Made by a program: the position numbers and the translations under genes
Shown: positions 1 through 37,358 of the stretch, one piece after another
Numbering within the stretch: the stretch's first letter is position 1
Layout: the number at the start of each line of letters is the position of its first letter
From: Actinomycetota bacterium
GTDB taxonomy: Bacteria; Actinomycetota; Actinomycetes; Nanopelagicales; Nanopelagicaceae
Direction: 5' to 3'
Assembly (NCBI GenBank): GCA_016870835.1
Contig: VGAG01000008.1
Span: forward strand, 1-37,358
DNA length: 37,358 bases
Notes under the pieces: generated by a model
Database searches by the model: none
Seen by the model: only the letters and a program-made list of their open reading frames with translations
Told to the model about the DNA's origin: nothing

Positions 1-554
1 TAATTCAAAATGTGTGGCTCCATATGCATCGCAGTTCCGATTCCATGTCCACCATATTCGCGCAGAATTCCGTAGCTACCTTGGGAGTTAACATACTTTT
101 CGATTGCGTGACCAATATCAGAAAGTCTTGCGCCAGCTACGCCGGCAGCAATGCCGACCCACAAAGATTCTTCACAGACATCGAGCATCTTCTTAGTATC
201 AGTATCGATTGGATCAACCACAACAGTGAATGCGGCATCGCCATGCCAACCATCAATGATTGCACCGCAATCAATTGAGACCACATCCCCCGGCATAATC
301 ATCCGCTCACCAGGAATGCCATGCACAATCTCATCATTTACCGATACGCATATTGTTGCGGGAAATCCGTGGTAACCCTTGAAATTAGAAGTACCGCCAC
401 CCCGCTTTATGTTGGCTTCAGCGATTGCATCAAGTGCACTCGTTGTGATTCCCGCCTTTATCTGAGACTTCACTAATTCAAGAGTACTTCGCACTAGTAA
501 TCCAGCGCGACGCATCGTCTTTAGCTGATCCAAAGTCTTTATCTGAATCGCCAT
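1..554 (-). CDS. map: Methionine aminopeptidase type I, 3' end cut by window edge
   Basis: This removes the initiator methionine from nascent proteins in the cytosol using a dinuclear metal centre. Reading minus-strand from the ATG at 554-552 gives 184 residues, running off the window at base 1. The pita-bread fold signatures are visible: the FPATICVSVND segment, the first metal Asp in SIDCGA, the second in HGDAAFT, and the metal His in YGGHGIGTAMH. The two C-terminal metal-binding Glu residues lie outside the window. The start is three bases after the adk stop, so it is probably co-transcribed with secY-adk, the usual actinobacterial spc-operon end. Identification is firm. Confidence 0.95.
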   Translation of the reverse strand, partial: MAIQIKTLDQLKTMRRAGLLVRSTLELVKSQIKAGITTSALDAIAEANIKRGGGTSNFKGYHGFPATICVSVNDEIVHGIPGERMIMPGDVVSIDCGAIIDGWHGDAAFTVVVDPIDTDTKKMLDVCEESLWVGIAAGVAGARLSDIGHAIEKYVNSQGSYGILREYGGHGIGTAMHMEPHILN

Positions 555-557
555 AAA

Positions 558-1193
558 TCAATTTACCTTTGAGGAAAGTGCTCGAAGTGCGCTCTCAGTA
601 ATAGATGAGACTGCGCCAAGGGCAGAAATAGTTATTAGAAGTCCTTCGGTCCGGTAGAAGGAGACGATTGGAGCTGTCTGTTCGGCATAGACTTCTAAGC
701 GTCTAGCAATGACTTCTTCCCTATCGTCATCACGTTGATAGAGATCGCCGCCGCAGGAGTCGCACTTATCTAAGTTGCCGGCAAAGATCTTTCCGCAGGA
801 CTTACATGTCCTTCTACTTGAGAGACGCTTAATGATTTCGCCATTATCTATTGCGAACTCAACTACCGCATCAAGTGGGCGGCTACGTTCACCAAGAAAT
901 GCACGGAGTACTTCTGCTTGTGCAACATTTCTAGGAAAACCATCTAGAAGAAAACCGCTCTCAGTATCGGCGTGAGTTAAACGATCCTTGACCATGGCGT
1001 TTGTGACTGAGTCAGGAACAAGTTCACCCTTATCCATATAACTCTTTGCTTGTAGCCCAAGTTCAGTTCCAGATTTGAGATTAGCGCGAAAGATATCTCC
1101 CGTTGAGATATGAGGGATTTTGTAATGAGCAGCGAGGAGAGTTGCTTGGGTTCCTTTGCCTGCACCTGGTGGGCCTACCAGGACTAAACGCAT
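558..1193 (-). CDS. adk: Adenylate kinase with a four-cysteine LID
   Basis: This 211-residue enzyme interconverts ATP + AMP and 2 ADP in the cytosol. The P-loop GPPGAGKGT is at residues 7-15, the AMP-binding STGD at 30-33, and DGFPR at 84-88. The LID region carries C130-x2-C133 and C144-x2-C147, the pattern of a zinc-binding LID seen in Gram-positive long-type Adk. The start ATG overlaps the secY stop by one base (TAATG), indicating translational coupling, and map follows after three bases. Confidence 0.97.
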   Translation of the reverse strand: MRLVLVGPPGAGKGTQATLLAAHYKIPHISTGDIFRANLKSGTELGLQAKSYMDKGELVPDSVTNAMVKDRLTHADTESGFLLDGFPRNVAQAEVLRAFLGERSRPLDAVVEFAIDNGEIIKRLSSRRTCKSCGKIFAGNLDKCDSCGGDLYQRDDDREEVIARRLEVYAEQTAPIVSFYRTEGLLITISALGAVSSITESALRALSSKVN

Positions 1194-2491
1194 TAGCGGA
1201 GGAATCCCTCGTATGAACGCTGTTGCAGCTGGCTCTCGATCTGTTTTGCAGTATCAAGACCAACGCCGACGATGATAAGGATTGCGGTACCACCGAATGG
1301 GAATTGCTGTGATGCGCCAAAGAGAATTAGAGCAACGATTGGAAGAATCGCAACGATTGCAAGGTAGAGCGAACCTGGGGCAGTTATGCGAGTTAACACA
1401 TACTGGAGGTAATCACTTGTGGGCTTGCCAGCGCGGATACCGGGGATAAAGCCACCGTACTTACGCATATTCTCAGCGGTCTCTTCTGGATTGAAAGTAA
1501 TAGCAACATAGAAGTAGGCAAAGAAAATAATTAGAAGTGCATAAGAGAGGATATAAATTGGATGATCGCCGCTTACAAAGTTGGTGCTAATCCATACTGC
1601 CCAAGCCGCTTGTGAGTTAGTGAAGTTAGCGACTAGAGACGGGATGTAGAGCAGAGAAGAGGCGAAAATAACTGGGATAACGCCTGATTGATTAACTTTG
1701 ATTGGAATGTAAGTTGTAGTTCCACCGTATTCACGGCGGCCAATCTGCTTCTTTGCATATTGGACTGGGATACGGCGCTGTGATTGTTCAACAAAGACAA
1801 CTGCGGCAACGATAAGAATTCCGACCGCCATGATGAAGGCAAAAGTTAGCCAGCCGCGTGAGAGGCGAATTGCCCAGAGTTGGCTAGGGAAAGTCGCAGC
1901 GATTGAGGTGAAGATAAGGATTGACATACCGTTTCCAACACCGCGATCGGTGATTAACTCACCGAGCCACATAACTACAGAAGTGCCGGCAGTCATAACA
2001 AAGACCATGGTGAGAATTCGAATCCAAGAAGTATCAGGAATGATGTTTTCGGTACATCCCTGGATCAAACGTCCTGGGGTACGAGCAACAGCGATCAAAC
2101 CGGATGTTTGCAGAATTGCAAGCCCAATAGTTAGGTAACGCGTGTATTGAGTGAGCTTTGCAGTTCCGGATTGGCCTTCCTTCTTAAGCGCATCAAACCT
2201 TGGGATTACGACGGTTAGAAGTTGGACGATGATCGATGCGGTGATGTAAGGCATGATGCCAAGTGCAAATACCGAGAGCTGTAGTAATGCGCCGCCGCTA
2301 AAGAGATTGACTAGTCCAAGTAATCCACCAGTATCAAGATTTGCGAGACACTTTTGAACAGCTACATATGAAACTCCTGGGGTCGGAACTATTGATCCGA
2401 AACGGAAGAGCGCCATGATGGCAAGGGTGAAGAAAATCTTGCGACGTAGGTCTGGCGTTTTAAATGCCTTACCGAATACTGATAGCAACAC
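1193..2491 (-). CDS. secY: Preprotein translocase channel subunit SecY
   Basis: This forms the protein-conducting channel of the inner membrane, working with SecE (encoded here at 35221-35439), SecG and SecA. The 432 residues contain about ten hydrophobic helices. Family landmarks include the N-terminal RFGSIVPTPGV, the LGIMPYITASIIVQLL plug/lateral-gate region near residue 80, and the cytosolic loop KYGGFIPGIRAGKPT near residue 345. Length is typical. It sits between rplO and adk as in most bacterial spc operons and overlaps adk by one base. Confidence 0.97.
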   Translation of the reverse strand: MLLSVFGKAFKTPDLRRKIFFTLAIMALFRFGSIVPTPGVSYVAVQKCLANLDTGGLLGLVNLFSGGALLQLSVFALGIMPYITASIIVQLLTVVIPRFDALKKEGQSGTAKLTQYTRYLTIGLAILQTSGLIAVARTPGRLIQGCTENIIPDTSWIRILTMVFVMTAGTSVVMWLGELITDRGVGNGMSILIFTSIAATFPSQLWAIRLSRGWLTFAFIMAVGILIVAAVVFVEQSQRRIPVQYAKKQIGRREYGGTTTYIPIKVNQSGVIPVIFASSLLYIPSLVANFTNSQAAWAVWISTNFVSGDHPIYILSYALLIIFFAYFYVAITFNPEETAENMRKYGGFIPGIRAGKPTSDYLQYVLTRITAPGSLYLAIVAILPIVALILFGASQQFPFGGTAILIIVGVGLDTAKQIESQLQQRSYEGFLR

Positions 2492-2516
2492 TTTCTTCTC
2501 CTCGAGTCTGTTCTAA

Positions 2517-2957
2517 CTAAAGCGTCTTTGCACTTCCGCCAGCAGCTGCGATCTTCTCGCTAGCTGATGCAGAGAAACTATGTGCAGTGACATTCACCTT
2601 AACTGAGATATCGCCATTTCCAAGGACCTTTACTGGATGACCAGCACGAGCTGCGCCAGCTTTGTACAGATCCTCAACGCTTACATCTCCGCCTTTCGGG
2701 AAGAGCGCGTTAATTGTGGAGACATTTACAGCTTGGTATTCGACCTTCTCTGGATTCTTAAACCCACGAAGTTTTGGAAGACGCTGAACAAGCGGCATTG
2801 CGCCACCTTCGAAACCAGCGCGAACAACGTTACGAGCACGCGTTCCTTTTCCACCACGACCAGAGGTCTTTCCTTTTGAGCCTTCGCCGCGACCCTTACG
2901 AGTCTTCTCCTTCTTAGCACCAGGTGCTGGACGGAGATGATGCGCCTTTAGCACCAT
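2517..2957 (-). CDS. rplO: 50S ribosomal protein L15
   Basis: This is a late-assembly large-subunit protein. The 146 residues begin with the very basic Gly-rich extension expected for L15 ([33 protein letters not shown] region) and continue into the globular domain with the [19 protein letters not shown] signature near residues 48-66. Its ATG overlaps the rpmD stop by one base. It is in spc order between rpmD and secY. Confidence 0.97.
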
Positions 2958-3139
2958 TACTCGACCTCCTCGACTTTGATTAGATGACGAACGTTGTAGA
3001 CCATTCCACGAATTTCTGGACGATCTTCTTTAACGACGACATCGCCGACGCGCTTTAGACCAAGTGAGCGAAGAGTTTCGCGCTGATCTGGGGCGTTACC
3101 GACTTTGGAACGGACTTGAGTTACTTTCAAACGTGGCAT
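2957..3139 (-). CDS. rpmD: 50S ribosomal protein L30
   Basis: A 60-residue large-subunit protein of the short bacterial type. It starts [14 protein letters not shown] and carries the conserved [15 protein letters not shown] segment at residues 19-33. One-base overlaps with rpsE upstream and rplO downstream suggest translational coupling throughout the spc operon. Confidence 0.96.
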
Positions 3140-3753
3140 TAGGCACCTGCCGTTGTTGTCATAGCGCGGATGATTGCTGCAGGAGCAACGCGCTCAAGTG
3201 GAAGTCCGCGACGAGCTGCGATTGCTGCTGGATCTTCAAGATTCTTCAGCGCAGTTGCGGTTGCGTGGACCATGTTGATCGGATTATTTGATCCGAGAGA
3301 TTTAGTTAGAACATCAGTGATTCCAGCGCACTCAAGAACAGCGCGGACTGGACCGCCGGCAATAACTCCGGTACCAGGAGCAGCTGGGCGAAGTAGAACA
3401 ACGCCGGCAGCATCTTCTCCTTGTACTGGGTGAGGAATAGTTCCTTGAATGCGTGGGACTTTGAAGAAGGATTTCTTCGCCTCTTCAACTGCCTTTGCAA
3501 TCGCTTGTGGAACTTCCTTTGCCTTGCCGTAACCAACGCCGACCATTCCATTTCCATCACCAAGCACTACAAGTGCAGTGAAGGAGAAACGACGACCTCC
3601 AGATACGACCTTTGCAACGCGATTGATGAATACAACGCGCTCGATGTATGGCGACTTCTCGCGAGTATCTCCGCCCTCACGACGTTCACGCTTATCGCGA
3701 CCGCGCTTTGGCTTCTCGCCGGTTTCTGGTGCTTTGATTTCTTCGTTGGCCAT
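3139..3753 (-). CDS. rpsE: 30S ribosomal protein S5
   Basis: This small-subunit protein takes part in decoding fidelity and mRNA unwinding. It has 204 residues, longer than the E. coli form because of a charged N-terminal tail (about residues 1-35, rich in K, R, E, D) that is usual in actinobacteria. The S5 double-stranded RNA-binding domain starts at [17 protein letters not shown], and the fold-defining [14 protein letters not shown] follows near residues 66-79. Coupled by one-base overlaps to rplR and rpmD. Confidence 0.97.
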
Positions 3754-4130
3754 TAGAAGTCCAATCCATTCTCGCGAGCACCATCAGCAAGTGCAGCAAC
3801 GCGTCCGGTGTAGCGGTTACCACCGCGATCGAAGACGACCTGGGTGATTCCTTTTGCCTTTGCGCGATCAGCAACAAGTTGGCCAACTGTGCGGGCCTTC
3901 TTAGTTTTATCTGCTGATTGAGCGCGAAGATCTTTCTCCATTGTTGAAGCAGAGGCCAAGGTGTGGCCCTTTGAGTCATCAACGATTTGGGCGACGAGGT
4001 GACGAGCAGAGCGAGTCACAACAAGACGTGGACGCTCAGTTGTTCCGGCGATCCGCTTGCGGACTCGGAAGTGACGGCGTGCGCGGGCAACTTGTGTTGA
4101 ACCCTTAACAATCTTCTTAGCGATACTCAT
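3753..4130 (-). CDS. rplR: 50S ribosomal protein L18
   Basis: This 5S-rRNA-binding protein of the central protuberance has 125 residues. The L18 signatures are [20 protein letters not shown] near residues 22-41 and the C-terminal [27 protein letters not shown]. It overlaps rplF by four bases (ATGA type) and rpsE by one base. Confidence 0.97.
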
Positions 4131-4669
4131 GCCTTCTTACCGGTCTTTCCAGCCTTACGACGGATGCGCTGACCGAGAAGATGTATGCCCTTACCCTTAT
4201 ATGGATCGGACTTACGGAGCTTCTGGATCTTTGCAACAGTCTCACCGACGAGTTGCTTATCTACGCCAGATACAGTCAATTCAGTTGGAGAGTCGACCGT
4301 GAAAGTGATTCCGGTTGGTGCGTTAAAGACGATTGGGTGTGAGTAACCAAGTGCAAACTCAAGATCCTTACCCTTTAAACCAACTTTGTATCCCACACCA
4401 GTAATCACAATCTTCTTTGAGTAACCCTGGGTTACGCCAATAATCATGTTTGCCACGAGTGTGCGCGATAGACCATGTAGTGACTTCGCCAGACGCTCAT
4501 CATTAGCGCGCGAAATAGTGATACCACTATCGTCCTTCGCAGCCTTGATTAGCTCTGGAAAATTATGTGTGAGCGTTCCTTTTGGCCCTTTGATTGAGAG
4601 CGCTTGGCCTTCGAGTGTTACCTCTACTCCTTTAGGAATTGTGACCGGCATCTTTCCGATACGTGACAT
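4127..4669 (-). CDS. rplF: 50S ribosomal protein L6
   Basis: This protein lies near the factor-binding site of the large subunit. I chose the ATG at 4669, giving 180 residues that start MSRIGKMPV as in the family. An in-frame start four codons upstream at 4681 would run into the rpsH stop and lacks the family start. Two tandem L6 folds are present. The C-terminal signature [12 protein letters not shown]-type segment reads [18 protein letters not shown], followed by a basic tail. A GGTGAT Shine-Dalgarno-like stretch precedes the chosen start. Confidence 0.95.
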
Positions 4670-4674
4670 AACAA

Positions 4675-5079
4675 TCACCATACGTAGGCGAGAACTTCTC
4701 CGCCTACGCCTTGCTTATTTGCTTGTCTATCGGTCAAGAGTCCTTGAGAGGTGGAGATGATCGCAACGCCAAGTCCACCGAGAACTTTTGGAAGTCCAGT
4801 TGACTTTGCATAAACACGAAGTCCGGGCTTTGAAACGCGACGAAGTCCTGCGATGGAGCGTTCGCGGTTTGAGCCGTACTTCAAATCGATTACAAGGGTC
4901 TTACCGAAACCTTCTTGGTTATCGGAAACCTTGTAACTTGCGATGTATCCCTCTTTCTGAAGGATTTCTGCGATGCGCGCTTTAACCGATGAGGAGGGCA
5001 TTGCAACCGTCTCATGGTAAGCAGTATTCGCATTACGCAGACGAGTGAGCATGTCTGCGATTGGATCTGTCATTGCCAT
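4675..5079 (-). CDS. rpsH: 30S ribosomal protein S8
   Basis: This primary 16S-rRNA-binding protein of the platform has 134 residues starting [17 protein letters not shown]. The C-terminal signature is [27 protein letters not shown] second possible ATG lies two codons in, but the upstream one is better spaced from the GAAAGG motif. S8 is the classic spc repressor in enterobacteria; no such site was identified here. Confidence 0.96.
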
Positions 5080-5134
5080 TTGGCTTATCGCCTTTCTTCG
5101 GGTGGTTTCTCTTTCGAGACCTATCCGATAGTTG

Positions 5135-5320
5135 TTACCAGGAAGCTTTCGTTATGCCAGGAAGTTCACCGCGGTGTGCCATCTCGCGGAAGCAGACTCG
5201 GCAGATGCCGAACTTGCGATATACGGAATGGGGACGACCACAACGTTGGCAACGTGTGTAACCGCGCACCTTGAACTTTGGCTTGCGGCTTGCTTTGACC
5301 TTAAGTGATGTCTTTGCCAT
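5135..5320 (-). CDS. rpsN: 30S ribosomal protein S14, zinc-binding type Z
   Basis: This is the short, 61-residue S14 paralogue with an intact zinc ribbon: CxxC at [11 protein letters not shown] and CxxC at [14 protein letters not shown]. This zinc-containing form is the primary S14 of actinobacteria and other Gram-positives. The zinc-independent long form is not in this window. It lies between rplE and rpsH, its usual place. Confidence 0.97.
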
Positions 5321-5333
5321 TTAGTTTGGTCTC

Positions 5334-5891
5334 CTATTTATCCCTGAATGGGAATCCGAGCGCGCGAAGAAGTGCGCGACCTTCATCATCATTCTTGGCC
5401 GATGTGACGATTGTGATGTCCATACCGCGAACGCGATCCAACTTATCTTGCTGGATTTCTGGGAACACGACCTGCTCGGTTAAACCGAAGGTGTAGTTAC
5501 CGCTTCCATCGAACTGCTTTGGTGAGAGTCCGCGGAAGTCGCGAATACGAGGTAGAGAGACAGAGAGAAGGCGATCCATGAACTCCCACATCCGGTCTCC
5601 ACGTAGCGTTACGTGTGCACCGATTGGTTGTCCTTCACGAAGTTTGAAGTTTGCAATCGACTTACGAGCCTTAGTAACGACTGGCTTTTGGCCAGTAATC
5701 GTTGTTAGGTCCCGGACTGCTCCTTCAATTAACTTTGAATCCTTTGCGGCTTCGCCAACGCCCATATTCACAACAACTTTGGTGAGAGTAGGGATCTGCA
5801 TCCGATTCTTGTAACCAAATTGCTGTTGTAGGTGCGCGGCGACATCGCTCTTGTAGCGAGACTTAAGACGTGGCGCAGTAGCGGTCGTCAT
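5334..5891 (-). CDS. rplE: 50S ribosomal protein L5
   Basis: This 185-residue protein binds 5S rRNA and contacts P-site tRNA. Signatures are [15 protein letters not shown] near residues 35-49 and the [21 protein letters not shown] segment near 113-133. Length is normal. It starts one base into the rplX stop and precedes rpsN. Confidence 0.97.
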
Positions 5892-6205
5892 TAGATATCT
5901 CCTCCAGTTCTACGTGAGACGCGGACATTCTTTCCATCCTCATCTACGCGCACACCAATTCGTGTGCTCTGATCATCATCTGCAAGCAGCATGACATTTG
6001 AATAATGAATCGGGGCTTCAACGGTAAGGATTCCGCCGACCTTTGCACCACGTTGGGTGTTCTCTTCCTTGGTGTGGCGCTTAACTCGGTTGATTCCTTC
6101 AACGGTGACACGACCAGTCTTGGTGTTCACGTTTAGGACAGTTCCGGTCTTGTTCTTATCTTTTCCGGCGATGACAAGGACTTTGTCACCCTTCTTGATA
6201 CGCAC
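5891..6205 (-). CDS. rplX: 50S ribosomal protein L24
   Basis: This assembly-initiator protein has 104 residues. The N-terminal KOW motif reads [20 protein letters not shown], followed by [12 protein letters not shown]. It overlaps rplN and rplE by one base each. Confidence 0.97.
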
Positions 6206-6573
6206 TAGAGCACCTCCGGAGCAAGTGAAATGATCTTCATAAATCTCTTGTCGCGAAGTTCGCGTGCAACCGGTCCGAAGATACGAGTTCCGCGTGGTTC
6301 GTTATCTTCCTTAATGATTACAGCGGCGTTCTCATCAAACTTGATGTAGGAACCATCTGCGCGACGATTCTCTTTTGCAGTGCGGACGATTACAGCCTTT
6401 ACGACTTCGCCCTTCTTAACCTGGCCACCAGGGATTGCATCCTTAACGGAGCAGACGATGATGTCGCCAATTCCAGCGTAGCGGCGCTTAGCACCACCAA
6501 GAACGCGGATACAGAGAAGCTCGCGAGCTCCGGTGTTATCCGCTACACGTAGACGTGATTCAGCTTGAATCAT
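6205..6573 (-). CDS. rplN: 50S ribosomal protein L14
   Basis: This 122-residue, highly conserved large-subunit protein contacts 16S rRNA at an intersubunit bridge. It starts [22 protein letters not shown] and has the family signature [25 protein letters not shown]. It ends in EVL as is usual. It follows rpsQ after two bases. Confidence 0.98.
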
Positions 6574-6575
6574 TT

Positions 6576-6851
6576 TTACTTCGCCTTCTCGATGATCTCA
6601 ACAACTCGCCAGCGCTTTGTTGCAGATAGTGGACGGGTTTCCATGATGCGTACGCGATCGCCAACTCCGGCTGAGTTACTCTCATCGTGCGCCTTGAATT
6701 TCTTATTCTTTGTGATGACCTTTGAGTAGAGACCATGCTTTGCGCGGTCTTCAACTTTCACAACGACGGTCTTATCCATCTTGTCGCTCACGACGATTCC
6801 TTCACGAACTTTGCGGAAGTTACGGTCTTGATCTTTTTCTGCATTACTCAT
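6576..6851 (-). CDS. rpsQ: 30S ribosomal protein S17
   Basis: This 91-residue OB-fold protein is a primary 16S binder. The core starts [21 protein letters not shown] and includes the signature [23 protein letters not shown]. It overlaps rpmC by four bases. Confidence 0.97.
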
Positions 6852-7066
6852 GCAGCACCTCCGATACCTAGTTCGCGTTCACGGATAATCGTGTAGATAC
6901 GAGCAATCTCTTTGCGGACAGCGGTTAAGCGTCCATGGCTCTCAAGTTGACCAGTTGCGGCTTGGAAGCGAAGGTTAAATAACTCTTCCTTCAATTCCTT
7001 GAGCATCTCTTGCAGATCCTCAGTTGTCTTACCGCGGAACTCTTCGGTCTTAGTAATCTTCGCCAT
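6848..7066 (-). CDS. rpmC: 50S ribosomal protein L29
   Basis: This 72-residue helical-hairpin protein lies at the peptide exit tunnel, beside L23. The core reads [20 protein letters not shown] with the conserved [14 protein letters not shown] helix. Gap to rplP is two bases. Confidence 0.96.
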
Positions 7067-7068
7067 TT

Positions 7069-7482
7069 CTATGCCTCCTCACGCAATACAACGCGAGACT
7101 TAACGGGAAGTTTGTGGGCTGCACGTGAAAGCGCAGCATTTGCAACATCAAGGGTTACGCCCGAGATCTCAAATAGAACTCGGCCGGGCTTGATATTTGC
7201 TACCCAGAATTCTGGGGAACCTTTACCGGAACCCATACGAGTTTCAGCCGGCTTCTTTGTTAGTGGGCGATCTGGATAGATATTTATCCAAACTTTTCCA
7301 CCACGCTTGATGTAACGAGTCATTGCAATACGAGCAGCTTCAATCTGACGGTTAGTGACATAACCACCTTCAGTTGCCTGCAAGCCAAAGTCACCGAATG
7401 CAACAGCAGTTCCGCCCTTAGCTTTTCCAGAACGCTTTGGGTGATGTTGCTTGCGGTACTTAACGCGACGTGGAATCAACAT
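7069..7482 (-). CDS. rplP: 50S ribosomal protein L16
   Basis: This 137-residue protein supports the A-site tRNA and the peptidyl-transferase region. It starts [15 protein letters not shown] and carries [35 protein letters not shown], the standard L16 signature. It directly abuts rpsC. Confidence 0.98.
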
Positions 7483-8295
7483 TTACGCCTCGCCTCCTTC
7501 AGTAGCTGGAGCAACTTCTGTTGCTGGGGCTTGCGCTACCGCTTCTTGGGCGCGCTCTTCAACGGTTGAAGTTGTTACTTCACCGCGAGGTGCACGTGGT
7601 TGGCGACGAGGACGATCAGCCTTTGGAGCCTTTGCTGCTGCAAGTGCAGCTGCTTCACGCTCAGCGCGTGACTCGATTACCTCGCCCTTATAAATCCAAA
7701 CTTTCACACCAAGGCGACCGAAAGTTGTATGTGCTTCATGGAAGCCATAATCAATATCGGCGCGGAGAGTGTGTAGTGGAACGCGACCTTCGCGATAGAA
7801 CTCAGAGCGTGACATTTCAGCGCCACCAAGACGGCCACCGCACTGGACGCGAACGCCCTTTGCGCCAGCCTTAAATGCAGTCTGCATTCCCTTACGCATT
7901 GCGCGACGGAATGAAACGCGAGCCGCTAGTTGTTCTGCGATTCCTTGTGCAACAAGTTGGGCATCAATCTCAGGGTTCTTAACTTCGAGAATATTTAGCT
8001 GGACTTGCTTACCAGTCATCTTCTCTAGATCAAGGCGGAGACGATCTGCTTCAGTTCCACGGCGACCGATGACGATTCCGGGGCGCGCGGTATGAAGATC
8101 AATACGGACGCGTTCGCGGGTACGCTCGATTTCAATTCGAGATACACCGGCTCGCTCCATCTTCTTCTCCATAAGACGACGGATTTCGACATCTTCTTTT
8201 ACATAATCTTTGTAGAGCTTCTCGGCATACCAACGTGACTTAAATTCAGTTGTGATTCCAAGGCGGAAGCCATGTGGATTTATCTTTTGACCCAT
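7483..8295 (-). CDS. rpsC: 30S ribosomal protein S3 with acidic/Ala-rich tail
   Basis: This protein lines the mRNA entry channel. The KH domain and C-terminal S3 domain cover about residues 1-210, with [12 protein letters not shown] at the start and [31 protein letters not shown] near 155-186. The last ~55 residues are a low-complexity A/P/E/R tail. At 270 residues it is longer than the ~233 of E. coli, as often in actinobacteria. Confidence 0.97.
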
Positions 8296-8859
8296 TTACT
8301 CGGCCTCCTTCTTCTTAGCTGGAGCTTTTTTAGCTGTTGATTTCTTTGCTGGAGCTTTCTTAGCTGGAGCCTTCTTTGCTGGCTTGCTTTCAGCGCTAGC
8401 TTGCGTTGCTTCAACCTCAGTTGCGCTCTCAACAACCGCTACCTCAGCAGCAGCTTTAGCGCGCTTGCGCTGTTCTGCCTTTGAGATTGGGCGATAGTTC
8501 TTATCATCAGAAAGCGTCACAGAAATTTGTGAAGAGCGCTTCAAGATTTGGTAGCCACGGCCTTGGGCGCGTGGGCGATAACGCTTCATTGTGTAACCCT
8601 CATCAACAAGGGCCTCGGTTACCCATAACTCAGAAGCATCGCGAATTGCTGGGTTCTTCTGCTTTGCATTTGCAACCGCAGAGTTAAGAAGTGAATAAAC
8701 AGATTCTGAGACAGCGATTTGTGGTGAGAATTTAGCGATACGGATCGCTTCATCTGCACGACGACCGCGGATTAAATTCACTACGCGACGAGCTTTCTGT
8801 GGCGTAACGCGGACGTTAGTTACAGAAGCTTTTGCGATTAGTGGCGTACTACTCGGCAC
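8296..8859 (-). CDS. rplV: 50S ribosomal protein L22 with Lys/Ala repeat tail
   Basis: This protein lines the exit tunnel. The core has [23 protein letters not shown] near residues 16-38 and the family signature [20 protein letters not shown]. The C-terminal ~30 residues are a tandem AKKAPAKK-type basic tail, giving 187 residues against ~110 in E. coli. The start is GTG at 8859, inside the last 11 bases of rpsS, with no strong Shine-Dalgarno sequence. Coupling to rpsS translation is likely. Confidence 0.95.
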
Positions 8860-9136
8860 GGGTCACCGTCCTGTCTTCTTGCTTAACGTGACCTTTGAAG
8901 GTGCGAGTTGGAGCAAACTCTCCAAGCTTGTGACCGATCATCGCTTCAGTGATGTAAACCGGAACATGTTTGCGTCCATCATGGACTGCAATTGTGTGGC
9001 CGATCATTGAGGGAGTAATCATTGAGCGACGAGACCAAGTCTTGATTACATTCTTGGCGTTCTTGGCATTCAACTCATCAACCTTCTTCTCAAGGTGATG
9101 GTCTATGAATGGACCCTTTTTCAAACTACGTGGCAC
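8849..9136 (-). CDS. rpsS: 30S ribosomal protein S19
   Basis: This 95-residue protein lies in the 30S head, next to S13. It starts [19 protein letters not shown], and the signature near residue 50 reads [29 protein letters not shown]. It overlaps rplV by 11 bases and follows rplB after 11 bases. Confidence 0.98.
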
Positions 9137-9147
9137 TTAGGGATCTC

Positions 9148-9981
9148 CTATCGGCTCTTATTACTTGGACGGCGACGGACAATTAATTGATCGCTCGCTT
9201 TTTTCTTGCGAGTGCGAACTTCAGGCTTACCCCAAGGTGATACTGGATGGCGACCGCCTGAGGTCTTTCCTTCACCACCACCATGTGGGTGATCGACTGG
9301 GTTCATAACAACTCCACGAACAGTTGGACGGCGTCCCTTCCAGCGAGAGCGACCAGCTTTTCCGGAGTTGATATTTGATTGTTCTGCATTGCCAACTACG
9401 CCAACTGTGGCGCGGCAACGAACATCAACATTTCTGATTTCACCAGATGGCATACGTAGTTGTGCGTATGGACCATCTTTAGCAACTAGTTGAACGCCGG
9501 CTCCTGCAGAACGCGCGATGCGTGCTCCGCCACCTGGACGTGTCTCAATTGCATGAATATTTGTACCGACTGGGATGTTGCGAAGCGGCAAGTTATTGCC
9601 TGGCTTTATATCTGCAGATGGACCATTCTCGATCTTGGTTCCTTGAACTACGCCATCTGGGCAGATGATGTAACGCTTCTCGCCATCGGCAAAGTGAAGT
9701 AGCGCGATCCGAGCAGAACGATTTGGGTCATATTCGATATGTGCAACGACAGCTGGAATTCCATCTTTATCGTTACGGAGGAAATCGATTACGCGATATG
9801 CGCGCTTATGTCCGCCACCTTGGTGGCGAGTAGTGATTCGACCAGCAGCGTTACGACCGCCCTTTGAATTAATCGGACGGACGAGCGACTTCTCCGGGGT
9901 GGTTCGTGTGACTTCAGCAAAGTCAGGAACGATGCGACCGCGTGAGCTTGGTGTGACTGGTTTCAGATTACGAAGTGCCAT
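9148..9981 (-). CDS. rplB: 50S ribosomal protein L2
   Basis: This conserved protein near the peptidyl-transferase centre has 277 residues. The N-terminal RNA-binding OB domain and the C-terminal SH3-like domain are complete. The universal [16 protein letters not shown] segment is present near residue 225 with its conserved His. Standard length and S10-operon position between rplW and rpsS. Confidence 0.98.
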
Positions 9982-10018
9982 TTTGTTATCCCTTCTCCCT
10001 TACCTAATCGCCAGGCGA

Positions 10019-10312
10019 CTAGGAGACGGGACCTCCAAAGATGTCGATGCGATCGCCAGGTGCGACTTGAACGATTGCTCGCTTGGTGTCGCTGCGCTTT
10101 CCTTTTCCAAACCGGTTGATCTTGCTCTTTCCTTCCCGGTTATGGGTGTTGACCTTTAGTACGCGAACCTTAAATACCTTCTCAACCGCAATCTTGATCT
10201 CGGTCTTGTTGGCATCTGGTGCAACGATGAAGGTGTACTTGTTCTCATCGAGCATGCCGTATGACTTCTCAGATACGACTGGCGCGATTAAGACTTCGCG
10301 ATGATCTTTCAT
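10019..10312 (-). CDS. rplW: 50S ribosomal protein L23
   Basis: This 97-residue exit-site protein is the docking point for trigger factor and SRP. It reads [22 protein letters not shown], with the signature [28 protein letters not shown]-type motif and a short tail. It overlaps rplD by four bases. Confidence 0.97.
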
Positions 10313-10992
10313 GCTGACACCTCAACTAACTCTGATTCGCGACCTACTCCTTTTGCAGATGAACCCTTTGCAGGTCCAGCAACAAATTCAGTAATCGCTT
10401 TCTTGGAGAAGACGACATCATCAGAGACAACGACGTCATAAGCATTTAGTTGATCTTGGCGAATCAAGTGCAGTTCGCTCTCATTACGAAGTGAGCGCCA
10501 TGAAGCCTCTTCGCCATGCGCAAGAACAACAAGCAGACGAGCGCGATCTGAGAATTGGCGGACGGCAGCAATTGCGGCCTTGCTATCAATCTCAGCGGTA
10601 ACTTCAGTAACGATATGGATGCGCTCATTGCGCGCACGATCAGAGAGAACTCCGCGAAGAGCTGCCTTGATCATCTTCTTAGGTGTGCGCTCGTCGTACT
10701 TACGAGGTACTGGACCTTGAGCAACGCCACCATGGCGCTGGTTTGGTGAACGAGTTGAACCCTGACGGGCGCGACCAGTTCCCTTCTGTTTGAAAGGTTT
10801 CTTTCCACCACCGCTTACTTCACCGCGGTTCTTCGCCTTATGTGTTCCTTGGCGAGCTGCATTTAATTGTGCAGTTACGACTTGGTGAATTAGTGGGACA
10901 TTTACTTGGACATCAAAGATTTCTTCTGGGAGTTCAAAGGTTCCCGCCTTTGCTCCTTTTGCATCTTTGATTTCAATGGTTAGCGCCATCAT
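10309..10992 (-). CDS. rplD: 50S ribosomal protein L4
   Basis: This tunnel-wall protein has 227 residues. The extended loop is visible ([33 protein letters not shown] region, near residues 55-90). Two ATG codons in tandem (10992 and 10989) could start translation, differing by one Met. Both lie in the rplC stop overlap. L4 represses the S10 operon in E. coli; no equivalent leader was identified here. Confidence 0.96.
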
Positions 10993-11681
10993 GCACCTGC
11001 CTTCTTCATGACTTCACTTGCAACGCTCTTTGAAGCAGTGCGAATGACAACTTTTGAACCATTGATGCCAGGGATTGAGCCCTTAACGAGAATCAAATTC
11101 TTCTCAGCATCAACCGAATGAATTGTGAGATTTTGTAGCGTTACGGTGTCGATACCCATGCGTCCGCTCATTCTCTTTCCGCGGAATACGCGACCCGGAG
11201 TTGTACGGTTACCGATCGAACCTGAGGTGCGGTGCTTTCGCTCAACACCATGGCCATCGCCAAATCCACGGAAGTTGTGGCGCTTCATAACGCCAGCAGT
11301 TCCCTTACCAATTGAGGTGCCCTGGGCATCAACAATCTCGCCGGCAGCGAAGATATCTGCTTTAACTTCTTGACCGACTGTGTAATTTGCAGCGGCAGCA
11401 GTGCGGATTTCACCGACATAACGGCGTGGAGTTACGCCAGCCTTTGTGAATTGGCCGAACTCTGGCTTTGAAACTTTCTTTGGATCAATTGCGCCAAAAG
11501 CGAGTTGAACAGCTTCATAGCCATCCTTCTCAACAGTGCGCACCGATGTGACTACACAAGGACCAGCTTGTACAACGGTCACAGGGATCACTTTGTTGTT
11601 CTCATCGAAGACCTGGGTCATGCCGAGCTTCACGCCAAGGATTCCCTTGATGGCGCTGCCCTTTGATTGTGTGGTTGTCAT
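10989..11681 (-). CDS. rplC: 50S ribosomal protein L3
   Basis: This 230-residue early-assembly protein reaches towards the peptidyl-transferase centre. The N-terminus reads [16 protein letters not shown], and the signature [23 protein letters not shown]-like motif near residues 144-166 is typical. It overlaps rplD and follows rpsJ after nine bases. Confidence 0.97.
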
Positions 11682-11690
11682 GAGGTCCTC

Positions 11691-11999
11691 TTAGAGCTTG
11701 ATCTCAATATCGACGCCGGCAGGAAGATCAAGGCGCATCAATGAATCCACGGTCTTTGGCGTTGGATCGATGATGTCGATTAGACGCTTGTGGGTGCGCA
11801 TCTCGAAATGTTCGCGGCTGTCTTTGTATTTATGAGGAGAGCGGATCACGCAGTAGGTGTTCTTCTCTGTTGGTAGCGGAACTGGGCCCGCGACCGTTGC
11901 ACCAGTGCGCTCGACAGTCTCGACGATTTTCTTCGCCGAGGTATCGATCACTTCATGGTCATAGGCCTTGAGCCTGATGCGGATTTTCTGTCCCGCCAT
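11691..11999 (-). CDS. rpsJ: 30S ribosomal protein S10 (NusE)
   Basis: This 102-residue protein serves in the 30S head and as NusE, which contacts the NusG C-terminal domain. It starts [19 protein letters not shown] and has [33 protein letters not shown] with the family signature. It is the first gene of the S10 part of the cluster. The 63-base gap to tuf contains a strong hairpin (12024-12049). Confidence 0.98.
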
Positions 12000-12023
12000 G
12001 ATCGTTTCCTCTTTCTTCTATTA

Positions 12024-12049
12024 GCTGGGGCGAGATTTCCCGCCCCAGC
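12024..12049 (-). other. Nine-bp GC-rich hairpin between tuf and rpsJ
   Basis: A perfect inverted repeat with arms at 12024-12032 and 12041-12049 (GCTGGGGCG and its complement) and an eight-base loop. On the coding (minus) strand it is followed by TAATAGAAG rather than a U-run, so it does not look like a standard terminator for tuf. The U-rich side faces the plus strand. A role as 3'-end stabiliser, processing site or partial attenuator between the str and S10 parts is inference. Confidence 0.6.
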
Positions 12050-12062
12050 CCTTTTTAATTGA

Positions 12063-13256
<1,194 letters not shown>

Positions 13257-13290
13257 TGTGGATTCTCCTTATTCTTTTCTTTTGGTTGTA

Positions 13291-15396
13291 CTACTCGCCG
13301 CGAATCTTCGCGATGATTTCTTTCGAAACCGCCGCAGGAACTTCTGCGTAGGAATCGAATTGCATGCTGTAACTCGCGCGACCCTGCGTTCTGCTTCGAA
13401 GATCGCCGACATAGCCGAACATCTCCGATAGCGGAACAAGCGCCCTTACGATGCGAGCACCGGCTCGCTCATCCATGGCCTGGATTTGGCCACGACGGCT
13501 GTTGAGATCGCCGATGACGTCGCCCATGAAATCTTCAGGGGTAGTGACTTCAACGGACATCATTGGCTCGAGGAGAACAGGACCGGCAAGTTTTGCCGCT
13601 TCCTTGAACGCCGCGATTCCAGCAATCTTGAAGGCCAACTCCGATGAATCAACATCGTGGTACGCGCCATCAAGAAGACTTACTCGTACATCTGTGAGTG
13701 GATAACCAGCAAGTGGTCCGCTCGCCATCGCCTCTTGGCAACCATCATCAACTGATGGGATGTATTCCCTAGGGATACGTCCGCCCGTAATCTTGTTTAC
13801 GAACTCGTATCCACCTTCGACCGCGCCAACAGGAAGTGGCTCCAGTGCGATTTGAATCTTTGCGAACTGTCCAGAACCACCAGTCTGCTTCTTATGGGTG
13901 TAGTCATGACGGGCAACCGATTTACGGAGCGTTTCGCGATAAGCAACTTGTGGCTTACCAACATTTGCTTCGACTTTAAATTCGCGCTTCATGCGATCGA
14001 CGAGAATTTCAAGATGTAGCTCGCCCATTCCACCGATGATGGTCTGGCCGGTCTCTTCATCGCTTCGCACGTGGAAAGTTGGATCTTCTTCAGCGAGGCG
14101 TTGGATAGCAACACCAAGCTTTTCCTGATCGCCCTTTGTCTTTGGCTCGATAGCAACGTGGATAACTGGATCTGGGAAGTCCATCGACTCAAGAATTACT
14201 GGATTATCTGGATCGCAGAGGGTGTCACCGGTAGTGGTGTCCTTAAGACCCATAACAGCGATGATGTCTCCAGCAGAAGCTTGTGGGATTTCTTCGCGCT
14301 TATTTGCATGCATCCGGTAGATCTTTCCGATGCGCTCCTTGCGATCCTTAGTTGAATTAAGAACGCCAGTTCCTGCTTCAAGAACGCCGGAGTAAATACG
14401 TACGAAGGTGAGCTTTCCAAGGTGTGGATCGCTCATGATCTTAAATGCAAGTGATGAGTAAGGCTCAGCAGCATCAGGCTTGCGAGCAATTTCTACTTCC
14501 TTATTACCCAACTTTGTACCGACGATGGCATCAACATCAAGTGGGCTTGGGAGGTAGCGAGTTACAGCATCAAGCATCGGCTGGACGCCCTTGTTCTTAA
14601 ATGCAGAGCCAGTTAGGACTGGGGTTAACTTGTATGAAAGTGTTGCGCGACGAATTCCGGCGATGATTTCATCTTCGCTTACATCTTCTCCGCCCAGATA
14701 TTTCTCCATGATTGCATCATCACAATCTGCAAGAGTTTCAATCAGGTCGTGGCGAGCCTTGTCGCACTTATCCTTTAGATCTGCAGGAATCTCTTCGACT
14801 ACGTAATCCTCACCCTTCTGGGTTTCACCGCGCCAGGTAAGAGCCTTCATTGAAATCAGATCAACTACGCCGATAAAATCAGCTTCTGCTCCGATTGGAA
14901 CTTGTAGTACAAGTGCAGTCGCTCCAAGACGTGAGCCAATCATTTCAACGCAACGATCGAAGTTTGCGCCAGTTCTATCTAATTTATTTACAAAACAAAT
15001 ACGAGGAACGCTGTACTTATCGGCTTGGCGCCAGACAGTTTCAGATTGTGGTTCAACGCCAGCAACGCCATCGAAAACAGTTACTGCGCCATCAAGAACG
15101 CGAAGTGAACGCTCTACTTCAACGGTGAAGTCAACGTGGCCGGGGGTATCAATGATGTTGATTGTGTGGTTCTTCCATTGGCAGGTAGTTGCCGCAGAAG
15201 TAATCGTGATTCCGCGCTCTTGCTCCTGTTCCATCCAGTCCATCGTGGCTGCGCCTTCGTGGACTTCACCGATTTTGTAGTTAATTCCGGTGTAGAAAAG
15301 GATGCGCTCGGTTGTAGTCGTCTTACCAGCATCGATGTGAGCCATGATGCCGATGTTGCGGACTTTTGCGAGATCAAGTGCGGTAGCTGTTGTCAT
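13291..15396 (-). CDS. fusA: Translation elongation factor G
   Basis: This GTPase drives ribosomal translocation. I chose the ATG at 15396 (701 residues, [17 protein letters not shown]), two bases after the rpsG stop and preceded by GGTGG. A GTG at 15405 is in frame but would begin inside rpsG. The G1 motif [19 protein letters not shown], switch [17 protein letters not shown] and NKLDRTGA are intact, and domains II-V follow to the usual length. Confidence 0.96.
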
Positions 15397-15398
15397 CG

Positions 15399-15869
15399 TT
15401 ACCACCGATAGTGAGCAAACGCCTTGTTTGCTTCAGCCATTTTGTGAGTATCTTCGCGCTTCTTAACGGCAGCGCCCAAACCATTTGAGGCATCAATCAT
15501 CTCGTTAGCAAGACGCTCTGCCATCGACTTCTCGCGACGGAGACGAGCGTTATCAACTAACCAACGAAGACCAAGAGTTGTAGAGCGCGCAGCTTTAACT
15601 TCGACTGGGACTTGGTAGGTAGCTCCACCAACGCGACGTGAACGAACTTCAACAGCTGGCTTGACATTATCTAGCGCGCGCTTCAATGTGATGACTGGAT
15701 CAACTTCAGTCTTAGCGCGGCAATTTTCTAGAGCATCATAAACGATGCGCTCTGCGGTTGAACGCTTTCCATGTGAAAGAACTTTGTTAATTAACGCGGT
15801 GACGACAGGTGAGTTGTAAACCGGATCGGCAACAACTGGGGATTTAGGAGCGGGACCTTTACGTGGCAT
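15399..15869 (-). CDS. rpsG: 30S ribosomal protein S7
   Basis: This 156-residue protein organises the 30S head and the exit-site region. It starts [20 protein letters not shown] and contains the signature [18 protein letters not shown] near residues 31-48. It ends AFAHYRW, the usual Gram-positive end. The start overlaps the rpsL stop by one base. Confidence 0.98.
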
Positions 15870-16243
15870 TACTTCTTCTCCCTCTTTGCTCCGTAGCGTG
15901 AACGAGCTTGCTTACGATCCTTAACACCTTGGGTATCGAGTGAACCGCGAACGATTTTGTAACGAACACCAGGAAGATCTTTAACGCGACCGCCACGAAC
16001 AAGAACGATGGAGTGCTCTTGGAGATTGTGGCCTTCGCCTGGGATGTATGCAGTTACTTCCATTCCGCTTGTTAGACGAACACGTGCAACTTTGCGAAGT
16101 GCAGAGTTCGGTTTCTTAGGGGTCGTTGTGTAAACGCGCGTGCAAACGCCGCGACGTTGTGGACTTCCTTTTAGCGCAGGCGTTGTTGTCTTGTCAGACT
16201 TATCAACGCGACCCTTGCGGACCAACTGCTGAATTGTTGGCAC
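15869..16243 (-). CDS. rpsL: 30S ribosomal protein S12
   Basis: This 124-residue decoding-centre protein has the conserved [19 protein letters not shown] and [12 protein letters not shown] segments. The two lysines that are mutated in streptomycin-resistant strains elsewhere (the second K of TPKKPNS and the K of GRVKDLP) are wild type. It is the first gene of the minus-strand block. Its upstream region holds a promoter candidate and two hairpins. Confidence 0.98.
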
Positions 16244-16268
16244 TACTTATCTCCATCCCGTTCAATCT

Positions 16269-16307
16269 CCGACCCACGCGGTCGGGTGTGTCGCCTCTTC
16301 GGACACA
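16269..16307 (-). other. Tandem hairpins in the rpsL 5' leader
   Basis: Two adjacent perfect inverted repeats lie between the promoter candidate and the rpsL start. One has six-bp arms at 16269-16274 and 16280-16285 (CCGACC) with a five-base loop. The other has six-bp arms at 16287-16292 and 16302-16307 (TGTGTC) with a nine-base loop. They would fold in the leader RNA about 25-65 bases before the ATG. An autoregulatory role for S12 or S7 is possible but unproven. Confidence 0.5.
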
Positions 16308-16317
16308 AGGGCGCGAG

Positions 16318-16345
16318 GCTATAGGAAGCCCTGCGAGACGGTCAA
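16318..16345 (-). promoter_or_regulatory. Candidate promoter for rpsL-rpsG-fusA-tuf
   Basis: On the minus strand a TTGACC -35 element (16345-16340) is separated by 16 bases from a TATAGC -10-like element (16323-16318). The predicted transcript starts near 16311 and carries a leader of roughly 65-70 bases with two hairpins. This is the only good -35/-10 pair I see between the divergent rpsL and antitoxin genes. Confidence 0.5.
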
Positions 16346-16363
16346 AACGGGATAGTGAGCCAA

Positions 16364-16394
16364 ACACGCCGTTTTTTACCCCCCGACACGCCGA
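16364..16394 (-). repeat. Repeated ACACGCCG element upstream of rpsL, also found before rpoB
   Basis: The octamer ACACGCCG (plus-strand reading) occurs at 16364-16371 and 16386-16393, 22 bases apart, about two helical turns. The second copy sits in an 11-mer, 16384-16394 (CGACACGCCGA), which recurs exactly at 29930-29940 in the rpoB upstream region, next to a C-run in both cases. It could bind a shared regulator of the rpsL and rpoB transcripts. That is inference. Confidence 0.4.
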
Positions 16395-16405
16395 CCAAAA
16401 AGCGG

Positions 16406-16441
16406 TTAGCCTTTACTTATGGCTAACAAAGTAAAGGCTAA
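16406..16441 (+). promoter_or_regulatory. Perfect 13-bp inverted repeat around the antitoxin start codon
   Basis: Arms at 16406-16418 (TTAGCCTTTACTT) and 16429-16441 are exactly complementary, with a ten-base loop at 16419-16428 that contains the ATG of the AbrB-type antitoxin. TAGCCT at 16407-16412 fits a TAnnnT -10 placed for a leaderless transcript starting at the ATG, and no Shine-Dalgarno is visible. The repeat is a good candidate operator for the AbrB-domain protein, or a start-codon hairpin in RNA if a longer transcript exists. Confidence 0.6.
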
Positions 16442-16733
16442 GCGGAGCCCTAAGAAATCCGCATCTCCCCGTCCTCGGCGCGGAAGAGCCACCTCATCTC
16501 GGATAAGTTCAAAGAACCAGATAACAATCCCGGTGGAGGTGCTGCGAGAGATGTCTTTAAAGCCTGGAGATCGAGTCCAGTTTCATCTCGATAAGAGTAA
16601 TCGACTAGTAGTTACACCGATTGATAGCGAGTGGTTAAAAACTCTTGATGAAGTGCTTGGAAGTATGTCGGGGATGTGGGATGGCTTCGATCTCCGGAAA
16701 GAAAGAGAAGAGTGGGACAGCAAATACTTTTAG
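16419..16733 (+). CDS. AbrB/SpoVT-family antitoxin
   Basis: This 104-residue protein is probably the DNA-binding antitoxin of the PIN toxin that overlaps its end. A swapped-hairpin AbrB domain covers about residues 28-68 (SSKNQITIPVEVLREMSLKPGDRVQF, then LVVTP). The N-terminal 25 residues are unusually rich in Lys, Arg, Pro and Ser. The C-terminal 35 residues, acidic-basic and Trp-containing (WDGFDLRKEREEWD), are the likely toxin-binding segment. The start codon sits in the loop of a 13-bp inverted repeat, which suggests autorepression. It diverges from rpsL. Confidence 0.85.
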   Translation: MANKVKAKRSPKKSASPRPRRGRATSSRISSKNQITIPVEVLREMSLKPGDRVQFHLDKSNRLVVTPIDSEWLKTLDEVLGSMSGMWDGFDLRKEREEWDSKYF

Positions 16734-17095
16734 ATTCAACAGTAGTTATCGCAGCTCTGAGTGATACAGACTCGCACTACGTGAATGCCCAAGAAATATT
16801 CTCACAAACTTCACGAATGCAAATCGCGGTAAGCGCCGTGTCTGTAGGGGAGATCTTGATTCGGCCCTCGGCTGCTGGCGAAGAATCAGTAGAGCTCTTT
16901 CTATCTAGGCTCGATAAATTAATTTACCGAATTATCCCGTTCGAGAAAGACCATGCTCGACTGGCTGCTTTGATTAGATCTAAACAGAAGGCGACATTTG
17001 TGGACTCTATGATTATTGCAACCGCAATCCTCGAGAATCGGATGCTAATTTCTTTTGACCGAAAGATGATGGGTATCTATGAACGTATTAAGTAG
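16712..17095 (+). CDS. PIN-domain ribonuclease toxin (VapC-like)
   Basis: Likely a Mg-dependent RNase toxin neutralised by the upstream AbrB-type protein. I chose the GTG at 16712, giving 127 residues and a 22-base overlap with the antitoxin gene, because the PIN fold begins at once (ILLDST). An ATG at 16676 is in frame but adds only non-homologous residues. The acidic catalytic set looks complete: D8, E47 (SVGEIL), D98 (FVDSMIIATA) and D116 (ISFDRKM). The end overlaps the next gene by 17 bases. RNA target unknown. Confidence 0.85.
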   Translation: MGQQILLDSTVVIAALSDTDSHYVNAQEIFSQTSRMQIAVSAVSVGEILIRPSAAGEESVELFLSRLDKLIYRIIPFEKDHARLAALIRSKQKATFVDSMIIATAILENRMLISFDRKMMGIYERIK

Positions 17096-17717
17096 ACCGA
17101 AGCTGCGCGGCATCATCCATTTAGTTATGTCACCACTTGCGTTGGTTGCGGGACTTACTCTCATCACAATTACAAGTGAGCTGCGCGGTCGAATCACGTT
17201 AACTATCTTCACCTTGACTGCGGTATCACTCTTTACGTGTAGCGCTATCTATCACCGAGTTCCTTGGAGCCCCACTGCTAAAGCAGTCTGGCGCCGGATA
17301 GACCACGCAAATATTCCGCTCCTTATTGCTGGCACCTATACCCCGTTCTCCATTTATCTATTGGAAAAGCAGCAAGCGGTAATACTTTTATCGATTGTTT
17401 GGGGTGGGGCGCTGCTCTCTGGAATCTTTCGAGTCTTCTGGCTAAAGGCGCCTAAGTGGCTCTATGTTCCTATTTATCTCGCTCTGGGTTGGGCCGCATT
17501 TATCTACTTTCCCGACTTCTACCGCGCAGGCGGATTATTGGTCTTTGCCTTGATCGCCTTGGGCGGTGTTCTTTACTCAGTCGGCGCAATCATCTACGCC
17601 TTCAAAAAGCCCAACTTCTCAATTAATTGGTTTGGATTTCATGAGCTCTTCCATGCGCTAACCGCCGCGGCTTTCATTTCGCACTTTATCGCTGCAGTTG
17701 TTGTTATTGTTCGCTAA
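17079..17717 (+). CDS. trhA: Hemolysin III / TrhA-family seven-helix membrane protein
   Basis: A 212-residue integral membrane protein of the PAQR/HlyIII superfamily with about seven hydrophobic helices. The superfamily metal-site residues are present: S55-x3-H59 (SAIYH), D75 (RRIDHANI) and H188-x3-H192 (HELFH). Bacterial members have been linked to membrane homeostasis; the old name hemolysin should not be read as a proven toxin. The gene overlaps the PIN toxin by 17 bases and is followed two bases later by deoD, so all four genes are probably one transcript. Confidence 0.85.
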   Translation: MNVLSRPKLRGIIHLVMSPLALVAGLTLITITSELRGRITLTIFTLTAVSLFTCSAIYHRVPWSPTAKAVWRRIDHANIPLLIAGTYTPFSIYLLEKQQAVILLSIVWGGALLSGIFRVFWLKAPKWLYVPIYLALGWAAFIYFPDFYRAGGLLVFALIALGGVLYSVGAIIYAFKKPNFSINWFGFHELFHALTAAAFISHFIAAVVVIVR

Positions 17718-17719
17718 CT

Positions 17720-18421
17720 ATGAGCGTACATATCGGAGCAGAAAAAGGCGAAGTCGCCGAACGAATACTTCTTCCTGGTGATCCCCTAAGAGCAAAGTGG
17801 GTCGCTGAGAACTATCTTGAAAATGTTAAGCAATACAACTCAGTTCGCAATATGTTCGGATTCACCGGAACTTATAAAGGCGAGCGCGTTTCGGTCCAAG
17901 GTACCGGAATGGGACTTCCCTCTGCATCTATCTATGTAACTGAACTTTTTGATGAATACGATGTTCAAGTCGCTATTCGAATTGGAACTGCTGGTGGCAT
18001 CCAAGATAAAACTAAGGTTGGCGACCTCGTGCTTGCTATGACCGCATCTACCGATTCAAATATCAATCGCCGTTTTACAAATGGCCTTGATTTTGCGCCG
18101 CATTGCGATTTCCATCTTCTGATGGCAGCTTATGAAGCAAGTAAGAAGTTTGATCGGGTTCACGTTGGTGGCGTCTCTTCTATGGATTTCTTCTATGACG
18201 AGACTGATTCAGCTAAGAAGCTCGCTCAACACGGAGTTCTTGCCCTTGAGATGGAGGCAAATCAGCTCTACTCAATCGCCGCTCGAAAGAACCGGCGCGC
18301 CCTTGCAATTATGACTATTAGCGATCATGTCTTTACCCATGAAGCAATGGATTCAGCTGCGCGCGAGCGGACCTTGAACGATATGGTCGAAGTAGGGCTA
18401 CACGCGTTAATTAAGGGTTAA
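17720..18421 (+). CDS. deoD: Purine nucleoside phosphorylase, DeoD type
   Basis: This enzyme cleaves purine (deoxy)ribonucleosides with phosphate to base and (deoxy)ribose 1-phosphate in purine salvage. The 233 residues keep the hexameric-PNP active site: H4, the phosphate residues G20, R24, R43 and R87, the ribose site E177-M178-E179, and the catalytic D202 (SDHVFT) with R217 nearby. The LEMEA and SDHVFT motifs point to DeoD rather than uridine phosphorylase. Two-base gap after trhA; ends four bases from the convergent SDR gene. Confidence 0.92.
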   Translation: MSVHIGAEKGEVAERILLPGDPLRAKWVAENYLENVKQYNSVRNMFGFTGTYKGERVSVQGTGMGLPSASIYVTELFDEYDVQVAIRIGTAGGIQDKTKVGDLVLAMTASTDSNINRRFTNGLDFAPHCDFHLLMAAYEASKKFDRVHVGGVSSMDFFYDETDSAKKLAQHGVLALEMEANQLYSIAARKNRRALAIMTISDHVFTHEAMDSAARERTLNDMVEVGLHALIKG

Positions 18422-18428
18422 TCCCTTA
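18412..18428. other. Small palindrome spanning both convergent stop codons
   Basis: TAAGGG at 18412-18417 and its complement CCCTTA at 18423-18428 flank a five-base loop. The repeat covers the deoD stop (18419-18421) and the SDR stop (18428-18426 on the minus strand). It lacks a U-run in either direction, so it would be at best a weak or factor-dependent terminator. Confidence 0.4.
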
Positions 18429-19187
18429 CGGCATCACCAAACCGCCATCAACTGGAACGGTAATTCCAGTTACATAGCTAGAGGCATCGCTAACTAGCCA
18501 GATCAAAGTGGCGGCTAGCTCTTCCGGCTCCCCTAATCGTCCAGCTGGTGCAAACATCTTGAGCATCTCGACCATTTCTTTTGGTAGTTCATCGCTCATC
18601 TCAGAGGGAAAAAATCCAGGGGCAAGAGCATTTACTCGGATCTTCTTTCTTCCGGTCCATTGCGCTGCAAGATCTCTAGTTAATCCAATTAGCCCAGCTT
18701 TACTTGATGCATAAGCAGCTTGTGGAAGGCCTTGTGGTTTTATCCCAAGAATGCTTGAGATATTAACAATTACTCCGCCATCTTTATTTGCCTTTGCAAA
18801 TGCTTGGGCCATCCAATAGGCACCAAATAAATTAACATCAAGCACATCTCTAAATTGTTCAGGAGTTTCGCGCGTTGCCGGTATTGCAGTGCCAACGCCT
18901 GCGTTATTTACCAAGATATCTGCCTTACCAAATTTCTCGATTGCAAATGCAATTAAGGCTTCACACTCTTGCGGACTAGTTACATCGGTGCGTTTTGCGG
19001 CGTACTTTCGCCCCGCAGCTTCTACTAATTTTCCAGTTTCGGGAAGGCGCTCTTCACGACGCGCGCCCAGAACAACATCTGCCCCTGCTTCAGCAAGTGC
19101 TTTTGCAAATGCAACACCGAGTCCAGATGAGGCGCCGGTTACGACAGCGACCTTTCCATCAAGGCGAAAGCGGTCTAGAACACTCAT
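18426..19187 (-). CDS. Short-chain dehydrogenase/reductase
   Basis: A classical NAD(P)-dependent SDR of 253 residues. I chose the ATG at 19187 because AGGAGAGGG precedes it by a few bases; the in-frame start at 19253 would run into the divergent gene. The cofactor motif is TGASSGLG (G18, G22, G24), NNAGVG is at 94-99, and the catalytic set is N119, S144/S145, Y159, K163. Substrate cannot be told from sequence. It is divergent from an acyl-CoA dehydrogenase across 43 bases, so a 3- or 4-hydroxyacyl-CoA substrate is a reasonable inference. Confidence 0.88.
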   Translation of the reverse strand: MSVLDRFRLDGKVAVVTGASSGLGVAFAKALAEAGADVVLGARREERLPETGKLVEAAGRKYAAKRTDVTSPQECEALIAFAIEKFGKADILVNNAGVGTAIPATRETPEQFRDVLDVNLFGAYWMAQAFAKANKDGGVIVNISSILGIKPQGLPQAAYASSKAGLIGLTRDLAAQWTGRKKIRVNALAPGFFPSEMSDELPKEMVEMLKMFAPAGRLGEPEELAATLIWLVSDASSYVTGITVPVDGGLVMP

Positions 19188-19218
19188 TTTCCCTCTCCTA
19201 ATTTGGACGAAGTATGCG

Positions 19219-19224
19219 TACGGT
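19219..19224 (+). promoter_or_regulatory. Candidate -10 element for a leaderless ACAD operon transcript
   Basis: TACGGT fits the TAnnnT consensus and ends six bases before the ATG at 19231. No Shine-Dalgarno sequence precedes that ATG, so transcription may begin at the start codon. I see no convincing -35 element. The divergent SDR start is only 43 bases away. Confidence 0.35.
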
Positions 19225-19230
19225 ACTCGC

Positions 19231-20442
19231 ATGGATTTCGGCCTCAGCCCCAAGGCAACCGAATATGCCGCAAAACTGCAAGCCTTTATGGATAACGAGG
19301 TCTTTCCAGCAGAAACGATCTATCACCAAGAGCGCGCTGCCTTCATCAAAGCGGGTAATCCCCACAAACTCCCACCAGTTATTGAAGAGTTAAAGAAGAA
19401 AGCTAAGGCGCAAGGACTTTGGAATCTCTTCTTGCCTCATCTTGGTCATCATTTAAAAGTAACTGATTATGCAACGCTAGCTGAGATTACTGGTTGGTCA
19501 CCTGATATTGCTCCCGAAGCAATCAACTGTGCAGCTCCTGATACTGGAAATATGGAAGTTCTAGATATGTTCGGAACGGAATCGCAGAAAAAGAAATGGC
19601 TTGAGCCACTTTTAAATGGCGAGATTCGCTCGGGCTTTGCAATGACAGAGCCGGATGTTGCTTCAAGTGATGCCCGAAATATTCGCACCAGTATCAAACG
19701 TGAGGGCGAGCACTACGTAATAAATGGAACTAAGTGGTGGACAACTGGGGCTATGGACGAGCGATGCAAAATTTTGATTGTCATGGGCAAAACCAATCCT
19801 GAAGCAGATGAACATAAACAACAATCCATGGTCTTAGTTCCAATAGATACCCCAGGTGTGAAAGTTATTCGCAATCTTGATGTCCTTGGATACGTAGACC
19901 AACATGGCCACGCCGAAATCTCATTTACCGATGTAAAAGTTCCAATCTCTAATTTGATTGGAAAGGAAGGCGAAGGTTTTGCAATCGCCCAAGCGCGACT
20001 TGGTCCAGGACGAGTTCATCACTGTATGCGCGCCATCGGAATGGCTGAGCGGGCCCTCCAATTAATGATTAAGCGCTCACTAGTTCGAAACCCATTTGGA
20101 AAAGAGTTGGCGCGACAAGGGGTAATTCAAGAGTGGATTGCGAAGGCTCGTATCGATATCGAGCAGGCCCGGTTATTGGTCTTAAAAACAGCGTGGCTTA
20201 TTGATAATCAGGGAGCTAAAGCAGCACGTAAAGAAATCGCTGCAATAAAGGTAGCGGTACCGCAAATGGCACAAGAGATTATTGACCGCGCGATCCAGGC
20301 CCACGGCGGAGCCGGAGTAAGTCAAGACACTCCCCTTGCGGCGATGTTTGCCGGTATCCGGGTGCTTCGAATTGTTGATGGGCCGGATGAAGTTCATCTC
20401 CGCGATTTAGCAAGGTTAGAACTCAAGCCTTACATTTCATGA
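19231..20442 (+). CDS. ACAD10/11-like acyl-CoA dehydrogenase family flavoprotein
   Basis: A 403-residue FAD enzyme of the acyl-CoA dehydrogenase superfamily. I chose the ATG at 19231; the open frame upstream is antisense to the SDR gene. Motifs are FAMTEPDVASSD at 136-147, the subgroup-typical LGPGRVHHCMRAIG at 258-270, QAHGGAG at 356-362 and VDGPDEVH at 382-389. These resemble the dehydrogenase half of ACAD10/ACAD11 and bacterial LvaC rather than fatty-acid ACADs. The stop overlaps the start of a phosphotransferase gene by four bases. It probably turns a 4-phosphoacyl-CoA into an enoyl-CoA; that role is inferred from family and neighbour. Confidence 0.85.
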   Translation: MDFGLSPKATEYAAKLQAFMDNEVFPAETIYHQERAAFIKAGNPHKLPPVIEELKKKAKAQGLWNLFLPHLGHHLKVTDYATLAEITGWSPDIAPEAINCAAPDTGNMEVLDMFGTESQKKKWLEPLLNGEIRSGFAMTEPDVASSDARNIRTSIKREGEHYVINGTKWWTTGAMDERCKILIVMGKTNPEADEHKQQSMVLVPIDTPGVKVIRNLDVLGYVDQHGHAEISFTDVKVPISNLIGKEGEGFAIAQARLGPGRVHHCMRAIGMAERALQLMIKRSLVRNPFGKELARQGVIQEWIAKARIDIEQARLLVLKTAWLIDNQGAKAARKEIAAIKVAVPQMAQEIIDRAIQAHGGAGVSQDTPLAAMFAGIRVLRIVDGPDEVHLRDLARLELKPYIS

Positions 20443-21464
20443 GCGAGCTAACTCCGGTTCGCGCGGAAGATTCCTTTGATATCGCGAAAGTACATAACTG
20501 GTTAAGCAAATATATTTCTGAAAGTGAATTACCTAAAGTAGAACAATTTAGAAGTGGCGCATCAAACCTAACCTATTTGTTAACTTATCCAGATCGTGAG
20601 TTAGTTCTTCGCCGCCCGCCAGTCGGAACTAAAGCGATTTCGGCTCATGACATGAAACGTGAATTTCTAATCCAATCAAGGTTAAAGCCAGGCTATGACT
20701 TAGTCCCAAAGGTAATCGCGCTCTGTGAAGATCATGAAGTTCTCGGCTCTGATTTTTATGTCATGGAGCGGATTAAAGGAGAGATTTTCCGGCGTGATGT
20801 TCCGGAATCACTCACTAGAGAAGATATCTCAATTATGGCTACCAGCCTGGTGTCAGGGTTGGCCCAACTTCACAGCGTTGATTCAAGTGTGCTACAAGAA
20901 CTCAATAAGGGTTCTGGATATGTAACGCGCCAGGTTGAAGGTTGGTCAAAGCGTTATCGAAATGCGCTTACCGATGATGTTCCGGATGGCGAAGTTGTAA
21001 TGAATTGGCTAGCGGAAAATAAGCCCGAAGATGTTGATTCCTGCATCATTCATGGTGATTGGCGAATAGACAATATGGTCTTTGATTTAGGGCAGAAAAA
21101 GCTAGTGGGCGTGCTCGATTGGGAGCTTGCCACTGTAGGCGATCCCCTCATGGATCTTGGCTCAGCTCTTGCATATTGGGTCGATCGTGATGATGATCCA
21201 GAGTTTGCTTCGTTGCGCCGGCAACCAAGTCATCTTGAAGGTATGCCCACAAGAAACGAATTCATTAAGAAATATCTCGAGTTAAGCGGGAGAAGTTGTG
21301 ACGACTTTACTTTCTATGAAGTATTTGGCCTCTTTAGATTGAGCGTAATTATTCAACAGATCTGGGCGCGCTATAGAGCTGGCCAGACTTCAAATCCGGC
21401 CTTTAAGGGTTTTGGTGTCGGCGTCAAAATTCTCATCAATCGTGCGCAAGGATTAATCGCATGA
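20439..21464 (+). CDS. APH-fold phosphotransferase, ACAD10/11 N-domain / LvaA-like
   Basis: A 341-residue kinase of the aminoglycoside phosphotransferase fold. It shows the nucleotide loop FRSGASNLTY (37-46), LVLRRPP, the catalytic loop HGDWRIDN (205-212, with D207 and N212) and the metal-binding DWE (227-229) in VLDWELATVGDPLMDL. This set matches the kinase half of mammalian ACAD10/11 and LvaA, which phosphorylate the 4-hydroxyl of hydroxyacyl-CoAs. Four-base overlaps with both the ACAD before it and the ADH after it indicate one operon. It is not likely to be a drug-resistance enzyme. No LvaB-like small partner is visible. Confidence 0.85.
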   Translation: MSELTPVRAEDSFDIAKVHNWLSKYISESELPKVEQFRSGASNLTYLLTYPDRELVLRRPPVGTKAISAHDMKREFLIQSRLKPGYDLVPKVIALCEDHEVLGSDFYVMERIKGEIFRRDVPESLTREDISIMATSLVSGLAQLHSVDSSVLQELNKGSGYVTRQVEGWSKRYRNALTDDVPDGEVVMNWLAENKPEDVDSCIIHGDWRIDNMVFDLGQKKLVGVLDWELATVGDPLMDLGSALAYWVDRDDDPEFASLRRQPSHLEGMPTRNEFIKKYLELSGRSCDDFTFYEVFGLFRLSVIIQQIWARYRAGQTSNPAFKGFGVGVKILINRAQGLIA

Positions 21465-22444
21465 AGGCCGGACGTATCACCGTAGCAACTCGCAACTTCG
21501 AAGTGAAGGAAGTACCAACTCCAACTGCGCAATCTGGTCAAGTTCGGATAAAGGTCGGCGCTGCCGGTGTTTGTTTATCAGATGTTCATTTCTTAGATGG
21601 AACTCTAAAACCAGGATACTTAAAGAGCGATGAGGTAACTCTTGGCCATGAGGTAGCAGGAACTATTGATCAAGTTGGCCCGGAAGTAAATGAGTTTCAA
21701 ATCGGAGATCGAGTTCTTGTAATTGCTGGTGAGCGAAATGAGTTAAATCAGATAACAACTCTTGGTTTTGATTATGATGGTGGTTATGCCGAATATGTAA
21801 TTGCTAAGCAATCGCTCGTTGTAAAAATTCCAGATAATCTTCCCTTTGAACAAGCAGCGATCATCCCCGACGCTGTCTCTACTCCTTGGGCTGCAATATC
21901 TACAACTGCGAAAATCAAAAGCGGTGAGAACGTTGCAGTTTTTGGAGTCGGCGGTCTAGGAATTCACGCAGTACAACTCCTTAAATTGCTCGGCTGTAGC
22001 AAGGTAATTGCAATCGACCCAAGAAGCGATGCTCGCGATAAAGCCCTAGAAATAGGGGCTGATTTGGCCTTTGATCCCAGCGATGAGGCCCTAAAAAAAC
22101 ACCGGGGGCTTAACGCTTGCTTCGATTTTGCTGGTGTAACTGCGGTTAGAAAACAGGCATTATCTCTTCTTGGTGAAGAAGGAAGATTGGTGATTGTGGG
22201 AATCGCAAATGAACCAATCACAATTCCAAATGACATGGCCTTTACCTATATGCGCACCCAAGTCCTTGGACATTACGGCTCTGAGCGTCATCACACTGAA
22301 GAGTTAGTGCAATTAGCTAGAGATGGGAAACTAAACCTTTCTAAATCAGTCTCTGAAATTCTCCCTCTTGCTCAAGCAGAGTTGGCCCTTGAGAAATTAG
22401 AGAAGAAGATTGGTAATCCAATTCGAATCGTACTTAAACCATAA
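21461..22444 (+). CDS. MDR-superfamily alcohol dehydrogenase, zinc type without structural zinc lobe
   Basis: A 327-residue NAD(P)-dependent medium-chain dehydrogenase. Catalytic zinc ligands are probably C38 (GVCLSDVH), H63 and E64 (LGHEVAG), with an acidic third ligand near D137. The Rossmann motif is GVGGLG at 162-167. The usual four-cysteine structural zinc loop (near 90-110) has no cysteine. The ATG overlaps the phosphotransferase stop by four bases. It may oxidise a secondary alcohol in the same pathway. Substrate unknown. A bidirectional terminator follows. Confidence 0.85.
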   Translation: MKAGRITVATRNFEVKEVPTPTAQSGQVRIKVGAAGVCLSDVHFLDGTLKPGYLKSDEVTLGHEVAGTIDQVGPEVNEFQIGDRVLVIAGERNELNQITTLGFDYDGGYAEYVIAKQSLVVKIPDNLPFEQAAIIPDAVSTPWAAISTTAKIKSGENVAVFGVGGLGIHAVQLLKLLGCSKVIAIDPRSDARDKALEIGADLAFDPSDEALKKHRGLNACFDFAGVTAVRKQALSLLGEEGRLVIVGIANEPITIPNDMAFTYMRTQVLGHYGSERHHTEELVQLARDGKLNLSKSVSEILPLAQAELALEKLEKKIGNPIRIVLKP

Positions 22445-22480
22445 AAAAACCCCGGCTATTTCTAACCGGGGCCTTTTATT
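22443..22480. terminator. Bidirectional terminator between the ADH operon and rpoC
   Basis: A six-bp all-GC stem (CCCCGG at 22450-22455 and CCGGGG at 22466-22471) with a ten-base loop. Seven A residues at 22443-22449 become a U-run on the minus strand, ending rpoC transcripts. CCTTTTATT on the plus side ends the ADH operon. Confidence 0.85.
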
Positions 22481-22489
22481 ACTTCTTAT

Positions 22490-25400
22490 TTACCGTGAAC
22501 CAGAATCAAACTCATCAAGGCGAACTGCTTCGCCTGAGCCAGTTGATTCAAATGGTGTGTAGTCATATTCATCGTAAGCGGCATAGACAGCTGCCTTTGC
22601 TTCCTCAGTAGGTTCAACGCGAACATTTCTATAACGCGATAGTCCAGTACCTGCTGGGATCAACTTACCGATGATGACGTTCTCTTTAAGACCTAGTAGC
22701 GGATCGCTTCGCTCAGAGAGCGCTGCATCGGTTAGGACGCGCGTTGTCTCTTGGAAGGATGCAGCTGATAGCCAGGACTCAGTAGCAAGTGATGCCTTGG
22801 TGATACCCATAAGTTCTGGGCGACCTGAGGCAGCCTTGCCACCTTTTTGAACTGCTTCGCGGTTTGCTGCCTGGAAGCGGAGTTGGTCAACCAATTCACC
22901 TGGGAGTAAATCAGTATCGCCTGGTTCAAGAACGGTGATACGACGGAGCATCTGCTTGACGATGATTTCAATGTGCTTATCGTGGATGCTGACACCCTGG
23001 GAGCGATAAACCTGTTGAATTTCATTTACCAAGTGGGTCTGGGTAGCACGAGGACCGAGAATACGAAGAACCTGCTTAGGATCAATCGCACCAACAACCA
23101 TCTGTTGTCCAACGCCAACCTTCATTCCTTCTTCAACGAGAAGTTTCTGACGGCGAGTAATTGGATAAGCAGTTGCTTCGCCACCATCTTCTGGGGTGAC
23201 GATGATCTTCTTGCCCTTTGAGTCTTCAGTAAATGAGACAACGCCAGCTGCTTCAGCAATCGGAGCAACGCCCTTTGGAGTGCGCGCTTCGAATAACTCA
23301 ACAACGCGAGGTAGACCGTGTGTGATGTCACCTGCGGCAGAAGCGGCTCCACCGGTGTGGAAGGTACGCATTGTTAGCTGCGTGCCAGGCTCACCAATTG
23401 ATTGGGCAGCAATAATTCCAACTGCTTCGCCGACATCAACAAGTTTGCCAGTCGCCATCGAGCGTCCGTAGCACTTTGCGCAGAGACCGACCTTTGAATC
23501 GCAAGTCATAACTGAACGAACCTTTACTTCAGCTACGCCATTTGCAACTAGATCGTCAATAACTCGATCACCAAGATCGCTACCTGCAGCAATAATTGTC
23601 TTGCCATCAACAACTACATCTTCAACAACGATACGACCGTAGATTGCAGTTTCAACATGGTCATCACGAGTGAGTTTGCCGTTAACAGTTTCAGCAATCA
23701 CTAGTCCGAGGCCACGATCTGTTCCGCAATCCTCTTCACGGATGATGACATCTTGTGCAACGTCGCAGAGACGTCGAGTTAGATAACCAGCATCTGCGGT
23801 ACGAAGTGCGGTATCAGCAAGACCCTTTCGAGCACCGTGAGTAGAGATGAAGTACTCAAGTACTGAGAGACCTTCGCGGAAGTTGGACTTGATTGGGCGC
23901 GGGATGATTTCTCCCTTTGGATTTGCCACAAGTCCGCGCATACCTGCGATCTGGCGGATCTGCATCATGTTTCCACGAGCACCGGAGTAAACCATCATCC
24001 AGACTGGATTGGTCCGTGGGAAGTTATCTTCCATCTCCTTGGCAACATCGTTGGTTGCTTGAGTCCAGATCTCGATTAATTCCTGACGACGCTCATCGTC
24101 AGTAATGAGTCCGAGGTCGTACTGGGATTGGACCTTCTCGGCCTTCTCTTCGTAACCAGCCAAAATCTCATTCTTGCGATCCGGAGTTACTACATCGACG
24201 ATACCGATTGTGGCACCGGCGCGAGTTGCCCAGCGGAAACCGAGCTCCTTCAAATCATCAAGAACGCGCGCAACTACGACCTTTGGATAAGCCTCAGCGA
24301 GGTTATCAACGATTGCACCGAGCGCCTTCTTTGTGACTTCGTGATCTACATATGGGAAATCTTCCGGAAGAATCTCATTGAAGATTGCTCTTCCCAGAGT
24401 TGTTTCCTTCGTAACGGTTTCACCATTTACATTTACGCGAATCTTGATCTTCGCCTGAACTGAAACGCTCTTCTGTTCGTAAGCCATCAAGCCTTCTGCG
24501 ATAGAGGTAAAGCTTCTGCCATCGCCGACTTGGTTCTCACGATTTGAAGTTAGGTAGTAAAGGCCAAGCACCATGTCTTGGGTAGGAGCAGTAAGTGGGC
24601 GACCAGATGCTGGCGAAAGAATGTTGTTTGAGGACAACATCAAGATGCGAGCTTCGGCTTGCGCTTCTGCTGAGAGCGGAACGTGTACCGCCATCTGATC
24701 ACCGTCGAAGTCTGCGTTAAATGCAGTACATACGAGTGGGTGAATCTGGATTGCCTTACCTTCGATTAGTTGCGGTTCGAAAGCTTGGATACCAAGTCGG
24801 TGCAAGGTTGGTGCGCGGTTAAGTAGTACTGGATGCTCTGCAATAACTTCTTCAAGAACATCCCAAACTACTGCGCGCGAACGCTCGACCATACGCTTTG
24901 CGCTCTTGATATTTTGCGCGTGATTCAAATCGACCAAGCGCTTCATAACGAATGGCTTAAATAGCTCTAGCGCCATCTGCTTTGGAAGACCGCACTGGTG
25001 GAGCTTTAGCTGCGGGCCAACGACGATTACTGAACGACCTGAGTAATCAACGCGCTTTCCAAGCAAGTTCTGGCGGAAGCGTCCCTGCTTACCTTTGAGC
25101 ATGTCAGAGAGCGACTTGAGAGCACGGTTTCCTGGGCCAGTTACTGGGCGACCACGGCGACCGTTATCAAATAGCGCATCGACAGCTTCTTGAAGCATGC
25201 GCTTCTCGTTGTTGACGATAATTTCTGGAGCGCCCAGATCGACAAGACGCTTCAAACGATTATTACGGTTGATGACGCGGCGATAAAGATCATTTAGATC
25301 TGAGGTCGCAAAGCGTCCACCATCTAGTTGAACCATCGGACGAAGGTCAGGTGGGATTACTGGAACGCAATCCAAGACCATCGAAGTTGGCTTGTTATTT

Positions 25401-26314
25401 GTCGTCAAGAATGAATTGACAACTTTCAGACGCTTGATGGCGCGGGTCTTTTTCTGGCCCTTGCCATTTTCAGCGACATCAGTGAGCTTGTCGTATTCAG
25501 CTTGAAGATCAAAAGTCTCAAGACGCTTTTGAATTGCAGTCGCACCCATGAAGCCCTTGAAATAGATGCCGTAACGATCGCGCATTTCGCGATACAAGTT
25601 CTCATCACCTTCAAGGTCGCCGACCTTAAGATCTTTAAAGCGTTTCCAAACTTCCTCGAGACGATCGAGTTCTTTCTGGGAGCGATCGCGGATTGTCTTT
25701 AATTCACGCTCGCCCGCTTCACGGACTTTGCGCTTCTGGTCAGACTTTGCGCCTTCATCTTCCAAATCGGATAGATCGTTCTCTAACTTCTCTTGGCGTG
25801 CTTGCAAATCAGTATCGCGCTTAGTTTCGATCTTCTTACGATCGGTGTTAACGCGCTTCTCAAGCTTTGCCATATCTTCTTCGCGACCTTCTTTATCTAC
25901 CTCAGTAATCATGTAGGCAGCGAAATAGATGACCTTCTCCAAGTCCTTTGGAGCGAGATCTAAAAGATAACCAAGGCGAGATGGGACTCCCTTGAAGTAC
26001 CAAATATGAGTGACTGGCGCTGCGAGTTCGATATGGCCCATCCGCTCACGGCGAACCTTGGCGCGCGTTACTTCGACGCCGCAACGCTCGCAGATAATTC
26101 CCTTGAATCGGACGCGCTTGTACTTACCGCAATAGCACTCCCAATCACGAGTCGGTCCAAAGATCTTCTCATCGAAGAGACCATCTTTTTCCGGCTTAAG
26201 TGTTCGGTAGTTGATTGTTTCTGGCTTCTTTACCTCGCCAAATGACCATTCACGGATGTTCTCTGCCGAAGCAAGACCAATCCTTAATTCATCGAAAAAG
26301 TTGACATCTAACAT
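22490..26314 (-). CDS. rpoC: DNA-directed RNA polymerase beta' subunit
   Basis: The catalytic half-site of RNA polymerase, 1274 residues. The N-terminal zinc ribbon (CYCGKYK ... CERCG) is near residues 60-78. A long charged coiled-coil insertion of roughly 100 residues follows near 140-260, a feature of actinobacterial beta'. The catalytic [12 protein letters not shown] lies near residue 535, and a second zinc site and [18 protein letters not shown] lie towards the C-terminus. The start has a GGGGGAG Shine-Dalgarno. It is 17 bases after rpoB, and a terminator follows. Confidence 0.98.
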
Positions 26315-26331
26315 TGTCTATTCTCCCCCTG

Positions 26332-29300
26332 TCACACTTCTTCTACAGAGCTTGGCTCAACTCGTGACAAGTTGATTCCTAACTCTTCGGCCGTCTTGAA
26401 TACTTCTTCATCAGTATCGCGCATCTCAATTGCGACGCCTTCAGATGAAAGCACTTCTACATTGAGACAGAGTGATTGCATTTCCTTAACTAGAACCTTG
26501 AATGATTCAGGGATTCCAGGCTCAGGAATGTTCTCGCCCTTTACGATTGCTTCGTAAACTTTTACACGTCCAAGAACATCGTCTGACTTAATTGTCAGCA
26601 ACTCTTGAAGAGTGTAAGCCGCGCCGTATGCCTCGAGCGCCCAAACTTCCATCTCACCAAAGCGCTGGCCACCGAACTGGGCCTTACCGCCGAGAGGCTG
26701 TTGAGTGATCATCGAGTAAGGACCTGTTGAACGTGCATGGATCTTGTCATCGACCAAGTGGTGCAACTTCAAGATGTACATGTAACCAACTGTGATCTCT
26801 TCTGGGTAAGGAAGTCCGGTACGTCCATCAAATAAACGCGCCTTTCCATCCTTATTAACGAGTCTTTGGCCATCTGCATTTGGAAGAGTTGATTCGAGTA
26901 GTCCATGAATCTCATCTTCGCGAGCGCCATCAAAGACTGGGGTGGCAACGCGAGTTCCAGATGAAGCTGACATTGCGCCAATATCTTCAAGGCGGCCAGT
27001 CCAAGTTTCATTGGATTTCTCTACTTCCCAACCGCTCTTTGCAACCCAACCAAGGTGAGTCTCTAGAACCTGTCCAACGTTCATACGACCAGGAACGCCG
27101 AGTGGATTTAGAACTACATCAACAGCAGTTCCATCCTCAAGGAATGGCATATCTTCGACAGGGAGGATCTTTGCGATAACACCCTTATTTCCATGGCGAC
27201 CAGCGAGCTTGTCACCATCTTGGATCTTTCGCTTCTGTGCGACGTAAACGCGCACAACTTGATTAACACCCGCAGGTAGGTCGTAGCCATCTTCAAGATC
27301 AAAGATTTTTACGCCAATTACTTTTCCACCTTCACCATGAGGAACCTTTAGTGAGGTGTCTCGAACTTCGCGCGCCTTCTCACCGAAGATGGCACGGAGC
27401 AAACGCTCTTCTGGGGTTAGTTCAGTCTCTCCCTTAGGAGTTACCTTTCCAACCAAAATATCGCCAGGGACGACATCTGCGCCGATGCGAATAATTCCGC
27501 GCTCATCAAGGTCAGCTAGAACTTCCTCGGAAACATTTGGAATGTCGCGAGTAATTTCTTCTGCACCTAACTTGGTATCGCGAGCATCAACTTCATACTC
27601 TTCAATATGAATCGAAGTTAGAACATCATCTTGCACAAGTCTCTGCGAGAGGATGATTGCATCTTCGTAGTTGTGACCTTCCCATGACATGAAAGCGACT
27701 AGAAGGTTTTTACCGAGGGCCATCTCACCATTTTGAGTAGATGGGCCATCAACAATTACCTGGCCAGCTGAGACTTTCTCGCCTTGATTAACAAGAACGC
27801 GCATGTTCCGCGAAGTACCCTGATTGGAGCGGATGAACTTCTGGATTACGGTCTCGTCATAAATATCTTCTTCGCCATCTTCACTCTTAATTACTAAGCG
27901 ATCAGAGGCAACTTCTGTGACAACGCCACTTCGGACTGCGGTTACAACATCGCCAGCATCAACGGCTGCACGGTATTCCATACCGGTTCCGACGAATGGG
28001 GCTTCTGCACGAAGTAGTGGGACTGCTTGGCGCATCATGTTCGCTCCCATAAGGGCGCGGTTTGCATCATCATGCTCAAGGAACGGAATCATCGCTGTTG
28101 CGACTGAAACCATCTGGCGTGGTGAGACATCCATGTAATCAACTTCTTCAGCCGGGATGTATTCAACTTCGCCACCACGACGACGGACAAGAACGCGAGA
28201 TTCTGCGAAGCGATTATCTTCGGTTAACGGCGCGTTTGCCTGGGCGATGATGTGCTCATCTTCTTCATCAGCAGTTAGGTAATCGACTTGGTCAGTTACC
28301 TTTCCACCAGAAACTTTGCGGTACGGAGTCTCTACGAAACCGAATGGGGTGATGCGCGCATAAGTTGCGAGCGATCCGATAAGTCCAATGTTTGGACCTT
28401 CAGGAGTTTCGATCGGACACATACGTCCATAGTGCGATGGATGCACATCTCGAACTTCGAAGCCGGCGCGATCACGAGATAGACCGCCAGGTCCAAGTGC
28501 AGAGAGACGACGCTTATGTGTAAGACCAGAAATTGGATTTGTCTGATCCATGAATTGGGAGAGCTGGGAAGTTCCGAAGAACTCTTTGATCGCTGCAGTG
28601 ATTGGACGGATGTTGATCAAGGTTTGTGGAGTAATCGCCTCAACATCTTGAGTTGTCATACGCTCACGAACAACGCGCTCCATACGTGATAGGCCGACGC
28701 GAACTTGGTTTTGAATCAATTCGCCAACAGTGCGTAGGCGACGATTTCCAAAGTGATCAATATCGTCAATTTCAACACGGACTTGCTTACCAAGATCGAT
28801 AAGCGCCTCGCCCTTATGTAGCGCGACTAAGTAGCGGATTGTGCCGACGATGTCATCGATTGCAAGAAGGTTCTTGCCGAGATCAAGTTCGATACCGAGT
28901 TTCTTATTTAATTTGAAGCGTCCGACCTTGGCCAAGTCATAGCGCTTCGCATTGAAATATAGGTTTTCGATGAGGTTCTGGGCAGCTTCCTTTGTTGGTG
29001 GCTCACCAGGACGCATCTTGCGGTAGATATCAAGTAAGGCTTCATCTTGAGTTGTGACGTTATCTTTTGCAAGCGTGTCCTTCATCGATGCGTATTCGCC
29101 GAACTCGGTAAGAATTTGTTCGTTAGTCCAGCCAAGCGCCTTCAAGAAGACGGTGACGGATTGCTTACGCTTACGATCGATACGAACGGCAACGAAATCT
29201 TTCTTATCGATTTCAAACTCAAGCCATGCACCGCGGCTTGGGATGATTTTTGCAGTGAAGATATCTTTATCTGCAGTCTTCTCAACGGTGCGCTCAAAGT

Positions 29301-29793
29301 AAACGCCAGGTGAGCGAACGAGTTGTGAAACAACTACGCGCTCAGTTCCATTGATTACAAATGTTCCGCGCGGAGTCATCAACGGGAAGTCACCCATGAA
29401 AACTGTTTGCGACTTGATTTCACCGGTTACATTGTTTGTAAATTCAGCAGTTACGAAGAGCGGAGCTGCGTAAGTGATGTCGCGCTCTTTGCACTCTGCG
29501 ATGCTGTACTTCGGTGGCTCGAAACGATGGTCGCGGAATGAGAGCGACATCGATCCTTGAAAATCTTCAATCGGGGAAATCTCTTCAAAGATTTCCTCTA
29601 GACCGGATTGCTTCGGGATTTCTCCACGGTCTGGTCTTTCATTCTTACCAATTCGCGAACGCCATGCCTCATTACCGAGTAGCCAATCAAAGCTCTCGAT
29701 TTGAAGTGCAAGGAGATTTGGTACTTCTTGTGGTTCGCGGATCTTGGCGAAAGAAATTCGGGCTGGTGCAGTTGATTTCTGTTTCGCGGCCAA
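26332..29793 (-). CDS. rpoB: DNA-directed RNA polymerase beta subunit
   Basis: The beta subunit, about 1153 residues. I chose the TTG at 29793, which follows AAGGA by six bases and gives [21 protein letters not shown], like Streptomyces RpoB. An in-frame TTG at 29808 adds five residues but has no Shine-Dalgarno. The rifampicin-binding region near residue 410-440 reads [12 protein letters not shown] then [13 protein letters not shown], with Asp, His and Ser at the usual resistance positions all wild type. The C-terminus is complete. Confidence 0.96.
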
Positions 29794-29961
29794 GTTCTGT
29801 CCTTCCAAAGTTCGTCACTACTTATGTTTTTCGGACTTCGTCTTAATTACTTCCGCACAGCAAACGAAAGGCCACGGCCGCTATATGCCTGTACCTAGGA
29901 AATTGTGCGAAGGGGGAGCATAACCCCCGCGACACGCCGATGTCTAATCCGGGGTAAACGA
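29794..29961 (-). other. rpoB leader region with a GC hairpin and shared element
   Basis: This gap contains no gene. It holds a five-bp GGGGG/CCCCC hairpin (29912-29916 with 29924-29928), the 11-mer shared with the rpsL upstream region (29930-29940), and a weak -10-like TATAGC on the minus strand near 29879-29884 that matches the -10 candidate of rpsL. No clear -35 is visible, so a dedicated rpoB promoter is possible but unproven. Confidence 0.4.
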
Positions 29962-29987
29962 AAGGCCCCCCGTATAAGGGGGGCCTT
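29957..29987 (-). terminator. Intrinsic terminator or attenuator between rplL and rpoB
   Basis: A perfect ten-bp stem with arms at 29962-29971 (AAGGCCCCCC) and 29978-29987 and a six-base loop. On the coding strand it is followed by TTTCGTTT, an imperfect U-run. This is the position of the partial terminator that in E. coli lets ribosomal-protein transcripts exceed rpoBC transcripts. The same role here is likely by analogy. Confidence 0.75.
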
Positions 29988-30003
29988 GCGAATGACGGAA
30001 TGA

Positions 30004-30390
30004 CTACTTAACGGAAACCTTCGCGCCAGCTGCTTCAAGAGCTGCCTTTGCCTTATCCGCGGTCGCCTTATCTGCCTTCTCAAGCACAGTTGCTGGAGCC
30101 GCATCGACAAGGTCCTTTGCCTCCTTGAGGCCAAGGCTTGAGTTGAGCGCACGTACTTCCTTAATAACGGCGATCTTCTGTGAGCCTGCATCCTCAATGA
30201 TGATGGTGAATTCATCTTGGGCAGCAGCAGCTTCGCCACCACCGGCAGCTCCACCTGCTGCAGCGACTGCTACTGGAGCAGCTGCGGTTACATCAAATGC
30301 CTCTTCGAAAGCCTTTACGAAATCTGAAAGCTCAACGAGGGACATCTCCTTGAACTGACCTAGTAGGTCATCAGTACTTAGTTTTGCCAT
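30004..30390 (-). CDS. rplL: 50S ribosomal protein L7/L12
   Basis: The flexible stalk protein that recruits translation factors. The 128 residues have an N-terminal dimerisation domain, an Ala/Gly hinge near 38-52, and the C-terminal domain with [28 protein letters not shown]. It follows rplJ after 29 bases and precedes the rplL-rpoB terminator. Confidence 0.98.
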
Positions 30391-30419
30391 TTCTTTATTC
30401 CTTTTCTCTACGCTTCTAA

Positions 30420-31061
30420 CTACGCGTTCTCTTGTGATTCTGGAGTTGCTTCAGCTTGCGCTGGTTCTGCAGAAGTTTCTTGAGCTGTTGCTTCAGCAAC
30501 TGGTGCTGCTTCGGCTACAACTTCAGGTGCTGCTTCTGCAGCGGGGGCAGCTTGGGCAGGTGCAGCGGGTGCACCAGCTTCTGCTTCTCTCTTGATACGA
30601 AGTGCATCAAATGCGCGTGCAGCTTTTGCCATCGATGCCTTCATAGCACCAGCCAGCTTGGCCAAGAGAACTTCGCGCGATTCGAGATCGGCGAGCTTCA
30701 TGATTTCAGCTGTGGTTACAGTCTTACCTTCAAAGATTCCGCCCTTGATAACAAGAAGTGGATTCTCTTTCTGGAAGTTCTTTAGGCTCTTCGCAGCGGT
30801 AATCGGATCGCCTTTTACGAAAGCGATTGCAGAAGGACCGGCGAGAAGAGACTCATCAACATTTACGCCTGCTTCTTTTGCGGCGATCTTGACGAGTGTG
30901 TTCTTCGCTACTTTGTACTTGGTTTCGGCGCCAAGTGAACGGCGTAGCTCTTTGATCGCTTGGACTGTTAGTCCGCGATACTCGGTGACAACTGTTGCAT
31001 CTGCTCCTTTGAAATCTTCAACGAGCTCTGCAACTGCTGCTGCCTTATCAGGGCGAGCCAT
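30420..31061 (-). CDS. rplJ: 50S ribosomal protein L10 with A/P/E-rich tail
   Basis: The stalk base that carries L7/L12 dimers. The core (residues 1-165) starts [31 protein letters not shown] and includes [18 protein letters not shown]. The last ~45 residues are a low-complexity Ala/Pro/Glu tail, giving 213 residues against ~165 in E. coli. It is preceded by a promoter and a long structured leader (31062-31241), consistent with L10-L12 autoregulation. Confidence 0.97.
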
Positions 31062-31111
31062 CTGGCTTCCTTTCTATTTGTTCCCCAGATTTGAAGTTGG
31101 TAATAAATGAG

Positions 31112-31161
31112 AAAAACCCCGTCGCATAGAAACGCGCGGGGTAACCGCTTGAACCTATGCG
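31112..31161 (-). promoter_or_regulatory. Terminator-like hairpin with a competing pairing in the rplJ leader
   Basis: On the coding strand a hairpin with a six-bp GC stem (arms 31116-31121 and 31137-31142) is followed by UUUUU (31116-31112) about 50 bases before rplJ. The segment 31155-31161 is a perfect seven-base complement of 31123-31129, which forms part of the hairpin loop and 3' flank. The two pairings cannot both form fully. The arrangement resembles terminator/antiterminator attenuation. Binding of L10-L12 further upstream in the leader would be the natural switch. The control is inferred. Confidence 0.5.
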
Positions 31162-31164
31162 GGC

Positions 31165-31176
31165 TGTCTTTCGACA
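31165..31176 (-). other. GNRA-capped mini-hairpin in the rplJ leader
   Basis: On the coding strand TGTC-GAAA-GACA forms a four-bp stem capped by a GNRA-type GAAA tetraloop. It lies in the ~175-base leader between the promoter and the terminator-like hairpin and may belong to an L10-leader fold. Confidence 0.4.
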
Positions 31177-31241
31177 TTTATTTCGATTCAATCTGGCAAA
31201 CCATTTCGAATCGAGACCAGCAGTCTCTGGTGAGATGGCAG

Positions 31242-31271
31242 ATATTAGGTGGGAGGTTGGCTCTCAGTCAA
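31242..31271 (-). promoter_or_regulatory. Promoter for rplJL-rpoBC
   Basis: A TTGACT -35 (31271-31266) and a TAATAT -10 (31247-31242) are separated by 18 bases on the minus strand, the best consensus match in the window. Transcription would start near 31235, giving a leader of about 175 bases before rplJ. Confidence 0.7.
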
Positions 31272-31323
31272 AACTGTGTTGGAAAAGAAGCTTTTTGAAT
31301 GCCCAGTGCTTGTGTATGCGCCA

Positions 31324-31343
31324 TAACGCCTATGCGTTAGAAT
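31324..31343 (+). promoter_or_regulatory. Operator palindrome overlapping the -10 of the HigBA-like operon
   Basis: A perfect inverted repeat TAACGC-CTAT-GCGTTA (31324-31339) overlaps a TAGAAT -10 element (31338-31343). The toxin ATG at 31359 is about nine bases from the predicted start. This is where the HTH antitoxin would be expected to bind and repress its own operon. Confidence 0.6.
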
Positions 31344-31358
31344 GCATATGCTCTTCTG

Positions 31359-31700
31359 ATGTCATGGGAAATCCTCATTCATCCAGAAGTTGAAGAGTGG
31401 CTTTCAACTCTTACAGATAAGGAGTACATGCAAGTGTCCGCCGCAATTGAAGCGCTGCGAATCAAAGGACCTCTACTTGGAAGGCCTCTGGCAGATCAAA
31501 TCAAAGGATCTCGGATACATAAATTAAAGGAATTAAGACCGTTAGGCACGAAGATCCGAATTCTCTTCTATTTCGATAAGGCTAGGCGAGCAACTCCTCT
31601 CGTTGCCGGTGACAAATCAAGTGATTGGAAGGATTGGTACCGAACAAGAATCAATTTGGCGGAACGCAGAATAGAACTTAAGGAGTCAGAAAATGGCTAA
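31359..31700 (+). CDS. HigB/RelE-like toxin (phage Gp49-type family)
   Basis: A 113-residue basic protein of the RelE/HigB fold, family of phage-derived Gp49-like proteins. Characteristic stretches are HKLKELRP near residue 54, TKIRILFYFD near 64-73, and VAGDKSSDWKDWYRTRI near 82-98. Members cut mRNA on ribosomes; activity of this one is inferred. It is the first gene, as in higBA modules, and overlaps the antitoxin gene by eight bases. Confidence 0.85.
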   Translation: MSWEILIHPEVEEWLSTLTDKEYMQVSAAIEALRIKGPLLGRPLADQIKGSRIHKLKELRPLGTKIRILFYFDKARRATPLVAGDKSSDWKDWYRTRINLAERRIELKESENG

Positions 31701-32040
31701 ATACTCGACTTGGCAAGATGTACGGAAAAAGCGCCCAGTAAACCAATCTGAACTTCGCAAATTAACCCGCGAGTATCTTTCTAAGTCTCAGAATGCAACG
31801 TTAGCGGAGATTCGCATTGCTCTAAACATTACCCAGAAGGAGTTAGCTGAAATCATTGGAATCGACCAGTCCAATGTCTCTCGAATCGAACGTGGTCCTA
31901 TGAATTCAACAGAGCTTAGAACATTAGAGGCGTACGTAAACGCGCTTGGTGGTGAATTAGAAATCCGTGCACGTATCGACAACGTCTCTCATAAACTAAT
32001 AGATTCAAGTTACGAAAAAGAGATTTCACGGCGTAAGTAG
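31693..32040 (+). CDS. HigA-like antitoxin with HTH domain
   Basis: A 115-residue XRE-type helix-turn-helix protein. The HTH covers about residues 37-70 (LAEIRIALNITQKELAEIIGID then SNVSRIERG). It probably binds both the upstream HigB-like toxin and the palindrome at 31324-31339. The start overlaps the toxin by eight bases. It ends 16 bases from the convergent secreted-protein gene, with no clear terminator between them. Confidence 0.88.
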   Translation: MAKYSTWQDVRKKRPVNQSELRKLTREYLSKSQNATLAEIRIALNITQKELAEIIGIDQSNVSRIERGPMNSTELRTLEAYVNALGGELEIRARIDNVSHKLIDSSYEKEISRRK

Positions 32041-32056
32041 GTCTAAGCGCGACAAA

Positions 32057-33184
32057 TTACTTCTTTTTGTAGCCCTTCGGACACCTTGGATTCACGGCAG
32101 TTACTTTTTTTGTTGTCTTGCCCTTGACACAAGTGATTGTGGTTTTCTTAGCAGGCGAAATTGCAATCACTGTGGGGGTAGCTGATGAAGTAGCCGTGGC
32201 CGTTGCGCTCGGAGTTGGGGTTACAACTGGAGTGGGTGTTGGAGTTGGAGTTGGAGTGGGTGTTGGAGTTGGAGTTGGAGAAGGCGTGGGAGTAGCAACA
32301 ACAACTGGTGCTGGAGTGAAACGAAGAACTCCGCGCGACACAACAAAAGTATTTCCCGGTCTCCCTTGTGAATAGTAAATTCGCCAAACATTGGGTGAAA
32401 CTTCGTAGCCGGTTGGATCTAGCCCTTCAACACCCGGACCAGTCAGCATAAGCGGCGTAGTCCAGGTCAATCCATCTTTTGAAGTACTCACAAAAAGCAT
32501 CTGACGATTAGAGGGCGTGCAAGCGATATCCGCCATGATCATGACGTAGTCATTTGCTTTCGCACGCAAAATCTCAGTATCAACATAACCATTCTCAAAT
32601 CGCCAACCCGGCTCTTTTGTAAATGAGATGCCATCAGTTGAAATATATGAAGCAATCTTTTCAGTGCACTTTCCAAGTACTGGGCTTTCAACAATGTAGA
32701 TACGAACTCGTCCATCTGGAAGAAGCACGGCATCCGGTACGCCCCAAGCTTTAGTAGTTGATGGAACTCTCATATCTGTGGTCGTTGCAGTTTTGACTCC
32801 AATACTTGTGCAGCCGGCATCATTACAAGGTGCCGAATACACCTGTTGGTTTGCACCTTCTACTTCCTTGAAGTAAGCGCGCTTTGTCCCGTTCGGAAAA
32901 GTTACAACAGTGAAATCGTTTCCTAGACGCCCTGTTACCGAAACATTTGTGCAGACACCCTCATCATTGCAATCACTTGCAACAGTCCCTGTCGGACCAT
33001 CTGATCTCCAAACTCGATCAAGGCCATTGAACCTTTCAACATGTGGCGATACTCCACTCATGCCCATTTTCATCTGCAGGCCTGGGTCTTCTGTCATTGA
33101 CCATTCAGTTGCGCTAGCTTGTTGTAGCGGAAGAAGTGTGACTAGAAGGGTTGCTGTTGCAAGGAATACTCCGAGACGTTTCAC
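32057..33184 (-). CDS. Secreted propeller-like protein with Thr-Pro linker and basic Cys tail
   Basis: A 375-residue exported protein of unknown substrate. I chose the GTG at 33184, which gives a clean signal peptide (VKRLGVFLATATLLVTLLP, then QQASA/T). An ATG at 33229 would lie inside the rplA terminator. Repeated blocks such as STDGISFTKEPGW and STSKDGLTWTTPLML are BNR/Asp-box-like, as in beta-propeller sialidase or GH43-type folds. A run of Thr-Pro dipeptides (near residues 295-325) links to a short C-terminal module, ITCVKGKTTKKVTAVNPRCP then GYKKK. Surface binding or glycan-related function is only a guess. Confidence 0.75.
   Translation of the reverse strand: MKRLGVFLATATLLVTLLPLQQASATEWSMTEDPGLQMKMGMSGVSPHVERFNGLDRVWRSDGPTGTVASDCNDEGVCTNVSVTGRLGNDFTVVTFPNGTKRAYFKEVEGANQQVYSAPCNDAGCTSIGVKTATTTDMRVPSTTKAWGVPDAVLLPDGRVRIYIVESPVLGKCTEKIASYISTDGISFTKEPGWRFENGYVDTEILRAKANDYVMIMADIACTPSNRQMLFVSTSKDGLTWTTPLMLTGPGVEGLDPTGYEVSPNVWRIYYSQGRPGNTFVVSRGVLRFTPAPVVVATPTPSPTPTPTPTPTPTPTPTPVVTPTPSATATATSSATPTVIAISPAKKTTITCVKGKTTKKVTAVNPRCPKGYKKK
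32229..32280. repeat. Two exact 24-bp tandem units encoding Thr-Pro repeats
   Basis: Bases 32229-32252 and 32253-32276 are identical 24-mers, followed by GGAG, and each is built of hexamers of the GGAGTT/GGTGTT type. On the minus strand they encode Thr-Pro dipeptides of the linker. Such tracts can vary in length by slippage in six-base, in-frame steps. Confidence 0.85.
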
Positions 33185-33211
33185 AGGGCTAAAAATACTC
33201 GCACTTTTGGT

Positions 33212-33250
33212 AAGAAAAAACCCCGCCACGGAAAGTGACGGGGTTTTCCT
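33212..33250. terminator. Terminator downstream of rplA
   Basis: A ten-bp stem with one mismatch (arms 33220-33229 and 33235-33244) and a five-base loop. On the minus strand it ends in TTTTTTCTT, terminating the rplKA transcript. On the plus strand TTTTCCTCT follows, so it may work both ways. Confidence 0.8.
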
Positions 33251-33274
33251 CTCTAATTCAAAAGTTGAACTAAA

Positions 33275-33985
33275 TTATTGAATCGGTGCTGCGCCCTCGC
33301 GTGCAAAGTTGGTATCAAGCGCAACGCCTGGGCCCATAGTTGTTGAGACAACTGCTTTACGAATGTAGCGACCCTTTGATGAAGCTGGCTTTACTCGCAT
33401 GATTTCATCAACGGCTGCGGCGTAGTTATCAGCAAGTTGCTCAGCTGAGAATGATGCTTTCCCGATTAGGAAGTGAAGGTTGCAATCCTTATCAATACGG
33501 AATTCGATCTTTCCGCCCTTGATGTCGGTAACAGCCTTTGCCACATCAGTCGTAACAGTTCCGGTCTTTGGATTTGGCATCAAACCACGTGGTCCAAGCA
33601 CCTTTCCAAGGCGACCAACTTTGCCCATCAATTCTGGGGTTGAGACAACTGCGTCATAATCAAGGCGGCCACCATTTACTTCTTCAATTAACTCATCGCC
33701 ACCGACGATATCTGCGCCTGCTGCGCGCGCCTCTTCAGCGCGAGGACCGGTTGCGAAAACTAGAACACGTGCGGTCTTACCGGTTCCATGTGGCAAATTC
33801 ACTGTTGAGCGAACTGCTTGGTCGGCTTTCTTTGGATCAACGCCAAGGAGCATCGAAACTTCTACCGATGCGTCGTACTTGGTGACATTGGTTTCTCTTA
33901 CAACTTTCATCGCAGAGAGCGGCGTATATAACTTGCCCTCTTCGACCTTGGCCGCGGCGGCCTTGTATTTCTTACTGCGCTTCAT
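33275..33985 (-). CDS. rplA: 50S ribosomal protein L1
   Basis: The L1-stalk protein, which helps expel deacylated tRNA and represses its own mRNA in many bacteria. The 236 residues include the two-domain fold with the signature [22 protein letters not shown] near 127-148. The start has an AAGGAGAAGAAGAT Shine-Dalgarno. An 88-base gap to rplK holds a candidate L1-binding structure. Confidence 0.98.
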
Positions 33986-34010
33986 ATCTTCTTCTCCTTG
34001 TTAGTTGTGA

Positions 34011-34048
34011 AGTTGTGGTGTTAACGGACCAGCGTGGTCCTCCCACTT
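34011..34048 (-). promoter_or_regulatory. Candidate L1-binding stem-loop between rplK and rplA
   Basis: On the coding strand a perfect six-bp stem GGACCA/TGGTCC (34040-34035 with 34031-34026, loop CGC) is enclosed by a GTGG/CCAC outer stem (34046-34043 with 34018-34015). An asymmetric internal loop separates them. Two short helices with a purine-rich asymmetric loop are the layout of known L1 targets in rRNA and mRNA. It lies about 25 bases before the rplA start, so L1 could repress its own translation. Inference from shape only. Confidence 0.45.
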
Positions 34049-34073
34049 ATTTCTATTTAGTTTTTCTCTATTA

Positions 34074-34505
34074 CTAGTCCTTGACGACGATTCCCATCGA
34101 CCGAGCAGTACCAGCAATAATCAATGCGCCAGCTTTTACATCGTTGGCGTTCAAATCATCCTTCTTCAAAGTTGCAATGTCTTCACACTGTTTCCAGGTA
34201 ACTGAGCCAACTTTGTCCTTATGAGGAACAGATGATCCCTTCTCAAGCCCGGCTGCCTTAAGTAGCAAGCGCGATGCTGGTGGGGTTTTTGTAATAAATG
34301 TAAATGAGCGATCTTCAAAAACGGTGATCTCAACCGGAATGATCTCGCCCTTCTGCTTCTCAGTAGCGGCGTTATATTGCTTGACGAAGTCCATGATGTT
34401 TACGCCATGCTGACCGAGCGCAGGACCAACTGGTGGCGCAGGAGTCGCAGCGCCAGCTTGGATCTGGAGCTTGATGAGTGCCTGGACCTTCTTCTTCGGT
34501 GCCAT
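34074..34505 (-). CDS. rplK: 50S ribosomal protein L11
   Basis: A 143-residue protein of the GTPase-associated centre and the target region of thiopeptides. The Pro-rich N-terminal domain [27 protein letters not shown] near residues 14-40 and the C-terminal [26 protein letters not shown] are standard. The gap to nusG is 39 bases. Confidence 0.98.
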
Positions 34506-34544
34506 TTCTTTTCTCCTTCTTCTCTCTACTTAAATCTTCTGGAC

Positions 34545-35201
34545 TTAAATCTTCTGAACCTGGTGGAATGAAAGCTCGACTGGGGTTTCACGACCAAAGA
34601 TCGATACGAGAACCTTTAATTTTGCCTGCTCTGGCATGATTTCTGAGATTGTTGCTGGCAGCGTTGCGAATGGACCATCCATAACCGTTACCGATTCACC
34701 AACAGAGAAATCAACAACCTTAATCTCAGGCTTCAAAGTCTTCTTTAGCTCACGAGGCATCAACATCTTCTCGGCCTCGCTCATTGGTAGCGGGCTTGGG
34801 TGATGCGAGTTTCCAACAAAGCCTGTGACTCCAGGAGTATTACGCACGCATGACCAAGATTCATCGGTCAAATCCATACGGACTAGAACATAACCTGGGT
34901 AAACATTTCGCTTTACCTGTTTACGTTGGCCATTCTTGACCTCGGTTACCTCTTCTTCAGGTACTTGGATTTCAAAGATGAAATCTTCCATATGCAGGGA
35001 CTGAATACGCTGTAGGAGATTTCCCTTAACGCGTTTTTCATAACCGGCGTAGGAGTGGACGACAAACCATTCGCCCGGACGTGAACGAAGTTCATCACGG
35101 AACGCAGCAACTTCGGGCGATACTTGTTCTTCTTGAACTTCTTCCTCATCAAGTTCAAGATCGGTATCAACCGATGCTTCTACTAATTGCTCTTCGCTCA
35201 T
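34545..35201 (-). CDS. nusG: Transcription termination/antitermination factor NusG
   Basis: This factor binds RNA polymerase with its N-terminal domain and S10 or Rho with its C-terminal KOW domain. The 218 residues begin with an acidic tail (about 1-40, actinobacterial style), then the NGN domain from [38 protein letters not shown], and the KOW domain [17 protein letters not shown]. The last codons and stop are duplicated just downstream. Confidence 0.97.
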
Positions 35202-35220
35202 CTCCCCTCCTTCTTCTTAA

Positions 35221-35439
35221 TTACTCGCCGAATATGTATAGAACTATTTGGGTAAGCCCGAGATCGAAAATAGATACGACCGCGATCACGAAGGTAACGA
35301 ATACGAGTACGACGCCGGTGTAAGTAGTCAACATATTCCGTGAAGGCCAAACGACCTTGCGGAGTTCATTGAGAACTTGGCGATAGAAAAGGGCAACGCG
35401 TTGAAAGATGTTTAATTCTTTCTCTGAGTCTTCACTCAT
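35221..35439 (-). CDS. secE: Preprotein translocase subunit SecE
   Basis: A 72-residue single-span form of SecE, the essential SecY clamp. The amphipathic helix FYRQVLNELRKVVWPSRNML is followed by one transmembrane helix (about residues 40-65). It is 19 bases before nusG and about 60 bases after tRNA-Trp, the normal order. Confidence 0.96.
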   Translation of the reverse strand: MSEDSEKELNIFQRVALFYRQVLNELRKVVWPSRNMLTTYTGVVLVFVTFVIAVVSIFDLGLTQIVLYIFGE

Positions 35440-35502
35440 TTCGATTCCTTTCCTTCTCTTTCGTTACTCGTTCACTTCCGTACTAGTACTGCAACTACTG
35501 CG

Positions 35503-35576
35503 CAGGGCAGGAGGGACTTGAACCCCCAACCGCCGGTTTTGGAGACCGGAACTCTGGCCAGTTGAGCTACTGCCCT
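35503..35576 (-). tRNA. trnW: tRNA-Trp (anticodon CCA)
   Basis: A 74-base cloverleaf. The acceptor stem AGGGCAG (from 35576) pairs with CTGCCCT (35510-35504), and the discriminator is G at 35503. The anticodon stem CCGGT/ACCGG encloses loop CTCCAAA with CCA at 35542-35540. The T-arm carries GGTTCAAGT. The 3' CCA is not encoded. Placed before secE as in other actinobacteria. Confidence 0.97.
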
Positions 35577-35586
35577 TCGTGGCACT

Positions 35587-35616
35587 TAGTTAGCGCTTCA
35601 ACATGCGGACATGCAA
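35587..35616 (-). promoter_or_regulatory. Candidate promoter for tRNA-Trp-secE-nusG
   Basis: TTGCAT (35616-35611) and TAACTA (35592-35587) on the minus strand are 18 bases apart. The -10 ends about ten bases before the mature tRNA 5' end, so the primary transcript would need little 5' trimming. Both hexamers are imperfect. Confidence 0.4.
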
Positions 35617-35746
35617 AAGCCTTACCTTTTCATAATCGAATTTTCTATTTACCCGATCAATCAAGCGCCAGGACGCACAAGTCTAGGTTAGGACCCCCGT
35701 TTCGGTCTAACTCGCCTACTTTCACGCTTATGGAAGACTCCCGCCT

Positions 35747-36952
35747 GTGACAAAACCCCGAATCTCCGCACGAATCGCAGCTATCGCCGAATCGGCGACC
35801 TTGGCTGTGGATGCGAAGGCAAAGGCTCTAAAAGCAGCCGGTCGCCCTGTTATCGGATTCGGTGCAGGCGAACCTGATTTTCCAACTCCTGATTACATCG
35901 TTCAAGCTGCGATTGATGCGGCAAAAGTTGTTGCAAATCATCGCTACTCACCAACACCTGGACTTCCCGAACTTCGCGAAGCAATTGTTAAGAAAACAAA
36001 ACGCGATTCAAACTTTGAGATCACAGCCGATCAAGTACTCGTAACAAATGGCGGTAAGCAAGCTGTCTACCAAGCATTTGCAACCATAATCGATAAAGGT
36101 GATGAGGTAATTCTTCCTTCGCCTTATTGGACTACTTATCCTGAGTGCATCAAGTTAGCGGGCGGAAGCGCTGTTGAAGTCTTTGCCGATGAATCCCAAA
36201 ATTACTGTGTAACAGTTGAACAACTTGAAAAGGCTAGAACGCCTAAAACAAAAGCGCTTCTATTCTGCTCTCCTTCTAATCCGACTGGCTCGGTCTACAC
36301 AAAAGAAGAAGTACAGGGAATCGCTGAGTGGGCGCTTAAGAATGAGATCTGGATTATTACCGATGAAATTTATGAACACCTTTTATATGACGGCGCCACA
36401 GTTCCCTCAATCCCAGTCTTAGTTCCCGCCATGGCCGATAAGACCATCATCTTGAATGGCGTTGCCAAAACTTATGCAATGACTGGATGGCGCGTTGGTT
36501 GGATGATCGGCCCGAAGGATGTAATCAAAGCAGCCACAAATCTTCAATCGCACCTAACTTCAAATGTCTCAAATATCTCCCAGCGCGCTGCAATCGCTGC
36601 GCTAAATAATGATCTCTCGGCTGTTAAGAAGATGGGCGAAGCCTTCGATAGACGAAGAAAACTAATAGTAAAAATGCTTAATGAAATCCCCGGTATCGAA
36701 TGCCCCACCCCACAAGGAGCCTTCTATGTTTATCCATCTGTTAAAGGTGTTCTTGCGAAAGAGATTCGCGGCCGTCGCCCTGCCACTTCTGCTGAACTTG
36801 CTTCGCTCATACTTGAAGAAGCGGAAGTCGCCGTAGTTCCTGGAGAAGCCTTTGGACCTTCAGGTTACATGCGGCTTTCTTATGCAACTTCAGACGAGGA
36901 CATCATCGAAGGCGTAACTCGGATAAAGAATTTACTTTCTGAGGCGAAGTAG
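35747..36952 (+). CDS. aspC: Pyridoxal-phosphate aspartate aminotransferase, class I
   Basis: A 401-residue fold-type I aminotransferase, probably aspartate/2-oxoglutarate. It starts at a GTG. PLP-site residues are N178 (SPSNPTG), D206 and Y209 (TDEIYEHL), K241 ([16 protein letters not shown]) and R249, with the substrate-carboxylate Arg in GYMRLSYA near 380. [12 protein letters not shown] at 37-48 and the length are typical of the Bacillus/Thermus (subgroup Ib) enzymes. Prephenate aminotransferase activity cannot be excluded. It overlaps the convergent CopC gene by 21 bases. Confidence 0.9.
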
Positions 36953-37358
36953 CGCCAACGCTCCAATTCCAAGCAGTACAAAAGCAAATAGAAACCTAAC
37001 CAAGAGATTCGGTCCATCTTCAGCAGCCGGCGAAATTGGCGCTGAAATAACTTCAGGGCCAGTAATTGTGAACTCATATTCCCCCTCAACTGGGTGGCCA
37101 TCAGCTGAAACAACCCGATAGCGCACCGAATACTCACCACTCACCGCTATCTCTTTATTTATCAAAGTAAAAACTTCTGGGCCATTAACCATAACTTCGC
37201 CCGAAACGACTTCCCCAGATGAATCAGTTACCTCTAACTTGTTGGGATTCTCATTACCCAAAAGCAACAACTCTTCATTGAATTTCAAGCGCACTTCATC
37301 GGGCGCCTCACTTAAATCAGCACCGGCGGCTGGATTGGAACTTACTAAAGCAGAGTGG
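36932..37358 (-). CDS. CopC-domain protein with C-terminal membrane anchor, 5' end cut off
   Basis: A periplasmic/extracytoplasmic copper-binding-type domain. The 142 visible residues begin [20 protein letters not shown], which is the usual start of a mature CopC domain and includes the N-terminal His copper ligand. A second ligand is probable at [15 protein letters not shown] linker leads to a C-terminal transmembrane helix ([20 protein letters not shown]) and LRK end. The signal peptide lies beyond the window. A copper transport partner such as a CopD/YcnJ protein is not visible. Confidence 0.88.

Follow-up and report, generated by a model that had tools for sequence, protein, structure and literature searches.

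A split ACAD10/11-type gene cassette, probably for phosphorylation-dependent 4-hydroxyacyl-CoA catabolism, in a small-genome actinobacterium

Results

The analysed window is a stretch of 37,358 nucleotides from an actinobacterium of the Nanopelagicaceae (contig VGAG01000008.1), a family of the Nanopelagicales, the order of the acI freshwater actinobacteria. An earlier note on this DNA had described a cassette of SDR, ACAD, APH-fold kinase and MDR genes, and all four were found at the coordinates it gave. The features are as follows.

18426..19187, minus strand: SDR oxidoreductase, 253 aa (Pfam adh_short_C2)
19188..19230, no strand: divergent promoter gap of 43 bp, with conserved TGCGTACGGTAC and a TAnnnT box
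19231..20442, plus strand: ACAD10/11 (LvaC)-type ACAD, predicted to eliminate phosphate from 4-phosphoacyl-CoA, 403 aa (match to mouse ACAD11)
20439..21464, plus strand: APH-fold kinase, predicted 4-hydroxyacyl-CoA kinase (LvaA role), 341 aa (PF01636)
21461..22444, plus strand: MDR, zinc alcohol dehydrogenase family, 327 aa (Pfam ADH_N, ADH_zinc_N)
22444..22477, no strand: hairpin where the MDR and rpoC genes converge, resembling a terminator on the minus strand

As had been claimed, the SDR gene (minus strand) is divergent from the other three (plus strand), the ACAD and kinase genes overlap by 4 bases (20439-20442), as do the kinase and MDR genes (21461-21464), and the motifs FAMTEPDVASSD, GPDEVH, HGDWRIDN and VLDWEL all occur in the translations. 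Two starts were revised: the mechanical ORF start of the ACAD, GTG 18889, was replaced by ATG 19231, and the TTG at 19253 by ATG 19187 as the start of the SDR, which leaves 43 bp between the two divergent starts. The reported absence of LvaB and of an acyl-CoA ligase nearby holds, since the overlapping genes leave no LvaB-sized gap inside the cassette and none of the three PF00501 matches in the genome lies on this contig. The cassette does lie between rpsL and rpoC, but as a general site this position was found in its own genus only; since the unit occupies different genomic places elsewhere in the order, we regard the site as peculiar to the genus and set it aside as a functional feature. 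Foreign origin by composition was likewise rejected (45-47% GC in the cassette versus 47-52% in its neighbours).

The divergent gap measures 41-56 bp in 38 sequences and is kept across genomic contexts, with TGCGTA[CAG] in 36 of the 38 and TAnnnT 5-8 nt before the ATG in every one. In the window, the conserved TGCGTACGGTAC is accompanied by a TAnnnT box 6 nt upstream of the ACAD start codon and, on the other strand, by the SDR ribosome site. A TAnnnT box close before an ATG is the rule for leaderless starts, and we infer that the ACAD start is of this type; a scan with the sigma-70 consensus found no promoter-like site. The hairpin has a 15-pair stem followed by a T-rich tail, and is statistically weak because the region holds 5 terminator-like sites against 4.3 expected.

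In the PDB sequence search the window ACAD scored 449 bits against mouse ACAD11 (8v3u), to which it is identical at 219 of 395 aligned residues, and 155 bits against the best ACAD of another kind. Four chains scored 413-449 bits, three of them ACAD11 and the other 4hr3, a 'putative acyl-CoA dehydrogenase' from Mycobacterium abscessus. Mouse ACAD11 served as the reference for both ACAD and kinase, standing in for LvaC and LvaA. ACAD11 needs R626, H634, R637 and D753 for its 4-phospho substrate; three charged active-site residues are absent from conventional ACADs, and their non-conservative replacement is the most disruptive to the ACAD step of ACAD11. Residues R256, R261, H264-C-M-R267 and D383 of the window ACAD align with R626, R631, H634-R637 and D753. 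The HCMR motif is thus H264-C265-M266-R267, with R256 as the upstream Arg in the active-site helix, and GPDEVH holds D383, the counterpart of the catalytic Asp. Of the 140 ACADs of ACAD10/11 type that we read, 134 carry HCMR and 5 carry HAMR; 80 of the 140 had been picked by a pattern lying just upstream of the motif. By sequence, the window ACAD is of the ACAD10/11 kind and carries its phosphate-binding residues.

The kinase matches PF01636 at 165.5 bits and, in the PDB sequence search, 9o56 at 249, ACAD11 at 163 and 159, and 3dxp at 163 bits, the next match standing at 31; neither kinase nor ACAD exceeded the cut-off of any NCBIfam model. Its R164, D207 and N212 align with R176 (CoA-side Arg), D220 (catalytic Asp) and N225 (catalytic Asn) of ACAD11, and R74-E75 is the counterpart of the ACAD11 Arg beside the alphaC Glu; R74 was assigned by its place beside the Glu because this Arg is R86 in the paper and 84 by count on the PDB chain. 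In 21 aligned kinase rows R74-E75, D207 and N212 are invariant, and R164 is kept in at least 90%. The predicted model (pLDDT 92.6) gave VIA-align Z scores of 31.7 to 3dxp, 26-27 to 25-hydroxysteroid kinase (25-HSK) and Rv3168, and 20.6 to the ACAD11 kinase domain, which is partly resolved; in both fold searches 9o56 was missing from the 50 matches listed. By sequence, the window kinase is a member of the ACAD10/11-associated APH kinases. In the kinase tree (midpoint root for drawing only), it falls into a different starred group from the ACAD11 kinase. Since the groups separate and other kinase folds score higher, the substrate of the window kinase may differ from that of ACAD11.

The SDR (adh_short_C2, 199 bits) has the classical active site (TGASSGLG, YASSK). 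Among the best 25 of 238 NCBIfam matches listed, it exceeds the cut-off of one broad subfamily model, PRK07231.1 'glucose 1-dehydrogenase' (220 versus 215), and the best-scoring model, gluconate 5-dehydrogenase, stays below its cut-off (237 versus 279); gluconate 5-dehydrogenase is likewise the name of the best PDB match (165 bits). The substrate of an SDR can seldom be read from its subfamily name, and we therefore do not adopt 'glucose 1-dehydrogenase'. An ARR motif after the second strand, invariant across 41 aligned rows, suggests NADP(H) as cofactor under the general SDR cofactor rule. For the MDR, no listed NCBIfam model was above its cut-off and the best PDB match was 1rjw (135 bits). 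The catalytic-zinc Cys is kept and the structural-zinc lobe is short; Cys and Asp are invariant, with the GHE motif in only 80% or more. Its AIDP motif suggests NAD+, this and the zinc ligands being assigned by general rules for MDRs. On its family, the MDR is predicted to be an optional alcohol dehydrogenase of the module.

Among 296 genomes of the order, the ACAD occurs in 68, the kinase of this family in 65 and both in 63; an SDR ortholog occurs in 66, of which 60 also have the ACAD. In all 40 stretches fetched from same-order relatives, at various genomic places, ACAD and kinase lie less than 300 bp apart, which argues against a chance pairing and bears out the neighbourhood conservation that the earlier note had wanted checked. 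At named loci a kinase lies within 3 kb of the ACAD in 52 of 88 and none does in 36 (loci at contig ends counted in); at loci of the window-type kinase in other families, an HCMR ACAD was found within 3 kb in 15 of 20 and not found beside the kinase in 5. The best 80 matches of the ACAD scan of named genomes comprised 76 actinobacteria by title and no Pseudomonas, and where named actinobacterial loci include a kinase, it mostly belongs to the other branch and its gene usually lies upstream of that of the ACAD.

The host genome is a 1.0 Mb draft, 76% complete, so absences from it, of ligases or LvaB, weigh little. It holds a single FadB, a single thiolase (FadA) and one FadD-like ligase, the PF00501 protein on contig C9 that resembles a general acyl-CoA ligase; the other two PF00501 matches are similar fragments at contig ends, MenE-like in appearance, beside menaquinone-type genes. 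FadB (PF00725) is missing from 3 of the 68 ACAD-bearing genomes (G216, G251, G266) and from 41 of the other 228 (Fisher p 0.006, from a by-eye comparison of lists that is confounded by kinship). With 252 of the 296 genomes carrying it, we did not retain FadB as a co-requisite of the ACAD.

Discussion

Our preferred reading, held with a probability of roughly 0.8, is that the cassette is a split form of ACAD10/11, similar to LvaA/LvaC, by which 4-hydroxyacyl-CoA would enter the one FadB/FadA spiral of the genome. The SDR, despite database names that point to sugar dehydrogenases, would probably reduce 4-oxoacyl-CoA to 4-hydroxyacyl-CoA with NADPH. The kinase would then phosphorylate the 4-hydroxyl of the acyl-CoA, the ACAD would eliminate phosphate to give 2-enoyl-CoA, its FAD recycled internally, and the single FadB and thiolase would complete degradation. 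As the draft genome has only one general (FadD-like) ligase, the likely substrates are 4-hydroxy- and 4-oxoacyl-CoA stop intermediates of hydroxylated or oxidised fatty acids. Family membership, active-site residues, linkage and phylogenetic profile all support the phosphorylation-dependent catabolism that the earlier note had proposed for the ACAD and kinase. The note's pairing of SDR and MDR as keto/hydroxy interconverters survives in part: co-occurrence places the SDR in the module, with its reaction predicted, but the MDR is optional and fits the role by family only.

The existence of an ETF pair in the genome, together with the general ACAD domains (Pfam) kept by the window protein, would suit an ordinary fatty-acyl-CoA dehydrogenase passing electrons to ETF beside an unrelated APH kinase. 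We consider this very improbable, given that all three charged residues missing from conventional ACADs are present, that the genome already holds one ordinary ACAD, without HCMR and with the usual YEGT, and that the window ACAD is linked to the kinase. There is a small chance that the same phosphorylate-and-eliminate logic serves another alcohol, such as a steroid or isoprenoid side chain: 25-HSK (9ft5, 9fsg) is one of the folds closest to the kinase model, ahead of the ACAD11 kinase domain, but by sequence it reaches 31 bits against 159-163 for ACAD11, the partner ACAD is of the 4-phosphoacyl-CoA kind, and none of eight scanned window proteins is steroid-specific by name. That the kinase confers aminoglycoside or macrolide resistance is hardly credible; it shares the APH Pfam family, but NCBIfam resistance models score 18-35 bits against cut-offs of 205-625, and its linkage is metabolic.

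A more serious, though still unlikely, possibility is that SDR and MDR, perhaps a sugar and an alcohol dehydrogenase, are mere passengers with no part in the pathway, which would then consist of kinase and ACAD alone. The MDR was unmatched in 8 of 14 chosen genomes and not seen in 10 of the 40 same-order neighbourhoods (one, L073, cut by a contig end), 6 genomes gave a match to the SDR but none to the ACAD, and the one model above cut-off for the SDR carries a sugar dehydrogenase name. Against this stand the 60 genomes common to SDR and ACAD, the conserved divergent gap, the kinase/MDR overlap in this genome, and a 59% relative of the SDR lying 21 bp from a HAMR-variant ACAD in a Mycobacterium whose kinase is of the other branch. 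Conversely, both dehydrogenases might act together to invert the 4-hydroxyl. The ACAD10 kinase acts on the CoA ester and prefers the R-form; an NAD-type MDR could oxidise the S-form to 4-oxoacyl-CoA and the NADP-type SDR reduce it to the R-form, for removal by an R-preferring kinase and the ACAD. We hold this inversion to be doubtful. If true, lineages without the MDR would use one enantiomer only, and a streamlined cell would have its own module for clearing racemates that arise from oxidised lipids.

The split ACAD10/11-type module that we favour resembles mammalian ACAD10/ACAD11 in its kind of ACAD and its active-site residues, and in kinase fold and catalytic residues. However, the mammalian enzymes fuse kinase and ACAD in one chain, whereas the window has two overlapping genes, ACAD first, with a kinase from another branch, no HAD domain, and SDR and MDR partners added. 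Set against published roles rather than sequences, the LvaABCDE levulinate operon of Pseudomonas putida KT2440 also brings together a kinase (LvaA), an ACAD (LvaC) and an SDR (LvaD) (PMC6692424); in contrast, the window cassette has neither LvaB nor a ligase, its SDR is divergent and an MDR is added. We do not consider the missing LvaB and ligase damaging, because the analysed lva region of Pseudomonas citronellolis is reported to be without lvaB, and loss of lvaE is reported not to abolish growth of P. putida on levulinate (PMC6692424). Split kinase/ACAD pairs of the same two families, with SDRs nearby, occur in Streptomyces, Deinococcus, Cytobacillus, Bosea and Sphingopyxis plasmids, and in vitro the two members of a split Burkholderia pair could each stand in for the corresponding ACAD10 domain (PMC11342911). 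Among the loci read, the four-gene unit with the MDR was seen only in the host's family and at two named loci from MAGs (L093, L094), which cluster with that family. 25-HSK shares the fold and, judging from titles, phosphorylates an alcohol, in its case a steroid. In a search of the open literature, mostly at title level, none of the listed titles concerned this module in streamlined or freshwater actinobacteria.

The chemistry of adding and then eliminating phosphate is already known, from one fused enzyme in mammals; what is new, as far as we know, is how the genes are packaged and which additional enzymes accompany them. In this tiny-genome actinobacterium, a compact gene set probably removes the hydroxyl from fatty-acid chains in this way. 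Very small bacterial genomes thus apparently retain the phosphorylation route that was recently assigned to 4-hydroxy acids in mammals, and here it coexists with a one-copy beta-oxidation set. With the ACAD in 68 of the 296 genomes examined, the order offers a clean setting for asking what the route is for, and the cassette points to one branch of kinases and two partner dehydrogenases as candidates for activity assignment.

Organisation of the cassette in the window

All four genes of the cassette were confirmed as real in the window, which corresponds to contig C8 in a draft genome of 1.01 Mb (76% complete). The start codons of the ACAD (acyl-CoA dehydrogenase) and SDR genes differ slightly from the mechanical ORF starts, and their ATGs are 43 bp apart:

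18426-19187, minus strand, SDR, ATG at 19187
19231-20442, plus strand, ACAD, ATG at 19231
20439-21464, plus strand, APH-fold kinase, overlapping the ACAD gene by 4 bases
21461-22444, plus strand, MDR, overlapping the kinase gene by 4 bases

Upstream of the ACAD, on the same strand, are an AbrB-like/PIN pair and genes for an HlyIII-family protein and a DeoD-type purine nucleoside phosphorylase; these and the cassette all lie between rpsL and rpoC. In the host genus they open the rpoC-rpsL neighbourhood (window 16244-22489), where the inserted genes, SDR excepted, run on the opposite strand. In one relative (locus L050) fusA is split into two ORFs, perhaps by a draft frameshift.

An ACAD10/11-type dehydrogenase and its kinase

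The core claim of the earlier note, that an ACAD of the ACAD10/ACAD11 type is paired here with a kinase for probable phosphorylation-dependent 4-hydroxyacyl-CoA catabolism, is supported by PDB matches, active-site residues and linkage. Against all PDB sequences, the window ACAD matched three ACAD11 chains and 4hr3 (database name 'putative acyl-CoA dehydrogenase') at 413-449 bits and all others at 155 bits or less, and 219 of 395 aligned residues were identical to mouse ACAD11. The study that determined the ACAD11 structure (PMC12440821) models R626, H634 and R637 on the 4-phosphate of the substrate, reports that non-conservative replacement of these residues impairs the ACAD step most severely, and assigns D753 as the catalytic base. 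In the alignment to mouse ACAD11, the window ACAD has R256, H264, C265, M266, R267 and D383 at the ACAD11 positions (numbered as in that paper; the chain index in the alignment is one lower). The loci read contain 140 such ACADs, of which 134 carry the active-site motif HCMR, five the variant HAMR and one neither; 80 of the loci behind these ACADs were found by a scan for a pattern just upstream of the motif. The second ACAD of the genome (contig C5) lacks HCMR and has the usual YEGT.

The window kinase matched 9o56 at 249 bits, ACAD11 at 163 and 159 and 3dxp at 163, versus 31 bits for 25-hydroxysteroid kinase and at most 30 for antibiotic kinases. It retains the catalytic Asp and Asn and the substrate-region arginine (R176). 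The helix C Arg-Glu is also kept; its Arg is R86 in PMC12440821 but residue 84 by our count, and was therefore identified from its position next to the Glu. Its predicted structure (pLDDT 92.6) aligned best with 3dxp (Z 31.7), followed by 25-hydroxysteroid kinase and Rv3168 (Z 26-27), both above the ACAD11 kinase domain (Z 20.6 across 224 residues). Since choline and antibiotic kinases also scored Z 20-22, fold alone leaves the kinase assignment undecided.

In quick-method trees of thinned rows (71 kinases, named and order rows thinned; 97 ACADs), the window kinase grouped with further kinases of this type from Actinomycetes, joined one step out by Bacillota, Deinococcus and 9o56, whereas the ACAD11 kinase grouped with 3dxp and proteobacterial kinases (all starred groups). 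The window kinase thus appears to be a cousin of the mammalian kinase, not its closest kin. The window ACAD fell in a starred group of 14 rows with ACADs carrying the same kinase type in loci L203 and L197, one row having the other kinase type, and mouse ACAD11 was placed in a separate starred group. From these groupings, the partners appear to have been largely inherited together.

Linkage and its exceptions

Among 296 genomes of the order, the ACAD was present in 68 (E <= 1e-100), the window-type kinase in 65 (E <= 1e-60) and the SDR in 66 (E <= 1e-85), with 63 common to ACAD and kinase and 60 to ACAD and SDR; Fisher values for this co-occurrence are overstated because the genomes are related and many are incomplete. 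One stretch was fetched from each of 40 genomes among the 68 with the ACAD. In all 40, a kinase of one branch or the other lay less than 300 bp from the ACAD; a divergent SDR more than 55% identical was found in 37 (tblastn) and an MDR in 30. The flanking genes vary between genera, so the rpoC/rpsL site, to which the earlier note drew attention, is incidental: the cassette is kept as a unit while its surroundings change.

Four genomes from two genera (G033, G034, G035, G041) have the ACAD with the window-type kinase unmatched. In the three fetched, a kinase of the other branch lies before the ACAD; the SDR stands in front in two of them, and the third is cut by a contig end. No MDR was seen in these three loci. 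G141 has the ACAD with the kinase unmatched, and G205 and G208 the kinase with the ACAD unmatched. SDR orthologs (76-77%) occur in two genomes without an ACAD match (G053:C4:21877-22635 and G107:C31:13306-14064).

In the class, the window-type kinase was matched in 80 of 394 genomes (E <= 1e-55), 12 of them of its own family, with a gap in identities between 48% and 38-39%. Of 20 loci fetched outside the family from the stronger kinase matches, 12 had an ACAD more than 45% identical within 3 kb, and L192, L193 and L194 a more distant HCMR ACAD (37-38% identical, 56-992 bp away). The fetched stretches of the other five (L195, L196, L199, L204, L208) yielded no HCMR ACAD beside the kinase, L204 having an ordinary ACAD there.

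Among the 88 named loci listed (8 plasmid, 80 genome), a kinase of either branch lay within 3 kb of the ACAD in 52 and none was found in that range in 36, some of whose stretches may end at contig ends. Kinase-less loci include L084, L095-L099, L101, L103, L106-L108, L110, L112, L114, L123, L124, L128 and L133, and mycobacteria, Gordonia, a Rhodococcus plasmid and a Geodermatophilus from this set make up one starred 13-row group in the ACAD tree. For such ACADs, either the kinase is located elsewhere or the substrate is different. By plasmid annotation, kinase, ACAD and SDR are near each other in Streptomyces, Deinococcus, Cytobacillus, Bosea, Sphingopyxis and Rhodococcus erythropolis, and no kinase adjoins the ACAD in Rhodococcus pyridinivorans and Cupriavidus necator pHG1.

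A conserved element between SDR and ACAD

We compared 41 SDR-ACAD gaps and set aside three, two in which a kinase intervenes and one interrupted by a stretch of N. In the remaining 38, window included, the gap was 41-56 bp, with TGCGTA[CAG] just before the ACAD ATG in 36 and a TAnnnT box 5-8 nt before it in all 38. A TGCGTACGGTAC-like element directly 5' of the ACAD ATG (window 19188-19230, and relatives) is conserved across genera and genomic contexts. We infer a candidate leaderless promoter that would travel with the cassette.

Accessory enzymes and likely substrate

The SDR active site is complete and the MDR retains its zinc Cys; by the general residue rules for cofactor and zinc in these families, the ARR of the SDR suggests an NADP-type enzyme and the Asp of the MDR an NAD-type one. 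In Pseudomonas, levulinyl-CoA is reduced by the oxidoreductase LvaD (PMC6692424), on which a putative role for the SDR may be modelled. Counting against a dedicated role, the SDR exceeds the threshold for a broad NCBIfam subfamily that bears the name glucose 1-dehydrogenase, and the PDB entry it matches best is named gluconate 5-dehydrogenase. A threshold of E <= 1e-40 left the MDR unmatched in eight of 14 genomes, chosen mainly for its seeming absence from the cassette and otherwise for comparison (one of the eight, G237, is a single contig), and the role given to it in the earlier note was over-read. Stereo-inversion by SDR and MDR together, proposed from the two cofactor types and the preference of the ACAD10 kinase for the R form (PMC11342911), seems improbable.

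As the earlier note rightly observed, the cassette lacks LvaB, the partner of the kinase LvaA in the Pseudomonas putida levulinate operon, and a neighbouring ligase. The host genome encodes one FadB-thiolase pair, one ETF pair, one ordinary ACAD and three PF00501 matches. Two of these matches resemble MenE and sit next to menaquinone-type genes; the third resembles FadD. On this gene complement, levulinate itself is not favoured as the substrate. The chemistry predicted for the cassette is already known; its arrangement and host are new to us. A 4-hydroxy- or 4-oxoacyl-CoA that arises during the shortening of longer hydroxy or oxidised fatty acids would fit better than levulinate, an idea also put forward in PMC12440821 for mammals and ricinoleate-fed microbes.

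Follow-up and report, generated by a model that had tools for sequence, protein, structure and literature searches.

Gene setting and promoter of the rplJ leader

The window, i.e. the whole stretch of 37,358 nucleotides that was analysed, comes from the 1.0 Mb genome of a Nanopelagicaceae (acI) actinomycete. Its minus strand carries, in this order, nusG, rplK, rplA, a 390-aa gene, rplJ, rplL, and then two genes of rpoB and rpoC size. rplJ (30420..31061) encodes the 213-aa ribosomal protein L10 (Pfam PF00466, E 2.6e-25; NF000955), and rplL (30004..30390) encodes the 128-aa ribosomal protein L7/L12 (Pfam PF00542 and PF16320); the next two genes are probable rpoB (29808-26332, 1158 aa) and probable rpoC (26314-22490, 1274 aa), named from their order and length only. 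The 390-aa gene between rplA and rplJ (32057-33229, minus strand) gave no Pfam match and no convincing NCBIfam match. Between this gene and the rplJ promoter, a Gp49/HigB-like toxin gene and an HTH antitoxin gene are encoded on the plus strand (31359-32040), and a viral search with the toxin-like gene returned none. In relatives, the same place upstream of the leader is taken by tRNA-Gln (loci L003, L005, and L008) or tRNA-Glu (L009), so that this spot receives different genes while the leader stays.

A putative promoter, TTGACT-18-TAATAT, was recognized by sequence at 31242..31271 on the minus strand, with the transcript expected to start near 31235. The first-pass annotation had assumed a strong promoter upstream of the leader; both boxes are present, but a promoter scan at 31271-31242 showed no excess over chance. 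A TTGAC/-10-like pair with equal spacing, measured as a -10 end lying 10-12 nt before the CC of the leader, occurs in 57 of the 76 distinct family leaders and at a longer distance in nine more, and the putative rplJ promoter gains support from this kept spacing. In many relatives, including Nanopelagicaceae leaders such as L021, L026, and L028, the rplJ promoters also contain inverted repeats, e.g. GGTAGGCC...GGCCTACC, that overlap the -35- and -10-like boxes or lie in the space separating them; these repeats may represent an operator or an upstream terminator.

A predicted terminator hairpin and its competing segment

All features of the leader described below lie on the minus strand. A predicted intrinsic terminator hairpin with a U5 tract occupies 31112..31142. 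Its outer stem is formed by ACCCCG (31142-31137) and CGGGGT (31121-31116), followed by T5 at 31116-31112, with 50 nt separating it from the ATG of rplJ at 31061; the ribosome-binding site of rplJ, AAAGGAAG, was read from the sequence at 31066..31073. In RNA folding, further pairs on the inner side bring the stem to 11, ACCCCGCGCGU / AUGCG-A-CGGGGU, with a stability of -18.0 kcal/mol (z -4.2), which none of 200 shuffled sequences equalled. In relatives, the sequence of the stem varies while its arms stay complementary.

The loop and 3' side of this hairpin include the segment CUAUGCG (31123..31129), to which CGCATAG at 31161-31155 is exactly complementary. When the loop side of the hairpin was shuffled, a match of 7 bp to the 10-nt segment arose by chance in 0.5% of trials, and a match at any place in the approximately 90 nt of leader upstream of the hairpin in 5%. 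The 7-bp match in the window sequence taken alone is thus only suggestive; what makes it convincing is the comparative data from relatives. Both elements had been noted in the first-pass annotation, as a GC hairpin with UUUUU 50 bases before rplJ and a seven-base perfect complementarity, and both are exact to the base. Its span, 31112-31161, contains these features but represents only part of an element that extends over about 31235-31112.

A third structure upstream of the terminator

The locus had been described as a two-way switch. Its terminator and antiterminator are supported, but an upstream anti-antiterminator, which is also a candidate L10 site and would render the switch responsive to L10, was missed. 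The 5' strand of the anti-antiterminator helix, S1 (CCAGAGACUGCUGGU, 31216..31230), contains a k-turn-like C-NNA-GAC, a motif also found in helix H42 of 23S rRNA, and covaries with the pivot strand S3 (GCCCGCAUAGG, 31154..31164). Two hairpins lie between them: P2 (31183..31214), identified by folding of the window and variable in both length and sequence among relatives, and P3 (31165..31176), a UGUC-GAAA-GACA hairpin seen by folding and alignment, with AAUAAA, which contains UAA, just before it.

Pairing between S1 and S3 is indicated by two covarying positions. Among 112 distinct rows, the first has 77 C-G and 35 U-A pairs and is never disrupted; the second is C-G, U-A, or U-G and is likewise intact in every row. 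In a 34-sequence alignment, 99.6% of the cells of this helix were paired, compared with 25-46% when the partner was slid; the search pattern favoured rows able to pair, and the covariation therefore carries more weight than this percentage. S3 can pair either with S1 in the anti-antiterminator or with 31129-31123 in the antiterminator, and covariation is observed on both sides. The second partner, in turn, lies in the loop and 3' arm of the terminator hairpin, with U5 following. These are the shared strand and the antiterminator/terminator overlap of the attenuator type known from B. subtilis.

Conservation of the switch in relatives

Upstream regions of rplJ were gathered from relatives at the levels of genus, family, class, and phylum. 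Almost all Actinomycetes have the same layout: CC-NNA-GAC-YGC-N-GG, two hairpins, CC-N-RC-R-Y-AGG, and a G+C hairpin whose tail is rich in T. This last hairpin usually lies 24-134 nt before rplJ in the Actinomycetes leaders, a set in which five hairpins were mis-picked. Terminators of relatives were picked by stem and T-tail, blind to S3. The longest exact complement between S3 and the hairpin nevertheless had a mean of 5.84 bp over 112 leaders, compared with 3.66 bp for shuffled loops (maximum 3.87 in 300 runs). Furthermore, S3 strands of the GCAUA type have matches of 6.4 bp with their own terminators and of 3.3-3.9 bp with terminators of the other types.

Both sides of the antiterminator pairing change among relatives and their complementarity is kept, with GCAUAG facing CUAUGC in the window, GCGUAG facing UUACGC in Planktophila, and GCGCAGG facing CCUGCGC in Streptomyces. 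An L10 protein tree shows at least seven changes in the type of the S3 strand. In the family, strand and partner changed together in the Planktophila group, in L028, and in L022, which stand at separate places on this tree. A phylogenetic sign test of such coordinated changes had too few independent pairs. Outside the family, some matches are looser, for example in Streptomyces, where GCGUA strands face CCUGCG and are held by a G-U pair, and U-tracts are weaker (mean 3.6 T in 6, compared with 4.8). The antiterminator register in acI is also offset by one base from that in other Actinomycetes, so that a column-wise count on the MAFFT alignment came out too low; it was replaced by register-free complementarity with shuffles. 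Five rows in which the hairpin finder had taken another hairpin were set aside, and all five have UAUGCG downstream of S3 within a terminator-like hairpin. Covariation of homologous leaders had been named beforehand as a check, and it came out in favour of the switch: pairings are kept and partners change together, and the opposition of terminator and alternative pairing also holds its position before rplJ.

R1, a covariance model built on the upstream domain, scored 61.1 bits at the site in the window, and its second-best site in the genome reached 13.4 bits. Of 118 Actinomycetes genomes, 114 contained a site, many of the scanned genomes being outside the training set of the model, and with two exceptions there was one site per genome. 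For the 45 genomes with rplJ coordinates, compared by eye, the best site lay just upstream of rplJ on the same strand in all 45. In 20 less closely related genomes of the phylum, the model reached E below 0.001 in nine and below 0.1 in 12. One genome (G512, contig C1) has three equally scoring copies, at 10760, 7710225, and 7710602, near the two ends of the contig; they may reflect a duplication of the rplJ region, a terminal repeat, or faulty assembly.

The Rfam family RF00557 (L10_leader), suggested earlier as a comparison, gave no match in the window at the gathering threshold or at E up to 10, none in the loci of 10 relatives at E 5, and none in 60 relatives' genomes, but it does match B. 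subtilis, S. elongatus, T. maritima, and L. lactis. By this covariance-model test the leader is not a member of RF00557, and the comparison fails because the RF00557 model does not reach this lineage. Matches to rdlD, MS2, and other Rfam families at E>1 were regarded as chance.

Order of folding and likeness to 23S rRNA

Folding of the growing chain gives an order to these structures. A chain ending at 31122-31118 is most stable with S3 paired, and a chain that includes the whole 3' arm (31114) is most stable with the terminator formed. The antiterminator would thus have the first chance unless S3 is already held. In a fold that starts 12 nt earlier and reaches 31100, the antiterminator wins again (-52.6 kcal/mol, z -4.8), because it is extended by AAUAAAUG (about 31184-31176) and CAUUUAUU (31111-31100, after the U-tract). 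These two segments can stretch the antiterminator over the U-tract; they are partly conserved, within the genus only. Unaided folding does not choose the anti-antiterminator, whose forced structure has -42.6 kcal/mol compared with -46.7 kcal/mol, about 4 above the best fold, and it would therefore need a ligand or protein.

What could this ligand be? In relatives, C-NNA-GAC stands at the beginning of the L10/L11 region of 23S rRNA (GCAUAGAC, GCAGAGAC, GCACAGAC, and GCGAAGAC), and the leaders carry the same C-NNA-GAC (CCAGAGAC, CCAAAGAC, CCACAGAC, and CCGAAGAC). By this short likeness, the anti-antiterminator helix resembles the 23S L10 site and may mimic it. The published L10 recognition element is a kink-turn plus UAA (PMC4538822). 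UAA, as part of AAUAAA, is present in the leaders of the window and of acI, and GAAG stands there in many other Actinomycetes.

Proposed mechanism and alternatives

We consider it likely, from the comparison of sequences, that the leader at about 31235-31112 is an autogenous transcription attenuator governed by L10(L12)4, with three mutually exclusive folds. In the first, the anti-antiterminator, S1 (31230-31216) would pair with S3 (31164-31154) around P2 and P3 and mimic the L10 site of 23S rRNA; excess L10(L12)4 would bind and hold S1 and S3 together. In the second, the antiterminator, new rRNA would take up L10 and leave S3 free to pair with 31129-31123 once this segment has emerged from RNA polymerase, which would block the terminator and allow read-through into rplJ-rplL and probably rpoBC. 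In the third, with S3 held in the first fold, the hairpin 31142-31116 and its U5 would form, and transcription would stop 50 nt before rplJ. Comparison among relatives supports three predicted folds that exclude one another and are conserved before rplJ. We infer that L10(L12)4 is the ligand, that termination takes place in the cell, and that rpoBC is affected.

The upstream domain may instead bind L10 to act on translation or stability, the hairpin being a constitutive partial terminator that sets the level of read-through. The E. coli L10 leader works by translational repression (PMC10931766), and the ligand-free fold of a chain ending in the U-tract already has the terminator. However, a constitutive terminator would not need the antiterminator pairing, which is kept across family and class through changes on both sides, and the pivot strand is common to both folds; we regard this explanation as unlikely. 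An attenuator driven by NusA/NusG, by elongation speed, or by a different protein rather than by L10(L12)4 appears improbable, in view of the C-NNA-GAC that the upstream domain shares with the 23S L10 region and of the tie between this domain and the gene for L10, rplJ, in every genome compared.

A hairpin that ends transcripts of the upstream rplKA-orf operon, with no regulatory role, is very improbable, even if some read-through from the upstream genes is possible. As noted earlier, no same-strand gene lies immediately upstream: the nearest ends at 32057, with the opposite-strand toxin-antitoxin-like pair in between, and in relatives promoter-like sites are found upstream of the hairpin, all of which argues that it is not the terminator of an upstream gene. 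A conserved promoter-like element and the leader domain stand between those genes and the hairpin, and the genes just upstream vary among relatives while the leader is constant. Chance complementarity in a GC-rich stretch, to which the 5% figure for a single leader would lend some room, can practically be dismissed, as shuffled loops never came near the mean observed over 112 leaders.

Beyond the window, we hold with moderate confidence that most of the class Actinomycetes, including Streptomyces, controls rplJL, and possibly rpoBC, through an L10-driven three-fold attenuator of its own sequence type, unrecognized by Rfam, in which ribosome supply would set RNA polymerase supply via termination and not translation. 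If true, an essential control point for the proteins of the ribosomal stalk, and perhaps also for subunits of RNA polymerase, would operate by transcription attenuation throughout the class. Being invisible to the current Rfam family, the element is missed by genome annotation. In addition, the alignment offers natural strand types for swap mutants.

Comparison with known systems

A conserved antiterminator/terminator switch in Actinomycetota was not found described in the literature searched, most subscription journals lying outside it. Kuster et al. 1998 reportedly dealt with rplJL of S. griseus. The main text of a 2026 paper in Nature Microbiology about attenuation in M. tuberculosis names neither rplJ nor L10, and L10 is also absent from Naville & Gautheret 2010 and from the paper on 20 new leaders. 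According to a passage in a 2024 review (PMC10931766, its ref. 84), L10 leaders have already been reported in Actinobacteria, so that the leader is no surprise in itself; the same passage calls their mechanism possibly divergent and unexplored. The leader in the window is probably the same element as those cited there.

The leader shares with RF00557 its location before rplJ and the presumed ligand, but not a match to the covariance model. With the E. coli rplJL leader, where L10(L12)4 autoregulates through a kink-turn mimic of rRNA (PMC10931766), it would share this kind of autoregulation; unlike that leader, which acts on translation, it has a terminator and an antiterminator. The B. subtilis rplJL attenuator differs in phylum and sequence, the Rfam model is blind to the actinobacterial form, and the latter is known here from sequence comparison. 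Moreover, no ATG, GTG, or TTG occurs between 31111 and the rplJ start, and hence no leader peptide, unlike in B. subtilis, where the leader peptide between terminator and rplJ is a second, separate control outside the attenuator itself (PMC4538822). The closest likeness is nevertheless to this L10(L12)4 attenuator: an anti-antiterminator that could bind protein, an antiterminator, and an intrinsic terminator precede rplJ, neighbouring structures share strands, and in B. subtilis the same three-fold logic has been proven by experiment (Yakhnin et al. 2015, PMC4538822).
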